Shown here: positions 1 to 64,000 of the stretch, piece after piece | Layout of the letters: each line of letters begins with the position of its first letter | Numbering within the stretch: position 1 is the first letter of the stretch | NCBI GenBank assembly: GCA_944358445.1 | Contig: CALVRC010000004.1 | Span: 1-64,000, forward strand | DNA length: 64,000 bases | From: an uncultured Bacilli bacterium | Lineage (GTDB): Bacteria > Bacillota_I > Bacilli_A > RF39 > UBA660 | Direction of reading: 5' to 3' | Made by a program: the position numbers and the translations under genes | Notes under the pieces: model-generated | Database searches by the model: none | What the model was told of the DNA's origin: nothing | The model's input: the letters and a program-made list of their open reading frames with translations, nothing else

Positions 1-1734
1 TATAGAACACAATATATTAATGAGCTAACTGAGGAAAGTATTGGCAAAGAGATTAAAGCTTGTGGTTTTGTTGAAAACATTCGTGACCATGGTGGAGTTA
101 TCTTTGTCGATGTTAGAGATGAAACGGGTGTTTTACAAATTGTAAGTAATGATGATAGTATTTTTAATGGTTTAACTAAAGAGTCTTCAGTTACTTTAAC
201 TGGTACTGTACGTATGAGAGATGAAGAGAATTTTAATCCAAAAATTAGTACAGGTACAATTGAGGTTTTAGTAAGTGAATTTGAAGTTTTAGGGAAAGCT
301 AATAATGAACTACCTTTTGAAATTATTACATCGACTAATGTAAATGAAGAGGTTAGATTAAAATATCGTTATTTAGATTTAAGAAATCCTAAAGTTCATG
401 AAAATATTCGTTTTAGAAGTGAAGTTATTAAATATATAAGAAATATCATGGATGAAAAAGGATTTATGGAAATTCAAACACCTATTTTAACAGCATCTTC
501 ACCTGAGGGAGCTAGAGATTATTTAGTTCCATCTCGTAAATATAAAGGTAAATTTTATGCTTTACCACAAGCACCTCAACAATTTAAACAATTACTTATG
601 GTAGCTGGTTTTGATAAATATTATCAAATTGCGCCTTGTTTTAGAGATGAGGATGCTAGAGCAGATAGATCACCTGGAGAGTTTTATCAGTTAGATATGG
701 AAATGGCTTTCGCAACCGCTGAAGATGTTTACGAAGTGGCTGAAGATGTAATGTATAAGACATTTACTAAATTTTCAGATAAAAAAGTTTCTCCTAAACC
801 TTTTAGAAGAATTACTTATAAAGAATCTATGGCTAAATATGGTACAGATAAACCAGATTTAAGAAATCCTTTAGAAATTATCGATGTGACTGATGTTTTT
901 AAAAATACAACATTTAAACCATTTTCTGGGTCTATAGTTAGAGGTATAGCAGTAGATGATATTGCCTCTAAATCTAATTCTTGGTTTAATGAGTTAGTGG
1001 ACTATGCGAAAAAAATTGGTATGCCTGGAATTGGTTATATAAGTGTTTTAGATGATATGACTTTTAAAGGCCCAATTGATAAGTTTTTATCTGAAGAAGA
1101 GAGAGGCGAATTAATTAAAAAAGCTAATCTTAAAAAAGGTTCTGTTTTATTCTTTATTGCTGATAAACATGAACTTACTGCTAGTACTCAAGCTGGTTTA
1201 ATTAGGACAGCTTTAGCTGAAAGATTAGATTTAATAGATAATGATAGATTTGAATTTTGCTTTATTGTAGATTTCCCAATGTATGAATATAGTGAAGAAG
1301 AAGGTAGATATATCTTTACTCATAACCCATTTAGTATGCCACAAGGTGGAATGGATGCTTTACTTAACCAAAAAACAGAAGATATTTTAGCTTATCAATA
1401 TGATATTGTATGTAATGGTGTTGAACTATCTAGTGGTGCTGTTCGTAATCATGATGTAGAGATTATGGAAAAAGCATTTGAGATTGCTGGATATACTAAA
1501 GAAGAGTTAGAAACAAGATTTAAATCACTTTATACAGCATTCCATTATGGCGCGCCACCACATGCAGGGATTGCTCCTGGAATTGATAGAATGATAATGC
1601 TTTTAAAGGATGAACCTAATATTCGTGAAGTAATTGCATTCCCACTTAATAGTAATGCGCAAGATATGATGATGGGTGCGCCTAGCGAAGTAACTGAAAA
1701 ACAATTAAGAGAAATCCATATTAAAATTAGATAA
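1..1734 (+). CDS. aspS: Aspartyl-tRNA synthetase, 5' end outside window
   Basis: Class II synthetase that charges tRNA-Asp in the cytoplasm. The frame is open from base 1, so only the first few codons are missing; about 577 residues are present against roughly 590 for the bacterial family. The N-terminal OB-fold (IKACGFVENIRDHGG) comes first. Motif 2 is visible as CFRDEDARADR and motif 3 as GIAPGIDR, and between them lies the long bacterial-type GAD insertion. An internal ATG at 214 opens the same frame but would delete the OB-fold and is not the start. A hairpin terminator follows directly. Identification is secure; the exact start cannot be seen. Confidence 0.97.
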   Translation, partial: YRTQYINELTEESIGKEIKACGFVENIRDHGGVIFVDVRDETGVLQIVSNDDSIFNGLTKESSVTLTGTVRMRDEENFNPKISTGTIEVLVSEFEVLGKANNELPFEIITSTNVNEEVRLKYRYLDLRNPKVHENIRFRSEVIKYIRNIMDEKGFMEIQTPILTASSPEGARDYLVPSRKYKGKFYALPQAPQQFKQLLMVAGFDKYYQIAPCFRDEDARADRSPGEFYQLDMEMAFATAEDVYEVAEDVMYKTFTKFSDKKVSPKPFRRITYKESMAKYGTDKPDLRNPLEIIDVTDVFKNTTFKPFSGSIVRGIAVDDIASKSNSWFNELVDYAKKIGMPGIGYISVLDDMTFKGPIDKFLSEEERGELIKKANLKKGSVLFFIADKHELTASTQAGLIRTALAERLDLIDNDRFEFCFIVDFPMYEYSEEEGRYIFTHNPFSMPQGGMDALLNQKTEDILAYQYDIVCNGVELSSGAVRNHDVEIMEKAFEIAGYTKEELETRFKSLYTAFHYGAPPHAGIAPGIDRMIMLLKDEPNIREVIAFPLNSNAQDMMMGAPSEVTEKQLREIHIKIR

Positions 1735-1735
1735 G

Positions 1736-1759
1736 AGATACTGAAAAGTATTTCTTTTT
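1736..1759 (+). terminator. Terminator of aspS
   Basis: A 7-bp stem (AGATACT with AGTATTT, one G-U pair) and a short A-rich loop are followed by CTTTTT, directly after the aspS stop. Confidence 0.7.
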
Positions 1760-1833
1760 AATTTATAATTTCTTTTTGATTTGACTAAAAAATTTTTTTA
1801 AGTTAGTATAATGGGTACGAGAGGAAAGGTACA

Positions 1834-2151
1834 ATGATTTTAGATGATAATGTTAAAAAAGTATTTGTAAGAGATCTTAAATTAGTTAGGGATAAAATAA
1901 ATTTAAAAGAAGATAATAGATGTGGCAGTTTATGGGCATTTGGTGTTGGATTTGCAGGAATGACTTATGGAGTTTTTTATGGGGTTCATGAAGCTGTAAT
2001 TAGTGGAATGATTGTAAGTGCGGGAAGTTTGCTTTATAGATGTATTAATAATGATAAATTATGTGAATTAAAAGATGATGAAGCTTCTATTGAAGATATT
2101 TTAGATGATTCAACTGATTTTTTAGAAGCGATGAAAAAATTAAAAAAATAA
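1834..2151 (+). CDS. Small membrane protein, paralogue of the 2445-2789 gene
   Basis: Unrecognised 105-aa protein. It has a charged N-terminus, a hydrophobic Gly-rich hairpin at about residues 33-68 (probably two short membrane segments) and an acidic, Lys-ending tail. The middle aligns with the gene at 2445 (AFGVGFAGMTYGV against AFYFTGLVGLSYGV), so the two are paralogues. GAGAGGAAAGG stands before the ATG. A TATAAT box at 1807-1812 could serve as -10, though the nearest TTGACT is 20 bp upstream, which is wide. No function can be given. Confidence 0.75.
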   Translation: MILDDNVKKVFVRDLKLVRDKINLKEDNRCGSLWAFGVGFAGMTYGVFYGVHEAVISGMIVSAGSLLYRCINNDKLCELKDDEASIEDILDDSTDFLEAMKKLKK

Positions 2152-2207
2152 AAAGAATTTTTTTTGTTAAATTGCTCATAATAAAAGTAGAAAGGAGTAA
2201 GTTATTT

Positions 2208-2339
2208 ATGAGCTGTAAAAAAAATAAAAATAAGAAGAAAAATAATAATGACAAGGTTGAAACATTGTTAGTAGAGACAGTAAAGAAAGAATCAGCTGCC
2301 CCAGCACACATTCAATCTGATAATAAAAAAAGTATGTAA
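2208..2339 (+). CDS. Small Lys/Asn-rich peptide, 43 aa
   Basis: The sequence starts MSCKKNKNKKKNNN, continues with a neutral stretch and ends DNKKSM. A good ribosome site (AAAGGAG) lies about 11 bases before the ATG, and a hairpin terminator begins in its stop codon. It sits between two paralogous membrane-protein genes and is probably cotranscribed with the first. The family is not recognised; a highly basic N-terminus is all that can be said. It may be a real small protein, but coding is judged only from the ribosome site, the terminator and the gap it fills. Confidence 0.5.
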   Translation: MSCKKNKNKKKNNNDKVETLLVETVKKESAAPAHIQSDNKKSM

Positions 2340-2370
2340 GAGCTTAATTTTCAAGTTCTTCTTTTATTTT
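2338..2370 (+). terminator. Terminator after the 43-aa gene
   Basis: An 8-bp stem (2338-2345 with 2353-2360, one G-U pair) is followed by CTTTTATTTTT. Confidence 0.7.
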
Positions 2371-2380
2371 TATAAAAATT

Positions 2381-2389
2381 TGGTATAAT
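2381..2389 (+). promoter_or_regulatory. Extended -10 promoter for the 2445 gene
   Basis: TGG-TATAAT is an extended -10 element. No convincing -35 is present because that position is occupied by the T-tract of the preceding terminator. Confidence 0.5.
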
Positions 2390-2444
2390 ATGTAAGTGTT
2401 TTAATATTTATATCTTGAATGAGATGAAAAGGATGTGTTTTTGT

Positions 2445-2789
2445 ATGCAAGAAAAGACGAAGAAAATATTAGAAAAAAGATTAGAAATAGTAAATGATAA
2501 TATAGTAAAAAAACAATATAAGGTGAGTAATTGGAAAGCTTTTTATTTTACTGGTTTAGTTGGACTTAGTTATGGAGTTTTATCTATGCATAGTGAAAGA
2601 GTAATTGCAGGAGGAATTATTGCAGTAAGTGGATTGCTTTTTAAGGCGATTAATGATTTTTCTTTAGGAAATTTTAAAAGTGAAAAAGAATGGTTAGAAT
2701 ATGGATTAAGTCACCCAGATAAAGTTATAGAACATCATTTTTATGATGATGATAGTTCACAAAAAGGTGGCAAACACTTTAAAAAGTGA
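2445..2789 (+). CDS. Small membrane protein, paralogue of the 1834-2151 gene
   Basis: Unrecognised protein of about 114 aa, with a basic coiled N-terminus, a hydrophobic pair of segments at about residues 30-70 and a polar tail rich in Asp, His and Lys. It aligns with its neighbour 500 bp upstream over the membrane part and over the N-terminus when read from the ATG at 2445. AAAAGG stands 12 bases before that ATG. Longer in-frame starts (TTG 2415, ATG 2433) exist but add a stretch absent from the paralogue. The stop codon abuts the promoter of tRNA-Ser. Confidence 0.72.
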   Translation: MQEKTKKILEKRLEIVNDNIVKKQYKVSNWKAFYFTGLVGLSYGVLSMHSERVIAGGIIAVSGLLFKAINDFSLGNFKSEKEWLEYGLSHPDKVIEHHFYDDDSSQKGGKHFKK

Positions 2790-2818
2790 TTGACATACGC
2801 TTTTATTTAAGGTAAAAT
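2790..2818 (+). promoter_or_regulatory. Promoter of tRNA-Ser
   Basis: A consensus TTGACA (2790-2795), a 17-bp spacer and TAAAAT (2813-2818) stand just before the tRNA. Confidence 0.85.
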
Positions 2819-2835
2819 TATAAGCGTAGTGTTTT

Positions 2836-2926
2836 GGAGTAGTACTCAAGAGGCTGAAGAGGCGCCCCTGCTAAGGGTGTAGGTCGGGTAACCGGCGCGA
2901 GGGTTCAAATCCCTCCTGCTCCGCCA
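2836..2926 (+). tRNA. tRNA-Ser (anticodon GCT)
   Basis: The acceptor stem is GGAGTAG with CTGCTCC. The long variable arm (TGTAGGTCGGGTAACCGGCG) is class II, as expected for Ser. The anticodon loop CTGCTAA gives GCT, reading AGC/AGT. The T-loop is GGTTCAAATCC and CCA is encoded. It has its own promoter and terminator. Confidence 0.95.
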
Positions 2927-2938
2927 TTATTGATTATT

Positions 2939-2969
2939 AACTTACTTATTAATTTAAGTGAGTTTTTTT
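2939..2969 (+). terminator. Terminator of tRNA-Ser
   Basis: A 10-bp stem (2939-2948 with 2955-2964, one G-U pair) runs into seven Ts. Confidence 0.8.
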
Positions 2970-3064
2970 GTTAAATTGTGTAAATTTAAATTGTTTTTGT
3001 TTTATTTTTAACTTGATGTGATAATTTTTTGATATACTAAAAATAGTTGGTGAGGGATGTTTTT

Positions 3065-4219
3065 ATGAAGTGTAATAATTGCGGCACTGTTAATGAAGAT
3101 AGTGCTAAGGTTTGTGTTAAATGTTTATCGCCTTTAAATGCGGAAAATAATGTTCAGTCTGATGCAAATTTAAATAGTGGGGTAGATAATCAGGTTAAAA
3201 ATCTTGTAAATGATGAATTGAATCAAGGATCAAATACTGTTTCAAATAATGTAGTTAATGAACAAATTATGGATACTAATTCTCAAAGTAATGTAAATAA
3301 TAAAATTGATAATTCTATTATTAGAAGATCAATAAAAAAGGATGCAAAAAGTAGAAAAAAAGGGCCTGTAATTGTTTCATATATTATATTAGTATTATTA
3401 ACTATTGCTATTTATGGGGTCATTTTCTTTTTTACGGTTCAAAATTTAATGAATCAATTTAATCAAACAATTATACAAACAAATCAAAATTTTTCTTTAT
3501 ATTATTTGGCTTACATTATAATTGCTATAGTGGAATTTTTCTTAATTTTTGTTATGGCAAGAGTTTCACTTGAGGTGAGTAGGGGTAATAAAATAACAGT
3601 TGGTAAGGCTTTTGGATATGCAACTGATAATATAGGAAATATGTTAATAACTTTTGGATTATATATACTTTTTATTATTGCTTTGGCTATTATTGGGTAT
3701 GTTCTTTTATATAAATTGGCTATTCCTGCAATTTTTGGAATAATAATTTTAATAGCATTACTTTTGTATTTTGCACCAGTTTTAGTTGTATATTTATTTT
3801 TAGCTGTTGATGATATTAATAGTACAGATTTAAAAGAAGGAAGATTAAATAAATGTATGGAATTGGTAAAGGGGCATAGAACAGAATATTTTGCTTTACT
3901 ATTAAGTTTTATAGGATGGATTTGGCTTATGGTGATAGTTTCTAATTTGATTGGAACTTGGTTAATTTCTTATGTAAGAACTTTTATTAGTTTAAGTATA
4001 TATACAATTCCTTTAATGTATTTAGTTATGCTATTACCTATGTTATTATTTAGTATATGGCTTGTACCATATATGCAAGTTTCTTTTGCCAATTGGTATA
4101 GGTATATAAATAAAGAAGCAGAATATAAAAGTGCAAGTGATGGAATTACTAATCAACTGTTAATTGCTTTAGTTATTTTAGTTTATGTAATTATATTCGC
4201 ACTTCAATTTATAAGATAG
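3065..4219 (+). CDS. Zinc-ribbon multi-pass membrane protein
   Basis: The N-terminus carries a zinc ribbon (MKCNNCG then CVKC, four Cys ligands). It is followed by an Asn/Ser-rich linker to about residue 95, a basic patch (SIKKDAKSRKKGP) and about six hydrophobic segments over residues 105-384. This zinc-ribbon plus membrane-domain layout is common in low-GC Bacillota and the function of the membrane part is not known. The ATG at 3065 is preferred over an upstream TTG because GTGAGG lies 8 bases before it and the zinc ribbon then starts at residue 2. A TATACT box at 3033-3038 may be the -10. The gene is flanked by terminators, so it is probably monocistronic. Confidence 0.85.
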   Translation: MKCNNCGTVNEDSAKVCVKCLSPLNAENNVQSDANLNSGVDNQVKNLVNDELNQGSNTVSNNVVNEQIMDTNSQSNVNNKIDNSIIRRSIKKDAKSRKKGPVIVSYIILVLLTIAIYGVIFFFTVQNLMNQFNQTIIQTNQNFSLYYLAYIIIAIVEFFLIFVMARVSLEVSRGNKITVGKAFGYATDNIGNMLITFGLYILFIIALAIIGYVLLYKLAIPAIFGIIILIALLLYFAPVLVVYLFLAVDDINSTDLKEGRLNKCMELVKGHRTEYFALLLSFIGWIWLMVIVSNLIGTWLISYVRTFISLSIYTIPLMYLVMLLPMLLFSIWLVPYMQVSFANWYRYINKEAEYKSASDGITNQLLIALVILVYVIIFALQFIR

Positions 4220-4245
4220 CTCGCTTGATTTAAGTGAGTTTTTTT
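4220..4245 (+). terminator. Terminator of the zinc-ribbon gene
   Basis: CTCGCTT pairs with AAGTGAG (7 bp, one G-U pair) and is followed by seven Ts. Confidence 0.8.
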
Positions 4246-4246
4246 G

Positions 4247-4287
4247 TTGACAAATTTTTAATTTTGTTGTATTATTGTGTTAGTACA
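4247..4287 (+). promoter_or_regulatory. Promoter and overlapping operator of the GntR-ABC operon
   Basis: TTGACA (4247-4252), a 17-bp spacer and TATTAT (4270-4275). An inverted repeat, TGTATTA at 4268-4274 with TAGTACA at 4281-4287 (6 of 7 pairs, 6-bp spacer), covers the -10 and the start region. GntR/YtrA-family repressors bind palindromes of this kind, so autorepression is the likely reading. Confidence 0.7.
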
Positions 4288-4300
4288 GTGGGGTGGTTGA

Positions 4301-4651
4301 TTGAAATTTAATAATGAAAGTCCAATATATTTACAACTTTCGCATGTTTTAGCTTTAGATATTGTGAATGGTAAATATAAAATAGGTGATAGGTTGCCTT
4401 CTGTTAGAGAATTGTCGGTTATTTTTAAAGTTAATCCAAATACTGTTCAAAAGGCTTTGGGGGAGTTAGAAAATTTAAATTTGATTTATACTGAAAGAAC
4501 AAATGGAAAATTTGTTACTAAGGATAAAAAAGTAATTGATGATTTTTTGGAAGGTTTAGCAAAAGAAAAGACTAAATTATATGTGAGTGATATGAAGAGT
4601 TTAGGCTTTAATAAAAAAGAGATTGTTAAAATGATAGAGAGGGATGAATAA
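4301..4651 (+). CDS. GntR/YtrA-family transcriptional repressor
   Basis: A 116-aa one-domain regulator: GntR winged helix at residues 1-75 (SPIYLQL, then LPSVRELSVIFKVNPNTVQKAL) followed by a short helical dimerisation tail, the size and layout of YtrA rather than of FadR or HutC types. It starts at a TTG with GGGGTGG a few bases upstream; this is the only start that keeps the conserved SPIY segment near the N-terminus. It overlaps the ABC ATPase gene by 8 bases and so heads an operon. YtrA repressors normally control the linked ABC transporter and respond to cell-wall antibiotics; that role is inferred here from the layout. Confidence 0.9.
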   Translation: MKFNNESPIYLQLSHVLALDIVNGKYKIGDRLPSVRELSVIFKVNPNTVQKALGELENLNLIYTERTNGKFVTKDKKVIDDFLEGLAKEKTKLYVSDMKSLGFNKKEIVKMIERDE

Positions 4652-5345
4652 ATTGTTATTAGAATGTAAAAATGTGTGTAAAAGTTATGGGAATAAAGAA
4701 GTTTTGAAAAACATTAATTTAAGTTTGCCTGCTGGTAAGATAGTGGGGCTGCTTGGTAAAAATGGTAGTGGTAAAACAACTTTAATTAAGGCTATTAACG
4801 GTCTTCTTTCAATTGATAGTGGTGAAATATTAATTGATGGTAAAGAAGTTGGCGTAGAAAGTAAGAAAATAATATCTTATTTACCTGAGAGAAATTACTT
4901 AAATGTTCATGAAAAGGTTAAAGATATAATTGATTATTTTAATGACTTTTATGAAGATTTTGATAAGGATAAAGTTTATAAATTGCTTAATAATTTAGAT
5001 ATTCAAGCTGAAGATAAACTTACTACAATGTCAAAAGGTATGAGGGAAAAAGTACAGCTTTCTTTAGTTATGAGTAGAAAGGCAAGACTTTATATTTTAG
5101 ACGAACCGATGGGCGGAGTAGATCCTGCTACTAGAGATTATATTTTAGATACAATTTTAAATAATTTTGATGATGGTGCGACTATACTTATGTCTACTCA
5201 TTTAATCAGTGATATTGAAAGAGTTTTAGATGAGGTTGTTTTTATTGATAACGGTCAAATAACAAGATGTGAGAGTGCTGAAAAGCTGCGAGAAGAAACA
5301 GGTAAGTCTATTGATGAAGTATTTAGGGAGGATTTTAAATGTTAG
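4644..5345 (+). CDS. ABC transporter ATP-binding protein (YtrB-like)
   Basis: Cytoplasmic nucleotide-binding subunit, 233 aa. Walker A is GKNGSGKTT, the signature is degenerate (MSKGMREK instead of LSGGQ), Walker B is LYILDEP and the H-loop STH is present. The SKGM signature is typical of exporters paired with GntR/YtrA regulators. It overlaps the repressor upstream and the permease downstream by 8 and 7 bases, so translation is coupled. The substrate is unknown; envelope stress or peptide efflux is the family expectation. Confidence 0.92.
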   Translation: MNKLLLECKNVCKSYGNKEVLKNINLSLPAGKIVGLLGKNGSGKTTLIKAINGLLSIDSGEILIDGKEVGVESKKIISYLPERNYLNVHEKVKDIIDYFNDFYEDFDKDKVYKLLNNLDIQAEDKLTTMSKGMREKVQLSLVMSRKARLYILDEPMGGVDPATRDYILDTILNNFDDGATILMSTHLISDIERVLDEVVFIDNGQITRCESAEKLREETGKSIDEVFREDFKC

Positions 5346-6121
5346 GTAAGGTTTTGAAATATGATATTAAAGTATTAAGTAGATACTTGATTCCATTATA
5401 TGCTGTATTATTAGGTTTAGGTTTAATGATTAGATTACTTAGTTTTTTTGAAAAGGTTTCAATCATTAATATTATTTTAGGAATTATGATTGTTGCATTT
5501 ATATTTGCAGTTACATTTTCTTTTATTTTAAATGGAATATTTGTTATTAAATATTATTTAGAAAATTTATATAAGGATCAAGGTTATTTAACACATACAC
5601 TACCAGTTAAAAAGGGAACATTGCTTTTATCTAAGGTGTTAGTGGCTTTAATAACTATAATTATGACGTTTGTCATTATTATAATAAGTGTATTAATTGC
5701 TTTTTATACTAATGGGCTATTTGGAGATGTATTTAAAGTTTTAGGTCAAAGTTTAGCTGGTATGGAAATTTATAAGTTTATTTTATTTATGTTAGTTTAT
5801 GGGTTGATTGGTTATTTAACAACAATTTTAATGGTTTTTGCTTCTATTTCTATAGGTTTTAGTAAAAGTTCTAATAAATTAGTAAATTCAGTTGTATGGG
5901 CATTAATATTTTACTTTGGTATGGAATTTTTATACATGGGGGTTCTTGGAATAGTTATGGGAATTAATCCATCTTTTATTGCCAATTTAGATAATAATAC
6001 ATTTATGATGGCTGATTTACTTAATTTCTTTATGATATTTATGGTGTTTACAGCTTGTATAGGTGGAGTTTATTACTATATTAGTTATAGATTTATGAAT
6101 AAGAAACTTAATTTAGAATAA
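5339..6121 (+). CDS. ABC-2 type permease
   Basis: A 260-aa integral membrane protein with about six hydrophobic segments (residues 15-35, 39-67, 98-125, 145-175, 182-208, 224-248). It is the membrane partner of the ATPase it overlaps. AGGGAGG precedes the ATG. A conserved short motif in its first cytoplasmic loop (QGYLTHTLPVKK) is typical of permeases in GntR-linked ABC systems. The end of the gene forms half of a strong terminator stem. Substrate unknown. Confidence 0.85.
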   Translation: MLGKVLKYDIKVLSRYLIPLYAVLLGLGLMIRLLSFFEKVSIINIILGIMIVAFIFAVTFSFILNGIFVIKYYLENLYKDQGYLTHTLPVKKGTLLLSKVLVALITIIMTFVIIIISVLIAFYTNGLFGDVFKVLGQSLAGMEIYKFILFMLVYGLIGYLTTILMVFASISIGFSKSSNKLVNSVVWALIFYFGMEFLYMGVLGIVMGINPSFIANLDNNTFMMADLLNFFMIFMVFTACIGGVYYYISYRFMNKKLNLE

Positions 6122-6136
6122 TTAAGTTTCTTTTAG
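6101..6136 (+). terminator. Strong terminator of the GntR-ABC operon
   Basis: A perfect 12-bp stem (6101-6112 with 6121-6132) with an 8-base loop that contains the stop codon; T residues follow. Confidence 0.85.
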
Positions 6137-6191
6137 TTTAATTAATTATTTTAAATTTAATATATTTCTTATCATATAATAGGTGATATAT

Positions 6192-6683
6192 ATGAAATTA
6201 TATAAAGAGTTTTTGGAGGCATGCAATAAAAATGATCCATCTTTTAAAAATAGATGGGAGGTTTTTTTATATCCTGGATTTTGGGCATTAGTTTATTATA
6301 AAATTTCAAAATATTTTTATATAAAAAAAAGTTATTTTTGGGCCAGATTTTGGATGGAGATTGGTAAGAGAGTTACTAGTATTGAAATACATCCTGGGGC
6401 GATTATTGGTAAAAGATTATTTATTGATCATGGATTTGGAGTTGTTATTGGTGAGACAGCAGTAATAGGGGATGATGTAATAATTTATCATGGGGTTACT
6501 TTGGGAGGTACTGGTAAAGAAAATGGTAAAAGACATCCGAATGTTGGTGATAGGGTAGTAATAGGATCAGGCGCAAAAGTACTTGGCAATATTAATATTG
6601 GTAATGATGTAAAAATAGGAGCAAATGCAATTATTTTAAAAGATGTTCCAAATGGGGTAACAGCTGTTGGTATTTATAAGTAA
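6192..6683 (+). CDS. cysE: Serine O-acetyltransferase
   Basis: Transfers acetyl from acetyl-CoA to L-serine, the first step of cysteine synthesis. At 163 aa it is the short form. A helical N-terminal part leads into the left-handed beta-helix ([20 protein letters not shown], then [20 protein letters not shown]). The catalytic His of DHGFG and the HGVTLGG segment are present. The C-terminal tail that binds the synthase (usually ending in Ile) is very short and ends GIYK. The ATG at 6192 is chosen because AGGTGAT lies 6 bases before it; GTG at 6183 overlaps that site. No cysK is in the window, so the partner is elsewhere. Confidence 0.88.
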
Positions 6684-6696
6684 ATTGTGGTAAAAT
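6667..6696 (+). promoter_or_regulatory. Promoter for a probably leaderless kinase transcript
   Basis: TTGGTA (6667-6672), an 18-bp spacer and TAAAAT (6691-6696). The expected start point, about 7 bases downstream, falls on or next to the ATG at 6703, and no ribosome site is visible. Confidence 0.55.
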
Positions 6697-6702
6697 TATT
6701 GT

Positions 6703-7281
6703 ATGGAAAAAGATAAAGCAAAAATAATAGCATTTTGTGGAATAGATGGAGCTGGTAAGAGTACACAAATTAAACTTTCTAAAGATTATTTGAGCAAAAG
6801 TGCGAAGGTTTTAGTGGCTAAATTAGATTATTCTCCTTTTAATAAAATGGGAAATAATAAGTTTTTTGATTTAACTTTGAAAGGTTATAGTGGACTTAAA
6901 ATTATTTCTTATTATTATAATTTACAGCACAAAGAAGTTTATGATTATGATTATATTTTATGTGATAGACATTTGCTTTGTTATTTAGCTTATGCTTATG
7001 CTTATAATATTCCGCACTTAGATATCGTGAGACAGTTACTTTTTATGGTAGATGATCCTGATTTAACACTTTATTTTGATGTGCCTGTAGATGTGGCTTT
7101 AGATAGAGTTAGTAAAAGGTCATTTAGGGATAAAAATGAAAATGTTAAAACACTTACACAAGCTAAAGAAGGATATGAACATGTAATGGGGCTTTTTGAT
7201 AATGTTTATAAAATAGACAATACGCTTAGTGTTTTAGATAGTTTTGAAATGGTAAAGGAAAAAATTAAACTTTTAAAATAG
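6703..7281 (+). CDS. Thymidylate kinase-like P-loop kinase
   Basis: A 192-aa cytoplasmic nucleoside-monophosphate kinase fold. The P-loop is GIDGAGKST, and the DR motif CDRHLLCYLAYAYAYN follows at the substrate site. A lid-like stretch (RVSKRSFRDKNENVKT) and the ADP-base region end the domain. Thymidylate kinases phosphorylate dTMP to dTDP; this one is slightly short (usual about 210) and its DRH replaces the common DRY, so a related nucleotide kinase is possible. No Shine-Dalgarno is seen. It is followed after 16 bases by the arylsulfotransferase-like gene, probably in the same transcript. Confidence 0.75.
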   Translation: MEKDKAKIIAFCGIDGAGKSTQIKLSKDYLSKSAKVLVAKLDYSPFNKMGNNKFFDLTLKGYSGLKIISYYYNLQHKEVYDYDYILCDRHLLCYLAYAYAYNIPHLDIVRQLLFMVDDPDLTLYFDVPVDVALDRVSKRSFRDKNENVKTLTQAKEGYEHVMGLFDNVYKIDNTLSVLDSFEMVKEKIKLLK

Positions 7282-7297
7282 TATTATAGGAGGATTT

Positions 7298-9232
7298 ATG
7301 AATAAAAAGAAAGTTATTTTGTTAATAGTTGCTGCTTTAGTTATAATTTTAGCTATTTTATTTAGAGTGGTTAGTTTAGCTAGTACTAGTAAAAATGAGG
7401 TGGAATATGTTTTTAGTTTAATAGAAAAGCAAGAGGATGTGGAAGAAGGTTTTGAAAGTGAAGGTTATACTTTTGAAAAACCTAATGTTATTTTAAATCC
7501 ATATGGAAATTCACCACTTACAGCTTTGATTATTTTTGAAACGGAAAAAGAAGAAAAGGTGAGTATTACTATAAAAGGAAAGGATGAGTTATCAACTTAT
7601 AAGCATACTTTTGATGAAGGAAGAAGGCATTATTTACCTGTTTATGGATTATATGCTGATGCGGAAAATGAGGTTGTTATCAGTATTGGTGATGAGAAAA
7701 ATACTTTAAAAATTAAAACTGATAAACTTCCTGATGATTTTATTTTACCAACTAAAGTTACTAAGAATAAAAGTAAACTTAATAATGATTTATATTTTTT
7801 TACACCATCATCTAAGGGATATACATGTGCTTATGATGTGAATGGTGATGTAAGATGGTATTTAAATGAAAGTGCGATTTGGGAAGTTAATAGACTTAAA
7901 AATGGTCATTTACTTTTAAGTACTGAGAGGTTAGTTAATACTCCTTATTATTCAACTGGTTTATATGAGATGGATATGCTTGGTAAGGTTTATACGGAAT
8001 ATAGTTTGCCAGGTGGTTATCATCATGATTATTTTGAAATGGAAAATGGTAATATACTTGTTGCATCTGATGATTTTGATAATGATTATGGAACTGTTGA
8101 AGATTATGTAGTAGAACTTGATAGAGAAACTGGAAATATTGTTAAAAGTTTTGATTTAAAAGATATTTTAAACATGGAAGATGGTAAGAGTGAAAATTGG
8201 ATAGAATATGATTGGTTTCATAATAATTCCGTTTGGTATGATGAGAAAACTAATTCTATTACTTTATCTGGACGTCATCAAGATATAGTTATTAATATAG
8301 ATTATGATAGTGGAGAGCTTAATTGGATTTTAGGTGATAATACTAATTTTAGCGAGGAATATCAAAAATATTTCTTTAAACTTAAAAAAGGTGAGTGGCA
8401 ATGGTCTCAGCACGCGGCTATGATTTTACCTAATGGTAATGTCTTTGTATTTGATAATGGTAATAATAAGTCTAAAAATAAGGATGAATATGTTAATGCG
8501 AAGAATAGTTATTCAAGAGGGGTTATTTATAAAATAGATACTGAAAATATGACAGCCGAAGAGGTATGGGAATATGGAAAAGAACGTGGTAGTGAGTTTT
8601 ATTCTCCTTATATTTCTGATGTAGACTATATTGATGATAATCATTATATTGTACATTCCGGTGGTATTTCTTATAAGGATGGAGTTATTCAAAATCAGCC
8701 TGCTGGACTTGCTAATTCTGATAAGTTAGTTAACGATACAGTAGAAATATTAGATGACGAAGTTATATTTGAGATGGTTTTACCTACAAATAATTATAGA
8801 GTAGAAAAAATGAGTTTATATGATGGGAATTTTAGTTTAGGTAAAGCTAAAGAACTTGGTGGTTTTGGAATTACAGAAAAAGCGGAAGAAAAGTTTGTTT
8901 TCATGATAGATGGTAAAGAGATTGATGATGAATATAAGAGTCACGATATTAAAATTACAAAAGAAAAAGATAGGCTGGTTGTTACTGGGACATTTAAAAA
9001 AGGTACACCAGTTAATGTTATTTTGTATAAAGATATGATGGAAAATGTTTATTCGATGAGAGTAAGTAAAACGCCTTATACAGCTTTATGTGTTGATTTA
9101 GGAAATAATAGTGATGATGAGAATATAACGGTAACTAAATACATTAATAAGGATGGTTTAATAGGTACATATAGTATTTTTATTGAAATAGATGGTGTTT
9201 TATATAAAACTGATGAATATGTTAGATTTTAA
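7298..9232 (+). CDS. Arylsulfotransferase (AssT)-family membrane-anchored protein
   Basis: 644 aa: N-terminal membrane anchor (residues 4-27), an Ig-like N-terminal domain (PNVILNPYGNSPLTALIIF, the AssT N-domain pattern), then a six-bladed propeller with repeated D-R-E-T-G-type turns. Conserved histidines occur at about 242 (GGYHHDYF), 308 (WFHNN), 327 (GRHQD) and 372 (WSQHAAM), matching the positions used by PAPS-independent arylsulfotransferases, which move sulfate between phenolic compounds outside the membrane. A textbook GGAGG precedes the ATG. The family call is firm; the true substrate is not known, and no DsbA/DsbL partner is adjacent. Confidence 0.85.
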   Translation: MNKKKVILLIVAALVIILAILFRVVSLASTSKNEVEYVFSLIEKQEDVEEGFESEGYTFEKPNVILNPYGNSPLTALIIFETEKEEKVSITIKGKDELSTYKHTFDEGRRHYLPVYGLYADAENEVVISIGDEKNTLKIKTDKLPDDFILPTKVTKNKSKLNNDLYFFTPSSKGYTCAYDVNGDVRWYLNESAIWEVNRLKNGHLLLSTERLVNTPYYSTGLYEMDMLGKVYTEYSLPGGYHHDYFEMENGNILVASDDFDNDYGTVEDYVVELDRETGNIVKSFDLKDILNMEDGKSENWIEYDWFHNNSVWYDEKTNSITLSGRHQDIVINIDYDSGELNWILGDNTNFSEEYQKYFFKLKKGEWQWSQHAAMILPNGNVFVFDNGNNKSKNKDEYVNAKNSYSRGVIYKIDTENMTAEEVWEYGKERGSEFYSPYISDVDYIDDNHYIVHSGGISYKDGVIQNQPAGLANSDKLVNDTVEILDDEVIFEMVLPTNNYRVEKMSLYDGNFSLGKAKELGGFGITEKAEEKFVFMIDGKEIDDEYKSHDIKITKEKDRLVVTGTFKKGTPVNVILYKDMMENVYSMRVSKTPYTALCVDLGNNSDDENITVTKYINKDGLIGTYSIFIEIDGVLYKTDEYVRF

Positions 9233-9240
9233 AGAGGTTA

Positions 9241-9278
9241 TATGTCAATTTGTCATAATGGATTATTTGATGTATAAT
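9241..9278 (+). promoter_or_regulatory. Promoter and palindromic operator of the lipid kinase gene
   Basis: TTGTCA (9250-9255), 17-bp spacer, TATAAT (9273-9278). A near-perfect 17-bp palindrome of the form TATGnCAAnTTGnCATA (9241-9257) overlaps the -35 hexamer, which suggests a repressor or activator site. Confidence 0.6.
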
Positions 9279-9301
9279 CTTTTTCTATGAGGTGATTTTT
9301 T

Positions 9302-10255
9302 GTGAAAGCGACTATAGTATATAATCCAAATGCGACTGGTATGAGTAATGAGGCTTTAAGAAGTATGGTTATGACTTTAGAAAAACAAGATGTGTGTGTT
9401 AGTGAACAGATGAGTAGATATCCTGGGCAAGCTATTGATTTGATTAAAAAATCTAATGAAGATAGTGATTTAATAATAACTATGGGTGGTGATGGTACTT
9501 TAGGTGAAGCGTTTAGAGCATTAGGAGAAGTAGATCAAAATGCTTTATTAGCGCATATTGCGACAGGTACTGCTAATGATACGGCTAGTAATTTAGGCTT
9601 ATTTCAAGGTTCTATTTATTCTTCTATTAAACTTTATGATAATTTGAATAATCTTATGGTTGTTCCTGTCGATATGATTACTGCAAATGGGGTTCCATTC
9701 TCTTATGTTTCGTGCTGTGGAACTTTTACTAATTTAACTTATGAAACACCTAAAAGTTTGAAGAAAACTTTTGGAAAAATGGGATATTATATGTTTTCTT
9801 CTGTTATGGGACTTTCATGTTTACCAGATGTTATTCATAAACCACTTAAAATTAGTTATGAAAAAGATGGAGTGAGAAATATTACTTCAGCTATGACTAT
9901 GCTTGTTTCTAATACTAAGACTTTTGCTGGATTTAAATTATTTCCTAGTGCTGATATTAGTGATGGAATATTTGAGGTTACTATTTTAAAAGGATTACCT
10001 GGGAAACATACGCTTAAGGCACTATCAGAGTTACTATATAAAGATGGTGAAAATTTTGATATTTATAAATATAGTAAATATATAGATACTTTTGAAACTG
10101 ATAATTTTAAAGTTGTTTTTGAAGATGGTGAACCTAGACTTGGTTTTAATCATGATGGTGATCATGCTTTTGTTTCTTTGGATGAAAATAATGCTATAGA
10201 ATATAAAGTTTCAAAAAAAATTAAGATGTTATTACCACAAAGAGCTATTAAGTAG
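9302..10255 (+). CDS. Diacylglycerol kinase / YegS-type lipid kinase
   Basis: A 317-aa soluble lipid kinase of the DagK catalytic family. The nucleotide-binding motif GGDGTLGEAF lies at about residue 61, followed by HIATGTANDTA (the P-G-T-x-N-D element with Ala for Pro), a second-domain beta sandwich and a late DGE-type motif (FEDGEPRLGFNHDGD). The family phosphorylates diacylglycerol or related lipids during envelope lipid recycling. It starts at GTG with AGGTGAT 6 bases upstream. It has its own promoter and ends in a terminator. Confidence 0.9.
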   Translation: MKATIVYNPNATGMSNEALRSMVMTLEKQDVCVSEQMSRYPGQAIDLIKKSNEDSDLIITMGGDGTLGEAFRALGEVDQNALLAHIATGTANDTASNLGLFQGSIYSSIKLYDNLNNLMVVPVDMITANGVPFSYVSCCGTFTNLTYETPKSLKKTFGKMGYYMFSSVMGLSCLPDVIHKPLKISYEKDGVRNITSAMTMLVSNTKTFAGFKLFPSADISDGIFEVTILKGLPGKHTLKALSELLYKDGENFDIYKYSKYIDTFETDNFKVVFEDGEPRLGFNHDGDHAFVSLDENNAIEYKVSKKIKMLLPQRAIK

Positions 10256-10270
10256 TTTTTGTGGTTTTTT
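10234..10270 (+). terminator. Terminator of the lipid kinase gene
   Basis: A long stem (ACCACAAA with TTTGTGGT, extended inwards by AGCTA/TAGTT) overlaps the stop codon and is followed by seven Ts. Confidence 0.8.
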
Positions 10271-10322
10271 TGTGGTTTCGTTTTTTATGTTTTCTCATAT
10301 ATAAATTTAGGAGGTATGATAA

Positions 10323-11318
10323 ATGGAATATAGAGGAATAGACGTATCTAAATATCAAGGTGATATTAATTTTAAAAAGGTTAAGGATTCTGGTGTAGAA
10401 TTTGCTATAGTGCGTATAGGGTATGGTCAGTATGAAAGCCAAAAAGATGAAAAATTTGAAAGGAATTATGAAGGGTTTAAAGAAGTTAACATTCCAATTG
10501 GTGTTTATTTATATTCTTATGCGACAAGCGTGGTCGATGCAAGGAAGGAAGCAGAAGTGGTTTTAAAATGGCTTAATGGCCGAGAACTTAATTTGCCTGT
10601 TTATTATGATATAGAAGATAAGAGTCAAGTTAATTTAGGTAAAAAAGTACTTACTAGTATGTGTGAGACATTTTGTGATACTATAGAAAAGGCTGGATAC
10701 TGGGCTGGAATTTATGCAAATAAATATTTTTTTACAACCTATTTAGATTATGAAAAATTACAGGAAAAATATACAATTTGGGTCGCACAATATAATGATA
10801 CTAATACTTATAGAGGTAAATATGATATGTGGCAATATACTTCATCTGGTAAGGTGAATGGTATAAGTGGTAATGTTGATATGAATATACTTTATAGGGA
10901 TATTTTTGATAATCGTGGTGATGTAGATGATGATAGAGGAGAATTACCTAATCTAAGTAATTATAATGGAACTTCAATTGTTGATGGGTTGAAATCGGTA
11001 GGTTATGATAGTTCTTTTGATAGCCGTAAAGAGTTATATGAAAAAGCTGGATTTAATGATATATATAAAGGTACAGCTAAGCAAAATGAAGATTTATTAA
11101 AGGTTTTAAAGGGTGAGAATTTAAGTGCAGGTTATTACGAAACAGATTATAAAGGTTTATCTTTTGTTGATGGTTTAAAGTCTATTGGTGTTGATTCTAG
11201 CTTTGCTAATAGGAAGAGAATAGCTGCAGCTAATGGAATAAGTAATTATAAAGGTACGGCTTTACAAAATATTAAACTTTTAAGTATGTTAAAAAAAGGA
11301 ACACTTAAGAAAAACTAG
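10323..11318 (+). CDS. GH25 lysozyme with two Cpl-7 wall-binding repeats
   Basis: 331 aa. Residues 1-195 are a glycoside hydrolase family 25 muramidase: YRGIDVSKYQGDINFKKV at the start with the catalytic Asp, YYDIED with the acid/base pair, and WQYTSSGKVNGISGNVDMN near its end. Two C-terminal CW_7 repeats follow (SIVDGLKSVGYDSSF... and SFVDGLKSIGVDSSF...), each about 45 aa, as in the pneumococcal phage lysin Cpl-7. No signal peptide or holin is present, so export is unexplained; phage ancestry or lytic release are both possible. TAGGAGGTATGATAA before the ATG is a strong ribosome site. Confidence 0.95.
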   Translation: MEYRGIDVSKYQGDINFKKVKDSGVEFAIVRIGYGQYESQKDEKFERNYEGFKEVNIPIGVYLYSYATSVVDARKEAEVVLKWLNGRELNLPVYYDIEDKSQVNLGKKVLTSMCETFCDTIEKAGYWAGIYANKYFFTTYLDYEKLQEKYTIWVAQYNDTNTYRGKYDMWQYTSSGKVNGISGNVDMNILYRDIFDNRGDVDDDRGELPNLSNYNGTSIVDGLKSVGYDSSFDSRKELYEKAGFNDIYKGTAKQNEDLLKVLKGENLSAGYYETDYKGLSFVDGLKSIGVDSSFANRKRIAAANGISNYKGTALQNIKLLSMLKKGTLKKN

Positions 11319-11337
11319 AATAATAATCTAGTTTTTT
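11311..11337 (+). terminator. Terminator of the GH25 lysozyme gene
   Basis: A perfect 9-bp stem (11311-11319 with 11327-11335) runs into a T-tract. Confidence 0.85.
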
Positions 11338-11347
11338 AATTTTGCTG

Positions 11348-11356
11348 TGATATAAT
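11348..11356 (+). promoter_or_regulatory. Extended -10 promoter for the C39-like peptidase
   Basis: TGA-TATAAT is a perfect extended -10. No clear -35 is seen because the preceding terminator occupies that place. Confidence 0.65.
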
Positions 11357-11374
11357 AGTGTTGGAGTGAGATGG

Positions 11375-12850
11375 ATGTCTAGTGGTAAGAGGAAAAAAAG
11401 GGTAAATAAAAAACGAAAAAAAATATTAAAGAAAAAAACATTAGAACTTAAGAATAATTGTGTTAAGGATGCAAAAAAAGATATTGAAAAAGTTGCTTTA
11501 GAATATGAAAAGAAAAAAAGAAATAGATTGGTTAAAAAAATTATTTTAATTATTTTAATTATCATTTTGATTTGTATTGTTGTTTTTTTTGGATATAAGT
11601 TTTATAAAAGGAATGAGATTGCTAAGAAAATCAATGATAATATAGTGATTGAATATGGTGAAAAGCTTATTTTTGAATATATTTTAAAAGATAATTTTAA
11701 AAAGGTTAAGGTTGAGCCTAGTTTGAGTAAGGTTAAGTCTGTAGGGGTGCATGAACTTATATTTACTATTGATGGTGAAATCTTTAAAGTTAAAGTAAAG
11801 GTTCAAGATACAACACCACCTGATTTAGAGGTTAGAGATATTCAGAAATATTTGGATGAAGATTTGCCTAATGTTGATGAATTTGTTGAGAATGTTCAAG
11901 ATTTATCAAAAGTTGATTTAAAAATGAGTGAAATTAAGAAAGAAGTAGGAGAACATGATGTTGAAATAACAGCTACTGATAAGTATAATAATAAAACTAC
12001 TAAAAAAGCTAAATTAACTATTTTAGAATATAAAGGATCAGTTAAATTTACAGGCCTTACTACTTTAAGTGTTGAAGCTGGTAGTAAACCTGATTTAAAA
12101 AAGAATGTTTTGGCTAAGGACGGTAGGTTTGGTGAATTAGAATTTACGGTAGATGATTCTAAAGTAAATTATAATGTTCCAGGAACTTATAAAATATATT
12201 ATAAGGTAATAGATAGACTTGGTAATGAAACAATTATGGAAAGAATAATAAAAATTAAGTCAAAGACATATATGATTAAAAATTTTCCAACATATTCGCA
12301 GTTTCCAAATTATCCTAATGGATGTGAGACTGTGGCTTTATATTTAATGCTTAAGTATTATGGAGTTAATGTTAGTGTAGAAACTTTAGTTAATAATTTA
12401 GCTAAGGGTGATGCCGTTCATTGGGAAAATGATATAAGATATGGTGGTAATCCTGAAATTGAATTTGTTGGTGATCCTAGAGATAAACATGGATATGGTG
12501 TTTATCAAAAACCAATTATTAATTTGGCTAGCAAATATAAAACTGGGATGGTGGATTATACTGGACATTCACTTAACCAGGTTTTAAATATAGTTAAAGG
12601 TGGAACACCAGTTCAGGTATGGGTTTCAATTAATCTTAAAAATACTTCGGTGTGTGCTGATTGGATACATAAGGCTTCTGGTAAAAAAATTAATTGGATT
12701 TGTAATTTACATAGCGTAGTTATTGTTGGTTTTAATGATAATTATGTCTATGTTTCAGATCCTTATGTAGGCAGTATAAAAAAATACAATAGAAATCAAT
12801 TTCAAAAAATGTATAATTTATTTGGTAAAAGAGCAATTTATTTTAAGTGA
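11375..12850 (+). CDS. Membrane-anchored C39-like cysteine peptidase with Ig-like domains
   Basis: 491 aa. A very Lys-rich cytoplasmic N-terminus is followed by one membrane segment (residues 55-74) and extracellular beta domains of the bacterial Ig-like/DUF5011 type (PSLSKVKSVGVHELIFTIDG, DTTPPDLEVRD). The C-terminal third is a papain-like C39_2 domain: catalytic Cys in NYPNGCETVALYLMLKYYG, His in LHSVVIVGFND and Asp in VYVSDPY. Such enzymes usually cut surface or wall proteins. The ATG at 11375 is preferred over GTG 11366, because GGAG would overlap the latter. A second, unrelated C39-like gene is at 54936. Confidence 0.85.
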   Translation: MSSGKRKKRVNKKRKKILKKKTLELKNNCVKDAKKDIEKVALEYEKKKRNRLVKKIILIILIIILICIVVFFGYKFYKRNEIAKKINDNIVIEYGEKLIFEYILKDNFKKVKVEPSLSKVKSVGVHELIFTIDGEIFKVKVKVQDTTPPDLEVRDIQKYLDEDLPNVDEFVENVQDLSKVDLKMSEIKKEVGEHDVEITATDKYNNKTTKKAKLTILEYKGSVKFTGLTTLSVEAGSKPDLKKNVLAKDGRFGELEFTVDDSKVNYNVPGTYKIYYKVIDRLGNETIMERIIKIKSKTYMIKNFPTYSQFPNYPNGCETVALYLMLKYYGVNVSVETLVNNLAKGDAVHWENDIRYGGNPEIEFVGDPRDKHGYGVYQKPIINLASKYKTGMVDYTGHSLNQVLNIVKGGTPVQVWVSINLKNTSVCADWIHKASGKKINWICNLHSVVIVGFNDNYVYVSDPYVGSIKKYNRNQFQKMYNLFGKRAIYFK

Positions 12851-12884
12851 CATTAATAAATTACTTTTCTTTATGGTAAAAAAA

Positions 12885-12893
12885 TGATAAAAT
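12885..12893 (+). promoter_or_regulatory. Extended -10 promoter for the prepilin-like gene
   Basis: TGA-TAAAAT, 21 bases before the ATG at 12915, with no good -35. Confidence 0.5.
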
Positions 12894-12914
12894 TATATAC
12901 GATAGGTGATGATA

Positions 12915-14453
12915 ATGAAAAAGGGATTTACATTAGCTGAAATATTAGGAGTAATAGTAATAATAGGTTTATTATTAATTTTAATAGTACCTCCAATTAT
13001 AAATAGAATATCAAGTAGTGGGGATGAGGCAAAAGATGCGGAGAATGAATTTATATATAATGCCGCAGATGTTTATATAAATGAACATCCTGATAAATAT
13101 CCACCAGGAAAAAGTGGAAAATATTGTATATTAATACAAGATTTAATTGATGATGGTTTACTTGTAGAACCTGTTAATAATGTTGTAACAGGAGAGAATT
13201 TATCAGATAAATCAGTATTAGTAACAATATATAGTACAGGAACAAAGGAGTATGAAATAAAAGAAGGGGCAGAATGTAAAGATATATCAGCTTTACCAAT
13301 GATAGATTTTATAATAGAACCTACAGGAAGTAGTTGGGTTAAACAAAGAAAGGTAACAATTATTTATCCTACTATTGAAGGAGAATATCAAGCAAGATAT
13401 AGAAGAGAAGATGAAAATAGTAATAACTGGATAAATGATAATGCTTATAATAATGGGGGAAGACATACTAATATAATATTTAATAAATCAAGTAAATCTA
13501 CAAAAATAGAAGCTCAGTTAAAAGGAAATCAAATAATAAGTGGAAGAGTAAATGTAGTAAATGTTGATAGTGATATACCGAGAGTAAAGAGTATAACATA
13601 CTCAAAAGTAAGTGGTAATCAAATAACATTTAGAGTAGTAGGATATGATAAGACAAGTGGAGTAAATGGAATATATGTAAGTACGAGTAGAAGTACTCCA
13701 AATGAGAATGCATCAGGATGGGATTATTCGATGACAAGTGAAGGAGGAGTAGATACTGCACCGATGAATATAACAAAAGGTATCGGAAAGTATTACATAT
13801 ATGTAAAGGATAAAGCAGGAAATATATCAAATATAAATGATGGAGGAACAGTAGTGATATCAAATGCGACATATCATCCAGAAAGATGGTATTGTCCTAG
13901 TGGATATACTTCATCAGGAAGTGGTTCGTCTATGAGATGTAGCAAAACAACTTATACGAATGCACAGTATCATGCAGCTACTGAAACATGTTCACGTTCA
14001 GGTACGATTAATACTTATGCAATGTGTAATTCAAACAGACAACATTGTGGAATTAAGTCGACTGTATATACAAAAAGAGGAAGTAAATGTTATGGTAATT
14101 GGGTAAAAGTTACTGGTAGAGCTGATTGTGAAGGTGGGGTATTGTTGTGTAATACAGTTTGTCAGTCTAATTCAAATTATGATGAATGTGATAGTTCTAC
14201 TTATCAAGAAAATGGGCCACATGCGTGTATAGGAACTCCAGCGGGTGTTGTTTCTACACAGTATCCTACAGTTATGTGTAGAAATATAAAATCTACAACA
14301 AGAATTCCGGCGTATTATTCATGCTCATCAGGAACATTAGTTGGAACAAGATGTAGGAAAACAACTACAAGAAGTCCTTATCACCAAAGTGCATATTATT
14401 CATGTTCGTCAGGAACATTAGTTGGTGGCAATATGTGTTTTAGAAATAGTTAA
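12915..14453 (+). CDS. Large Cys-rich prepilin-like surface protein
   Basis: 512 aa. It begins MKKGFTLAEILGVIVIIG, a textbook type IV prepilin processing site (cleavage after Gly, methylated Phe+1, Glu+5) followed by the hydrophobic assembly helix. An Ig-like middle domain follows (about residues 220-315, ending KYYIYVKDKAGNIS). The C-terminal 190 residues hold about 16 Cys. They also hold three divergent copies of a Y-x-C-x-S-G...C-x-K-T-T repeat, the last two almost identical (YYSCSSGTLVG). This is far longer than a normal pilin (150-200 aa). ATG 12915 is fixed by AGGTGATG. No PilB, PilC or PilD homologue is in the window. Codon use leans to ATA and GGA more than in its neighbours. Confidence 0.85.
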   Translation: MKKGFTLAEILGVIVIIGLLLILIVPPIINRISSSGDEAKDAENEFIYNAADVYINEHPDKYPPGKSGKYCILIQDLIDDGLLVEPVNNVVTGENLSDKSVLVTIYSTGTKEYEIKEGAECKDISALPMIDFIIEPTGSSWVKQRKVTIIYPTIEGEYQARYRREDENSNNWINDNAYNNGGRHTNIIFNKSSKSTKIEAQLKGNQIISGRVNVVNVDSDIPRVKSITYSKVSGNQITFRVVGYDKTSGVNGIYVSTSRSTPNENASGWDYSMTSEGGVDTAPMNITKGIGKYYIYVKDKAGNISNINDGGTVVISNATYHPERWYCPSGYTSSGSGSSMRCSKTTYTNAQYHAATETCSRSGTINTYAMCNSNRQHCGIKSTVYTKRGSKCYGNWVKVTGRADCEGGVLLCNTVCQSNSNYDECDSSTYQENGPHACIGTPAGVVSTQYPTVMCRNIKSTTRIPAYYSCSSGTLVGTRCRKTTTRSPYHQSAYYSCSSGTLVGGNMCFRNS

Positions 14454-14517
14454 TTAATTTTGTTGAAAAAAACATGATTAATTGTTTATAATTAATATAT
14501 AAAATAGGAGAGTGTTT

Positions 14518-15462
14518 ATGAAGTCAAATAATAAAAAAGAAATAATTATAGTTATTAGTATATTTGTAGTTGTAATGATTATATTTTGTGCTATTGTAGC
14601 ATTTTCATTGAAAAAAAATACTAAAACTGAGGTGGAAATTGGTGGTCAGACCATTGATGTTATTGATAAAGGTGATGGATTATATTCTGATAAATATATA
14701 AATGATAGATATATTTATAGAGGAAGTAATCCAAATAATTATATAACTTTTAATGGAGAGCTTTGGAGAATTGTTTCTGTAGATAAAGATGGTAATATTC
14801 AAATAATGAGAAACGATATTTTAGATGTAAAGGCATTTGATAGTAAAGGCGTTCGTGATGTAAATGGCACTGATGGTGGTAGTTATTGTGAGGATGCTGA
14901 TGATGGGTGTAATGCTTGGTCTATTAATGAAAATATAGTTGGAGAACCTAAAAACTTTGTAAATGGTGATTTTAGTGGTGAAGTAAAAAAAGATAGTGAA
15001 ATGTTTACATATTTAAATGGAGAATATTTAAAGAGTTTAAAAGATTCTGATTATATAATTAATCATAATTGGTCAATAGGTGGTGTAGCTGGTGATGCAA
15101 GTTTAAAATCTCAAACATATACTGAACAGATGATTGAATGGAATGGCAAAGTGGGATTAATTACTGCTAGCGATTATATTAAAGCTACTACTGGTAATAA
15201 TTGTGAATCTTTAGATTCAATGAATTTAAATTATGCTTCTTGTAAAGAAAAAAATTGGATGTTTAAAGAGGGCACTGCATGGTGGACTATTTCACCAATG
15301 GATAATGCTTCTGTTCAATTATGGTATATTGGAGAAGCTGGATTTATAAATAATGATTCTGCTAGTAAAGAATTTGGAGTAAGACCAGTAGTTTATTTAT
15401 CAGATGATATTCTGTTAACTGGTGATGGAACAATTGATTCACCTTATATTTTGAAAAGTTAG
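14518..15462 (+). CDS. Membrane-anchored surface protein next to the prepilin gene
   Basis: 314 aa. A short basic start and one membrane segment (residues 10-32) precede an extracellular domain. That domain contains YITFNGELWRIVSVDKDGNIQIMR near its start and WWTISPMD, then FGVRPVVYLSDDILLTGDGT, near its end. This W-R-I...R-P-V-V-Y-L layout resembles the DUF6273-type domains found in Bacillota surface and pilin-like proteins; the assignment is from memory of the pattern. Four Cys lie in the domain. ATG 14518 follows AGGAGAG. It sits 64 bp after the prepilin-like gene with only a weak gap, so a shared transcript and role are likely. Confidence 0.7.
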   Translation: MKSNNKKEIIIVISIFVVVMIIFCAIVAFSLKKNTKTEVEIGGQTIDVIDKGDGLYSDKYINDRYIYRGSNPNNYITFNGELWRIVSVDKDGNIQIMRNDILDVKAFDSKGVRDVNGTDGGSYCEDADDGCNAWSINENIVGEPKNFVNGDFSGEVKKDSEMFTYLNGEYLKSLKDSDYIINHNWSIGGVAGDASLKSQTYTEQMIEWNGKVGLITASDYIKATTGNNCESLDSMNLNYASCKEKNWMFKEGTAWWTISPMDNASVQLWYIGEAGFINNDSASKEFGVRPVVYLSDDILLTGDGTIDSPYILKS

Positions 15463-15481
15463 AATTTATTCTAGCTTTTTT
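15454..15481 (+). terminator. Terminator after the surface-protein gene
   Basis: AAAAGTTAGAA pairs with TTCTAGCTTTT (one G-U pair) across the stop codon; Ts follow. Confidence 0.8.
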
Positions 15482-15779
15482 ATATATAAGGAAAGTGCAT
15501 TTTTGATTAGTAAACAAATGTTTGCCAGAACTATTTACAAATATAACTATTCGTGATATATTGAGTGCAATAAAAATGGAATGTGATGGTATGAATGTAT
15601 TAAATGGTTATGCATTTAGAATGTATTCAACTAAAGAGAAAAAGAATTAATAAAATTTTTTGTTGCTTTAGATTTATATATAATTATTTTTTAAATGATA
15701 AAATAAAGAATATAAGATAGCAGGAAAAAGCAAAACTGCGAGGTAAGTTAATATTAAAATTTATTTTGGTATTTTGCTC
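15482..15779. other. Gene-free stretch between convergent genes
   Basis: No complete gene is seen in these 298 bases. A 47-codon open frame at 15507-15650 has no start with a ribosome site before its middle and ends YAFRMYSTKEKKN; it may be the tail of a decayed gene, but it matches nothing recognised. The right end holds a possible terminator for tspO on the minus strand. Confidence 0.4.
15729..15778 (-). terminator. Possible tspO terminator
   Basis: On the minus strand AGCAAAA (15778-15772) pairs with TTTTGCT (15735-15729) over a long loop and is followed by TTTT. The long loop makes this tentative. Confidence 0.35.
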
Positions 15780-16208
15780 TTATGTTAATAGATACACGCC
15801 AAACGAAAGATATGATGCAAATAATAACCATATTAAATATGGGATGTTTAATAATTCAGATAATTTATTAACTTTATAAAATTTTTTAATCATGATTATT
15901 ACTAAAATGATTAATAAAATAATCCATAATAACGAGAATAAATACCATTTGAATACAAAAAAGAAAATAGACCATAGACCATTTACTATTAACTGTGTAT
16001 AGTAGATGATTTTATTTTGTTCATTTTGATTATGAAAACTATATCCCATTATGATATATAAAATAGTCCATACAATAGGAAAAATTATTCCTGGTGGGGA
16101 AAGAGTAGGTTTATTTAGATTTTGATAGTTCATAAAAGGATTTATAATAAGTCCAACGATAGTACCCATAATTACGGGAATTAAAATATTTTTTATTAAA
16201 TTTTTCAT
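15780..16208 (-). CDS. tspO: TspO/MBR-family membrane protein
   Basis: 142 aa with five membrane helices, the usual size and layout of the translocator protein family. Signature segments are NKPTLSPPGIIFPIVWTILYIIMG and QLIVNGLWSIFFFVFKWY (W and N residues of the porphyrin/cholesterol pocket). Bacterial TspO binds and degrades porphyrins and takes part in stress responses. It is transcribed away from the 16298 gene and toward the surface-protein gene. No clear Shine-Dalgarno (only AATGATGATAA) or promoter could be read upstream. Confidence 0.92.
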   Translation of the reverse strand: MKNLIKNILIPVIMGTIVGLIINPFMNYQNLNKPTLSPPGIIFPIVWTILYIIMGYSFHNQNEQNKIIYYTQLIVNGLWSIFFFVFKWYLFSLLWIILLIILVIIMIKKFYKVNKLSELLNIPYLIWLLFASYLSFGVYLLT

Positions 16209-16297
16209 TTATCATCATTATTAGTTTATGGTTTAAATAAAAAAAATATACTAATGTATAAAAGTGTGATAGAATAATATTTGGAAAGAGTGATAAT

Positions 16298-16795
16298 GTG
16301 TTGGACATCGAGAGTGTGAATGGAATTTTAATTGCTCCAAATGGAACATTTAAGTCTTTTGGAATACATAGTGATGAAAGTGTACGTAAGTTAACAGCTA
16401 TTAATTTTCATGATAGTTCATTTAAAATGCAGATAGCTAATGATGTATGGTTTAAAAAATTACAAAAGGATTTAAATTTTAAATATACTAATGATACTAT
16501 TCATAGACAGGCAATGGACTGGGCATCTAAAGGAGTAATGACAATGATACATGCTGGAGTAAAAGGAATGGAAGCATATTGTGTTTTATCTCCTGCACAA
16601 ATATCTAAAGAACAAAAAGAATTATTAGAAAAAAATTATGTTAACTTAAAGAATCAAATTATAAAGAATAACGCTTATTTTGAAACTTATGTTTTTAGTG
16701 CAGATGAGGATTGTGTTTGCACTGGACCTTTATATGGTGAGGATTCATTTTATGATTTGTTTGAAGATTCTACTAAAAAAAATAAACATATTTAA
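16298..16795 (+). CDS. Conserved-looking soluble protein ahead of the Bce regulator
   Basis: Unrecognised 165-aa soluble protein, mixed alpha/beta, with no membrane segment. It starts ESVNGILIAPNGTFKSFGIHSDESVRK and contains DWASKGVMTMIHAGVKGMEAYCVLSPAQIS; the acidic C-terminus has two close Cys (EDCVCTG). A GTG start is set by GGAAAGAG about 8 bases upstream. An extended -10 (TGATAGAAT, 16267-16275) stands before it. Only about a dozen bases separate it from the response regulator, so it probably heads the Bce operon. Its role is unknown. Confidence 0.65.
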   Translation: MLDIESVNGILIAPNGTFKSFGIHSDESVRKLTAINFHDSSFKMQIANDVWFKKLQKDLNFKYTNDTIHRQAMDWASKGVMTMIHAGVKGMEAYCVLSPAQISKEQKELLEKNYVNLKNQIIKNNAYFETYVFSADEDCVCTGPLYGEDSFYDLFEDSTKKNKHI

Positions 16796-16807
16796 TAGGT
16801 GATGAGA

Positions 16808-17473
16808 ATGCAAAAGATACTTATTATTGAGGATGAAGTTAAGATTAGAGAAGAACTTGGTAATTTTTTGAAAAATAATGGTTATGATGTTTTTACTATT
16901 GATAATTTTGATAATACTTTGAAAGATATTTTAAGTAAAGATTCTGACTTGATTTTGATGGATGTTAATATTCCAGGAGTGAATGGAATGCATTTGTGCA
17001 GGGAGATTAGAAAAGAAGTAAAGACGCCAATTATTGTAGTTACTAGTAGAAATAGTGAGATGGATGAGTTAATATGTATGAATTATGGGGCGGATGATTT
17101 TATAACTAAGCCTTATAATTTGCAAATTTTACTCGCTCATATCGAAGCCGTTTTAAAAAGAAGTAAACCGGAGGTTAGTAATTTTCTAGAGTATATGGGA
17201 ATGAAAATTAATTTATCTAAAGGTGTTTTAGAATATGATGGTGATAGTATAGTTTTAACAAAAAATGAATTATCTATTTTAGCTTATCTTTTAGAAAATA
17301 GAGGTAAGGTTGTAAGCCGTGATGATTTAATGAGTTATTTATGGGATAGTGAAATGTTTGTTGACGATAATACTTTGACTGTGAATATTACAAGATTACG
17401 TAAAAAATTAGAGGAACTTGGATTTGAAAATGTTATTGAAACTAGAAGAGGCTGGGGTTATATAATATTATGA
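16808..17473 (+). CDS. OmpR-family response regulator (BceR-like)
   Basis: 222 aa. Receiver domain residues 1-115 with the acidic pair (IIEDE), phosphoacceptor Asp in LILMDVNIPG, conserved Ser/Thr (VVTSRN) and Lys (ITKPYN). A winged-helix DNA-binding domain follows (TVNITRLRKKLEELG, RRGWGYII). It overlaps its kinase gene by 4 bases, and the kinase is of the Bce/intramembrane type. It probably switches on the ABC genes downstream through the direct repeats at 18860-18875. ATG 16808 is fixed by AGGTGATG; GTG 16799 would remove that site. Confidence 0.93.
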   Translation: MQKILIIEDEVKIREELGNFLKNNGYDVFTIDNFDNTLKDILSKDSDLILMDVNIPGVNGMHLCREIRKEVKTPIIVVTSRNSEMDELICMNYGADDFITKPYNLQILLAHIEAVLKRSKPEVSNFLEYMGMKINLSKGVLEYDGDSIVLTKNELSILAYLLENRGKVVSRDDLMSYLWDSEMFVDDNTLTVNITRLRKKLEELGFENVIETRRGWGYIIL

Positions 17474-18516
17474 AATTTGGAGATTATTTAAAAGAAAAAA
17501 TTCCTTTGATTTGTGCTTATTTTAGTGTGCTTATTTTAATTTTAATTGTTTTACTTGCTTTTAATTTATATTATACTGGTATTATTATGATTATGTTTTT
17601 GCTTTTTGTTTTAGGTATTATTTTATTTTTTTATCAGTTTTATCAAAAAAAATTATTTTATGATAAGCTTTATATACTTTTGGGTGACTTGGATAATAAA
17701 GCCTTAATTCATGAGACAGTTGGTGAAGCTAGTTTTATAGATGGTAGGATTTTACTTGATATATTAAGAGAAACTGATAAATATAAGTTGGAGCAGATTA
17801 ATAAGTATAAATATATGCAGGAGGAATTTCAAGAGTTTATGGAGCTTTGGGTACATGAAATTAAAACACCTCTTGCTGCTATTAATTTAATTTGTGAGAA
17901 TAATAAAAGTAAGGTTACAAACAGTATAAATGAAGAGTCTTTAAAAATTGATGGGTTTATTGAAATGATTTTGTTTTATGCACGAAGTCAGATGCCAGAG
18001 AAGGATTATTTGATAAAAATGTGCAAGTTAACTGATATTGTTAATAAGGTGATTATTCGTAATAAAAATAGTTTTTTGGAAAAAAATATTCGTTTAGATA
18101 TGCGTGATTTAAATGTTTCTGTGAGAACGGATAGTAAATGGATGGAATTTATTATTAATCAGATTATTGTTAATAGTATTAAGTATACACAAGATAACCC
18201 GTTAATAGAGATATATTCAGTAAGTGATAAAGAAAGTGTTAGTTTGATTATTCGAGATAATGGAATAGGTATTAGTGCGAAGGATTTACCTAGAGTTTTT
18301 GAAAAAGGATTTACTGGTGAGAATGGCAGAAGTAAATATAATTCAACTGGTATGGGTCTTTATTTAGTTAAGAAGTTATGTTTAGCTTTAGGTAATAATG
18401 TTTTAATTGATAGTACTTTAGGTGTGGGAACAACAATTAAGATTGTGTTTCCGATTGGTTCTTTTACAGATAAGATGATAGGAGATGGAAATTATGGGAC
18501 TAAAAGTAAAGAGTAA
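17470..18516 (+). CDS. Intramembrane-sensing histidine kinase (BceS-like)
   Basis: 348 aa. Two membrane helices (residues 13-32 and 37-58) are joined by only a few external residues, so the kinase has almost no sensor domain. The H-box is WVHEIKTPLAA, the N-box NQIIVNSIKYT, and the G-boxes DNGIGIS and GMGLYLVKK. This layout is that of BceS/LiaS-type kinases that sense peptide antibiotics through their partner ABC transporter, encoded 400 bp downstream. It autophosphorylates and passes phosphate to the overlapping regulator (ATGA overlap). Confidence 0.93.
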   Translation: MKFGDYLKEKIPLICAYFSVLILILIVLLAFNLYYTGIIMIMFLLFVLGIILFFYQFYQKKLFYDKLYILLGDLDNKALIHETVGEASFIDGRILLDILRETDKYKLEQINKYKYMQEEFQEFMELWVHEIKTPLAAINLICENNKSKVTNSINEESLKIDGFIEMILFYARSQMPEKDYLIKMCKLTDIVNKVIIRNKNSFLEKNIRLDMRDLNVSVRTDSKWMEFIINQIIVNSIKYTQDNPLIEIYSVSDKESVSLIIRDNGIGISAKDLPRVFEKGFTGENGRSKYNSTGMGLYLVKKLCLALGNNVLIDSTLGVGTTIKIVFPIGSFTDKMIGDGNYGTKSKE

Positions 18517-18838
18517 TAGAAATGAAAATGATCCATTAACTTTTAAGGTTGATGATATGGATTTTGTTTTTTCTTTTGATAATATAGATAAAAAGGTAAA
18601 GTTAAATGAAAAGAGTGCAATTTTACTTGAGGAAGCTATTTTAGGAGGAAATACACTTTCTAAAAGTAAGAAAAAGATCGTGGCTGGAGATTATGAAGTA
18701 AAACTTAATTCTAGTGAAGATGTTAATAATCTTTGGTTAAGCTCTTTTGATAAGTTAATAGAGTATAAGTTAATTGAAAAAGATGGCAAAAATTATGTTG
18801 TTACTTCTAAAGGCACGGAACATTATAAAACTCTTTAA
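18494..18838 (+). CDS. Small protein within the Bce locus, possible winged helix
   Basis: Unrecognised 114-aa soluble protein. Its first half is acidic and strand-like (FKVDDMDFVFSFDN). The second half reads like a winged helix, ending with a beta hairpin (YKLIEKDGKNYVVTSKGTEHY). It overlaps the end of the kinase gene and is followed by a terminator, so it is the last gene of the regulatory transcript. ATG 18494 is preferred, because AGGAG lies 9 bases before it while the upstream ATG at 18485 abuts that site. Such an extra gene is not part of the standard Bce set. Confidence 0.6.
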   Translation: MGLKVKSNRNENDPLTFKVDDMDFVFSFDNIDKKVKLNEKSAILLEEAILGGNTLSKSKKKIVAGDYEVKLNSSEDVNNLWLSSFDKLIEYKLIEKDGKNYVVTSKGTEHYKTL

Positions 18839-18847
18839 GGAGTTTTT
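18827..18847 (+). terminator. Terminator of the Bce regulatory transcript
   Basis: AAAACTC pairs with GAGTTTT (7 bp, 6-base loop containing the stop codon); Ts follow. Confidence 0.8.
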
Positions 18848-18849
18848 TT

Positions 18850-18913
18850 CTTACGAAAGTGTAAGAATTTGTAAGGTTAATAAATTGTTATATAAAAGAT
18901 ATGTGAGTATAAT
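18850..18913 (+). promoter_or_regulatory. BceR-type operator and promoter of the ABC genes
   Basis: TGTAAG occurs at 18860-18865 and again at 18870-18875, exactly 10 bp apart, the spacing bound by OmpR-type dimers. CTTAC at 18850-18854 also makes an inverted pair with the first copy. TTGTTA (18885-18890), 17-bp spacer and TATAAT (18908-18913) follow, with the operator about 10 bp upstream of -35 as expected for an activator. Confidence 0.72.
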
Positions 18914-18933
18914 TAGTGGCAGAGGTGAGGAAA

Positions 18934-19701
18934 ATGGATAAAATTTTGAAAGTGGCAAATGTAGAAAAATATTATGGAAATCGCTCTAATTTAACTAAAG
19001 CGATAGATAATATTTCGTTTGATGTTTTAGAAGGAGAATTTGTTGGAATTATGGGAGCTTCTGGCTCTGGTAAAACTACTTTGTTAAACTGCATTTCAAC
19101 AATTGACAAGGTAACAAGTGGTCATATTTTGATTAATGGGACTGATGTTACTGAACTTAAGGGTGATAAGTTAAATAAATTTAGAAGAGAAGATCTAGGT
19201 TTTATTTTTCAAGATTTTAACTTACTTGATACTTTAACTGGTTATGAGAATATTGCTTTAGCTTTAACTATTCAGGGAAGAAAACCAAAAGAGATTGATG
19301 ATAAGATTAAAGAAGTAGCTAAAACACTTAATATTACACATGTTTTAAATAAATATCCTTATCAAATGAGTGGTGGTGAAAAACAAAGAGTCGCTTCTGC
19401 TAGAGCAATTATTACGAATCCTAAGCTTATTTTAGCTGATGAGCCAACGGGAGCTTTGGATAGTAAAAGTAGTAGAATGCTCTTAGAAAAATTAGGAGAA
19501 CTTAATAAGAATTTAAAAGCGACAATTTTGATGGTTACTCATGATGCTTTTACAGCTAGTTACTGCTCTAAAATATATTTTATTAAAGACGGTAAAATAT
19601 TTAATGAGCTTACTCGTGGTGATGATTCTAGAAAAGAGTTCTTTGATAGAATTATTGATGTTGTGACATTACTTGGAGGGGATATGAATGATGCTCTTTA
19701 A
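18934..19701 (+). CDS. BceA-like ABC transporter ATPase
   Basis: 255 aa, MacB/BceA class. Walker A is GASGSGKTT, Q-loop FIFQDFNLLDTLT, signature MSGGEKQR, Walker B LILADEP and the H-loop THD. It pairs with the FtsX-type permease that it overlaps by 14 bases. Together with the kinase and regulator it makes a complete peptide-antibiotic detection and resistance module; bacitracin-like or lantibiotic peptides are the family ligands, and the actual one is unknown. GAGGTGAGG just before ATG 18934 fixes the start; the GTG at 18916 is upstream of that site. Confidence 0.95.
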   Translation: MDKILKVANVEKYYGNRSNLTKAIDNISFDVLEGEFVGIMGASGSGKTTLLNCISTIDKVTSGHILINGTDVTELKGDKLNKFRREDLGFIFQDFNLLDTLTGYENIALALTIQGRKPKEIDDKIKEVAKTLNITHVLNKYPYQMSGGEKQRVASARAIITNPKLILADEPTGALDSKSSRMLLEKLGELNKNLKATILMVTHDAFTASYCSKIYFIKDGKIFNELTRGDDSRKEFFDRIIDVVTLLGGDMNDAL

Positions 19702-21673
19702 GTTATCTATTAAAAACATCAAAAAAAGTTTTAAGGATTATGCAATATATTTCTTAACTTTGGTGCTTGGTGTAGCTATCTTTTATGTGTTTAATGCACT
19801 TGATAGTCAAGAAGCTATGTTACAACTTACGGAAACTGAAAAAGAAATTATTTCGCTCATGAATGAATTTTTAAGTGGGGTTTCTATTTTAGTTGCGGTT
19901 ATTTTAGGTTTTTTAATTATTTATGCAAGTAGGTTTTTGGTTAAAAGAAGGAAAAAGGAGTTTGGTATTTATCTTACTCTAGGTATGGGTAAGAGACAAG
20001 TTTCAAAAATTCTTTTAATGGAAACATTGATAATTGGATTTATTTCACTTGCTGTGGGTCTTGGTCTTGGAATTATTGCCTCACAATTTATGAGTATTGT
20101 GGTAGCTAAATTATTCGAAGCTGACATGTCTCGGTTTGAGTTTGTCTTTTCACAGACTGCTATGCTTAAGACTGTGATGTATTATGCGATTATTTATTTA
20201 ATAGTTATGGTATTTAATGTGTTTGCGGTTACTAAATATAAACTAATTGATTTACTTAATGCGGCTAAAAAAGGTGAAAAGATTAAGACACGTAATTTGA
20301 CTATTTCTTTGATATTATTTATTATTTCAGTAGGAATACTAGGATTTGCTTATTATTTAGCTACGCAAAGACTTGATAGTTTAGATTTATTTGGACTTTC
20401 TATATTACTTGGAATTATTGGAACATTTTTGTTATTTTTCTCTATGTCAGGATTTATTTTGAAGTTAGTTCAAAGTAATAAGAAGTTATATTTAAAAGGG
20501 TTAAATATATTTACTTTAAGACAGATAAACAGTAAGGTTAATACAACTGTATTTTCTATGAGTATTATTTGTTTACTTTTATTTTTTACAATTACAATTT
20601 TTTCATCAGCTTGGAGTATTAATGTAAGTTTAAAAAATGATTTAGTTTATGGAACACCAGCCGATATAGTTATTGCATCTTATGCGGAAGAGACTAAAGA
20701 TGTCAAGATGGATATTTTAGATAAAGTTGGATATAGTACTGATAACTTTAGTGGATATGCCAGAGGCAATACTTATGGATTTGAAAGTGTGACAGTGGGT
20801 AGTTTACTTACTCCAATATTAGATGATGTTTTAAAAAGTTATCCTTATTTGATGGTAGATAGTTATTTGCCAGTTATGAAAATATCAGATTATAATAAGT
20901 TTGCTTCATTTTATGGAAGAGATACTTACAGTTTAAATGATGATGAGTTTATTTTAGTTGCAGATTATCCCGGGATGATAGAATATGAAAATATGGCTTT
21001 GGAAAAAGGCGTGACCATTAAAATTGGTGATAAAGAGTATCACAATAAATATGATGAATGCAAGGAAGGTTTATTACAGATGAGTGGTAATAAAACTAAT
21101 ACTGGTATTGTAGTGGTACCTGATAATGTAGATATTAGTTCAAATGAGACAATTCGAAGTTATTTGGCAGCAAATTATAAAGGTGATAAAAATAAGGCTG
21201 AAGAAAATTTAAGAGAATATATGGATGAGATAAATTCTAATGGGGCAGTAGCTGATACAAAATTAGATATTTATACAGCAAGTACGGGTTTAAGGGCCAT
21301 TATGATATTTATCGGTCTATATTTGGGAGTTATATTTTTAATTTCCTCAGCAGCTATACTTGCTTTAAAAGAATTATCTGATAGTAGTGATAATAAGGAA
21401 AAATATCAGATGTTAAGGCGTATTGGTGTAGATGATAAAAAATTAAATAGAGCTTTATTTACACAAATATTTATATTCTTTATGTTCCCACTTGTAATTG
21501 CTATTATTCACTCAATATTTGGCATAATGTGTGCGAATACGATTATGGAAAGTATGAGTGTGACTAGTAATATGACTTCAATACTTACCACCGCATTACT
21601 TATTGTTGTTATATATGGAGGATATTTTATAGTTACTTATACAACAAGTAAGCGAATTATAAATGAAAAATAA
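19688..21673 (+). CDS. BceB-like ABC permease with large extracellular domain
   Basis: 661 aa, near the 640-660 of BceB-type permeases. It has ten membrane helices in two FtsX-type groups (residues about 15-300 and 545-655), and an extracellular domain of about 200 residues between helices 7 and 8 (about 315-525). That domain is the hallmark of the family and contacts the target lipid-peptide complex. The segment YASRFLVKRRKKEFGIYLTLGM is the conserved cytoplasmic FtsX motif. The gene overlaps the ATPase gene and ends in a strong terminator. Confidence 0.95.
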   Translation: MMLFKLSIKNIKKSFKDYAIYFLTLVLGVAIFYVFNALDSQEAMLQLTETEKEIISLMNEFLSGVSILVAVILGFLIIYASRFLVKRRKKEFGIYLTLGMGKRQVSKILLMETLIIGFISLAVGLGLGIIASQFMSIVVAKLFEADMSRFEFVFSQTAMLKTVMYYAIIYLIVMVFNVFAVTKYKLIDLLNAAKKGEKIKTRNLTISLILFIISVGILGFAYYLATQRLDSLDLFGLSILLGIIGTFLLFFSMSGFILKLVQSNKKLYLKGLNIFTLRQINSKVNTTVFSMSIICLLLFFTITIFSSAWSINVSLKNDLVYGTPADIVIASYAEETKDVKMDILDKVGYSTDNFSGYARGNTYGFESVTVGSLLTPILDDVLKSYPYLMVDSYLPVMKISDYNKFASFYGRDTYSLNDDEFILVADYPGMIEYENMALEKGVTIKIGDKEYHNKYDECKEGLLQMSGNKTNTGIVVVPDNVDISSNETIRSYLAANYKGDKNKAEENLREYMDEINSNGAVADTKLDIYTASTGLRAIMIFIGLYLGVIFLISSAAILALKELSDSSDNKEKYQMLRRIGVDDKKLNRALFTQIFIFFMFPLVIAIIHSIFGIMCANTIMESMSVTSNMTSILTTALLIVVIYGGYFIVTYTTSKRIINEK

Positions 21674-21697
21674 TCAGAGTTATCTGGTTATTTTTTT
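21669..21697 (+). terminator. Terminator of the Bce ABC operon
   Basis: A 10-bp stem (21669-21678 with 21683-21692, one G-U pair) around a 4-base loop is followed by seven Ts. Confidence 0.85.
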
Positions 21698-21704
21698 CAT
21701 AAAT

Positions 21705-21753
21705 AAAAGGAAATGTTAATTTTTTGTCGTATGTTATATATAGGTGATGATAT
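21705..21753 (+). repeat. Leader copy 1 of a triplicated cassette
   Basis: An AAAAGGAAATGTT block, a T-rich stretch, TATGTTATATATAGG and TGATGATAT. Nearly the same sequence recurs at 22658 and 23620, each time directly before a start codon. It carries the ribosome site AGGTGATG. Confidence 0.8.
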
Positions 21754-22629
21754 ATGCAAGAACTGGTGATTCAAGAAAAAATGGAAAATTTAATTTATGA
21801 AGTAAGGGGAAAACAAGTGATGTTAGATAGAGATTTAGCCAGACTTTATGAATGTGCAAATGGTACTAAAGATATTAATAAGGCAGTAAAGAGAAACATT
21901 GATAGGTTTCCAGAAGGTTTTATGTTTCAATTGACTGAAGAAGAATTTAATATTTTGAGGTTCCAAAGTGGAACCTCAAAAGTGCAAGGTGGGCGTAGAT
22001 ATAAACCTTATGTTTTTACTGAACAAGGTGTGGCTATGCTTTCTAGTGTACTTCATTCTAAAACAGCGATTCAGGTAAGTATCAAAATAATGAATGCTTT
22101 TGCAGCTATGCGTAAATATATTTCTTCTAATTTGATAGAACAAAAATATATAAATGAATTAGTATTAGAAGATTATGATAAGATTAAAGTTTTAGAAAAT
22201 TCTTTTCAAAAGCTAGAAGAAAAGAAAAAAGTTAATGAAATATATTTTGATGGACAAATATATGATGCTTACTTTAAGATTCAAGAAATATTTAAAGAAG
22301 CTAAAAAAGAGATAATTATAATAGATGGGTATGCGGATAATACAATTTTAGATATAATTAAAAGATTAAAAATTAATGTAACTATTATAACCAAACCCAA
22401 TAATTTACTTACAAAACAAGATATTTTAAAATATAATAGACAATATCATAATTTAAAGGTTGTGTATAATAATACATTTCACGATAGATATTTTATATTA
22501 GATGGTAAAACTGTTTATCACTGTGGGTCAAGTATAAATAGAATAGGTTATAAAACATTTTCTATTACTTTAATTGGTGATATGGATGTGTGTAAAATAT
22601 TAATAAATAGAGTAAAGAAGATTATATAA
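21754..22629 (+). CDS. ORF6N-domain DNA-binding protein with PLD-like C-terminus, copy 1
   Basis: 291 aa. Residues 1-115 are an ORF6N (KilA-N-related) domain, a phage- and mobile-element-type DNA-binding module; the signature GGRRYKPYVFTEQGVAMLSSVL is clear. A coiled linker follows (about 120-165). The last 130 residues look like a phospholipase D-like domain with HDRYFILD, an HxK-x4-D motif in which Lys is Arg, and YHCGSSINRIG; catalysis is therefore doubtful. The gene is 953 bp upstream of a second copy that shares the leader, first 20 codons, C-terminal half and terminator, but has a different DNA-recognition core. A perfect 13-bp-arm palindrome lies inside the ORF6N part. Confidence 0.85.
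   Translation: MQELVIQEKMENLIYEVRGKQVMLDRDLARLYECANGTKDINKAVKRNIDRFPEGFMFQLTEEEFNILRFQSGTSKVQGGRRYKPYVFTEQGVAMLSSVLHSKTAIQVSIKIMNAFAAMRKYISSNLIEQKYINELVLEDYDKIKVLENSFQKLEEKKKVNEIYFDGQIYDAYFKIQEIFKEAKKEIIIIDGYADNTILDIIKRLKINVTIITKPNNLLTKQDILKYNRQYHNLKVVYNNTFHDRYFILDGKTVYHCGSSINRIGYKTFSITLIGDMDVCKILINRVKKII
21953..21981. repeat. Perfect intragenic palindrome, copy 1
   Basis: Arms of 13 bp (21953-21965 and 21969-21981) around a 3-base loop, with the core TTGAGGTTCCA, inside the ORF6N coding sequence at codon 68. It has its counterpart at 22900-22928 in the second gene. Confidence 0.9.
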
Positions 22630-22630
22630 G

Positions 22631-22657
22631 CTAAAAATAAAGTATTTTTTAGTTTTT
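22631..22657 (+). terminator. Terminator of ORF6N copy 1
   Basis: CTAAAAA pairs with TTTTTAG and is followed by five Ts; the same element ends copy 2. Confidence 0.65.
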
Positions 22658-22706
22658 AAAAGGAAATGTTATTTTTTTATCGTATGTTATATATAGGTGA
22701 TGATAT
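22658..22706 (+). repeat. Leader copy 2 of a triplicated cassette
   Basis: Same block as at 21705, differing in only a few T-tract bases, directly before the second ORF6N gene. Confidence 0.8.
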
Positions 22707-23582
22707 ATGCAAGAACTGGTGATTCAAGAAAAAATAGAAAATTTAATTTATGAAATAAGAGGCATACAGGTAATGGTTGATAGAGATTTAGCAAAGCTTT
22801 ATAACGTTGAAACAAAGCGAATTAATGAAGCTGTAAAAAATAATATCAATAAATTTCCAGAAAGATTTAGTTTTCTTTTAACTGATGCAGAAATGATGAA
22901 CTTGAGGTCGAGATTTTCGACCTCAAGTGTAAGTACTCACGGTGGACGTAGATATGCCGTGAGAGTTTTTACAGAACAAGGTGTGGCAATGCTTGCAACT
23001 ATATTAAAATCTAAGACAGCTATTCAAGTTAGTATTGCTATTATGGATGCTTTTGTAGCTATGAGAAAATATATTTCTTCTAATTTGATAGAACAAAAAT
23101 ATATAAATAATATGGTGCTTGAGCATGATTCTCAAATCAAACTATTACAAAGTACATTTGATAAATTGGAAGAAAAGAAAAAAGTAAATGAAATATATTT
23201 TGATGGACAAATTTATGATGCTTATTTTAAGATTCAAGAAATATTTAAGGAGGCTAAAAAAGATTTAATTATAATAGATGGTTATGCGGATAATACAATT
23301 TTAGATATAATTAAAAGGTTGAAAGTTAATGTTATTATTGTAACTAAACCAAATAATTTACTTACCAAACAAGATGTATTTAAATATAATAAACAATATA
23401 ATAATTTAAAGGTTGTGTATAATAATACATTTCACGATAGATATTTTATATTAGATGGTAAAATTGTTTATCACTGTGGGTCAAGTATAAATAGAATAGG
23501 TTATAAAACATTTTCTATTACTTTAATTAGCGATATGGATGTGTGTAAAATATTAATAAATAGAGTAAAGCTGATTATGTAA
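22707..23582 (+). CDS. ORF6N-domain DNA-binding protein with PLD-like C-terminus, copy 2
   Basis: 291 aa, same architecture as copy 1: ORF6N domain (GGRRYAVRVFTEQGVAMLATIL), coiled linker and a PLD-like end with HDRYFILD. From about residue 115 to the end it is nearly identical to copy 1 at the DNA level, as are the leader and first codons. Residues about 25-100, which carry the DNA-recognition surface, differ at most positions. This mosaic pattern points to recombination that swaps the recognition core. A palindrome with 12-bp arms occupies the equivalent codons (22900-22928). Confidence 0.85.
   Translation: MQELVIQEKIENLIYEIRGIQVMVDRDLAKLYNVETKRINEAVKNNINKFPERFSFLLTDAEMMNLRSRFSTSSVSTHGGRRYAVRVFTEQGVAMLATILKSKTAIQVSIAIMDAFVAMRKYISSNLIEQKYINNMVLEHDSQIKLLQSTFDKLEEKKKVNEIYFDGQIYDAYFKIQEIFKEAKKDLIIIDGYADNTILDIIKRLKVNVIIVTKPNNLLTKQDVFKYNKQYNNLKVVYNNTFHDRYFILDGKIVYHCGSSINRIGYKTFSITLISDMDVCKILINRVKLIM
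22900..22928. repeat. Perfect intragenic palindrome, copy 2
   Basis: Arms of 12 bp (22900-22911 and 22917-22928) around a 5-base loop, with outer TTGAGGT as in copy 1 but inner CGA/TCG in place of TCCA/TGGA. Both arms change together, keeping perfect pairing. Confidence 0.9.
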
Positions 23583-23583
23583 G

Positions 23584-23612
23584 CTAAAAATAAAGTATTT
23601 TTTAGTTTTTTT
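23584..23612 (+). terminator. Terminator of ORF6N copy 2
   Basis: CTAAAAA pairs with TTTTTAG, followed by a T-tract, as after copy 1. Confidence 0.65.
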
Positions 23613-23619
23613 GTATTTA

Positions 23620-23667
23620 AAAAAGGAAATATTATATTTTTATTGTATGTTATATATAGGTGATGAT
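23620..23667 (+). repeat. Leader copy 3 of a triplicated cassette
   Basis: Third copy of the leader (AAAAAGGAAATATT, then TATGTTATATATAGGTGATGAT). Here it stands before a short unrelated reading frame instead of an ORF6N gene. Confidence 0.75.
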
Positions 23668-23811
23668 ATGCGATTAATAAAGTCTAACTCATTTTTAAAG
23701 ATATTTTTACCTAATTTAGCTATTAGTTATAAGAAGGTTAATGGAAAGTTAAATATTAGTGGATTTTATAAGAAAGTAGAGTTAAAAATGAGTAAAAAGT
23801 TTGATTTATAA
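23668..23811 (+). CDS. Short basic protein behind the third cassette leader
   Basis: 47 aa, starting MRLIKSNSFLKIFLPNLAISYKKVNG and ending in a Lys-rich tail. It begins at the ATG that follows the third copy of the ORF6N leader (AGGTGATGAT), so it has a good ribosome site. It shows no ORF6N or PLD similarity. It may be a true small gene, or a short frame exposed where a third cassette was lost. The -35 of the deoD promoter lies in its last codons. Confidence 0.45.
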   Translation: MRLIKSNSFLKIFLPNLAISYKKVNGKLNISGFYKKVELKMSKKFDL

Positions 23812-23829
23812 ATAGGGGTTTGTTATAAT
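23801..23829 (+). promoter_or_regulatory. Promoter of deoD
   Basis: TTGATT (23801-23806), 17-bp spacer, TATAAT (23824-23829), partly inside the preceding short frame. Confidence 0.85.
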
Positions 23830-23860
23830 TTATTTAGGGTAGAAATGGAGAGTGAATATT

Positions 23861-24574
23861 ATGACACCACACAATAGTGCGGAAAAAGGAGATATTGCGA
23901 AAACAGTTATTATGCCTGGAGATCCAATGAGGGCAAAATATATAGCTGAAAAATATTTAACTGATTATAGATTAGTTAACGAAGTTAGAGGAATGTATGC
24001 TTATACTGGGTTATATCAAGGTAAAGAGGTTACGGTTATGGCTCATGGAATGGGTATGCCAAGTATGGGAATATATGCTTATGAGCTTTATAAGTTTTAC
24101 GATGTAGAGGAAATTATTAGAATAGGTTCTTGTGGAGCTTATTTAGAAGAGATGAAATTATTTGATATTATTTTATCAACAGCTGTTTATACGGAAAGTA
24201 GTTTTGCTTTAACACTTAATAATGATTTATGTCACGTTGCTTATAGCGATGAGGATTTGAATGTTAAAATTGGTAAAGTCGCTTATCAAAATGACATAAA
24301 ATTATATCGTGGTATGACTGCTTGTTTAGATTGTTTTGATGTTTATGCGACTGATATTAGTAAATTTTTTGATAGAATGCCTAAGGATGTTAAGCCAATT
24401 GCGGCTGAAATGGAAGCTTTTGCTTTATTTTATGTTGCTAAAATGCTTAATAAGAAAGCGGCTTGTTTGATGAGTGTTGTTGATTCTAAATATATTAAAG
24501 ATGTGGCTACACCAGAAGAGAGAGAAAAAGGTTTAGATAAAATGATAAAACTTGCTTTAGATTCGGTTTTATAA
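23861..24574 (+). CDS. deoD: Purine nucleoside phosphorylase, DeoD type
   Basis: 237 aa, the usual size. Splits purine (deoxy)ribonucleosides with phosphate in nucleoside salvage; cytoplasmic hexamer. It begins MTPHNSAEKGDIAKTVIMPGDP, with the phosphate-binding Gly/Asp and Arg (PMRAKYI). RIGSCGAY is the second phosphate site, EMEAFALF binds the ribose, and the catalytic Asp is in VVDSK. ATG 23861 is chosen because it gives the canonical MTPHN start 8 bases after GGAG. Own promoter; no other nucleoside gene is adjacent. Confidence 0.97.
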   Translation: MTPHNSAEKGDIAKTVIMPGDPMRAKYIAEKYLTDYRLVNEVRGMYAYTGLYQGKEVTVMAHGMGMPSMGIYAYELYKFYDVEEIIRIGSCGAYLEEMKLFDIILSTAVYTESSFALTLNNDLCHVAYSDEDLNVKIGKVAYQNDIKLYRGMTACLDCFDVYATDISKFFDRMPKDVKPIAAEMEAFALFYVAKMLNKKAACLMSVVDSKYIKDVATPEEREKGLDKMIKLALDSVL

Positions 24575-24609
24575 TTTGATTTTGGTACATAATAATATGG
24601 GGGTGCGGA

Positions 24610-25866
24610 ATGGATTATATAGATTATGATATGAATGGATTTGATTTGCACGTTATAAAGACAGACCGGTTTAAAACTATTTCTTACAATATAAATATAA
24701 GATTTGATGATGAAAAAGATACTGAAAGATATATGGGATTACTTAGTAGATTACTTATTCAAACTAGCAAGAAATACGATAGTTTGAGAGATATTAATGT
24801 AGCTTGTGCAAGTATTTATGATCCTTCTTATAATATTAGGGTTTTGAGTAGTGGCTCAAAAGATATACTTACTTTGACAGCTAGTTTTGCCAATGAAAAA
24901 TATACTGAGGCAGGCATGAATGAAGCTAATTTTAAATTTTTGACAAGTTTTATTTTTGAACCTAAGATTATAGATAATGGTTTTGATAGAGAAGTATTTG
25001 AAATACAGAAAGAAAAGTTACTTGAATATTATAGAACTATGAAGGATAGGCCACAAGATTATGCGGGTGGTCGTTTATCTGAAGAGATGAAGTGTAAAAA
25101 ATATGATGTTATGAGTTTGGATGATTTGATTAAAAGTATTGAAAGTTTGACAGCTAAAGATCTTTACAGTTTTTATAAGAAGATTATGGATGAGGGTAAG
25201 CTTGACATATTTGTATGTGGTGATGTAGAGCCTTTAGAAATTCGTGATATTTTTAGTAAATTAATTAAATTTAAAGGAACAAAAGAAAAAATAGAACATT
25301 TAGTTAAACAAACTAGTTATAATAAAAAAGAAAGAATTATAATTGAACCATCTAATAATGTTCAAAGTAATTTAGCTATTGGTTGTAAACTTATGGATTT
25401 AACTGATTTTGAAAGGAATTATGTGTTTGTTTTATATTCTTGGATTTTAGGTGGAGGAATGAATTCACTTTTAACACAAACGGTTAGAGAAAAGAATTCG
25501 CTTTGTTATTATATTTATGCGGTTCGTCAGAATTTATTTGAGACAATGAAAATATATGCGGGAATAAATGGTTCTGATTTTGATAAAACATATTCTCTTG
25601 TGAAAGAAGAGATGAACAATATGGAAAAGGGAAATTTTTCTTCAGAATTATTTGAAGGTGTTAAGGAAATATATTATAATTCTTTAATTAAAATAGAGGA
25701 TTCACAAAGTGAAATTGTTGGAAATTACACATCAGAACTTTTTACTCATAATGATAAGATTGATGTTAGAAAAAAACAAATGGAGAAAGTTACTAAAGAA
25801 GATGTTATGAATTTAGCTAAAAAGGTACATATTGATACAGTGTATTTACTAAAGGGAGAAAGATAA
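24610..25866 (+). CDS. M16-family non-catalytic subunit (YmfF/AlbE-like)
   Basis: 418 aa with the two-domain M16 fold, but the N-terminal HxxEH zinc motif is missing, so it should be inactive alone. C-terminal M16 features remain (GGGMNSLLTQTVREKNSLCYYIYA). It is followed after one base by a catalytic M16 gene. This inactive-plus-active pair is the arrangement of B. subtilis YmfF/YmfH and of AlbE/AlbF. The function is likely processing of a small peptide or of a factor linked to EF-P modification, by family only. A G-rich ribosome site (GGGGGTGCGG) precedes the ATG. Confidence 0.85.
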   Translation: MDYIDYDMNGFDLHVIKTDRFKTISYNINIRFDDEKDTERYMGLLSRLLIQTSKKYDSLRDINVACASIYDPSYNIRVLSSGSKDILTLTASFANEKYTEAGMNEANFKFLTSFIFEPKIIDNGFDREVFEIQKEKLLEYYRTMKDRPQDYAGGRLSEEMKCKKYDVMSLDDLIKSIESLTAKDLYSFYKKIMDEGKLDIFVCGDVEPLEIRDIFSKLIKFKGTKEKIEHLVKQTSYNKKERIIIEPSNNVQSNLAIGCKLMDLTDFERNYVFVLYSWILGGGMNSLLTQTVREKNSLCYYIYAVRQNLFETMKIYAGINGSDFDKTYSLVKEEMNNMEKGNFSSELFEGVKEIYYNSLIKIEDSQSEIVGNYTSELFTHNDKIDVRKKQMEKVTKEDVMNLAKKVHIDTVYLLKGER

Positions 25867-25867
25867 A

Positions 25868-27154
25868 ATGGAGAAAAAAAGTTATGATGTTTTAGGTTTA
25901 GATGTATATGAAGAAGTTTTAGATAATGGACTTAGAGTGTTTATTTCTCCAATTCCTAGACATACAATTCATGCGAGAATAACTACTTTCTTTGGTGGCT
26001 CTATTTTAGAATTTAAAATGGATGGGTCTAAAGATTTTATTAGAGTTCCTGGAGGGATTGCTCATTTTTTGGAACATAAGATGTTTGAAAAAAAAGATGG
26101 TATAGATCCGCTTTCTGTTTATGAAAATAATGGGGCTTCTGGTAATGCTTTTACAAATGAATTTATAACTGCTTATCATTTTACAGGAGCTAGTCATTTT
26201 TATGAAAATTTAGATACTTTACTTAACTGTGTTCATGAACCTTATTTTACTGATGAAAATGTTTTAAAGGAAAAAGGTATTATCTCACAGGAAAAGAAAC
26301 AAGATTTGGATAATCCATTTTCAATTGTTTATGATAGAAGTTTAGTAAATACTTTTCATAATTTAGATTTTAAAAATACAGTTTTGGGAAGTTTAGAAGA
26401 TATTAATTCAATTACTAAAGAGGATTTATATAATTGTTATAATACTTTTTATCACCCTAGTAATATGATTTTGACTATTAGTGGTGATGTGAATGTGGAA
26501 AAGACAATAAAGTTTATTAAAGAGTTTTATAAGAAGTATGATTTTAAGAAAAGACCTAAAGTAGAGATTAAACACAAAGATGAACCAGAAAGTGTAGTTA
26601 AGAAAAAAGATATAATTTATATGGATAATTTATCTAAGGAAATATTAGTTAGTTATAAGGTGAAAAAACCAACTTATATCAAAGATGATTATTTAAATAA
26701 AGTTTATTTTTCCTTTTTACTTGATATGAAATTTGGAGCAATAGCGCCAATAACTGATATATTTGCAAAAAATAAAAATATAATTTCACCTGTTTCTGCT
26801 TATTTGGAAGTTGTGGATGATTATTATGTTATTTTATTTAATGCGACAGTTAAAGAGAATGAGAATGAAATTATTAATTTAATTGATAAAACTATTAAGG
26901 ATTTTGATTTTTGTGAAAAAGATTTTAATTTAATTAAAAAAGCAATTTTGAATTCAACTGTTTTATCAACAGAAAATTCAACTGGTATATGTAATATGAT
27001 ATCTAATCAAGTTTATTTTTATGGTAATCCTATTTATGATATGTATGATAAATTAAAAGGACTTAATTTTGAAACCTTTAAAAATTCTATTAAAGATATT
27101 AATTTAGATAATAGAAGTGTGGTTATTTTGGATAATAAAAACTCAAGAGGCTAA
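25868..27154 (+). CDS. M16-family zinc peptidase (YmfH/AlbF-like)
   Basis: 428 aa. The inverted zinc motif HFLEH (GGIAHFLEHKMFEKK) is at about residue 62, and the third ligand Glu lies about 75 residues later in the KGIISQEKKQ segment, so the active site is complete. It is the catalytic partner of the preceding inactive M16 protein and is surely cotranscribed with it. The last codons overlap the convergent YigZ gene by 12 bases, inside a shared bidirectional terminator. Its substrate is unknown; the pair could also act in RiPP leader cleavage elsewhere in the genome. Confidence 0.9.
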   Translation: MEKKSYDVLGLDVYEEVLDNGLRVFISPIPRHTIHARITTFFGGSILEFKMDGSKDFIRVPGGIAHFLEHKMFEKKDGIDPLSVYENNGASGNAFTNEFITAYHFTGASHFYENLDTLLNCVHEPYFTDENVLKEKGIISQEKKQDLDNPFSIVYDRSLVNTFHNLDFKNTVLGSLEDINSITKEDLYNCYNTFYHPSNMILTISGDVNVEKTIKFIKEFYKKYDFKKRPKVEIKHKDEPESVVKKKDIIYMDNLSKEILVSYKVKKPTYIKDDYLNKVYFSFLLDMKFGAIAPITDIFAKNKNIISPVSAYLEVVDDYYVILFNATVKENENEIINLIDKTIKDFDFCEKDFNLIKKAILNSTVLSTENSTGICNMISNQVYFYGNPIYDMYDKLKGLNFETFKNSIKDINLDNRSVVILDNKNSRG

Positions 27155-27176
27155 GGTTATTTGCTTCTTGAGTTTT
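27138..27176. terminator. Bidirectional terminator between M16 and YigZ genes
   Basis: A 14-bp stem (27138-27151 with 27163-27176, one G-U pair) with A-runs on the left and T-runs on the right serves both convergent genes and lies within both coding ends. Confidence 0.85.
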
Positions 27177-27727
27177 ATTTTACTTAATTTAGTTAATTCA
27201 TTTTCTATTTGGTTAAATTTTTCTTTTTCAATATTGAAAGTGTATGTTATATTGGTTTGATAAGTTTTTTTAATATCAATATTTTTAAGTAGGTAATCTA
27301 TTTGTTTTAAGTTATCATAAGGAAATTCGATAGTTATATTATATCCATTTACTAGATTAGTGATATTAGCTTTGTTTAATGCTTCACTTGCACTAGTACT
27401 ATATGCTCTAATTAATCCACCAGCTCCTAATTTAATGCCACCAAAGTATCTTATTACTACACATAGTATATTAGTTAAGTTATTTTGCTTTAAAACATTT
27501 AAGATAGGCATACCAGCAGTACCACTTGGTTCACCATTATCAGAACATTTTTCGTGATTATTTATAATGTATGCATAGCAGTAGTGAGTCGCATCTTTAT
27601 ATGTTTTTTTTATATCTTCTAATTTTTCTTTAATTTTATTTATATCATTTATATTAGTTAAAACTGTAATAAATTTAGATTTATTGATAATGATTTCGTT
27701 TATGACTTCTTCTTTAATAGATTTCAT
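27143..27727 (-). CDS. yigZ: YigZ/IMPACT-family protein
   Basis: 194 aa, the size of bacterial YigZ. The N-terminal UPF0029 domain contains the signature HYCYAYI, DNGEPSGTAGMPIL and VIRYFGGIKLGAGGLIRAYS; a C-terminal ferredoxin-like domain follows. IMPACT/YigZ proteins bind ribosomes or nucleic acids and modulate translation; the exact bacterial role is unsettled. The start is set at the ATG preceded by GGTGAT (27727); an upstream in-frame ATG at 27772 lies in the promoter. Convergent with the M16 operon. Confidence 0.93.
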   Translation of the reverse strand: MKSIKEEVINEIIINKSKFITVLTNINDINKIKEKLEDIKKTYKDATHYCYAYIINNHEKCSDNGEPSGTAGMPILNVLKQNNLTNILCVVIRYFGGIKLGAGGLIRAYSTSASEALNKANITNLVNGYNITIEFPYDNLKQIDYLLKNIDIKKTYQTNITYTFNIEKEKFNQIENELTKLSKIKLKKQITLAS

Positions 27728-27743
27728 TAATATCACCAATTTA

Positions 27744-27772
27744 ATTATAGAAAAAACAATTAAAAAATACAA
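27744..27772 (-). promoter_or_regulatory. Promoter of yigZ
   Basis: Minus strand: TTGTAT (27772-27767), 17-bp spacer, TATAAT (27749-27744). The -35 lies inside the terminator of the gene upstream. Confidence 0.75.
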
Positions 27773-27793
27773 GATTTTAGTGATCTTGTATTT
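27762..27793 (-). terminator. Terminator of the two-gene lipoprotein operon
   Basis: A perfect 11-bp stem (27793-27783 with 27775-27765) followed on the minus strand by six Ts. Confidence 0.85.
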
Positions 27794-28259
27794 AGCTCAA
27801 TGCTTTTTGTTTTGAATTTGATTTTTCTAGGGTAATAGGTGTTCCTGAATATGGATAAGCAATTTCTTTTGTTTCAGTGTGTTTATATTCAAGAGCTGTT
27901 ACAGGTACTACATTTATAAAATTATATTTAATTTGATAGGTTGTGGATCCAGGTCCTGACCTTGATGTGATGGTTTCACTACTTACATATTCATATCCTT
28001 CTGGAATGTTTATCTGACCGTTGTTTTTGTATTGAATGGAAACAATTGTATATATGAAGTGCTCGCCTGGATTGAAATCTTTAGAGTTTCCTGTTGGTTT
28101 CCAAAATAAATTTTCAGTTCCGTTTTCATCATGATATATTTCTCCGTTTTCTTCTTTTTCTTCTGGTATTTCTTTGCAACCGGTTAAATTATTTAATAAG
28201 ATGATTCCACTTAGCGAACAAAATAATTTTAAGCAATTTCTTCTAGTTATATTTTCCAT
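27792..28259 (-). CDS. Putative lipoprotein with a twin-Arg-like signal
   Basis: 155 aa. The N-terminus (MENITRRNCLKLFCSLSGIILLNNLTGC) has twin Arg, a hydrophobic core and a lipobox-like LTGC, so it is likely an exported lipoprotein, perhaps through Tat. The mature part is acidic and then beta-rich (YEYVSSETITSRSGPGS) with no recognised domain. It follows the 28286 gene by 26 bases in the same orientation, and both begin with similar T-R-R/K signals. AAGAGG precedes the ATG. Function unknown; no Tat genes are in the window. Confidence 0.65.
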   Translation of the reverse strand: MENITRRNCLKLFCSLSGIILLNNLTGCKEIPEEKEENGEIYHDENGTENLFWKPTGNSKDFNPGEHFIYTIVSIQYKNNGQINIPEGYEYVSSETITSRSGPGSTTYQIKYNFINVVPVTALEYKHTETKEIAYPYSGTPITLEKSNSKQKALS

Positions 28260-28285
28260 TTTAAACCTCTTTTCTGGATATAAAT

Positions 28286-28756
28286 TTATTTTGTTTTTGA
28301 ATTAACAGCTTTGAATAATTCACTATTTTTAGATAATATATCAGATTGGTATTTTTCAATTTTGTCTAATTTGTCTTTACTATTTGATGTAAATGTATAA
28401 TTTATGTTATCTTTAGTTTCAATAGAAATATCTTCTATAGGTGTTATTAAGCCATCCTCTTTTTTAGGTAATGTATAAATATCACATCCATCATGATTTA
28501 TTATTTCTTTTGATATTAGTTCATTTGCAAATTCTTCTTCTTGACCTTGCATTAAAATACCATTTATTAAAATATAAATAACGCCTTTCGAATCTTTATT
28601 TAATATTAAAAATTCATTTGGATTTACCATAATATTTGATATATATTTTGTTTCTATTTCCTTTGGTAATTTAGAAAATACTAATGTACTACCAATAATA
28701 CCGGCTGCAGCTGAGCCACACATTAATACAAATTCCTTTCTTGTTAATTTTTGCAT
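28286..28756 (-). CDS. Putative exported protein with a Tat-like signal
   Basis: 156 aa. The N-terminal signal MQKLTRKEFVLMCGSAAAGIIG resembles the Tat consensus (T-R-K-x-F-V) and is followed by a soluble, Lys/Glu-rich domain with no family match. It is the first gene of a two-gene unit with the lipoprotein. AAAGGAGG precedes the start and a consensus promoter lies upstream. The pair of small T-R-(R/K) proteins suggests a surface complex or electron-carrier accessory, but no cofactor motif is visible. Confidence 0.65.
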   Translation of the reverse strand: MQKLTRKEFVLMCGSAAAGIIGSTLVFSKLPKEIETKYISNIMVNPNEFLILNKDSKGVIYILINGILMQGQEEEFANELISKEIINHDGCDIYTLPKKEDGLITPIEDISIETKDNINYTFTSNSKDKLDKIEKYQSDILSKNSELFKAVNSKTK

Positions 28757-28784
28757 TTATAAAACCTCCTTTTTACAGGTGGTT

Positions 28785-28812
28785 ATTATAACATTTTTTT
28801 TGTTTTTGTCAA
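28785..28812 (-). promoter_or_regulatory. Promoter of the exported-protein operon
   Basis: Minus strand: TTGACA (28812-28807), 16-bp spacer, TATAAT (28790-28785). Confidence 0.85.
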
Positions 28813-28835
28813 ATTGACGCTAATGAATGTTTTAC

Positions 28836-28864
28836 TTGATTAAATAGTAATATTTCATTATAAT
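28836..28864 (+). promoter_or_regulatory. Promoter of uvrC
   Basis: TTGATT (28836-28841), 17-bp spacer, TATAAT (28859-28864). Confidence 0.85.
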
Positions 28865-28886
28865 TACTTAGAGAGGTGAAGATGTT

Positions 28887-30665
28887 ATGGTAATAGATAA
28901 GTTGAAGTTAATTCCACATAAACCTGGTTGTTATTTAATGAAGGATAAAGATGGAGTAATTATTTATGTTGGTAAAGCTAAAGATTTAAAAAATAGACTT
29001 AATTCTTATTTTCATTCTTCACATACTGGTAAAACAGCTAGATTAGTTAATGATATTGCGGATTTTGATTATATTGTAGTGTCATCTGAGACAGAGTCTT
29101 TGATTTTAGAGATTAGTTTGATTAAAAAACATGATCCTAAATATAATATATTACTTAGGGATGATAAGAGTTATCCTTATATTGAACTTACGGAAGAAAA
29201 GGTTCCTAGATTATTAATTGTTAGAAATGTTCATAGGAAAAAGAAGAAAACAAGGCTATTTGGTCCTTATCCTAATGTTTATGCAGCAAGAAAGGTTGTT
29301 AATTTATTAAATAGATTATATCCTTTAAGAAAATGCAATACATATCAAAAAAGACCTTGTTTATATTATCACATAGGACAGTGTTTGGGTTATTGTACGA
29401 ATAATGTATCTAAAGAGAAAATTGAGGAGATGGAAAAAGATATTGTTAGTTTTTTAAAAGGTAATGATGAGATTGTTACAAATAAGTTGAAAGAAGAGAT
29501 TCAAAAGGAAAGTGAAATTTTACATTTTGAAAAAGCTTTAGAACTGAAAAATTTACTTGATGATATTAATGTAATCTTAGTTAAACAAAAAATTGAAGTT
29601 AACGATAATATAGATAGAGATATATTTGGTTATTATAATGATGGAAATTATTTGAGTGTATTTGTATTATTTGTTAGAGGTAGCAAGATAAGTGGGCATC
29701 ATCATCAAATTATTCCACTTATTGATGAAGAGGGAGAAGAACTTACTAGATATATTGCTAAATTCTATGAGAAAGCATTGATTCCTAAAGAGGTTTTGGT
29801 GCCTAATATTGTAGATTGTGAACTTCTTTCTGATTATTTTAAGGTTAAAGTAATTGTACCTTTAAAAGGTGTTAAGAAAAAACTAGTTGATATGGCTTCT
29901 GATAATGCAAAGAAACAACTTGAAGATGAGTATGAGCTTGTTATTAAGAATGAAGAGAAGACAGTTAAGGCTAATGAAGAGTTAAAGAATGTTCTTGGTT
30001 TAAATAAATTAGATAGAATTGAACTTTTTGATAATGCACATTTATTTGGAACATATAATGTGTCTGGTATGGTTGTATTTATAGATGGAATGCCGGCTAA
30101 AAATGAGTACCGTAAATTTAAAATATCAGTTGATAAGAACGATGATTATGGAACGATGCGAGAAGTTTTATATAGAAGATATTTTAGGGTTTTGAAAGAT
30201 AACTTGGTTAGACCAGATTTAGTTATTGTTGATGGTGGAATAGGTCAGATGAATGTTGCTAAAGAGGTATTAGATAGTTTAGGTATGAATATTAATTTAG
30301 TTGGTCTTAAAAAAGATGATAAGCATTCGACTAATGCTTTAGTAACGTTTGATGGTGAAATACCTATTGAGAAAAGAAGTAATTTATTTCATTATTTGGA
30401 GAGGATGCAGGATGAGGTGCATAATTTTACTATTAATTATCATAAACAAATTAGAAGCAAAGGGCTATATGCTTCTATATTAGATGATATTCCAGGTATT
30501 GGCACTGAACGTAAAAAAGAATTACTTAAAAAATATAAGACTGTTGAGAATATGCGCAAACAAAGTGTGGAAGAGTTATCTAGTGTATTACCTCATAAAG
30601 TTGCACAAGAGCTTAAAGATATTTTGGAGAGTATGAAGGAAAAAAATGAAATGAAAGATGAATAA
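28887..30665 (+). CDS. uvrC: Excinuclease ABC subunit C
   Basis: 592 aa, full length. Makes both incisions in nucleotide excision repair with UvrA and UvrB. The GIY-YIG nuclease is at residues 10-90 (GCYLMKDKDGVIIYVGKAKDLKNR). The UvrB-binding UVR helix is near residue 200 (FEKALELKNLLDDI). The RNase H-like nuclease follows (FDNAHLFGTYNVSGMVVFIDG, then DLVIVDGGIGQ), and a helix-hairpin-helix pair ends the protein (LDDIPGIGTERKKELLKKY). ATG 28887 follows AGAGGTG; the ATG 5 bases earlier is out of frame. Promoter and gene stand alone. Confidence 0.98.
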   Translation: MVIDKLKLIPHKPGCYLMKDKDGVIIYVGKAKDLKNRLNSYFHSSHTGKTARLVNDIADFDYIVVSSETESLILEISLIKKHDPKYNILLRDDKSYPYIELTEEKVPRLLIVRNVHRKKKKTRLFGPYPNVYAARKVVNLLNRLYPLRKCNTYQKRPCLYYHIGQCLGYCTNNVSKEKIEEMEKDIVSFLKGNDEIVTNKLKEEIQKESEILHFEKALELKNLLDDINVILVKQKIEVNDNIDRDIFGYYNDGNYLSVFVLFVRGSKISGHHHQIIPLIDEEGEELTRYIAKFYEKALIPKEVLVPNIVDCELLSDYFKVKVIVPLKGVKKKLVDMASDNAKKQLEDEYELVIKNEEKTVKANEELKNVLGLNKLDRIELFDNAHLFGTYNVSGMVVFIDGMPAKNEYRKFKISVDKNDDYGTMREVLYRRYFRVLKDNLVRPDLVIVDGGIGQMNVAKEVLDSLGMNINLVGLKKDDKHSTNALVTFDGEIPIEKRSNLFHYLERMQDEVHNFTINYHKQIRSKGLYASILDDIPGIGTERKKELLKKYKTVENMRKQSVEELSSVLPHKVAQELKDILESMKEKNEMKDE

Positions 30666-30755
30666 ATTTACACACTAATCTTGACAAGACCCGTTTCTTG
30701 AAAATAAAAACGAAGTTTTTAAATGTGTTTTTTGAATTTATTAATGATATTTTTG

Positions 30756-30790
30756 GGGATTTTAAGAAGTATTAAAAATCCCGAAATTTT
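30756..30790 (+). terminator. Hairpin downstream of uvrC
   Basis: GGGATTTT (30756-30763) pairs with AAAATCCC (30775-30782), followed by GAAATTTTTT. It lies 90 bases after uvrC; the T-run is offset, so strength is uncertain. Confidence 0.5.
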
Positions 30791-30879
30791 TTATTAATTT
30801 TAAAATTTTATTAGGTATTGAAATACAAGGGATATTATGTAGATTAAAAAAATGATGGTAAAATTTTACTCGACATAAC

Positions 30880-30908
30880 TTTACATTTTTTTTTTATTTT
30901 GATATTAT
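30880..30908 (+). promoter_or_regulatory. Promoter of the 30933 operon
   Basis: TTTACA (30880-30885), 17-bp spacer, TATTAT (30903-30908). Confidence 0.65.
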
Positions 30909-30932
30909 GGTATAAGATAAGAGGGTGCAGTT

Positions 30933-31514
30933 ATGAAGAAGTCTTTGATGATAATTGGGGTTGTTATTTTAATTATCGTTGTTATATTTATAGGAGCATG
31001 GATTTGGGTAGATGGATTAAAAGTGGATAAAGCGGCTACTAAGGTAAAAATGGATGAAATAAAAGAGGCTTATCCTGATTTTAATACAGCAGTTGATGAA
31101 TTTTCTAATTTAAGAAATCAATTTTATACTTATAAGGAAGATTTATATTTAGAAACTTTAAGGGATAATTCAGAAGAGTGGAATAATTTTATTAATACTT
31201 ATATGGCTGGGATTCAAAAGGTAGAAGATAGTGCGAGAACATTAAAAGAAAATTGTGATATAGAATATGGGGATGTAAGTGTCAGCACAAAATGTAATAC
31301 ATTTAAAGCTAATTATGAGGCGGCTATGAATTATTATATAAGTGACGCTAAACTTTATAATCAAATGGTTGATGAATATGATAAGTATAATGCAGAAAAT
31401 GGTAATACTTTTGCTAAAGTAAATAGAGCTGAACTTAGTATTTATCAAGATTATATAGATTATGATAAAGATGGAGAATGTTTTGGTAAAGAGGAGGCAA
31501 GTTTGAATGAATAA
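30933..31514 (+). CDS. Membrane-anchored helical protein
   Basis: 193 aa: N-terminal membrane anchor (residues 3-27, no lipobox), then a mostly helical extracellular domain (residues 30-185) with two Cys in ENCDIEYGDVSVSTKC and several Tyr-rich helices. Unrecognised. It overlaps the phosphodiester glycosidase gene by 8 bases, so the two are translationally coupled and probably act together at the envelope. AGAGGGTG precedes the ATG. Confidence 0.7.
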   Translation: MKKSLMIIGVVILIIVVIFIGAWIWVDGLKVDKAATKVKMDEIKEAYPDFNTAVDEFSNLRNQFYTYKEDLYLETLRDNSEEWNNFINTYMAGIQKVEDSARTLKENCDIEYGDVSVSTKCNTFKANYEAAMNYYISDAKLYNQMVDEYDKYNAENGNTFAKVNRAELSIYQDYIDYDKDGECFGKEEASLNE

Positions 31515-32883
31515 AGATGAGATTGAAAATTTATTTGATGATGAAGAGTTAGAGGATAAAAATAATAAGGAAATAGAAAACGATATTACTAATAAATTAG
31601 ATGATAAAAATACTGATGAGTCAGAAAAAAAAGATATTTATGGGTTAGAAAACAAAGAAGAATATATAAAAGATCCATCTTTGGATGATGTTTTTCCTGA
31701 TAAAAATGATGTAGATATTGATAGATTACTAGATAAGTTTGAAGAAGAGACTAAAGAATATGATGATTCTAAAGATGATTTAGAGGTTAAGTCAGATGAA
31801 GGTGAAATAAAAGAAAATAATAATATTTCTAAAAAAGAAACAAAAGATAAAAAGAAAATGAAACTATGGCAAAAAATAGTTGTAGTTTTAATTTGTTTAG
31901 GATTAATATTTGGTAGTGGATTAGCTTTTCTCTTATATGGTCCTTATCCTGTTTTTAGAAACTGGCTTATAACAACTGCAATGACAACTATGAGTCATAA
32001 ATATTTGGCTACTTGGTTTTATGATGATGAGACTATTAATAAAGTTATGCAGGATAATTATGTTAGGGAATCTGATGAAGAAACTGATTTAGATGCGATT
32101 AGTTTTGTTGATTATAGTAATTCTAAGGTTATGTATAAAAATAAATACGAAAAAGAAATTTTAACACATGAAGAGGGTGCAACTTATAAATTAATTAATA
32201 TAAATGGTGATGGTATAAGAGGTTATTTAGTGGCAATTTATGATCCTTCTAAGGTAAAGGTGGCTACTGCTAGTAATATGAATAGTAATGGTGAGATGCT
32301 TACAACTATTGCTGAAAAAAATAATGCGGTTGTAGCTATGAATGCTAGTGGTTTTTATGATCCTGGATACATGGGTAATGGTGGAAAACCTCATGGAGCT
32401 GTTATCAAAGACGGAAAGTTAATTAGTAATTTACCTAGGTCTGGTGTTGGCGGAGGTATAATGGGATTTACTCAAGATAATAAATTTATTATGGGTAAGA
32501 TGAGTGCGGAAGAAGCTTTAAATAAAGGTGTTCGTGATGCTGTTGAATTTGGACCATTTTTAATTGTTAATGGCGAGCCTTCATTTATTAAAGGTAATGG
32601 GGGCTGGGGTACTGCACCTAGAAGTGCAATCGGTCAAAGAAAAGATGGTATTGTTTTATTTTTAGTTATGGATGGAAGAGATTATCTTAATGGTATTGAT
32701 GGAGTTGGTATGGTTGAACTTACTGAAATTATGATGCAGTATGGTGCTTATAATGCAGCTAATTTAGATGGTGGTACTTCTTGCGGATTAGTTATTAATG
32801 GAAAGCTTACTAATAAACCAGTAAATGGTAGTGGTAAAAAAACTACTAGAGCTATTCCTAATGCTTGGATAGTAACTAAATAA
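31507..32883 (+). CDS. Phosphodiester glycosidase (NAGPA-type) membrane protein
   Basis: 458 aa. An acidic, low-complexity cytoplasmic N-terminus (residues 1-115) and one membrane helix (about 120-142) precede the extracellular phosphodiester glycosidase domain (about 225-458). The domain shows VVAMNASGFYDPG, GPFLIVNGEP, APRSAIGQRKDGIVLFLVMDGR and NLDGGTSCGLVING, the PF09992 hallmark. Relatives remove GlcNAc from phosphodiesters or modify wall polymers and exopolysaccharides. It overlaps the anchor protein gene upstream. The long acidic tail is unusual and could recruit a cytoplasmic partner. Confidence 0.9.
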   Translation: MNKDEIENLFDDEELEDKNNKEIENDITNKLDDKNTDESEKKDIYGLENKEEYIKDPSLDDVFPDKNDVDIDRLLDKFEEETKEYDDSKDDLEVKSDEGEIKENNNISKKETKDKKKMKLWQKIVVVLICLGLIFGSGLAFLLYGPYPVFRNWLITTAMTTMSHKYLATWFYDDETINKVMQDNYVRESDEETDLDAISFVDYSNSKVMYKNKYEKEILTHEEGATYKLININGDGIRGYLVAIYDPSKVKVATASNMNSNGEMLTTIAEKNNAVVAMNASGFYDPGYMGNGGKPHGAVIKDGKLISNLPRSGVGGGIMGFTQDNKFIMGKMSAEEALNKGVRDAVEFGPFLIVNGEPSFIKGNGGWGTAPRSAIGQRKDGIVLFLVMDGRDYLNGIDGVGMVELTEIMMQYGAYNAANLDGGTSCGLVINGKLTNKPVNGSGKKTTRAIPNAWIVTK

Positions 32884-32949
32884 TTTTTAATAAATAGACA
32901 TATATTTACATTAGAGAAATTATTTAGTTAGTTTGTTATTTATATCAAG

Positions 32950-32958
32950 TGATATAAT
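32950..32958 (+). promoter_or_regulatory. Extended -10 promoter for the DUF3048 gene
   Basis: TGA-TATAAT, with no convincing -35. Confidence 0.65.
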
Positions 32959-32983
32959 GATAATACAAAGTGAGGGATAGTTT

Positions 32984-34042
32984 ATGGCTAAGAGAAAAAG
33001 AAATAAAAACAAAAAGAGAATAGGTATTATTATTTGTTTATTATTAGTTATTGGAGGATTTGGAGCATACTATTTTTATACACATCCTGAAGAGGTTAAA
33101 AAGTATGCGAAGAAGGTGGAGCCTGAAAAACATTTGAAAATTGTTGATGAGGATTCTAAGACAAGACCTATTGCAGTTATGATTAATAATAATCATGTAG
33201 CTTGGCCACATGCTGGACTTCAAGATGCATATTTAACTTACGAGATTTTAGCCGAAGGTGGTATTACGCGTTTAATGGCATTATTTAAAGATAAAAATAC
33301 TGAAAAAATTGGTTCTGTTAGAAGTGCAAGACCATATTATTTAGATTATGCATTAGAAAATGATGCAATTTATGTTCATTATGGGTGGAGTGATCAGGCT
33401 AAGCGAGATATTAGTTCTTTAGATGTTGATAATATTAATGGTTTAACTGCTTCTTCAGTATTTTGGAGAGATAAAACTTTAAATAAAGCAACTGAACATA
33501 CTGTATTTACTAGTATTGAAAAGATAAATGAATATGCGAAAGAAAAAGGCTATGATAGAGATACTAATAAGGATTTACTTTTAAATTATAGTGTAGATGA
33601 GATTGATTTAAGTAAGAGAGAAGATGCAATAAAAGCTGATACAGTTTTTATGAAATATTCATATTATACTAATACAAGCTATGAATATGATAGTGAAAAT
33701 ATGGTTTATAAGAGATTTATGTCAGATACTCCTCATGTTGATGCGGTAACTGATGAACAATATACTGTTAAAAATATTATTATTACTCCGATTGCTACTC
33801 ATACTTATGATTCTTATGGAAGATTAAAGTTAGATGATGTTGGTTCTGGTGAGGGGTATTTTATAACTGATGGTTATGCAATTCCTATAACTTGGTCTAA
33901 AGATAGTAGAAGTAGTCAAACGGTTTACAAAAATATGGATGGTGAAGAGATAAAAGTTAATGATGGAAATACATATATTCAGATTACTCCACCATCAGAA
34001 GAGGTTAAAATAGAAGGAATACAAGAGGAAAATGCTGAATAG
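32984..34042 (+). CDS. DUF3048-family (YerB-like) envelope protein
   Basis: 352 aa. A basic start and one membrane anchor (residues 12-29; no lipobox Cys, unlike YerB) are followed by the DUF3048 domain: RPIAVMINNNHVAWPHAGL, LTYEILAEGGITRLMALF, GSVRSARPYYLDYAL, AIYVHYGWS. The C-terminal half carries the second DUF3048 domain with the YVQITP-like end (NTYIQITPP). The family is widespread in Gram-positive bacteria and its biochemical role is unknown. GAGGG stands before the ATG. Confidence 0.93.
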   Translation: MAKRKRNKNKKRIGIIICLLLVIGGFGAYYFYTHPEEVKKYAKKVEPEKHLKIVDEDSKTRPIAVMINNNHVAWPHAGLQDAYLTYEILAEGGITRLMALFKDKNTEKIGSVRSARPYYLDYALENDAIYVHYGWSDQAKRDISSLDVDNINGLTASSVFWRDKTLNKATEHTVFTSIEKINEYAKEKGYDRDTNKDLLLNYSVDEIDLSKREDAIKADTVFMKYSYYTNTSYEYDSENMVYKRFMSDTPHVDAVTDEQYTVKNIIITPIATHTYDSYGRLKLDDVGSGEGYFITDGYAIPITWSKDSRSSQTVYKNMDGEEIKVNDGNTYIQITPPSEEVKIEGIQEENAE

Positions 34043-34050
34043 ATACCAAT

Positions 34051-34079
34051 TTGTAATTTGTTTATAAATGTGGTATACT
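34051..34079 (+). promoter_or_regulatory. Promoter of the HD-domain gene
   Basis: TTGTAA (34051-34056), 17-bp spacer, TATACT (34074-34079) with an extended TGG. Confidence 0.75.
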
Positions 34080-34106
34080 GTTTAAGTAACTTTGAGGTGA
34101 ATTATA

Positions 34107-34613
34107 ATGAGTTGTCACAAAAAAGACTTACAATATATGAGTATAGTTAATAATATTTTAGATAATGATGAATTTTTAAAAATTAAACAAATAGAACATC
34201 ATGGAATAAGTAGATATGATCATTCTTTGAAAGTATCTTATTATTCTTATAGGATTGCTAAAGCTTTACATTTGGATTATGAACAAACGGCTATTGGTGG
34301 TTTACTTCATGATTTCTTTTTAAGTCCTGAAGATAGAACACAAAAAGATCGTTTTAAGTCAGTGTTTACTCATCCAAAGCAAGCTGTTATGATGGCAAAA
34401 TCACAATTTGACCTTACTAAAAAAGAAGAGGATATGATTAGATCTCATATGTTTCCAATTAATCTATCTGTTCCTAAATATGCGGAAAGTTGGATAGTTA
34501 GTATGGTTGATAAATGTGTGGCTACAAATGAATTTGCAATTAAGTTTAGATTTAGACTGAAATATGCATATAATTTATTCTTATTATTTGCAATTAGTAT
34601 TATGAAAATTTAA
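34107..34613 (+). CDS. HD-domain phosphohydrolase
   Basis: 168 aa. An HD metal-dependent phosphohydrolase core: SRYDHSLKVSYYSYRIAK (first His), LLHDFFLSP (HD pair), MIRSHMFP and the last Asp in VSMVDKCVA. The substrate is unknown; short HD proteins of this kind act on nucleotides. GAGGTGAATTATA precedes ATG 34107. Terminator and tRNA-Arg follow. Confidence 0.88.
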   Translation: MSCHKKDLQYMSIVNNILDNDEFLKIKQIEHHGISRYDHSLKVSYYSYRIAKALHLDYEQTAIGGLLHDFFLSPEDRTQKDRFKSVFTHPKQAVMMAKSQFDLTKKEEDMIRSHMFPINLSVPKYAESWIVSMVDKCVATNEFAIKFRFRLKYAYNLFLLFAISIMKI

Positions 34614-34614
34614 T

Positions 34615-34641
34615 AGGGTCTTTATAAATGACTCTTTTTTT
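34615..34641 (+). terminator. Terminator of the HD-domain gene
   Basis: AGGGTC pairs with GACTCT (one G-U pair), 9-base loop, then seven Ts. Confidence 0.75.
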
Positions 34642-34649
34642 GTTATAAT
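34621..34649 (+). promoter_or_regulatory. Promoter of tRNA-Arg
   Basis: TATAAT (34644-34649) about 10 bases before the tRNA, with TTTATA (34621-34626) at 17 bp, inside the preceding terminator. Confidence 0.6.
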
Positions 34650-34658
34650 TAGATTGTT

Positions 34659-34735
34659 GTCCTTGTAGCTCAGCAGGATAGAGCAACCGCCTCCTAAGCG
34701 GTAGGTCGGCAGTTCGAATCTGCCCAGGGACGCCA
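34659..34735 (+). tRNA. tRNA-Arg (anticodon CCT)
   Basis: Acceptor GTCCTTG with CAGGGAC; D-arm AGCTCAGCAGGATAGAGCA; anticodon stem ACCGC/GCGGT with loop CTCCTAA, so CCT reading AGG; T-loop AGTTCGAATCT; CCA encoded. Confidence 0.95.
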
Positions 34736-34748
34736 TTTTATGTATTAG

Positions 34749-34772
34749 ACTGATTTTATATCAGTTTTTTTC
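34749..34772 (+). terminator. Terminator of tRNA-Arg
   Basis: ACTGAT and ATCAGT around a 5-base loop, followed by seven Ts. Confidence 0.8.
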
Positions 34773-34816
34773 TTATAAAGTTTTAAAATTGGTTCATTAT
34801 AATATTGGTGATAAGA

Positions 34817-36205
34817 ATGAAGGCAAAATCAATTTGGCAAGATAATTTGAGTTTTGATGGAATTAAACTTGATAAAAACATTGATGTGGATGTATTAATT
34901 ATTGGTGGAGGAATGACTGGACTTAGTACGGCTTATCATTTAAATGATTCTAATTTAAAAGTAGCTTTAGTTGACAGTAATTCTATTTTAGAGTCAGTAA
35001 CGACAAAGTCGACAGGAAAGATTACTTTTTTACAGGATGTTTTAATAAATATTGATGATGATTATTTAGATAAATATGTTCAAAGTCAGATTTTAGCTTG
35101 TAATTTATTGGAAGATATTATTAATATAAATAATATTGAGTGCGATTATACGAAAGTTAAACATCGTTTGTGTTCTAATGAAAAAATTTATAAATTAGAA
35201 AATTTATATAATAAGATAAAAAAATATGGAGTAGTATTTGAGGACAATTATATAGAGGCTGAAAGTGCGGTGTTTAATCCCGGTAAGTATTTGTATGGGT
35301 TAAAGAAATGCTGTAAAGGTGTTAGTATTTATGAAAATACTAGAGCTTATGAAATTTTAAAAGATGGTGAGACATTTATAGTTAAAACAAACTGTGGTGA
35401 TATTAGGTGTAAAGATATTGTGCTGGCGACACATTATATTTCTTTTTTCAAACCTTTCTTTTTACCAATAAGGTCTTATTTAGAAAAATCTTATTTGTGT
35501 GCGGTTAAAACTGATAAAATAGATGATATTTGCGGGATATCAATAGATGATGATGTTATTGCATATAGGTATTATAAGGATTATTATATTTATTTATCAG
35601 AGTGCAAGAATACTAGTAATTTAAATTCAGATGAATCTTTTAAAAAAATGGTTAGAAATTTTGATGATGTTAGTTATGTATGGTCTAATAAGGATATTAT
35701 GACAGTTGATAGCATGCCTTATATAGGGGAAATTATTCCTCATGTTTTTTGCGGAACTGGTTATAATACTTGGGGTATGACTAATGGTACTTTAGCTGGT
35801 AAAATTATAAGTGGTTTGATTTTAAATAATAATAATGAATATGAATTTTTAAACTTTAATAGAATGATTAATATTAAAAATTATATTAAATTTCCAATGA
35901 TTATAAATAATACTTTAGCTTCTTTTTTTAAGACTAAGTTAATTAAGCCTAAAGAAAAAGATGTTTTTTACAAAGTGATTAATGGTAATAGTGTGGCTAT
36001 TTATAATGATGGTAATAGTGTTCATGCCGTTTATAATAGATGTCCACATTTAAAGTGTGGAGTAGTTTTTAATAAGACTGAAAATATTTGGGAATGTCCT
36101 TGTCATGGTTCAAAATTTGATATTGATGGGAAGTGTATAGAGGGACCAAGTAATTTTGATATTAAATATAAGGGAAATTTAGATGATATATTAGAAAATG
36201 AATAG
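34817..36205 (+). CDS. FAD-dependent oxidoreductase with C-terminal Rieske domain
   Basis: 462 aa. A Rossmann FAD-binding motif (DVLIIGGGMTGLSTAYHL) opens a DAO-type oxidoreductase that runs to about residue 350 (PYIGEIIPHVFCGTGYNTWGMTNG). A Rieske [2Fe-2S] domain ends the protein: CPHLKCG and WECPCHGSKFD supply the two Cys and two His ligands. This fusion occurs in B. subtilis YhfW and relatives; the substrate is unknown. GGTGAT precedes ATG 34817; a TATAAT at 34798-34803 leaves only a very short leader. Convergent with the LCP gene. Confidence 0.9.
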   Translation: MKAKSIWQDNLSFDGIKLDKNIDVDVLIIGGGMTGLSTAYHLNDSNLKVALVDSNSILESVTTKSTGKITFLQDVLINIDDDYLDKYVQSQILACNLLEDIININNIECDYTKVKHRLCSNEKIYKLENLYNKIKKYGVVFEDNYIEAESAVFNPGKYLYGLKKCCKGVSIYENTRAYEILKDGETFIVKTNCGDIRCKDIVLATHYISFFKPFFLPIRSYLEKSYLCAVKTDKIDDICGISIDDDVIAYRYYKDYYIYLSECKNTSNLNSDESFKKMVRNFDDVSYVWSNKDIMTVDSMPYIGEIIPHVFCGTGYNTWGMTNGTLAGKIISGLILNNNNEYEFLNFNRMINIKNYIKFPMIINNTLASFFKTKLIKPKEKDVFYKVINGNSVAIYNDGNSVHAVYNRCPHLKCGVVFNKTENIWECPCHGSKFDIDGKCIEGPSNFDIKYKGNLDDILENE

Positions 36206-36238
36206 TGTTGGTGTTTTTTACGCATCAACACTATTCAT
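36198..36238. terminator. Strong hairpin between convergent genes
   Basis: A 16-bp stem (36198-36213 with 36223-36238, one G-U pair). T-runs after it are poor on both strands, so it is a probable but unusual terminator for the two convergent genes. Confidence 0.6.
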
Positions 36239-36264
36239 AATACAACCGAGAATTATTTCAAACT

Positions 36265-37680
36265 TTATTTTAAAGTTTCATTTATTTTTTTTGTAGCATT
36301 TGATATATCCGTTTTATTAGGAATCATTACATATGTTTTGATAGTTGGCATTGAATATGTTTCTTTTTTACTACCACTACCACTTACGGAAGAGGATTCA
36401 AAGTTCCATGGTGTCATATCATTCAATTGGTTTTTAATTAATTTTTTTATGTAATTACTAGGTATATCTGTAATATATAATTTATTTATTGAATTTAATA
36501 TTTGGTTATATTTTAATAAAATAGTTTTATCATTTGTTATTTTTTCTATGATGGCTTTTAATACTTGTTGACCATTTAAAATTCTTTGATTATCTCCATT
36601 ACTATAAGCGTATCTTTCTCTAACATAGCTTAAAGCTTGTGCTCCATTAAAATGATTTATTCCTTTAATGACATTTGTAACTTCCGCGCCACCATCTCCA
36701 CAATGGCTTCTAAAAGCTTTATCACTATAAATGTCTACACCTCCAACTAAGTCGACAATTGTAATTACTGAATCAAAGTTAACTTTGATTGAGTAATCAA
36801 TATTTATATCTAATAAGTTTTCTATGGTTTGGATAGTAGTATCTAATCCATAAATACCACTATGAGTTAGTTTATCATATAAACCTGGGCGGTTGGCTAA
36901 AGGAACATAGTAATCTCTAGGAATACTAGTCATTAAAATGGTTTTAGTTCTAGGGTTTATAGTTAAAATTAAATTAAAATCACTTCTAGATTTATTGTAT
37001 AATCCATAGTTTCTAGAGTCGCTACCAGAAATGTAAATATTTATAGGTTCTAAATTGTCTTTTTCATTATATTTTTTCTGAATTGTTTTTTTTATATTAA
37101 AACTATAAATCGGTGTTATTTTTTCATTTAAATCTGGATACATTTCTTCTAATATACTTATATAACCTGTATCTAAAATTAAAGCATCACTATTATTGTT
37201 TAATGAATCATAGGCATCAATTAAACTATTATATTCTTTGGCAGAAAAAATAATCTTTTCGTTTAATTTGTTTAAACTTTCTTGATACTGAGTATCAATA
37301 TTTAAATAACTAATGTTTTTATTTTTTAATTCATTAACTTTTGTGTATTTGTCTTTTTGAACATATACGTTATAATGTGTTACTTCATAGTTGTTATTTT
37401 CAAATGATGTGCTAAAGAAACTTGATGTAGTAGTAGTTATATAGATACAAATAACTAAAGCTATTGTGGTAATTATATATATCATTATACCAATAATTTT
37501 TGAACATTTTTTTTTAATCAATAAACATATACTAGTTATTATGTATAATAAAATAGGAGTTAGTATTATTAAATAGAAATATTTATTTGGTAGTAAATTT
37601 AAATCTATTATATTTTTGATAAACCATGTGTATAAAGCAATGGTAATAAGAATTATAAAAAAAATTATTTTCTTTTTCAT
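36265..37680 (-). CDS. LytR-CpsA-Psr (LCP) family polymer ligase
   Basis: 471 aa. Several N-terminal membrane helices (about residues 5-23, 33-54, 62-81) lead to an accessory extracellular region and then the LCP catalytic domain: NIYISGSDSRN, RSDFNLILTINPRTKTILMTSIPRDYYVP, VDLVGGVDIYSD and GAQALSYVRERYAYSNGD with the lipid-phosphate-binding Asp and Arg residues. LCP enzymes move polysaccharide or teichoic acid from undecaprenyl phosphate to peptidoglycan. The long membrane/accessory part is like streptococcal CpsA. It is divergent from the polysaccharide operon, a natural partner. The C-terminal tail is Ser/Gly-rich (SSSVSGSGSKK). Confidence 0.93.
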   Translation of the reverse strand: MKKKIIFFIILITIALYTWFIKNIIDLNLLPNKYFYLIILTPILLYIITSICLLIKKKCSKIIGIMIYIITTIALVICIYITTTTSSFFSTSFENNNYEVTHYNVYVQKDKYTKVNELKNKNISYLNIDTQYQESLNKLNEKIIFSAKEYNSLIDAYDSLNNNSDALILDTGYISILEEMYPDLNEKITPIYSFNIKKTIQKKYNEKDNLEPINIYISGSDSRNYGLYNKSRSDFNLILTINPRTKTILMTSIPRDYYVPLANRPGLYDKLTHSGIYGLDTTIQTIENLLDINIDYSIKVNFDSVITIVDLVGGVDIYSDKAFRSHCGDGGAEVTNVIKGINHFNGAQALSYVRERYAYSNGDNQRILNGQQVLKAIIEKITNDKTILLKYNQILNSINKLYITDIPSNYIKKLIKNQLNDMTPWNFESSSVSGSGSKKETYSMPTIKTYVMIPNKTDISNATKKINETLK

Positions 37681-37722
37681 ATATAATCATCCTTTTATAT
37701 AGTTTCCCTTTTTGGGTTTTAT

Positions 37723-37751
37723 ATTATAGCGTATTTTTTTAAAAATGCCAA
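37723..37751 (-). promoter_or_regulatory. Promoter of the LCP gene
   Basis: Minus strand: TTGGCA (37751-37746), 17-bp spacer, TATAAT (37728-37723). Confidence 0.8.
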
Positions 37752-37767
37752 ATTTAGTGATTGTATT

Positions 37768-37807
37768 TTGACATTTTAGATAATGTGTGTTAGAATACGC
37801 ATTATCT
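37768..37807 (+). promoter_or_regulatory. Promoter and palindromic operator of the polysaccharide operon
   Basis: TTGACA (37768-37773), 17-bp spacer, TAGAAT (37791-37796). Inverted arms of 11 bp (37778-37788 with 37797-37807, one mismatch) surround the -10 box, which sits exactly in the spacer between the arms. Blocking by a dimeric repressor is the likely reading. Confidence 0.75.
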
Positions 37808-37823
37808 TTTTGAGGGGGATTAT

Positions 37824-39377
37824 ATGAGAGAATTTAGTTTGTTGGATGTCATTAAGTATTACATCCGAAAGATTTGGATAGTTGTTGTTACTTCTTTTTT
37901 TGCATTTTTGATGGGTTACTTTTATGTTAATGAGTATTTTACACCTATGTATGAAGAGTCGGCTACGATAATTTTAGGTAAAAGTAAAGGTGATAAAACT
38001 GAAAGTGAAATGTCATATTCGACAATTACGTTATATGACAGTTTAGTTAATAACTATTTACAATTATTAGAAAGTAATAAATTATTTTATGAAGTCGGCA
38101 AGAATTTAAATTTGAATTATTCAGAATCTGAACTTTCGAACATGGTTGAATATTCAGTAGGGGATACATCACAAACGATAACAGTTTCTGTAAAAAATTC
38201 TGATGATAAAGAAGCTGTTAAAATATGTAATGAGATTATTAATGTATTGAAAGACTATGTGTACGATATTTATGGTTTAGATAATATTATGATTGTTGAT
38301 AATGCTGTGGCTACATTTAATTTGGTTTATAGTAAAAATACAATAATTATATATTTTGTTGTGGCTTCTGTTATAGTATCTAGTTTTATTATTGTTTTGA
38401 AATATATTTTTAGTAATAATCCAATTAAAAAAAGAAAAAAAATCGAAAAAATAAACTATTCTATTTTAGGGAAAGTTAAACAGATAATATATCCGAGAGA
38501 TTATACACTTGCTGCAGATATTAGCGTGAGTGAAAAGAATAGTTTTAGAAATATTCGTGTTAGTTTGATGAATGAAATTAATGATAATAAAGTTATTATG
38601 ATTTCAAGTTTAAATAGGAATAGTACAAAAAGTTATGTAGTGTATAATTTAGCTCAAGCAATACAAAAGACTGATAAAGAGGTTTTGGTTATTGATGCTA
38701 ATGGTAGGGATGGTTTAATCACCAAAACATTTTTAAGCGGGAAAAAAGGACTTTTGGATATATTAGATAATCAAGGTACTATTGATGAAGTTAAAACTAA
38801 TATTCATGGCGTGGATATTATTCCTTTAGGTGATAAGGATAAATTAGATTTAATTTCATCTATTCAATTTGAAAATTTGATTGATACTTTAAAAGATGAA
38901 TATGATTATATTTTTGTGGAAGGTCCATGTTTTAAAAACAATTTTGAACCTGTTTCTATTTTAAAAATTACTGATGCGACAATTATAATTAGTAAATTTA
39001 TAATTAATAATAAAAATTTAAACTATCTTATGAATAAAATTGATGAAAATAGTAATTCTTTATTAGGAGTAATTCTAGTTCGTAAAAAGAAAAAAATAGA
39101 TTTAAAAGCGAAAATAAGATTAATGAGAGATAAGGTCAAAAAAATTGGATTATTTAAAGATAAGAAAAAAATAAAAAAAACGGTAAAAGTTAAACAAGAT
39201 GATGTAGAGGAAAATAAAAAAATAGTGACTAAAGCTACAAACAAAAAGAAAGTAGCTTCTAAGAAACAGTCTACTGTCAAGAAAGAAGATAAGAAAAATA
39301 CAGGCAGTAAGAAAGTTGCATCAAAAAAGTCATCTAAAGATACTAAGAAAACTACTAGTAAGGTTAAAAAATCTTAA
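37824..39377 (+). CDS. Wzz-type chain-length protein fused to degenerate BY-kinase
   Basis: 517 aa. The N-terminal Wzz domain has helices at residues 17-34 and 171-195. A tyrosine-kinase-like ATPase fold follows from about 238 (SFRNIRVSLM matches the usual start). Its P-loop is abnormal: SLNRNSTKS (262-270) stands where family members have a G-E-G-K-S/T motif. Walker A' is VLVIDANGRDG and Walker B is YDYIFVEGP, with Glu for Asp. Residues 415-517 are a Lys/Ser/Thr tail with no Tyr cluster. It should set polymer length, but autophosphorylation looks unlikely. First gene of the operon; GAGGGGG precedes the ATG. Confidence 0.88.
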   Translation: MREFSLLDVIKYYIRKIWIVVVTSFFAFLMGYFYVNEYFTPMYEESATIILGKSKGDKTESEMSYSTITLYDSLVNNYLQLLESNKLFYEVGKNLNLNYSESELSNMVEYSVGDTSQTITVSVKNSDDKEAVKICNEIINVLKDYVYDIYGLDNIMIVDNAVATFNLVYSKNTIIIYFVVASVIVSSFIIVLKYIFSNNPIKKRKKIEKINYSILGKVKQIIYPRDYTLAADISVSEKNSFRNIRVSLMNEINDNKVIMISSLNRNSTKSYVVYNLAQAIQKTDKEVLVIDANGRDGLITKTFLSGKKGLLDILDNQGTIDEVKTNIHGVDIIPLGDKDKLDLISSIQFENLIDTLKDEYDYIFVEGPCFKNNFEPVSILKITDATIIISKFIINNKNLNYLMNKIDENSNSLLGVILVRKKKKIDLKAKIRLMRDKVKKIGLFKDKKKIKKTVKVKQDDVEENKKIVTKATNKKKVASKKQSTVKKEDKKNTGSKKVASKKSSKDTKKTTSKVKKS

Positions 39378-39437
39378 ATTATATAAAACTTTTTAAAATG
39401 GTAAAAAGGGGTAATGCTTTTGTGGGGAGTGTAGTTT

Positions 39438-40076
39438 ATGAAATATCATTTTAAAAAGAAAAAAGGGAGAAAAGTTTACAATTTAGTTAAAAGAATATTT
39501 GATATTGTTATGGCATTATTTGCGCTTTTAATATTGTTACCGGTTTTTATAATAATTGCTATATTAATTAAATCGGATGATGGTGGACCGATATTTTATA
39601 AGCATAAAAGAGTTGGTAAAAACGGAAAAAGTATATATGTGTATAAATTTAGAAGTATGGCTGTGAATGCTGATGAGATATTTAGTCATTTTACTGAAGA
39701 ACAAATAAAAGAGTTTGAAAAATATTATAAACTAGAAAATGATCCGAGAATTACTAGAATAGGTGATTTTTTAAGAAAGAATTCTTTAGATGAATTACCT
39801 CAATTTTTAAACATATTAAAAGGAGATATGTCTTTTGTTGGCCCAAGACCTGTAGTTTCAAAAGAACTTAATAAATTTGGAGATAATCAAGATTTACTTT
39901 TAAGTATAAAACCAGGTCTTACGGGTTGGTGGGCTTGTAGTGGTCGTAGTGATACTTCTTATGAACAACGTGTTGATTTGGAAATATATTATGTGAATAA
40001 TTATTGCGCTAAATTAGACTTTCTTTGTTTAGTAAAAACTATTGGGGCAGTTATAGAGAGAAAAGGTGCAAAATGA
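39438..40076 (+). CDS. Undecaprenyl-phosphate sugar phosphotransferase
   Basis: 212 aa, the catalytic-core-only size of monotopic phosphoglycosyltransferases. It starts polysaccharide repeat synthesis by moving a sugar phosphate from a UDP-sugar to undecaprenyl phosphate at the inner face of the membrane. Visible: re-entrant helix with KRIFDIVMALFALLILLPVF, substrate motif YKFRSM with the following acidic pair, NSLDELPQFLNILKGDMSFVGPRP, and KPGLTGWWACSGR. GGGGAG precedes the ATG. It overlaps the next glycosyltransferase (ATGA). Confidence 0.93.
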   Translation: MKYHFKKKKGRKVYNLVKRIFDIVMALFALLILLPVFIIIAILIKSDDGGPIFYKHKRVGKNGKSIYVYKFRSMAVNADEIFSHFTEEQIKEFEKYYKLENDPRITRIGDFLRKNSLDELPQFLNILKGDMSFVGPRPVVSKELNKFGDNQDLLLSIKPGLTGWWACSGRSDTSYEQRVDLEIYYVNNYCAKLDFLCLVKTIGAVIERKGAK

Positions 40077-40891
40077 AATATAGTGTATTAATGTCAGTTT
40101 ATAAGAATGATAATTATGAGTGGTTGGAAGAGGCTATTATAAGTATAATGAATCAGACCGTAAAAACAGATGATTTTGTGATTGTAGAAGATGGTCCTAT
40201 TACTTCAGAGTTAGAAAGTGTTATTGATAAGTATAAGGAAAAATTACCTATTAAAGTAGTTAGTTTAGAAAAAAATATGGGACTTGGAGTTGCTTTAAAT
40301 AAAGGAGTTCTAGCTTGTAAAAATTCATTAATTGCGAGAATTGATTCTGATGATATTAGTGCCAGTGATAGAATGGAAAAACAACTTCAAGTATTTATGG
40401 AAAACGATAATTTATCGATTTGTGGTACACTAGCTAAAGAATTTACTAATAATATTAATAATGTTGTATCTCTCGCAACTTTTCCTTTGACTAGTGCAGA
40501 TATAAAAAATTATGCTAGAAAAAGAAATCCTTTTTGTCATCCATCAGTGATGTTTAAAAAAGAAGATGTTTTAGCTGTAGGTAATTATCGTAGTTTTCAT
40601 CTTTGTGAAGATTATGATTTATGGGTTAGAATGATTATGGCTGGTATGGAATGTGTAAATATAAATGAGTATTTACATTATTGGAGAATTAGTGATGATT
40701 TTTATAAAAGAAGAAGCGGAATTAAGTATTTAAAATCTATTTTGAGATTTTTAAAATTGCAATATCAAAATGAGTTTTTATCGGCAGGTGAATATTATAA
40801 GTCTGTTGTTATTAGATCTATTGTTTATTTAATGCCTAATTTTTTAAGAAGTTTTATTTACAAGACATTTTTAAGAAAGAAGGCACTATAA
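40073..40891 (+). CDS. Family 2 glycosyltransferase
   Basis: 272 aa, GT-A fold. It begins MKYSVLMSVYKNDNYEWLEEAI, with the DxD-type motif in ARIDSDDISASDRM and the acceptor motif NPFCHPSVMFKKE, then CEDYDLWVRM with the catalytic base. Adds a sugar to the lipid-linked repeat. The ATG at 40073 is fixed by AAAAGGTG and by the 4-base ATGA overlap with the preceding gene; a longer frame reaching back to 40025 lacks a ribosome site. Donor and acceptor unknown. Confidence 0.92.
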   Translation: MKYSVLMSVYKNDNYEWLEEAIISIMNQTVKTDDFVIVEDGPITSELESVIDKYKEKLPIKVVSLEKNMGLGVALNKGVLACKNSLIARIDSDDISASDRMEKQLQVFMENDNLSICGTLAKEFTNNINNVVSLATFPLTSADIKNYARKRNPFCHPSVMFKKEDVLAVGNYRSFHLCEDYDLWVRMIMAGMECVNINEYLHYWRISDDFYKRRSGIKYLKSILRFLKLQYQNEFLSAGEYYKSVVIRSIVYLMPNFLRSFIYKTFLRKKAL

Positions 40892-41982
40892 TGGAGACAA
40901 TAAAAGTATTACATGTAGTACCTAATATGCAGGCTGGTGGACTTGAAACTTTGCTTATGAATATTATGAGAAATATCAACCGTGATAAGATTCAGTTTGA
41001 TTTTTTAGTTCATTATAAAGAGCGAAAATTTTATGATGATGAAATTGAACAATTAGGCGGAAAAATATATTGTTTTTCTGTTAGAGAAGATTCTAATTTT
41101 TTAAAGTATATTTGGCAGTTAAATAAATTTTTTAAGACCCATAAGGAATATAAGATTGTCCATTGCCATATGCCAAGTGTTGGATTTTTAGTTTTGTTGA
41201 TTGCAAAAATTCATGGAGTAAAGGTAAGAGTTGCTCATTCACATAACAATAGTTGTGAAAATACTTTAAAGGGTAGAATAAAACGTTTTTTAATTCAGTT
41301 TGAAAAATATTTAAGTACAGATAATTTTGCTTGTTCTAATGATGCAGGTAAGTTCTTATTTGGAAATAGGAAGTTTACTGTCTTACCTAATGCGATAGAC
41401 TTAGACAGGTTTAAATTTAATGGTGCTAAAAGAAAACAAATTAGAAATGAACTTGGTATTGATGATGATACAATGGTGATTGGTCATGTTGGTAGGTTTT
41501 GTGAACAAAAAAATCACAACAAATTAATCGACATATTTTATAATTATCAAAAAACTAATGAAAATAGTGTATTAGTTTTAGTGGGTGAAGGTGAACTACT
41601 TGAAAGTATAAAAGAAAAATGTAGAAATTTGAATATAGATAACAAGGTTAAGTTTTTAGGAATAAGAAAAGATACGGACTTTTTATATTCTGCATTTGAT
41701 GCATTTGTTTTTCCTTCATTATTTGAAGGTTTGGGTATTGTTTTGATTGAAGCTCAAATGAGTGGGTTAAAGTGTTATACTACGGATGTTTTTGTATCAA
41801 AAGAAGCATTAATTAGTGATAGATTAACTTATTTAAAACAAGATGATAAAAGATGGGATACAAAAATAGCAAAAGATAATAAGTATGACCGAATTAATGT
41901 GAAATTTAATGATAATAAAAATAATTATGACATTAAAACTCTTTGTCAGAGATTAGAAAGATTTTATTTGAAAGGTAAATAG
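40891..41982 (+). CDS. Family 4 glycosyltransferase
   Basis: 363 aa, GT-B fold retaining enzyme. N-terminal LHVVPNMQAGGLETLLMNIM with the Gly-rich acceptor loop; C-terminal GHVGRFCEQKNHNKLIDIF and FPSLFEGLGIVLIEAQMSG, the E-x7-E donor site. The last part resembles EpsF-like capsule enzymes. Start and upstream stop overlap by one base (TAATG), so it is coupled within the operon. Confidence 0.93.
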   Translation: METIKVLHVVPNMQAGGLETLLMNIMRNINRDKIQFDFLVHYKERKFYDDEIEQLGGKIYCFSVREDSNFLKYIWQLNKFFKTHKEYKIVHCHMPSVGFLVLLIAKIHGVKVRVAHSHNNSCENTLKGRIKRFLIQFEKYLSTDNFACSNDAGKFLFGNRKFTVLPNAIDLDRFKFNGAKRKQIRNELGIDDDTMVIGHVGRFCEQKNHNKLIDIFYNYQKTNENSVLVLVGEGELLESIKEKCRNLNIDNKVKFLGIRKDTDFLYSAFDAFVFPSLFEGLGIVLIEAQMSGLKCYTTDVFVSKEALISDRLTYLKQDDKRWDTKIAKDNKYDRINVKFNDNKNNYDIKTLCQRLERFYLKGK

Positions 41983-41986
41983 GAAA

Positions 41987-43057
41987 GTGGAAAAAATAGT
42001 TAAGATTAATAAGATTATAGTTATGTTAATTGCTGTTTGTTTTAGATATTTTGCTTTATATTATAATAGTGCTATTTTGAATTATGGACTTATTTTTGTG
42101 TTGTTTTTATTAGTATTATTTAATATATTAAACAAAAAATTTGAAAGCAAACAATTTCAGCGAATAACTATTTTAATATTAATTAGTGCTATTATATTTT
42201 TCATAAATAATGAGGATAATTTATTTATTTATGTTGTGGCATCTTTAGCTTTTGTGGATGAAAGTTATGATAAGATTATAAAATATTTTTTGATTTTTTC
42301 TATTTTATCTTTTGTGATAACGATTATATCAGGACAACTTGGAATTATTGATACTGTAGTGGCCGGAAGATATATTGATTATGAAACAGTTTATAGAAAC
42401 AGTTTAGGTTTTGGTAATGTCAACACTCCTTTTATATATTTTTTAGGAATTGTCTTTGGACTTTATTATTTCTTTAGAAAGAAACCTTTTAAATTATTTT
42501 TAATTTATATTGTTACAACATTAATTGCTTTATGGATGTTTAAGGAAACTGACTGTAGGACTGGTATGTATATTTATGGACTGTTTGTTATTGTTTCATT
42601 ATTATATAGTAAAAAATTGAATGATAAATTGAAACCTATTCTTTCATATTTATTTATAATTTTTACAGTATTTAGTATCGTATTGGCTTTAGGTTTTGGA
42701 AATACTATTCATAATTTTGTCAATGAAACTTTAAGTAATCGTCCTTATTTTTCGAATTATTATTTAAAGAATAATTTGGTTTTATCTTTATTTGGTACAG
42801 GAGTAGTTGGAAGTTATGTTTTAGATAATTTTTATTTATCTTTGATGGTAAAAAGTGGAATTATTAGTTATTTAATTTTTTTATATATTTTTGTTAGAGG
42901 AACAAAAGGGTTATTAAATGACTATAGATTTGTTTTGATTATTGTGTTTACACTTTTATATGGAATTTTAGAGTGTAATTTATATGGTAATTTTATTTTT
43001 GTAATATTGTTAATTAGTACTATCAAAAAGGGAAGTGAGCCGGTATATGAAGATTAG
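41987..43057 (+). CDS. Wzy-like polysaccharide polymerase
   Basis: 356 aa integral membrane protein with about ten to eleven helices and no strong sequence signature, as is usual for Wzy. A longer extracellular loop with YIDYETVYRNSLGFGNVNTPF and FKETDCRTGMYIYGLF carries the conserved-looking Arg and Asp residues expected of an O-antigen polymerase. The assignment rests on topology and on the operon (Wzz, Wzx, phosphoglycosyltransferase). GTG start 5 bases after the preceding stop. Confidence 0.8.
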   Translation: MEKIVKINKIIVMLIAVCFRYFALYYNSAILNYGLIFVLFLLVLFNILNKKFESKQFQRITILILISAIIFFINNEDNLFIYVVASLAFVDESYDKIIKYFLIFSILSFVITIISGQLGIIDTVVAGRYIDYETVYRNSLGFGNVNTPFIYFLGIVFGLYYFFRKKPFKLFLIYIVTTLIALWMFKETDCRTGMYIYGLFVIVSLLYSKKLNDKLKPILSYLFIIFTVFSIVLALGFGNTIHNFVNETLSNRPYFSNYYLKNNLVLSLFGTGVVGSYVLDNFYLSLMVKSGIISYLIFLYIFVRGTKGLLNDYRFVLIIVFTLLYGILECNLYGNFIFVILLISTIKKGSEPVYED

Positions 43058-44009
43058 TGTTATTGTGCCAATTTACAATGCTGAAGATTATTTATTAAAA
43101 AGTATTTCGGCTATTTCTTGTCAAACTTATAAAAATTTAGAGATTATTTTAATTGATGATGGTAGTACAGATGGAACATTAAAAATTTGTCAAGAGTTTG
43201 CCCAAAAGGATGATAGAATTAAAGTTTATACTCAAAAAAATAAAGGGGTAGCCAGCGCAAGAAATAAGGGAATTTCTGTGGCGACAGGAGATTATATTGC
43301 GTTTGTCGATTCTGATGATGTTATTTCTTTTGATATGTATGAAATTTTAGTTGATTTGATTAATACGACTGGAAGTCAAATTGTTGGATGTCATTATAGT
43401 AAATTTCAAAAGAAACCCGGATTTACTAGAGATGAAAAATATAAAATATATAATGTGGAGGAAGGCATTAGAGCTTTACTTAAAGAAGAAATTAGTAGTT
43501 TTTTATGGGACAAGTTATTTTATAAAAAGTTATTTGATAATTTAAAATTTAAAAATGGAATAATTTATGAGGATTTTGATTTGTTGTATAAATTACTTAT
43601 GAAAACTAATAATATTACAATTACTTCTTCTATTTTATATGGTTATTATCAAAGACCGGGTAGTTATGTGCATAGTAATGATGAGGAAAAGGTTTTGAAT
43701 TATATAGAGGTTTATCAAAGAAGATATAATTATTTGAATAAATTTTTTCCCAACTTAAAGGAGGAAATAGATGCTAGTTTAATTGTTTCAGTATTTATCG
43801 TTTTTAGAAATATTGTACTTTCTAGAAACATCAAACTTTTAAACAATTCAAAAATTAATAGTGAATATGAAAAACTTAAGGAATTAGTTAAAACGACACC
43901 CTATGAGTTTTCTTGCTTGAAAAAAATATTGATTAAAATACTATGTTTAAATAGATATCTTTTTTATTTTATTTCTAAGGTATTTTATAAAGTAAAAGGT
44001 GATATGTAA
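43047..44009 (+). CDS. Family 2 glycosyltransferase
   Basis: 320 aa. MKISVIVPIYNAEDYLLKSI, then DDGSTDGT and FVDSDDVIS (DxD) make a canonical GT-A domain; the C-terminal part is helical. It is a paralogue of the gene at 46372 (shared layout, SFLWDKLFYKKLFDN against SHAVDKLYLKSLFDN). The ATG at 43047 overlaps the end of the polymerase gene by 11 bases. Confidence 0.92.
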   Translation: MKISVIVPIYNAEDYLLKSISAISCQTYKNLEIILIDDGSTDGTLKICQEFAQKDDRIKVYTQKNKGVASARNKGISVATGDYIAFVDSDDVISFDMYEILVDLINTTGSQIVGCHYSKFQKKPGFTRDEKYKIYNVEEGIRALLKEEISSFLWDKLFYKKLFDNLKFKNGIIYEDFDLLYKLLMKTNNITITSSILYGYYQRPGSYVHSNDEEKVLNYIEVYQRRYNYLNKFFPNLKEEIDASLIVSVFIVFRNIVLSRNIKLLNNSKINSEYEKLKELVKTTPYEFSCLKKILIKILCLNRYLFYFISKVFYKVKGDM

Positions 44010-45550
44010 TGGAAAAAAGTAGAACTAAAAATAGTTTTTTAAATGGTGTAATTGGTAGTGGCTCGCAAATTATAAATACTATTTTAAATTTTATTGTTAG
44101 AACTATTTTTATCTATAGTTTAAGTAATGAATATTTAGGTATAAATGGTTTATTTACAAATATATTAATGGTATTAAATTTTGCGGAACTTGGTTTTGGG
44201 AGTGCGATAGTTTATCATTTATATAAACCTGTGGCTTTTGATGATAAAGAGAAAATTAAGTCGTTTGTAAAATTTTATAAAAAAGTATATTTAGTAATAG
44301 GTTTAATTGTTTTTGTTTTAGGTATTTTAGTAATTCCACTTATGCCATATCTTATTAATGGGGAAGTAAATATTAAAGAAGGTTTAGTTCTTATTTACTT
44401 ATTGTTTTTAACTGAAACGTTAGTAACTTATTTTTTTGGATATAAAAGAAGTGTTTTACTTGTTTATGAAAAAAATTATGTTAATAATTTATCTGATTTA
44501 ATATTTTCAATTATTAAATCTATTGTGCAAGTGTTTATTTTAATTTTTACGCACAATTATATTTTATATTTAATTGTATATGTATCATCAATTGTTTTTT
44601 CTAATATTTATATTACAATATATGTAAATAAAAAATATCCATTTTTAAAGGATAAGAAGGTTAAAAAATTAGAACAAAGCGAAGTAAAAAAAATATGGGA
44701 TAATGTTAAATCTTTAGTGGTTTTTAAAGTAGGAACTGTTGTACTTAAAGGAACTGATAATATAATGATTTCTATGTTGATTGGAATAACTTTAGTTGGA
44801 ATTTATTCGAATTACAGTTTGGTTATTTCAGCAATTAGTGGAGTTATGTGGACATTTTTAACTGGTTTTACTGGTAGCGTTGGTAATTTGAATGCGAATA
44901 GTAGGAAAGAGAAAAAAGAAGAAGTTTTTAATAAAGTATTATTTGTATCAGCTTTGTTATATGGTTTTGCTTGTGTTTGTTTGGGTAATTTATTAAGTCT
45001 ATTTATTGTTGTTTGGATAGGTGAGGATTATTTACTCGATGATATAACAGTTTTATTTTTAATGATTACACTTTATTTAAATGGATTAAATTTTCCTCAA
45101 AATGTTTACCGTGATACTTTGGGGTTGTTTAAAGAAGGTAAACTTGTCCCACTTATTTCTGCTATATTAAATATTGCTTTATCAATTTTACTTGGATTAT
45201 TAATGGGTATACAAGGTATTTTTTTGGCTACTATTTTATCTATTTTAGCCACTACTTTTTGGTATATGCCAAGTGTTATTTATAAAAAAATATTTGATAA
45301 GGATATATGGGCATATTTTAAAAAAGTTGGAATATTCACTTTACCATTTATTATAAGTTATATTGTTATTTATTTGGTACTTTCTTTAATACCAGGCACT
45401 TCTATTTTGTATTTTATATTAAAAGTAATTATTACATTAATTATATTTAGTGCTATCAGTATTTTAATGCTTAGAAATACTGATGAGTATAAGGAAATTA
45501 AAGTAAAAATTTTGAGTATGTTAAAAGAAAGAAGGTTTAAATATGAGTAG
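44009..45550 (+). CDS. Wzx-like flippase
   Basis: 513 aa, MOP-superfamily lipid-linked oligosaccharide exporter with 12-14 membrane helices. The N-terminal NGVIGSGSQIINTILNFIVRTIF and GINGLFTNILMVLNFAELGFGSA are typical of polysaccharide biosynthesis proteins. It would turn the undecaprenyl-linked repeat to the outer face for polymerisation. One-base overlap with the preceding stop (TAATG) and 8-base overlap with the LicD gene. Confidence 0.92.
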   Translation: MEKSRTKNSFLNGVIGSGSQIINTILNFIVRTIFIYSLSNEYLGINGLFTNILMVLNFAELGFGSAIVYHLYKPVAFDDKEKIKSFVKFYKKVYLVIGLIVFVLGILVIPLMPYLINGEVNIKEGLVLIYLLFLTETLVTYFFGYKRSVLLVYEKNYVNNLSDLIFSIIKSIVQVFILIFTHNYILYLIVYVSSIVFSNIYITIYVNKKYPFLKDKKVKKLEQSEVKKIWDNVKSLVVFKVGTVVLKGTDNIMISMLIGITLVGIYSNYSLVISAISGVMWTFLTGFTGSVGNLNANSRKEKKEEVFNKVLFVSALLYGFACVCLGNLLSLFIVVWIGEDYLLDDITVLFLMITLYLNGLNFPQNVYRDTLGLFKEGKLVPLISAILNIALSILLGLLMGIQGIFLATILSILATTFWYMPSVIYKKIFDKDIWAYFKKVGIFTLPFIISYIVIYLVLSLIPGTSILYFILKVIITLIIFSAISILMLRNTDEYKEIKVKILSMLKERRFKYE

Positions 45551-46370
45551 GAAATTATCTTTAGATGAACAAAGAAAAATTCAAATTGAAGGATTAATAT
45601 ATTTAAAAAGTATTTGTCAGAAGTATGATTTGAAATATTATTTAGCTTCTGGAACATTACTTGGTGCGGTTAAGTATCAAGGTTTTATTCCTTGGGATGA
45701 TGATATTGATGTATTTTTGATTAGAGATGATTATGAACGTTTGTTAAAAATTCTTGAGACTGAAGATAACGCAGATTTTATGGTTTTAACATGTTATAAT
45801 ACGAAAGATTATTATTATCCATATGCAAAGTTAGTAAATAAACATACAAAGGTAATAGATAATGCAAGAAATATAAAAAAACTTGGAGTTTTTATTGATG
45901 TTTTCCCACTTGATTATTTGGATGATAATGTGTTGGATTATTATCACAAAATTCGTTTTGTAAGAAATTTGGTAAGTAGAAGAATGAAAATCAAAAAACA
46001 TATTAAAAAGTCTAATTTTAAAGAATTTTCAGAAAAAAAGGTTAAATTTAAGATTTTTAAAGATTTTATTTATGAGCTTGTATCGGTTTTATCTTTACCT
46101 TTAGGTTATAATTTTTGGGCAAAGAAATTGGATAAATTAGTTCAAGGTCAAAGTGGAAATAAACTCGGTAGAATTTATAAAGATCCAATTAATATATTTG
46201 ATTCAAAATTGTTTTCATTATCAAAAGAGTATGTTTTTGAAGGTCACAAATTTACTAGTATAGCAAATGCTGACAAGTATTTGTCACAGACTTATGGTGA
46301 TTATAAAAAGGAATTACCAAAGTCTAAGCAGATAACACACCATCAAATGGAAGTTTATGAGAGGGATTAA
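45543..46370 (+). CDS. LicD-family phosphotransferase
   Basis: 275 aa. The signature YYLASGTLLGAVKYQGFIPWDDDIDVFLIRDDY is the nucleotidyltransferase-like core of LicD/fukutin proteins, with the catalytic DDDID; YAKLVNKHTKV and GVFIDVFPLDYLDD follow. LicD enzymes attach phosphocholine or another phospho-alcohol to surface glycans. No licA, licB or licC is in the window, so the donor is open. Overlaps the flippase gene by 8 bases. Confidence 0.94.
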   Translation: MSRKLSLDEQRKIQIEGLIYLKSICQKYDLKYYLASGTLLGAVKYQGFIPWDDDIDVFLIRDDYERLLKILETEDNADFMVLTCYNTKDYYYPYAKLVNKHTKVIDNARNIKKLGVFIDVFPLDYLDDNVLDYYHKIRFVRNLVSRRMKIKKHIKKSNFKEFSEKKVKFKIFKDFIYELVSVLSLPLGYNFWAKKLDKLVQGQSGNKLGRIYKDPINIFDSKLFSLSKEYVFEGHKFTSIANADKYLSQTYGDYKKELPKSKQITHHQMEVYERD

Positions 46371-46371
46371 T

Positions 46372-47349
46372 ATGAATGATTTAATTAGTGTAGTAGTACC
46401 TGTTTATAATGTAGAAAATTATTTGGAAAGATGTTTAGATTCTTTAGTTAATCAAACATATAAAAATTTGGAAATTATTTTAATAAATGATGGTAGTAGT
46501 GATAATTCTTTAAGTATTTGTCAGAAATATGCTGAAAAAGATAAAAGGGTTAAGGTTTATAGTCAAGAAAATAGTGGTTTATCTAGTGCGAGAAATAAAG
46601 GTGTTTCACTTGCGAGTGGTAAATATATAGGCTTTGTAGATTCCGATGATGTAATTTCCTTAAAAATGTATGAAAATTTATATAAAGTAATGATAGAAAA
46701 TGATTCCGAGATAGGTTTATGTGATTTTGTATGTTTTAGTGAGAAACCTTTATTTGATGATGTTTTTACATATGAAAAAATGAATAGGATAAAGGCTTTA
46801 GAAAATTTGATGATAGATAGAAATATTACTAGTCATGCGGTTGATAAGTTATATTTAAAATCTTTGTTTGATAATACCAAGTATCCAATTGGTCAAAAGT
46901 TTGAAGATATTAGTACGACTTTTAAATTATTTATGAAGGCTAATAATATTGTTTATATTCCTCATGCTTTATATGGTTATTATCAAAGAACAGGTAGTAT
47001 TACAGGTAGTTATAGTAAAAGTTCGACAATTGATTTTATTAATGCAGTTAATAATAGATATAGTGAACTTTATAATTTTGATAAAAAATTAAATATATAT
47101 TTAGATATGAATAGAGTTAATAGTGTACTTAGATATTTTTTAGATATAGCAATGTTTAGAAAAAAAAGTGTATTAAAAGATTTAAGTTTTAAAAAAGTAC
47201 TTTATACTGAATTAGAGATTGCTAGAAGATTGAATACTACAGATATTAGAAAAATTAATACAAAGAAAAAAAATATATTGCTTCATTTATTGTTTTTTAA
47301 CTCTAATATTTTTTACTATGTTATGAATTTATACTTTAGATTTATATAG
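46372..47349 (+). CDS. Family 2 glycosyltransferase
   Basis: 325 aa. MNDLISVVVPVYNVENYLERCLDSL, NDGSSDNS and FVDSDDVIS (DxD) define the GT-A domain; the helical C-terminus resembles its paralogue at 43047. The ATG at 46372 follows GAGAGGG; it comes 1 base after the licD stop. Last gene of the polysaccharide operon. Confidence 0.92.
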   Translation: MNDLISVVVPVYNVENYLERCLDSLVNQTYKNLEIILINDGSSDNSLSICQKYAEKDKRVKVYSQENSGLSSARNKGVSLASGKYIGFVDSDDVISLKMYENLYKVMIENDSEIGLCDFVCFSEKPLFDDVFTYEKMNRIKALENLMIDRNITSHAVDKLYLKSLFDNTKYPIGQKFEDISTTFKLFMKANNIVYIPHALYGYYQRTGSITGSYSKSSTIDFINAVNNRYSELYNFDKKLNIYLDMNRVNSVLRYFLDIAMFRKKSVLKDLSFKKVLYTELEIARRLNTTDIRKINTKKKNILLHLLFFNSNIFYYVMNLYFRFI

Positions 47350-47364
47350 TAAGAAATTGATAGA

Positions 47365-47393
47365 TTGCTTTTAACATGTTTTTGTGTTATAGT
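47365..47393 (+). promoter_or_regulatory. Promoter of the pentapeptide-like gene
   Basis: TTGCTT (47365-47370), 17-bp spacer, TATAGT (47388-47393) with an extended TGT. Confidence 0.6.
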
Positions 47394-47418
47394 CACTTTG
47401 TAAATGGTGAGGTATATT

Positions 47419-48027
47419 ATGATGAAAAAAATTATAACTTATGATGGTTTATTAGATATTAATTTAGAAGATGAAACGGTAAGCAATACGTTATATGAAG
47501 GAGTTCAGAAGAAAATAAAATTAAAAAACGTGACTTTTGAAGATTGTATTTTTAAAAATGTGGATTTCAATGAGATTGAGTTTGATGGTGTTGATTTTGT
47601 TGATGTTATATTTGAAAATTGTGATTTATCAAATAAGAGTTTTAATGAAAGATTACTTAAACATGTTATATTTAAAAATTGTAAGTTAATAGGAACTAGT
47701 TTTATAGATGGGTTTATAAAAAAAATAGAATTTATGAAAGTAAGTGCGAGATATATAAATATGTCTGGCACAAAAATAAATGATATGAAGATTATTGATA
47801 GCGATTTTTCTGAAAGTTCTTTTATAGAGAGTTGTTTTAAGAATATAGAGTTAATGAATGTTAAATTTAATAAAGCTGAGTTTTTAAAAACACCATTAAA
47901 TGGAGTAGATTTTTCTTCTTCTGATATAACTGATGTAATGTTTGATTTGATGAGTGTTAAAGGTATGATAGTTAATCAATTTCAGTGTGTGGAATTAGCT
48001 AATTTAATAGGAGTACAAGTAAATTAA
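47419..48027 (+). CDS. Pentapeptide-repeat-like protein
   Basis: 202 aa. Long runs with an aromatic or Leu every fifth residue (VTFEDCIFKNVDFNEIEFDGVDFVDVIFENCDL, in A(D/N)LXX-like steps), a short break, and a second set after residue 95. This gives a right-handed quadrilateral beta-helix. Such proteins can mimic DNA (Qnr/MfpA protect gyrase) or have structural roles; the sequence alone does not decide. GTGAGG fixes the start at 47419 rather than 47404. Own promoter. Confidence 0.8.
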   Translation: MMKKIITYDGLLDINLEDETVSNTLYEGVQKKIKLKNVTFEDCIFKNVDFNEIEFDGVDFVDVIFENCDLSNKSFNERLLKHVIFKNCKLIGTSFIDGFIKKIEFMKVSARYINMSGTKINDMKIIDSDFSESSFIESCFKNIELMNVKFNKAEFLKTPLNGVDFSSSDITDVMFDLMSVKGMIVNQFQCVELANLIGVQVN

Positions 48028-48357
48028 TTTTTCAAGAAATTATTTTATACTTTTAAAAGTGATAATATCTTAATTGTTATGTAGCAATGAATGTAAAACC
48101 ATATTATATGTTTTTGTGCTTTTTTGTATAATGATACAAATATCTGCAGTGTGAAATTAAAATTTTATAGTTATAATGAATTATTAGTATTTTTGAATTA
48201 TTAGATTTGATAGTTGAGGATAAGGCTACTAAAAAAATTAAAGATTATGTATGTTAATAATGTAATAAATTACTTTATGTATATGACTTTACATTTTTTT
48301 TAATATATTAAGAAATTTTCTTTGTAATATGTTATAATTTTAGTAGATGTCGTAAAT
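48028..48357. other. Gene-free AT-rich stretch
   Basis: No gene with a ribosome site is seen. A 25-codon frame ending KKIKDYVC (to 48256) could be a decayed tail. A TATAAT at 48332-48337 lacks a -35. Confidence 0.4.
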
Positions 48358-48386
48358 TTGACAGAAAGGTTGTTTTATTATAGAAT
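48358..48386 (+). promoter_or_regulatory. Promoter of the coiled-coil protein operon
   Basis: TTGACA (48358-48363), 17-bp spacer, TAGAAT (48381-48386). Confidence 0.85.
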
Positions 48387-48412
48387 AAGGCCTTAGTAAG
48401 GGAGTTGATTTC

Positions 48413-50455
48413 GTGGATTTGGAGGCTAAAAAAAGGGAACTTGCTGATATGCAGGCTGAGTTAGTTAATTTAGAAAGTAGATATTCTAGGGAACAAGATA
48501 ATGATACTTTAGGTAGACAAATTGATAGTTTAAAAAATGATATTACAAAATTGTCTGGTGAAATTGATATTTTACAAAACATGGATTTATTAGAAAAAAA
48601 ATATTCTAATAGTGAACCAATTAATTTTTATTATGTTGATAGTGATGGTTTAAGTGATTATATTGAGCTTACTAGTGGTGATGTAAACTATGATCGTGCT
48701 TATCAACAACAAAGAGATTTGTTACAATTAGAATATAATCATTATAATAAATTGCCATTAAGTTATATTATTAGAGATAATAGAGGTTTTTTAGAAGGTG
48801 TTGTTAATAGTGGTAATGATAAATATGATGAGGTTTATAATCGTAAGAAAAATGAAATTTTAAATATGGATATTATTTATACTAGGAAAGATATAAAACC
48901 TGTTGATAAACAAGATGAGTTACAACCGATTAATGTTCAAAAAGGAAATATAAAAAACAACGAAAAATATTCTGATGTGCATTTTGATAAAATGGATAAT
49001 GAAACTATGCAAGAAGATTTAGATGAACAATATGTTGACCTAGGGTATAGATTATTAAACTCTAATGGTCAATTTATTGTTGTTGGTGATATTCCCTTAG
49101 AGAAAAAAAATAAAGTTATACAATACATTGCTAAAAATTTCGGTCAATCAGCTGCAGATAATATGAAAGTTTTTGATACAAAAACACTTGTAGATATTTT
49201 AAGCAAGAATAAAATGTACAGATTAGCTGATAGCGATTATTATGCTAATATGGATGAGTATGGTAATATTGAAATTCTAAATGATAATAAAGTTATTTAT
49301 GTTATAAAGTCAAATAATAAATTTATTAATGGAACGAAATTAAAAAATTTAATTAGTAAAAAGAATGCTTCTAATGAACAGAAATCTTTAAATAAGAAGG
49401 TTGGGACACACATTGGTAATGGAAAGAGATTTACACCTAATAATTTGGATTCAGAGTATGTCGTGTTTAAAAAAGATGGTTATTTACATTTGATTGGTAA
49501 TTTCACTGGTGATTTTGTAAGAGATAATGCTGAGATGTTTTTTGGTGATTTAGTTAATGATAAAAATATTAAGGGTATTAGAGTTTGGAATAAACTTAAT
49601 GAGGGAAAAACTCCTTTAGATGGTTTTAATATTGATGTAGAAGTGAAGGATGGAAGCATTAATGTCTTAGGGGATGTTGATAATTTTAGTTATTATAATA
49701 AATTAGATGAAAATGAGATGATAACTAGAAAAGATGGTAAACATTTTAAAAATGATGAAGCAGAAAAAAATGATGAAGCAGAAAAAAATGATGAATTAAA
49801 TAATAAGGATATGTCGGGATTAGATATTATTCCTGAAGATAGTATAGATAATTTGAGTAATGGTGCGGTAGCTATGGAGCCTGTGAAAGGAAAAAAGGTT
49901 AACCGTAAAGAGGCCAAACCTTCTTTATTAAAAAGGGCCGTAGAAAAGTTTAAAGGTTTAAAAAAATGGCAAAAGGTTGCTATAATAGCTGGTGTGATTG
50001 CGATTGCTGGTGTTGGTGTGTTTGCTTTAGGACCACAAATAATAAATGGGGTAAATCATTTGTTTAATCCAGAAAATGTGAATGAAGTAAATCAAGCTGC
50101 TCAAACTATTTCATCTTCATCTATTACTGATACAGCATCGCAAACTATGCAATCTATAGATTATTCTAGTATGGGTGGTGCTGGTCATACAGTGTTTACA
50201 AATGCAGCTGATGCGGCAAGTAATGCTAATAGTGTTGTTTCAAATGAATGGTTTAGTAATAACCCGATAGATGTTTTTAATACAGCTACAAATAGTTATA
50301 TGGGATTAACTCCAGAACAACTTAATGATCCTAATTTTATGGCTGAACTGGCTAAAGATCCTAATAATGCAATGTTGTTTGGTAATAGTATTTCTGATGC
50401 TTCTGGATTTGTTGGTTTAGATGATGTGGTTAATCAAGCAACTAAAATAAGATAA
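48413..50455 (+). CDS. Large coiled-coil protein with one membrane helix
   Basis: Unrecognised 680-aa protein. A coiled coil at residues 1-50 (LEAKKRELADMQAELVNLES) is followed by acidic, Tyr/Asn-rich globular stretches. An acidic tandem repeat (NDEAEK twice, then NDEL, about 445-460) precedes a basic patch and one membrane helix (about 523-545, KWQKVAIIAGVIAIAGVG). A Ser/Thr/Asn-rich C-terminal domain follows. No signal peptide is present, so the N-terminus is probably cytoplasmic and the last 130 residues outside. GTG start with AGGGAG 9 bases upstream. It precedes a DUF1292-like gene in the same unit. Confidence 0.75.
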   Translation: MDLEAKKRELADMQAELVNLESRYSREQDNDTLGRQIDSLKNDITKLSGEIDILQNMDLLEKKYSNSEPINFYYVDSDGLSDYIELTSGDVNYDRAYQQQRDLLQLEYNHYNKLPLSYIIRDNRGFLEGVVNSGNDKYDEVYNRKKNEILNMDIIYTRKDIKPVDKQDELQPINVQKGNIKNNEKYSDVHFDKMDNETMQEDLDEQYVDLGYRLLNSNGQFIVVGDIPLEKKNKVIQYIAKNFGQSAADNMKVFDTKTLVDILSKNKMYRLADSDYYANMDEYGNIEILNDNKVIYVIKSNNKFINGTKLKNLISKKNASNEQKSLNKKVGTHIGNGKRFTPNNLDSEYVVFKKDGYLHLIGNFTGDFVRDNAEMFFGDLVNDKNIKGIRVWNKLNEGKTPLDGFNIDVEVKDGSINVLGDVDNFSYYNKLDENEMITRKDGKHFKNDEAEKNDEAEKNDELNNKDMSGLDIIPEDSIDNLSNGAVAMEPVKGKKVNRKEAKPSLLKRAVEKFKGLKKWQKVAIIAGVIAIAGVGVFALGPQIINGVNHLFNPENVNEVNQAAQTISSSSITDTASQTMQSIDYSSMGGAGHTVFTNAADAASNANSVVSNEWFSNNPIDVFNTATNSYMGLTPEQLNDPNFMAELAKDPNNAMLFGNSISDASGFVGLDDVVNQATKIR

Positions 50456-50476
50456 TATGAAAAGGGGAGTTTTATA

Positions 50477-50767
50477 ATGAATAATGGTTTACACACGGTA
50501 GTTGAATTTGATGAGAATGATAAATGGTTTGTTTTAGCTGAAAAAATGATAGATGGTTCAAAGTATAGTTATTTAGTTAGAGTAAATCAAAGTGAAGATG
50601 ATTTTATAGATGAATATCAAGTTGTTAAGAGTTATTTTAGCAACGGTGATGAGTATATGGATGTAGTAAATGGTGATGAACTTAGAAAAGTAGTTCCTTT
50701 ATTGATACCTGAGGCTAAGGAATATATAGAGCATCCAGAAAAACTTAAAGAATTATTAAATGATTAA
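50477..50767 (+). CDS. DUF1292-like small protein
   Basis: 96 aa, acidic, beta-rich (HTVVEFDENDKWFVLAEKMIDGSKYSYLVRV, then a second strand set ending VVNGDELRKV). The pattern of an E/D-rich hairpin, a Y-x-L-V strand and an E-L-x-K-V helix fits DUF1292, a small family of unknown function in Bacillota; similarity is judged by eye. GGGGAG precedes the ATG. It ends in the terminator that separates it from gmk. Confidence 0.65.
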   Translation: MNNGLHTVVEFDENDKWFVLAEKMIDGSKYSYLVRVNQSEDDFIDEYQVVKSYFSNGDEYMDVVNGDELRKVVPLLIPEAKEYIEHPEKLKELLND

Positions 50768-50786
50768 ACGGTTTAAACCGTTTTTT
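50766..50786 (+). terminator. Terminator before gmk
   Basis: AAACGG and CCGTTT around a 6-base loop, followed by Ts. Confidence 0.8.
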
Positions 50787-50806
50787 CTATAAAGGAGGAT
50801 AAAAGT

Positions 50807-51487
50807 ATGATTAAAACTAAAAAACAAGGATTGTTAATTGTATTATCTGGACCTAGTGGTAGTGGCAAGAATACTGTTTGTGATGAGGTAAAAAAAAATA
50901 ATTCTAATATATGGGAATCTATCTCAATGACAAGTAGAAAGCCACGTAAGGGTGAAGAGGATGGCAAAGCTTATTATTTTGTGAGTGAAAATGAGTTTGA
51001 AAAAAATATAGAAGATGATAAGATGCTTGAATGGGCAAAATTTGCTGGTAATTATTATGGTACACCTAAGGAAAGTGTTCAAAAACATTTAGATAAGGGT
51101 GAGGATGTTATTTTGGTTATTGAGATTCAAGGCGCATTACAGATAAAGAAAAAATTGCCACAAGCTTTATTTATATTTTTGCTTCCTCCTAGTATGAGGG
51201 AACTTAAAAGAAGATTAACTGATAGACATACTGAAAGTGAAGAGAAGATTTTAGAAAGATTTGAGACTGCTTATAAAGAAATTAATGAGATATCTAAATA
51301 TAATTATGTTATTATTAATGATAAAGTAGAAGAGGCAGCTCAAAAATTAGACGCGATTATTAAAGCTGAAAGATGTAGAGTTGACAGAATAGAAGAGGTA
51401 TTTTTAGATACTTCAGAGGAGAAGATTCACGAAATATTGGTTGATAAAGATTTGGAAAATAAACCGGTTGATGTGAATAAGATTTAA
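50807..51487 (+). CDS. gmk: Guanylate kinase
   Basis: 226 aa; makes GDP from GMP. The P-loop is LSGPSGSGKNT, with Asn where Ser or Gly is usual, followed by SMTSRKPRKGEEDGKAYYFV (GMP site), EWAKFAGNYYGTP and VIEIQGALQIKKK. The lid is RRLTDRHTESEEKILERF. The C-terminus is about 20 residues longer than usual and acidic. AAAGGAGG precedes the start. Often next to rpoZ and coaBC; that is not the case here. Confidence 0.96.
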   Translation: MIKTKKQGLLIVLSGPSGSGKNTVCDEVKKNNSNIWESISMTSRKPRKGEEDGKAYYFVSENEFEKNIEDDKMLEWAKFAGNYYGTPKESVQKHLDKGEDVILVIEIQGALQIKKKLPQALFIFLLPPSMRELKRRLTDRHTESEEKILERFETAYKEINEISKYNYVIINDKVEEAAQKLDAIIKAERCRVDRIEEVFLDTSEEKIHEILVDKDLENKPVDVNKI

Positions 51488-51499
51488 AAAGGGTGAAAT

Positions 51500-52390
51500 A
51501 TGAGAATATTAGTTGATAATTATTTACAAGTTAGGTATGTTAATTTATATAATCAAAAGGTTAAAGATGATATAAAAATTTTAGTAATTGGTGATGTTCA
51601 TATTAGTGATATGGTTGGTTTTAAGAAACTTGATTTAATTAAAGAACAGATTTTGATGGAGAAAGCTGATTACGTTGTTTTCGCTGGTGATTTAATAGAT
51701 AGAGTTGAGGAACTTGATAATGCCTCTTCTTTAAAAAAACTTAAGGGTTTACTTGAGACATCAGCTAGTGTTTCTAAAACTTTTGTTATTTTAGGTAATC
51801 ATGATTATATTCATAGAAAAAACCATAGTAATTGTATAAAAGATATTAGTAATGTTATTAGAAATATTGCTGGTGTGACTTTGTTAGATGATGAAGTATA
51901 TTCTGATAATAATATTTTGTTTATGGGGTATACAGAAACTTTAGGCTATTATAGCAAGAAAAATTATGGTTTTGATGATTTTTATAATGATTTTAAAAGT
52001 CATGATGTTCTTTATAGGAATATTAATAAGAGTTTACCTACTGTTGCGGTTATTCATTCTCCAGAATTTAGTTATGATGAAAAATGTGTTAGTTTATTAA
52101 AAGATTATGATTTGATTATATGTGGTCATACTCATGATGGATGTGTTCCTTTTGGATTTGGTAATTTTAGAAGAGGTGTAATTAGCCCTAAAAAAACATT
52201 TTTTCCTAAGGATGTTAGAGGGCTTAGAAAATTAGGTGATAATTATATTTTAATTACTGGTGGAGTAGTTAAGATTCAAAACTGCGCACCTAAGTTATTG
52301 CATCCGCTTAATCATTTGTGTCCTATGCAGATGGATGTAGTTACTCTTAGTAATAAAAATGAAATTAGTATAAATAAGAAATGGTATTAA
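51500..52390 (+). CDS. Calcineurin-like metallophosphoesterase (YkuE-like)
   Basis: 296 aa. All metal-binding blocks are present: VIGDVHISD, FAGDLIDR, LGNHDYIH, VIHSPEF and ICGHTHDG. The size and sequence resemble YkuE/YaeI-type phosphodiesterases that act at the membrane face, although no Tat signal is visible. The N-terminus is a short beta strand. AAAGGGTG precedes the ATG, 12 bases after gmk, so the two are cotranscribed. Confidence 0.9.
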   Translation: MRILVDNYLQVRYVNLYNQKVKDDIKILVIGDVHISDMVGFKKLDLIKEQILMEKADYVVFAGDLIDRVEELDNASSLKKLKGLLETSASVSKTFVILGNHDYIHRKNHSNCIKDISNVIRNIAGVTLLDDEVYSDNNILFMGYTETLGYYSKKNYGFDDFYNDFKSHDVLYRNINKSLPTVAVIHSPEFSYDEKCVSLLKDYDLIICGHTHDGCVPFGFGNFRRGVISPKKTFFPKDVRGLRKLGDNYILITGGVVKIQNCAPKLLHPLNHLCPMQMDVVTLSNKNEISINKKWY

Positions 52391-52403
52391 GGAGATAATA
52401 TTT

Positions 52404-52557
52404 ATTAATTTAAAGAAAGTGCAGAAAGAAATATGGCAGAATAAATTTAATAAAAACAAATAGTGAAAAAGAGTCTTGTTTACTTAATGAAATTGTTAAA
52501 AAATAATAAAGGCATTATAAGAATGTAGATGGAGTTAATGTTAGAATAAGTGATTAA
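52404..52557 (+). pseudogene. Decayed MazG-like nucleotide pyrophosphohydrolase
   Basis: In the frame starting at 52404, after GGAG, one reads INLKKVQKEIWQNKFNKNK, and out of frame then NSEKESCLLNEIVKK and, after stops, KNVDGVNVRISD. These fit the start, middle and end of small MazG-like proteins (about 110 aa), with the central EExxE-type metal site deleted and several stops. The identification is from memory of the family pattern and is tentative. Confidence 0.4.
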
Positions 52558-52580
52558 TATTTTAAGTAGATGTAGTTCTG

Positions 52581-52720
52581 CTTTTTTTTGTAACTTTATA
52601 GGCACTTTTACATATTTTCATGTAGAAGTGTAGTTATGAATAATTTATAGTTTGCTATCGATGCGGGACATGATGGATACCTTTATACCCTCTGCATGAT
52701 GGACAAGCCTGAAGTCTTAT
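52581..52720 (+). pseudogene. Remnant of an N-acetylmuramoyl-L-alanine amidase start
   Basis: From a shared T-run to about 52690 this matches 63603-63710, the leader and first codons of the intact amidase at the window end. After ATG 52636 one reads MNNL, a TAG stop where the intact gene has CAG, then FAIDAGHDGYLYTL in place of VVVDAGHGGTDPG. The catalytic GHGG is thus recognisable but broken, and the rest is gone. The following 110 bases hold only a hairpin (around 52723-52751). Confidence 0.7.
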
Positions 52721-52890
52721 AATATTGTTTATTTGCTAAGCAATATGTTTACTTTAATGCAAAAGTAATTTTTTGTATGTTAAAATGGTAAAAAGATGAA
52801 GAAATTTGTAAAAAAATGTTCAAAATGTGTTGACAAGGTATTTAATAATGTAGTAATTTATTTATAAATATTTTGTGAGAGGAAAATAAT

Positions 52891-53007
52891 ATGATACAAA
52901 AGAGAGGTATATTAAAAAAAATATTATCTTGTAAATTATTATATAACATAAGTATAATTCTTTTTGTGTCTTTTGTTTTCTTTGAAAGTGTGACACTGAT
53001 AGCATAA
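52891..53007 (+). CDS. Short hydrophobic leader-type peptide before rel
   Basis: 38 aa: basic start MIQKRGILKKILSC and a hydrophobic segment SIILFVSFVFF, ending ESVTLIA. GAGAGGAAAATAAT before the ATG is a good ribosome site, and TTGACA at 52830-52835 could be its -35 (the -10 is weak). Its stop codon lies inside two overlapping hairpins, one of which is a terminator just ahead of rel. It may be a small membrane peptide, a type I toxin-like peptide or a regulatory leader. Unrecognised. Confidence 0.5.
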   Translation: MIQKRGILKKILSCKLLYNISIILFVSFVFFESVTLIA

Positions 53008-53025
53008 GTGTGTCATGCTTTTTTT
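52991..53025 (+). terminator. Competing hairpins and terminator ahead of rel
   Basis: TGACAC (52991-52996) can pair with GTGTCA (53010-53015). Alternatively GCAT (53002-53005) pairs with ATGC (53015-53018), directly followed by seven Ts. The two share bases, so only one forms. The stop of the 38-aa peptide lies within them. Confidence 0.5.
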
Positions 53026-53046
53026 ATAATTTGTTGGGGGTTTTAT

Positions 53047-54486
53047 ATGAAAAATATTGTATTAGATGATTTGATTAAAATATTGAAAGAGTATAATCCT
53101 GAAGAAATCGAAATTGTAAAAAGAGCTTATGACTACGCAAGTGATTTACATCAGGGACAGTATAGGCAAAGTGGGGAGCCTTATATTAGTCATCCTTTAA
53201 ATGTAGCATATATATTATCTGAATTACATGCTGATAGAGATACGGTATGTGCCGGACTTCTACACGATACATTAGAAGATACAAAAATTACAAAAGAGGA
53301 TATTGCTCATGATTTTAATCAAAATATTGCTAATTTAGTTGATGGGGTTACTAAACTTGCTAAAATGAATTTTTCTTCAAAACAAGATCAGAATTATGCA
53401 AATACTAGGAAAATTATTACTGGTATAACTGAAGATGTGAGAATAATTATTATTAAATTAGCTGATAGACTTCATAATATGAGGACATTGCAATTTAAGT
53501 CGGAATTTAAACAAAAAGAAAATGCTTTAGAAACTATGGAAATATTTGTACCACTTGCTTATTATATAGGGGCATATAGAATCAAGTCTGAACTTGAGGA
53601 CTTGTCATTACAATATTTGAAACCAGATATGTATAAAAGAATAGAAGAAAAGAAATTAAAGATAGAAGAAGATAGTGACGAATGTTTAAAAGAAATGTTT
53701 GCTACGATTCAACACTTGTTAAATGATAAGAATATTCCTAATGAGATAAAAATAAGGACAAAAAATATATATGGTATATATAAAAGATTAAATGAAGGAC
53801 ATAGACTTTCTGATATTCATGATTTACTTGCATTAAAAATTATGGTTGATGAAGTTGAAAATTGTTATAGGACTTTAGGAATAATACATTCGGAATATCA
53901 TCCAGTAAATAATAAGTTTAAAGATTATATATGTAATCCAAAAACGAATATGTATCAGTCACTGCATACAACCGTTTTTGGACTAGATGGTAGATTAGTA
54001 CAAACACAAATTAGAACATTCAAAATGGATAAGATAGCTTCTTTTGGATTAACTGTATATTGGGATGCTGAAAAAGGTAAAGCAAGAGATATAATGCAGA
54101 AAAATTTAAAAGAAAAATTCCAGTTTTTTCAATCATTAATGGAAATTAATTCAATGTTTGGTGATAATCAACAATTTGTCAATCAAGTTAAAAATGAACT
54201 ATTTTCTGATAAAGTTTATGTATATACTCCTAAAGGTGATATTATAGAATTACCAAAAGGTGCAACACCAATAGATTTTGCTTATAAACTTAATACTGAT
54301 ATTGGAAACACAATGGTCGGTGTTTTTGTCAATGATGAATATGTTCCAATCGATTATATTTTGCAAAATAAGGATAGAATAAGAATTGTTACTGATGATT
54401 TATCTTATGGTCCTAGAGATGATTGGATGGAAAAAACACATACTAGTTATGCAAAACAAAAAATAAGAGATTTTAATAGAAAATAA
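53047..54486 (+). CDS. rel: Short RelA/SpoT homologue (HD, synthetase, TGS; no C-terminal regulatory part)
   Basis: 479 aa against about 730 for long Rel enzymes. The (p)ppGpp hydrolase HD domain (residues 1-150) is intact: SHPLNVAYIL, LLHDTLEDT, KLADRLHNM. A synthetase domain follows (about 200-330; KNIYGIYKRL, DLLALKIMV, FKDYICNPKTNMYQSLHTT), but the metal-binding Glu before QIRT is Gln (LVQTQIRT, residue 319). A TGS domain ends the protein (VYVYTPKGDIIELPKGATPIDFAY); helical, zinc-finger and ACT domains are absent. It may mainly degrade (p)ppGpp. GGGGG precedes ATG 53047. A full-length Rel may exist elsewhere. Confidence 0.9.
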   Translation: MKNIVLDDLIKILKEYNPEEIEIVKRAYDYASDLHQGQYRQSGEPYISHPLNVAYILSELHADRDTVCAGLLHDTLEDTKITKEDIAHDFNQNIANLVDGVTKLAKMNFSSKQDQNYANTRKIITGITEDVRIIIIKLADRLHNMRTLQFKSEFKQKENALETMEIFVPLAYYIGAYRIKSELEDLSLQYLKPDMYKRIEEKKLKIEEDSDECLKEMFATIQHLLNDKNIPNEIKIRTKNIYGIYKRLNEGHRLSDIHDLLALKIMVDEVENCYRTLGIIHSEYHPVNNKFKDYICNPKTNMYQSLHTTVFGLDGRLVQTQIRTFKMDKIASFGLTVYWDAEKGKARDIMQKNLKEKFQFFQSLMEINSMFGDNQQFVNQVKNELFSDKVYVYTPKGDIIELPKGATPIDFAYKLNTDIGNTMVGVFVNDEYVPIDYILQNKDRIRIVTDDLSYGPRDDWMEKTHTSYAKQKIRDFNRK

Positions 54487-54499
54487 AATGGTGTTTTGA

Positions 54500-54935
54500 G
54501 TTTATAGGCTAAAAACAAAGGATAAAAATATATGGAAATTTAAAGAATATTTAAAAAGTAAGTATCATGCGAATGATGAGATAGTTTTTCATAGTCGATT
54601 AAAAAAAGAATTTTCAAAATATATTAACATTTCTGAAAAAGAAATATTAAAAGAGATAAAACATTATATAATTTCTGATGATTATAAAATAAGACATGCT
54701 TACTTTAGAGCATTCAGATAGGAAAGCATTTAGAGATATTATTATTTATGATAATTTAGATGAAAAATTGATTTCTAGTAATTTAATTGGAATATCAGTT
54801 TTTTTACTTAGAAAAAAGATTTTGGAATATTTGAACAATAGTCAAATTTTATTAAATAAAGGGTTTATTTATGAATTTAATAATAATATTATTACTGGGA
54901 CGTTAGAAAAATTAAAACAGGAAAGGAATAGAAAT
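54500..54935 (+). pseudogene. Frameshifted gene remnant before the C39-like gene
   Basis: Two adjoining open frames together look like one broken protein. The first (54500-54721) reads NIWKFKEYLKSKYHANDEIV and later ISDDYKIRHAYFRAFR; it has no usable start codon. The second (54696-54935) reads RKAFRDIIIYDNLDEKLISS and continues into the next gene without a stop. A one- or two-base shift near 54700 would join them. No family recognised and no ribosome site at its possible starts. Confidence 0.4.
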
Positions 54936-55619
54936 ATGGACAAAAATATTAAACCATATAAACAAAGAGGGGATACATGTGCGATTGCATGTTTAATGAT
55001 GGTTTTAGAATATTATCAAATTATGGATAAGGCTAATTGGTATGATGAGAGAAGATTATATAAAGTATACGGTTCAAAATATATGGCTGGGACTCCGTTT
55101 TCGGCTTTAGCTTTTCATTTATCTAAAAATGGATTAGATACAACTATATATCATTCTGATATAAATCTTTTTAATAATGATAAAAAAAATCTTAGTGAAA
55201 ATGATTTTAAATGCGCAATGGATGAATACAAAGTATATTTAGATAGGGCTGTCTCGAAAGGGGCACGTGCTATAAATGGGATTGATATAGATGCTAAATT
55301 ATTGAAGGAACTACTTAAAGTTGGTAAAAAAATAATACTTGCGGGTGAACTTGCTAGTGCATATCATGCTATTTTAGTTTCTGGTTATGATGATGATAAA
55401 TTTATTGTTTGTGATCCTTTATACAAAACAAAACAAATTAGGACAGCTAATGAACTTAACAAATTTATGGATACAAGTATTGGAAAATGGTTTATTGCGA
55501 TTAGTGATAAAACTAAAGAAAAAGAAGAATTGATGCATAATTTAGATGTTTTTTCATCAGAGGCAGACAGTTTAATGAATATTAAAGAAGGAAATATTTT
55601 AAAACATGGCAGAAAATAA
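54936..55619 (+). CDS. C39-like papain-fold peptidase
   Basis: 227 aa, cytoplasmic, without signal or ABC domain. The catalytic Cys lies in KQRGDTCAIACLMMVLEYY, His in SAYHAILVSGYDDD and Asp in FIVCDPLY, the order of C39-like and DUF3335-type peptidases. These enzymes often trim RiPP leaders. AAAGGAA before ATG 54936 sets the start, although the frame is open further upstream. The last 14 bases overlap the next gene. Its neighbours are broken, and whether it serves the peptide cluster 3 kb downstream is only a guess. Confidence 0.75.
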   Translation: MDKNIKPYKQRGDTCAIACLMMVLEYYQIMDKANWYDERRLYKVYGSKYMAGTPFSALAFHLSKNGLDTTIYHSDINLFNNDKKNLSENDFKCAMDEYKVYLDRAVSKGARAINGIDIDAKLLKELLKVGKKIILAGELASAYHAILVSGYDDDKFIVCDPLYKTKQIRTANELNKFMDTSIGKWFIAISDKTKEKEELMHNLDVFSSEADSLMNIKEGNILKHGRK

Positions 55620-55932
55620 ATATTTATTTTATAGTGATTTTTTGAAAAATCAAAATATTAATAATAAAAGTATTTTAGTTGCTAAAACTAAAAGTTCATA
55701 TTTAATTGGTCCTAAAATTAACCATAAATTTGATGGTGTATTGTTTTATAAAAGAATAAAATCAAATTGTATTTATTCTCCCAAAATTTATAAAAAAATG
55801 TTTAAAAGAAAATGTGTGTTTTTAATTAATAAATATGCTAAAAGTCTAAAAGATAATGAGGTTATTGAAATCTTAAAAAACGGTGAAACATTAGTTCATA
55901 AAATAATTAAGGTTCCGGGTGAAAATTTGTGA
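55606..55932 (+). CDS. Small protein of unknown function, possible RiPP-cluster remnant
   Basis: 108 aa, basic: SILVAKTKSSYLIGPKINHKFDG, then KNGETLVHKIIKVPGENL. Not recognised with confidence. The SYLIGP...K-R-I-K-S-N pattern recalls the start of cyclodehydratase partner proteins of azole peptides (with the Cys lost), so it may be a cut-down relic. An alternative is a small partner of the C39-like peptidase, whose gene it overlaps by 14 bases. AAGGAAAT lies 12 bases before the ATG. Confidence 0.45.
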   Translation: MAENKYLFYSDFLKNQNINNKSILVAKTKSSYLIGPKINHKFDGVLFYKRIKSNCIYSPKIYKKMFKRKCVFLINKYAKSLKDNEVIEILKNGETLVHKIIKVPGENL

Positions 55933-56021
55933 AAAATAAGTTAATTTTAAATAAAGAGATTAATCGTTTAAAAAATTGTAAAATAGGAATAGTTTTTGTC
56001 TATATAATTAGAAGTTATTGA
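55929..56021 (+). CDS. 30-aa frame coupled to the preceding gene, probably truncated
   Basis: GTG start overlapping the upstream stop by 4 bases (GTGA), reading KNKLILNKEINRLKNCKIGIVFVYIIRSY. It could be the first part of a larger gene that has been lost, or non-coding. The -35 of the HelD promoter lies on its stop codon. Confidence 0.25.
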   Translation: MKNKLILNKEINRLKNCKIGIVFVYIIRSY

Positions 56022-56046
56022 TATTTATGTTATAAATTATTATAAT
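56018..56046 (+). promoter_or_regulatory. Promoter of HelD-like gene 1
   Basis: TTGATA (56018-56023), 17-bp spacer, TATAAT (56041-56046). Confidence 0.8.
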
Positions 56047-56088
56047 ATAAAAAGTAAGTTATTTAATATAATGTATAAGGAGCTTTTT

Positions 56089-58059
56089 ATGAATATAAAT
56101 AAAAGTGAATATCAAAAAGAAGAAAAATATTTGGAGAAAGTAAAACGTTTTGCTGATGTATGTATTTCTGATGTTAATATAAAAATTGATAAACAAAAAA
56201 AAGAAGTTTTTGAGATTAAACAATATATTTGGAATGATTGTAAAGCTTTAAATGATTTAGAATATGGAAATTTACTTAATGATACAGATGCAAAGGTTAA
56301 TTGGACAAATTCACAAATAAGACAAGTTATGAAATACCAACATATAAAACAAAATCCTTATTTTGGGCGAATAGATTTTAAAATAGATGAAGATATTATG
56401 CAGGTTTATATTGGTATTTATGGATTTAATTATGATAACTATAATTATATTTTTGATTGGCGTGCCCCAATATCTAATTTGTTTTATGATTATGGGATTG
56501 GTGAGGCACAATATGAAGCTCCAATTGGTATAATCAAAGGTGAAATTACTTTGAGACGTCAATATAAAATTGAAGATGGTAAATTAAGAAGACTAATTGA
56601 AAATGAAATTAATATTAATGACGAAATGTTACAAGAAGTATTATCTGACAATTCTTCCGATAGAATGAAGAATATTGTTACTACTATTCAAAAAGAACAA
56701 AATGAAATTATTCGTAATACATCTGATAGATATCTGATTATTCAAGGTGTGGCTGGTAGTGGTAAGACTTCAGTGGCTTTACATAGAATTGCTTATTTAC
56801 TTTATAAAGAGAAGAATTTATCTTATAGTAATATTTTAATTTTTTCTCCTAATAATATTTTTGCAGAGTATATTTCTGATGTTTTGCCAGAATTAGGAGA
56901 ACGTAATGTATTAAATACGACTTTTAATGATTTATTAAAACAATATCTGAAAAAGTTTGCTAAATTAGAAAGTTTTTCTGATTTTTTAGAGCGAGTATAT
57001 GAAAAAAATGAAAAGCCAATTTATATATTTGATAAACAACAATTGGATGATTTTATTCAACAATATATAAAGAATCATATTTTTTTAAAGAATATTAATA
57101 TTGGGGCTGAAATGTTTAATAGGTTTGAACTTAATGATTTATTACTTAATAAGTATGAAAAACTACCACTTTTGGAGAGAATATCTAGTTTATCTGAATA
57201 TCTTTGTAATAGATTAAAAATTTCTGTAAAAAAGAATAAGAAAAGAATTGAAAATTTGATTATTTCTAATCTGAGTATTTCTTTAGATCCTATATCTATA
57301 TTTTTAGAATTTTTAAATTTGAATGGTGTGACTAAAGAAATAACTAAAAAAATTGATTATAATGATTTGGAATATATAATATATATTTATTTTGAATTAA
57401 GCGGTTACCCTTATAATTCTAATATTAAACATGTAGTTATTGATGAAGCTCAAGATTATTCTCAATTACAATTTTATATTCTAAAAAGGTGTTTTGATAA
57501 GGCATATTTTACAATTTTGGGGGATGTGAATCAGGCAATTAATCCATATTGTCAGTATGCTTCACTTGAAACTTTGTCGGATGTTTTTAATGATGGCTAT
57601 AAATATATAGAATTAAATAATACTTATAGATCGAGTCCAGAAATAACTGATTATGCAAATAATATTTTAGATAAAAAAAATATCAAATCTATTCGAGTGA
57701 GTAATAACATTCCAGTAAAACAATATAAAAACAATGAAGATATTAATAAAATTTTAAAAAATATTGATTATATTTATGAACATGGTTTTAAAAATATAGC
57801 AATACTTACAAAAAATAGTATTGAAGCAAATAAAATATATAATAAATTCATAAAAAAGCAAACGAAATACAATTTTGTAAAAAATAAAATAAATAAAAAT
57901 AGTATTTCAATAATGCCTTCTTATTTATCTAAAGGTTTAGAGTTTGATGGTGTTATCATATATAATGATATTAATAATGGATATAATAGTTTTGAAAAAA
58001 ATTTATTTTATGTGGCCGTGACTAGGAGTCAACATATTTTGTTTGTTTATAATAACTAA
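56089..58059 (+). CDS. HelD-like UvrD/Rep-family helicase, copy 1
   Basis: 656 aa. HelD proteins are ATP-driven motors that free stalled RNA polymerase from DNA and, in actinobacteria, give rifamycin resistance. Visible: N-terminal coiled arm (about 1-70), FDWRAPISNLFYDYGIG, RRQYKIEDGKLRRLIEN and MKNIVTTIQKEQNEIIRN. Walker A is GVAGSGKTS, motif II is HVVIDEAQDYSQLQ, and motifs III-VI run from GDVNQAINP through NTYRSSPEITDYAN to KGLEFDGVI and VAVTRSQH. ATG 56089 follows AAGGAG; the ATG at 56071 lies upstream of that site. A paralogue lies at 61434, and the RiPP-like genes sit between the two. Confidence 0.9.
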   Translation: MNINKSEYQKEEKYLEKVKRFADVCISDVNIKIDKQKKEVFEIKQYIWNDCKALNDLEYGNLLNDTDAKVNWTNSQIRQVMKYQHIKQNPYFGRIDFKIDEDIMQVYIGIYGFNYDNYNYIFDWRAPISNLFYDYGIGEAQYEAPIGIIKGEITLRRQYKIEDGKLRRLIENEININDEMLQEVLSDNSSDRMKNIVTTIQKEQNEIIRNTSDRYLIIQGVAGSGKTSVALHRIAYLLYKEKNLSYSNILIFSPNNIFAEYISDVLPELGERNVLNTTFNDLLKQYLKKFAKLESFSDFLERVYEKNEKPIYIFDKQQLDDFIQQYIKNHIFLKNINIGAEMFNRFELNDLLLNKYEKLPLLERISSLSEYLCNRLKISVKKNKKRIENLIISNLSISLDPISIFLEFLNLNGVTKEITKKIDYNDLEYIIYIYFELSGYPYNSNIKHVVIDEAQDYSQLQFYILKRCFDKAYFTILGDVNQAINPYCQYASLETLSDVFNDGYKYIELNNTYRSSPEITDYANNILDKKNIKSIRVSNNIPVKQYKNNEDINKILKNIDYIYEHGFKNIAILTKNSIEANKIYNKFIKKQTKYNFVKNKINKNSISIMPSYLSKGLEFDGVIIYNDINNGYNSFEKNLFYVAVTRSQHILFVYNN

Positions 58060-58067
58060 ATTATAAG

Positions 58068-58104
58068 TTAATTATTCCATTTTCACATTAATTATTCCAT
58101 TTTC
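58068..58104 (+). repeat. Two 17-bp direct repeats upstream of the precursor gene
   Basis: TTAATTATTCCATTTTC at 58068-58084 and 58088-58104, identical, 20 bp apart (two helical turns), 10 bp upstream of the -35 of the precursor promoter. This is the geometry of an activator site. Confidence 0.85.
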
Positions 58105-58114
58105 TCTTATTTTC

Positions 58115-58143
58115 TTGCTTTTTTATTGGGGTGGTGCTAAAAT
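58115..58143 (+). promoter_or_regulatory. Promoter of the RiPP-like precursor
   Basis: TTGCTT (58115-58120), 17-bp spacer, TAAAAT (58138-58143) with extended TGC. The start point should fall near the ribosome site, leaving a leader of about 14 bases. Confidence 0.7.
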
Positions 58144-58163
58144 GTATTAAAGGAGGCATTGTT

Positions 58164-58289
58164 ATGAAGATTGTCAAGGTTAATAAGGCAAAAAATAATG
58201 TAAAAGATTTAAAAAAAATAACCGAAATGACAGTTGCCAATGCATTACTTGATGCATGTGGTTGTACAGGAAACGGTTATTGTCAATAA
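58164..58289 (+). CDS. RiPP-like precursor peptide, 41 aa
   Basis: Begins MKIVKVNKAKNNVKDLKKIT (basic leader) and ends ALLDACGCTGNGYCQ. The last 11 residues hold three Cys, Gly, Thr and Tyr, a typical core for radical SAM modification such as thioether or other crosslinks. AAAGGAGG precedes the ATG. It has its own promoter and direct-repeat site, a hairpin terminator follows, and a radical SAM/SPASM gene starts 46 bases downstream. It resembles the small Cys-rich peptides beside radical SAM enzymes in clostridia (Clo7bot or CLI_3235 types) in layout, but no family match can be claimed. Confidence 0.8.
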   Translation: MKIVKVNKAKNNVKDLKKITEMTVANALLDACGCTGNGYCQ

Positions 58290-58290
58290 A

Positions 58291-58316
58291 TAGAGTGATG
58301 TAAATCACTCTATTTT
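58291..58316 (+). terminator. Attenuating terminator between precursor and radical SAM gene
   Basis: A perfect 9-bp stem (58291-58299 with 58304-58312), 4-base loop, then TTTT. The short T-run should allow some readthrough, giving more precursor than enzyme. Confidence 0.8.
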
Positions 58317-58335
58317 AGAAAGTAGGGTTAATTAG

Positions 58336-59604
58336 ATGTATAAGATAAGTAGATATAACATAATAAAAAAATACGATGATAAAATTATAGTTTATAATTC
58401 GTATACTAAAGCTAATATTTTTTTATCAATTGATTCTTCTACTAAGGCATTTGAAGATATTAAAGAGTTTGAAAAGTTAGATAATGATACTAAGAAGCTG
58501 TTAATAGATAATGGCTTTGTTATCGATGAAAACAGGGATGAATTATCTGAGATAAAATATATGTTTGAAAAAAGATATTATGATAAATCTTTTTTGAATA
58601 TTGTTTTAGTTCCATCACTTGCTTGTAATTTTTCTTGTCCATATTGTTTTGAAAAGGATTTAAGTAGTGGCAAAGAAAATGTAAAACATTATTTTGAAGT
58701 GTTAAAAAAATATGCTGAAAAGAATTTTAAAAATTATAAATGTGTACAAATAAGTTTGTTTGGTGGAGAACCTTTGCTATTTATAAAGGAATGCTTAGAT
58801 TTTTTGAAATTTGTTGATTCAAATTCTAAGAAGAATAAATACAAGTATTTTACTTCAATTGTTACAAATGGGTCTTTATTAAATGAAAATAATTTGAAGG
58901 AAATGTTAGACTATCATTTAAAAATGTTACAGATAACAATAGACTCTGACAAAGAAACTCATGACAAAACTAGAAGATTTAAAAATGGAAAACCGTCATT
59001 TGATTTATTAATTAAAAAAATTGAGTTGGTTGTTACTATGACCAAAAATATTCCTGATTTTAATTTTGTGTTGCGTATTAATTTGTCAAATACAACAGTT
59101 GAAAAAGTAAAACAATCATTACAATATATTGATGAGAAATGTCGTTCAAAAATTAATTTATTAATTAGATCTGTTTATAATACTCATAAATATAAAGATA
59201 AAAATAGTAATGATAATTCTCAAATAGATAAATATTTTGCAATGGGTAAAGAGTTAGGTTTCTCTGTTTTTCAAGAAAGTTTTCAGTATCAAAGTTGTGA
59301 AGCTTGTGCAGATGATAAATTCTTTTATTTAATGCCTGATTTAACTATGTGGAAATGTATTAATGATTTAAATTATAAAGAGGCATGTATAGGTAAAATT
59401 AACGATGAGGGCGAAGCTGAAATTATACCATTAAAAAATGTCTTTTGGGCAAAAAATGCTTTATCAGCTTTTTCAGATGAAAAATGTTTAAATTGTAAGT
59501 TGTTACCAGATTGTTATGGTGGATGTATTTTACAAAAGTGTAAAACGTGTAAAAAGGCATGTAGACCATTTGAAATGGTAAGCATGTTACATATTTTTAG
59601 ATAG
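58336..59604 (+). CDS. Radical SAM/SPASM peptide maturase
   Basis: 422 aa. An N-terminal region of about 80 residues (possible precursor-recognition part) is followed by the radical SAM cluster motif ACNFSCPYCFE (CxxxCxxC) with FGGEPLLF and VTNGSLL. The C-terminal SPASM domain binds further [4Fe-4S] clusters: CEACADD, WKCINDLNY, then CLNCKLLPDCYGGCILQKC and CKKACRPF. Enzymes of this build install thioether or carbon-carbon links in peptides or act as anaerobic sulfatase maturases; the adjacent Cys-rich peptide favours the first. AAAGTAGGG precedes the ATG. Next gene starts after 7 bases. Confidence 0.93.
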   Translation: MYKISRYNIIKKYDDKIIVYNSYTKANIFLSIDSSTKAFEDIKEFEKLDNDTKKLLIDNGFVIDENRDELSEIKYMFEKRYYDKSFLNIVLVPSLACNFSCPYCFEKDLSSGKENVKHYFEVLKKYAEKNFKNYKCVQISLFGGEPLLFIKECLDFLKFVDSNSKKNKYKYFTSIVTNGSLLNENNLKEMLDYHLKMLQITIDSDKETHDKTRRFKNGKPSFDLLIKKIELVVTMTKNIPDFNFVLRINLSNTTVEKVKQSLQYIDEKCRSKINLLIRSVYNTHKYKDKNSNDNSQIDKYFAMGKELGFSVFQESFQYQSCEACADDKFFYLMPDLTMWKCINDLNYKEACIGKINDEGEAEIIPLKNVFWAKNALSAFSDEKCLNCKLLPDCYGGCILQKCKTCKKACRPFEMVSMLHIFR

Positions 59605-59611
59605 GTGTAAT

Positions 59612-60449
59612 ATGAATATTTGTGAAAAAGAATTATTACTTGGAATTCAGCAAAAATCTAAATTTAGATTATATAATTTTATGGATTGTGTTGCATTAAT
59701 TGATAGAGGTAATTTCAGAAAACATCAGGAGGATTCTATTTTAGTATCTGAACGGTTAGGAAATACACTTATGTTAGTGGCAGATGGTATGGGTGGTTTA
59801 GAAGATGGAGCTTTTGCAAGTCGTATGGCTGCTATTGATGCATATTATTGGTTTCAAAATTTAGAGATACATGATTTTAATTTTATTGAGCAAATAAAAG
59901 AAAAATATGAGAGCTTTATTGAAAAACTCGATATAAAAATAAGAAATAGCTGTGATGGTGGAACTACTATGTTACTTGCTATTGAAGTTGAAAATTCTGT
60001 TTTATGTTTTAATATAGGTGATTCACGTGCATATATATGACAGTCTAGGAAATTTAAAACAGGTTACAAAAGATCAGTCTATTACTCAAGAATTGTATGA
60101 AAAAGGTGAGATATTATCTAAAGATGATATGCGATTCCATAAAAAAAACAATTTGATTTGTTCAAGAGTTGGTTGTGAGAAAAAAATTTTGACTATTGAG
60201 TTTCAAAATATTTCAAAAGATGAAATCAACGATATGTTTTTGTTTACTGATGGTGTTACAGATTGTATTTCTGATGAGGTATTACTAAATATTATTTCTA
60301 ATGACGATGAGTTTGTAAGTAAGCAAATATTAAATTATGTTATGACAAATGATTCTTATAGTAAACTTTTTAGCAATGATTATTATGATAAAATAGAAGC
60401 TGGTAAGGATAATGTTTCTATTATTCAAAAGAAAATTAGGAGAAAATAA
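59612..60449 (+). pseudogene. PP2C-type Ser/Thr phosphatase split by an (AT)n frameshift
   Basis: All PP2C blocks are present in order over 279 codons: RKHQEDS and ADGMGGLEDGA (metal ligands), GGTTM, NIGDSRAY, then after the shift SLGNLKQVTKDQSITQ, FTDGVTD and GKDNVSII. The first frame stops at 60040 (TGA), inside the tract at 60031-60038; the second frame continues to 60449. Adding one AT unit would restore a single reading frame reading DSRAYIYDSLGN. The catalytic residues are unharmed, so this may be a recent slip, a switch or a sequence error. Follows the radical SAM gene by 7 bases; AGGTG at the start. Confidence 0.88.
60031..60038. repeat. (AT)4 tract at the PP2C frameshift
   Basis: Four AT units; five would keep the phosphatase in frame. 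Confidence 0.85.
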
Positions 60450-60451
60450 AT

Positions 60452-61342
60452 ATGACAAAGATTCAAAAAAAATGGCGTGAAAGTAAAATAGATTTATCTA
60501 CATTACAATTAAAAGAAATACAAACTTATAAAGTAATTAGTTATCCTCCAGCTGGAAATGATGTTTTTGATTGTGTGGGAACATTAAAATCTGGTGAAAA
60601 TGTTAATTTTATAATAAAAAGTGAACGAGGAAATTTTGCAAATTTTGATAATGAAATAAAGATATTAAATACAATTACCGATTTTCCCATTCCTAAGATT
60701 ATTGAAACTGGTAAAATTAATAATTTTAGATATATCGTAATGAATAAAATGGAAGGTGAAAAACTTTCAGATATATTTAATGAAAACAAAGATGTGGATA
60801 AAAAAAAATATTTGTTCTTATATGGTCAAGAATTAGCTAAGATTCATAAAATTAATATAAACTGGGATATTGCTAGGCAACGAGATATAAATGATGTTCC
60901 TAGCACGGAATTTTATAAAGACTTAAATGATTGGGAATGTAAGACAATAAAGTATTTAGAGAAAACAAAACCAACAATAGTAATGGATACTTTTATTCAT
61001 GGAGATTTTCACTATGGAAATATTTTATGGCAAGGTTATAATATTTCTGCTATTTTAGATTGGGAATATTCTGGATTAGGTTTTAAAGAACAAGATATAG
61101 CTTGGGCTTTAGTCTTAAGACCGGACCAAAAATTTATGGATAATTTGCTTGATTATAAGGCTTTTTTAGAAGGTTATAATTCGATTGAGGATTTTGATTA
61201 TATTAAATTAAAATGGTGTTTGATAAATGGATTACTTCATTTTTATTTAATAAACAAACATCAAAAAAACAAAAATTATCTTTCCAAAGTAAAAAAATTA
61301 ATAGAGCAATTAAAAAATTATGATTTTAAACATGTTTTATAA
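60452..61342 (+). CDS. APH-fold (aminoglycoside phosphotransferase-family) kinase
   Basis: 296 aa. The N-lobe has FIIKSERGNFANFDNEIKIL with the Lys/Glu pair, then YIVMNKMEGEKLSDIF (hinge). The catalytic loop is TFIHGDFHYGNILW (HGDxxxxN) and the metal site AILDWEYSGLG. The family includes antibiotic, choline, homoserine and protein kinases. Two bases separate it from the PP2C gene, so kinase and phosphatase genes are coupled behind the peptide maturase. It could modify the peptide, confer self-resistance or phosphorylate a regulator. Confidence 0.88.
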   Translation: MTKIQKKWRESKIDLSTLQLKEIQTYKVISYPPAGNDVFDCVGTLKSGENVNFIIKSERGNFANFDNEIKILNTITDFPIPKIIETGKINNFRYIVMNKMEGEKLSDIFNENKDVDKKKYLFLYGQELAKIHKININWDIARQRDINDVPSTEFYKDLNDWECKTIKYLEKTKPTIVMDTFIHGDFHYGNILWQGYNISAILDWEYSGLGFKEQDIAWALVLRPDQKFMDNLLDYKAFLEGYNSIEDFDYIKLKWCLINGLLHFYLINKHQKNKNYLSKVKKLIEQLKNYDFKHVL

Positions 61343-61355
61343 TGACATGTTTTTT
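61328..61355 (+). terminator. Terminator of the RiPP-like operon
   Basis: AAACATG and CATGTTT around a loop that contains the stop codon, followed by Ts. Confidence 0.75.
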
Positions 61356-61380
61356 ATGTATAATTGGTTTTATAGTGTAT

Positions 61381-61409
61381 TTGAAGTTTTATACTTTTTA
61401 TGTTATTAT
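61381..61409 (+). promoter_or_regulatory. Promoter of HelD-like gene 2
   Basis: TTGAAG (61381-61386), 17-bp spacer, TATTAT (61404-61409) with extended TGT. Confidence 0.6.
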
Positions 61410-61433
61410 ATTGTATACATTTTGGAGGTATCT

Positions 61434-63533
61434 ATGAATAATATTGATGAAAGTGTTTTGGCCGAAGAAAAAGAATATTTAAAAAAAGTTGAAGAAATAT
61501 TAAATGATTTAATTGAAGCTTCTGGTGAGCGTGTTGCAAAGCAACAGAGAGAGAATCAAGCATTGAAAAAGATGATATGGGATACTAGGACTGAACATAC
61601 GGATTCTGAGTATAACTCACAACTTAGCGAAATAAATCATAATACAAATATGTTGAGTGAAAATGTAAAACGGGTATTAAATTACCAAAAAGCAGTGTAT
61701 TCTCCATATTTTGGTAGAATAGATTTTAAGCGTGATGGTAGTAATAGGAGTATGCATATATATGTTGGCTTAACTACGGTTAAGGAGAATATGGATTTTT
61801 ATGTATTCGATTGGCGAACTCCAGTTGCAAGTTTGTTTTATAATTATAGTATTGGTGAGGCACAGTATGAGGCACCAAAAAGAACTATAAAGGGTAAAAT
61901 TGATTTAAGACGTCAGTATAAAATAGAAAATGGTGAATTAAAAAGACTAATTGAAAGTGATATTAATATTGATGATGAGTTTTTACAAGAGATTTTGTCT
62001 AATAGTTCTTCTGATAGAATGAAGAATATTGTGACTACCATCCAAAAAGAACAAAATGAAATTATTCGCAATAAATCTGCTAATAATTTGATTGTTCAAG
62101 GCGTGGCTGGTAGTGGTAAAACTTCGGTTGCACTACATAGAATTGCTTATTTGTTATATCAGCGTAAAGATTTAAATTCAGATAATATTTTAATATTTTC
62201 ACCTAATAATATTTTTGCAGATTATATTTCTGATGTATTACCGGAATTGGGAGAAGATAATGTGTTAAATACGACTTTTTCTGATTTGGCAAGTGCTTAT
62301 ATTAAAAATAAAAAAATTCAAAGCTTTTCAAATTTCGTTGAAGAATATTATGATAATGAAAAAGATGAATTTAAAAATGAAATTATAAGTTTTAAATTAT
62401 CAGATGAATATAAAAAAGTTTTAGATTTATATATGTTATATTATACTAAATCTCATTGTTTAAAAGAAAGTTTTGAATTTGTTGTTGGAAATTCTAGAGA
62501 AGTCTTTATTGATAAAGATGAAATTAATGATTTATTTGTAAATAAATTTGGACATTTACCGATTATTGAAAGAATAAATCGAATTGTTGATTATATCTGT
62601 TCTAAGGATAATATACCTTTTTCAAAATATAATTCTACTGTTAGAAGTCAATTGAGAAAGGCAATGGGAATAGATTTGGATGTAAAAAGAGTCTACAATG
62701 ATTTTATGAATAGTGAAATATATACTAATAATTTCGATTTTGATGTTGCAGGCTTTTACAACAAAAATAAACCGGTTTCTTATGAAGATATTATGGGAAT
62801 GTTATATTTAAATTTTGAGTTGAATGATTATCCATATAACATACATGTAAAACATATTGTTATAGATGAAGCTCAGGATTATTCTAAATTACAGTTAGAT
62901 ATTATTAAAAAGATTTTTCCTCATGCAACGTTTACTATTTTAGGGGATGTAAATCAAATTATTAATCCTTTTTATAAGTATGATACTTTGGAATCTTTAA
63001 AAGATATATTTGGTGATTCTACTGAGTATTATGAATTGTTAAAATCATATAGATCTAGTCCAGAAATAACTGATTATGCAAATAATATTTTGGGATTGGG
63101 TGAAGATTTGGCTGTTAGAAATTCTACTAATAAACCGGTAATTAATGAGGAAGAAAATTCTTCTATGTTTGAAGAACAAATATATGAAGATATTCAAAGA
63201 ATGAGTAATGATGGTTTAAAAAGAATAGCAATTATTACTAGAAATAAAAAAGAGGCAGATGAGCTATTTTATAGGTTAAAAATTGGTAATAATGATATAA
63301 CATTTTCTACCTCTAGCATGCAAAATAATAATGTAATTATTGTTCCAGCTTATATTGCTAAAGGGTTGGAATTTGATGGTGTTATTGCATATACTAAACC
63401 TGATGATTATTATACGGAAGATGAAAAGAATTTGTATTATGTCGTGTGTACAAGAGCTCAACATCAGTTGGTAGTATATAACCAGCCTCAATATGTTTTA
63501 GAAAAGCCTAAAATGTTAGTTAGAAAAAAATAG
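61434..63533 (+). CDS. HelD-like UvrD/Rep-family helicase, copy 2
   Basis: 699 aa, paralogue of the 56089 gene with long near-identical stretches (MKNIVTTIQKEQNEIIR, GVAGSGKTSVALHRIAYLLY). Coiled N-terminal arm (about 1-75), FDWRTPVASLFYNYSIG, Walker A GVAGSGKTS, motif II HIVIDEAQDYSKLQ, GDVNQIINPF, KSYRSSPEITDYANN, AKGLEFDGVIAY and VVCTRAQHQLVVY. The mid-part (insertion domain) is longer than in copy 1. ATG 61434 follows GGAGG; an open frame upstream to 61320 overlaps the kinase gene and is not used. Own promoter. Confidence 0.9.
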   Translation: MNNIDESVLAEEKEYLKKVEEILNDLIEASGERVAKQQRENQALKKMIWDTRTEHTDSEYNSQLSEINHNTNMLSENVKRVLNYQKAVYSPYFGRIDFKRDGSNRSMHIYVGLTTVKENMDFYVFDWRTPVASLFYNYSIGEAQYEAPKRTIKGKIDLRRQYKIENGELKRLIESDINIDDEFLQEILSNSSSDRMKNIVTTIQKEQNEIIRNKSANNLIVQGVAGSGKTSVALHRIAYLLYQRKDLNSDNILIFSPNNIFADYISDVLPELGEDNVLNTTFSDLASAYIKNKKIQSFSNFVEEYYDNEKDEFKNEIISFKLSDEYKKVLDLYMLYYTKSHCLKESFEFVVGNSREVFIDKDEINDLFVNKFGHLPIIERINRIVDYICSKDNIPFSKYNSTVRSQLRKAMGIDLDVKRVYNDFMNSEIYTNNFDFDVAGFYNKNKPVSYEDIMGMLYLNFELNDYPYNIHVKHIVIDEAQDYSKLQLDIIKKIFPHATFTILGDVNQIINPFYKYDTLESLKDIFGDSTEYYELLKSYRSSPEITDYANNILGLGEDLAVRNSTNKPVINEEENSSMFEEQIYEDIQRMSNDGLKRIAIITRNKKEADELFYRLKIGNNDITFSTSSMQNNNVIIVPAYIAKGLEFDGVIAYTKPDDYYTEDEKNLYYVVCTRAQHQLVVYNQPQYVLEKPKMLVRKK

Positions 63534-63591
63534 CAGGATATTATTATTTTAAAATTTTAATTAAAAAATAATTTTTATTAAGCAGTATTTC

Positions 63592-63613
63592 AGATGTTTA
63601 TACATCTTTTTTT
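63592..63613 (+). terminator. Terminator of HelD-like gene 2
   Basis: AGATGT and ACATCT around a 4-base loop, followed by six to seven Ts. Confidence 0.75.
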
Positions 63614-63710
63614 GTAACCAAATGCCTACTATTTCATATTTTAATGTAGAGGTGGTTATGTGAATAATTTACAGGTAGTTGTGGATGCTGGTCATGGTGG
63701 TACAGATCCT
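63603..63710 (+). repeat. Right copy of an imperfect direct repeat bracketing the island
   Basis: Matches 52581-52690 from the T-run through a shared CATATTTT, ATGTAGA and GTTATG block into the amidase codons for the GHGG region, roughly three bases in four identical by eye with small indels. Confidence 0.65.
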
Positions 63711-64000
63711 GGGGCTGTAAGTAGTTCTGGAGTACAAGAAAAAGATTTAACTTTAATGATTGCTCAGTATATGTATGAAGAGTTTCAAAAAAGAGGAGTT
63801 CCGGTTACTTTAATTAGAAGTACTGATGAGACTATTTCACCATCAGATAGAGTAAATAGAGTGCTTGCAGCATATGGAGATAATCCCAATGTAGTTGTGA
63901 TTTCGAATCATATTAATGCAGCTGGATCTGGAATACAGGGCGCTGAAGGGGCAGAGGTTATATATGCTTTAAGGGATAATAGCGATTTAGCTTCTAATAT
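63660..64000 (+). CDS. N-acetylmuramoyl-L-alanine amidase (Amidase_3), 3' end outside window
   Basis: First 113 codons of a zinc amidase that cuts the bond between muramic acid and the stem peptide. VVVDAGHGGTDPGAVSSSG carries the first zinc His, EKDLTLMIAQYM the Glu ligand, LIRSTDETISPSDRV follows, and SNHINAAGS has the second zinc His (usual form SIHAN). It starts at GTG with GAGGTGG 4-5 bases upstream; the ATG two bases earlier is followed at once by TGA. No signal peptide at this start, as in CwlD-like or phage-type enzymes. A broken copy of its beginning lies at 52581. Confidence 0.9.
   Translation, partial: MNNLQVVVDAGHGGTDPGAVSSSGVQEKDLTLMIAQYMYEEFQKRGVPVTLIRSTDETISPSDRVNRVLAAYGDNPNVVVISNHINAAGSGIQGAEGAEVIYALRDNSDLASN

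Follow-up and report, generated by a model that had tools for sequence, protein, structure and literature searches.

In streptococcal RaS-RiPP clusters controlled by Rgg/SHP, a radical SAM enzyme is encoded together with a short precursor that has its own promoter (PMC13361665, PMC8092268), and the target sites of ComA (PMC4797271) are direct repeats arranged upstream of a promoter. The sigma-A extended -10 promoters of Firmicutes combine the motif TGn-TAnnnT with a 17-bp spacer and a weak -35 element. Slippage duplications in AT-rich bacterial intergenic DNA consist of two adjacent, near-identical units that occur in a single lineage within an unconstrained spacer. The locus described here lies in a window of 64,000 nucleotides (the whole stretch of DNA that was analyzed) from an uncultured Bacilli bacterium, and it can be compared with each of these. 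It has the radical SAM enzyme and the separately promoted precursor of the streptococcal clusters, but no rgg-type regulator or pheromone gene was recognized in the cluster, and no site is conserved upstream of the -35 element. Its direct repeats are arranged like those of ComA sites but are unconserved, and they come with neither a demonstrated ComA-like site nor a cognate regulator. Judged by its sequence, the promoter appears to differ in nothing notable from the sigma-A extended -10 class. The repeats resemble slippage duplications, except that they are positioned just upstream of a promoter and slippage would be a presumed origin. We conclude that they are very probably a private tandem duplication in an AT-rich spacer beside an ordinary, conserved sigma-A-type promoter that would need no upstream site. 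The features of the locus are as follows.

56071 to 58059, plus strand: HelD-type ATPase, copy 1 (HelD1), with its stop codon 8 bp before the first repeat
58068 to 58084, plus strand: direct repeat copy 1, TTAATTATTCCATTTTC, in a 20-bp unit at 58068 to 58087
58088 to 58104, plus strand: direct repeat copy 2, the identical 17-mer, in a 20-bp unit at 58088 to 58107
58115 to 58120, plus strand: -35 element TTGCTT, the poorest of 12 homologues (TTGACA or TTGACT in most others)
58135 to 58143, plus strand: extended -10 element TGC-TAAAAT (TG at 58135 to 58136, TAAAAT at 58138 to 58143), with a 17-bp spacer to the -35 element
58150 to 58156, plus strand: Shine-Dalgarno sequence AAGGAGG, near the expected transcription start
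58164 to 58289, plus strand: RiPP-type precursor peptide of 41 aa, C-terminal LLDACGCTGNGYCQ, with homologues in 11 other loci
58288 to 58315, plus strand: hairpin with a 12-bp stem and a 4-nt loop, between the genes for precursor and maturase
58336 to 59604, plus strand: radical SAM peptide maturase, related to Clo7bot / CefB / TIGR04463 maturases, far below the cut-offs
59612 to 60449, plus strand: Stp1/IreP-like PP2C phosphatase in two frames, split around 60018 to 60040 in this assembly
60452 to 61342, plus strand: APH-fold kinase-like protein
61320 to 63533, plus strand: HelD-type RNA polymerase recycling ATPase, copy 2 (HelD2), with a likely true start at about 61434

The earlier note had described two identical 17-bp direct repeats 20 bp apart, on one helix face and 10 bp upstream of the -35 element, and this description was confirmed. 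The 20 bp is the start-to-start period of the two copies of TTAATTATTCCATTTTC, which have 3 bp between them; it corresponds to 1.9 helical turns, which places the copies roughly on one face, and copy 2 ends 10 bp before the -35 element. The 20-bp units lie head-to-tail with no gap and are 90% identical, differing in two of their three final bases. When the 104-bp intergenic region was dinucleotide-shuffled 5000 times, exact close repeats reached 14 bp at most (in 3 shuffles), and no shuffle contained an exact repeat of at least 15 bp within 60 bp; a repeat of at least 17 bp arose in 1 of 60 shuffles of the whole window. Because shuffled sequences almost never yield such long close repeats, the pair is a genuine duplication and not a coincidence of AT-rich sequence. 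The tract is detected by direct comparison and went unreported by Tandem Repeats Finder at a score of 30. It has no predicted fold (z 0.2), which rules out a terminator or other RNA element as its identity.

It is extremely improbable that the duplication is an assembly artefact and not present in the organism. The assembly is a draft in 40 contigs, and the frame break in the downstream PP2C gene means that errors or decay are possible; however, a simple assembly duplication would not give rise to the mismatches between the units, and a 37-bp tract fits inside one short read. In length, the pair ranks second among the close repeats of the window, after a perfect tandem repeat, AAAAATGATGAAGCAGAA (18 bp x 2.7; 49748 to 49795), which lies in a 680-codon gene and in which each copy accounts for six residues; being longer, perfect, and in a coding gene, that repeat indicates that duplications of this kind arise in this genome without any operator role.

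The claim that the precursor has its own extended -10 promoter is supported. TGn precedes the -10 element, the spacer falls within 16–18 bp, and a -35-like hexamer is present, although at 3 of 6 positions it is the weakest in the set of 12. The -10 element ends 20 bp before the precursor ATG (58164). Transcription would start near 58150, and because the expected start is so close to the Shine-Dalgarno sequence, the 5′ UTR would be very short (about 15 nt), with little beyond the Shine-Dalgarno sequence itself; the homologues would share this spacing.

We collected homologous clusters via the maturase: L012, L013, L014, and L015 (genome contigs), L019–L023 (family), and L032 and L033 (genus); L031, L034, and L018 are second copies of L012, L013, and L015, respectively. 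These 11 other loci (five from the same genus, five from other genera of the family, and one clostridial) make 12 with the window's own, and one genome per species was available. A sigma-A-type promoter-like pair with a spacer of exactly 17 bp was found upstream of all 12 precursors. In 11 of the 12, the end of the -10 element and the start codon are 19–24 bp apart, the exception being L020, where the best-scoring pair is further off, and five of the six clusters of the genus have the extended -10 TG. The repeats are distributed differently. Neither the tandem repeat nor the 17-mer occurs in any of the 11 other loci within 80 bp upstream of the -35 element. The longest exact direct repeat there is just 5–8 bp, and the 17-mer is matched at 8–12 of 17 positions at best, the same as is reached as a rule by 80-bp segments taken at random from the window. 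In L032, of the same genus, only about 7 bp separate the helD1 stop from the -35 element, so that an upstream operator could fit only within the helD gene. Because all 12 loci keep the promoter and the other 11 lack the repeats, the promoter belongs to the cluster and the repeats to this lineage.

The earlier note had likened the placement of the repeats to that of an activator site and remarked that peptide systems with direct-repeat sites are often quorum- or peptide-controlled. On such a reading, the repeats would be a two-site operator through which a ComA- or RRNPP-type activator would switch on the precursor promoter. Their perfect 17-bp identity, their period near two helical turns, and their location 10 bp ahead of a weak -35 element would suit such an operator, as would the direct-repeat motif reported for ComA of B. 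subtilis (PMC4797271) and the Rgg/SHP quorum sensing that controls streptococcal RaS-RiPPs (PMC13361665, PMC12322106). A direct-repeat activator site would, however, be conserved upstream of orthologous promoters, and the repeats were found in 0 of 11 homologous loci, including a sister with a 90% identical maturase, although all of them keep the promoter. The earlier note had itself named such a lack of conservation as the sequence half of what would count against its proposal. Its observation that the cluster has no dedicated regulator gene holds: none of the eight proteins scanned (54696 to 61339) matches a DNA-binding regulator family, so that no cognate regulator is found nearby, and a distant one is possible. 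The genome also has no second pair on which a trans-acting factor could act, as the tandem pair has no other instance there, even with 3 mismatches, and a looser version of it is absent from 58 relatives. The operator reading is therefore not supported, and we regard it as very improbable.

The 17-mer with up to 3 mismatches has 147 genome-wide matches, compared with 71 for the reversed pattern. We rejected this excess as a sign of a regulon, because neither strand has more matches than the other and the best of them lie in coding frames. A third exact copy is found on contig C9, inside a gene that we take to encode a D-alanyl-D-alanine carboxypeptidase (DacA-like), where it reads as E-N-G-I-I-K on the opposite strand. 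Together with two copies that have a single mismatch, it makes up the three best matches outside the pair (L003, L004, and L005), which overlap coding frames that are presumably DacA-like, phosphoglycerate kinase-like, and alpha-amylase-like. That the best matches are coding is as expected if E-N-G-I-I/K-type codons produce the 17-mer pattern. These genome-wide statistics rest on pattern searches, from which the best 17-mer matches were inspected singly. Because the pair is unique and the best single copies lie in coding frames, the sequence gives no sign of a regulon for the 17-mer.

The closest sister, L012, whose maturase is the 90% identical one, has a precursor that differs at one residue, and its DNA aligns with little change from the -35 element onward. 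Its -35 element, TTGCAA, is also weak and has no repeats next to it. The distance from the helD stop to the -35 element is 36 bp in L012 and 55 bp here, a difference of about one 20-bp unit, so that the tract has the properties of a short tandem duplication: the units are adjacent, and the nearest relative lacks the repeat and is shorter by about one unit. Deleting 20 bp in the repeat tract raised the spacer alignment score against L012 from 4 to 17, a result matched by 1% of shuffled spacers, but some other 20-bp removals near the tract align equally well, and the support for a single-unit ancestor is modest.

A different possibility is an UP-element role for the duplicated AT-rich tract, which would lift basal promoter strength and offset the weak -35 element without a regulator. 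The UP-element zone is just upstream of the -35 element, where the tract is located, and the 80 bp upstream of this -35 element is 16% GC, the minimum of the set together with L019. The homologues are, however, also AT-rich there (16%–33% GC) without a repeat, the genome is AT-rich throughout, and the tract shows no sign of selection; this makes an UP element very improbable.

According to the favored reading of a private duplication beside an ordinary promoter, the precursor would be transcribed from its own sigma-A promoter, in which the 17-bp spacer and the extended -10 would suffice without any site upstream of the -35 element. The two 17-mers would stem from a single, recent tandem duplication of some 20 bp, confined to this lineage, in the AT-rich spacer that separates the helD1 stop codon from the promoter, with replication slippage as the likely cause. 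The duplication would be neutral or near-neutral, at most changing the local A+T content upstream of the -35 element and so modifying promoter strength in the manner of an UP element; the promoter is probably constitutive, and the repeats probably do not act as a control switch. Some points weigh against this explanation: the weakest -35 element of the set would fit an activator-dependent promoter and leaves some room for the activator and UP-element readings, an operator may have evolved solely in this lineage, and conservation could be compared between species, with one genome for each.

The genes around the promoter form a radical SAM-modified RiPP cluster, in which a short Cys-containing precursor directly precedes a radical SAM peptide maturase. 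A precursor with an LDACxCTGN-like core precedes the maturase in each of the 11 other loci. Compared with named families, the maturase reached no curated cut-off, and no match to it was found in viral contigs. A hairpin between precursor and maturase is predicted in all 12 loci, with varying sequence; it is probably a partial terminator or transcript-ratio element, which would reduce read-through into the maturase gene and leave the precursor in excess of the enzyme. The conserved expression-control element at the locus is this predicted hairpin and not the repeats. An Rfam search of the window returned two tRNAs and nothing else. Upstream of HelD1, a C39-like peptidase gene (54696 to 55619) encodes a candidate leader peptidase for the precursor; C39 enzymes usually require a double-glycine leader, which the precursor lacks. 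The PP2C gene, which is a single intact frame in L012 and L015, is broken here by an AT-repeat run, gcatatatatg (60018 to 60040), where two frames overlap; the split is either a recent frameshift or an assembly error.

L012 and L015 share the arrangement HelD1, precursor, radical SAM enzyme, PP2C, APH-fold kinase, HelD2. Of five clusters from other genera of the family, four (L024, with its precursor identified by motif, L025, L027, and L028) keep the sequence of genes precursor, maturase, PP2C, kinase, HelD, and the cluster of L026 is without HelD. Overall, the order across 56071 to 63533 is largely kept in ten other family loci, some of them on short or cut stretches. Near its cluster, L015 (1 to 3676 and 11663 to 12448) has genes that look VirB4-like (an ATPase), M23-type (a peptidase), and transposase-like, and L012 (1848 to 2350) has genes near its cluster that we take to be transposase-like; these neighbors, named by sequence impression, suggest that the cluster may move with mobile DNA.

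HelD2 is 49% identical to HelD1 and homologous to the corresponding genes in relatives, and both HelD matches of the genome lie inside the cluster. In the genus, a HelD match is present in all six cluster-bearing genomes, compared with 12 of the 38 without the cluster (completeness varies). HelD of B. subtilis shields RNA polymerase against rifampicin (PMC12802891). By analogy, the LDACxCTGNGxC RiPP, a Cys-motif peptide encoded in a set order with a PP2C phosphatase, an APH-fold kinase, and one or two HelD ATPases, might target RNA polymerase, with HelD providing self-protection and the repeats being just private variation of the promoter, a proposal that we consider improbable.

An ordinary promoter with a private duplication would carry small regulatory weight, and recognizing it avoids a hunt for a regulator that is probably not there. 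The parts that merit retention are the conserved set of homologous clusters, the compact promoter with its putative 5′ UTR of about 15 nt, the precursor–maturase hairpin, and the neighborhood tied to HelD; the cluster of HelD, precursor, radical SAM enzyme, PP2C, kinase, and HelD is more interesting than the repeats.
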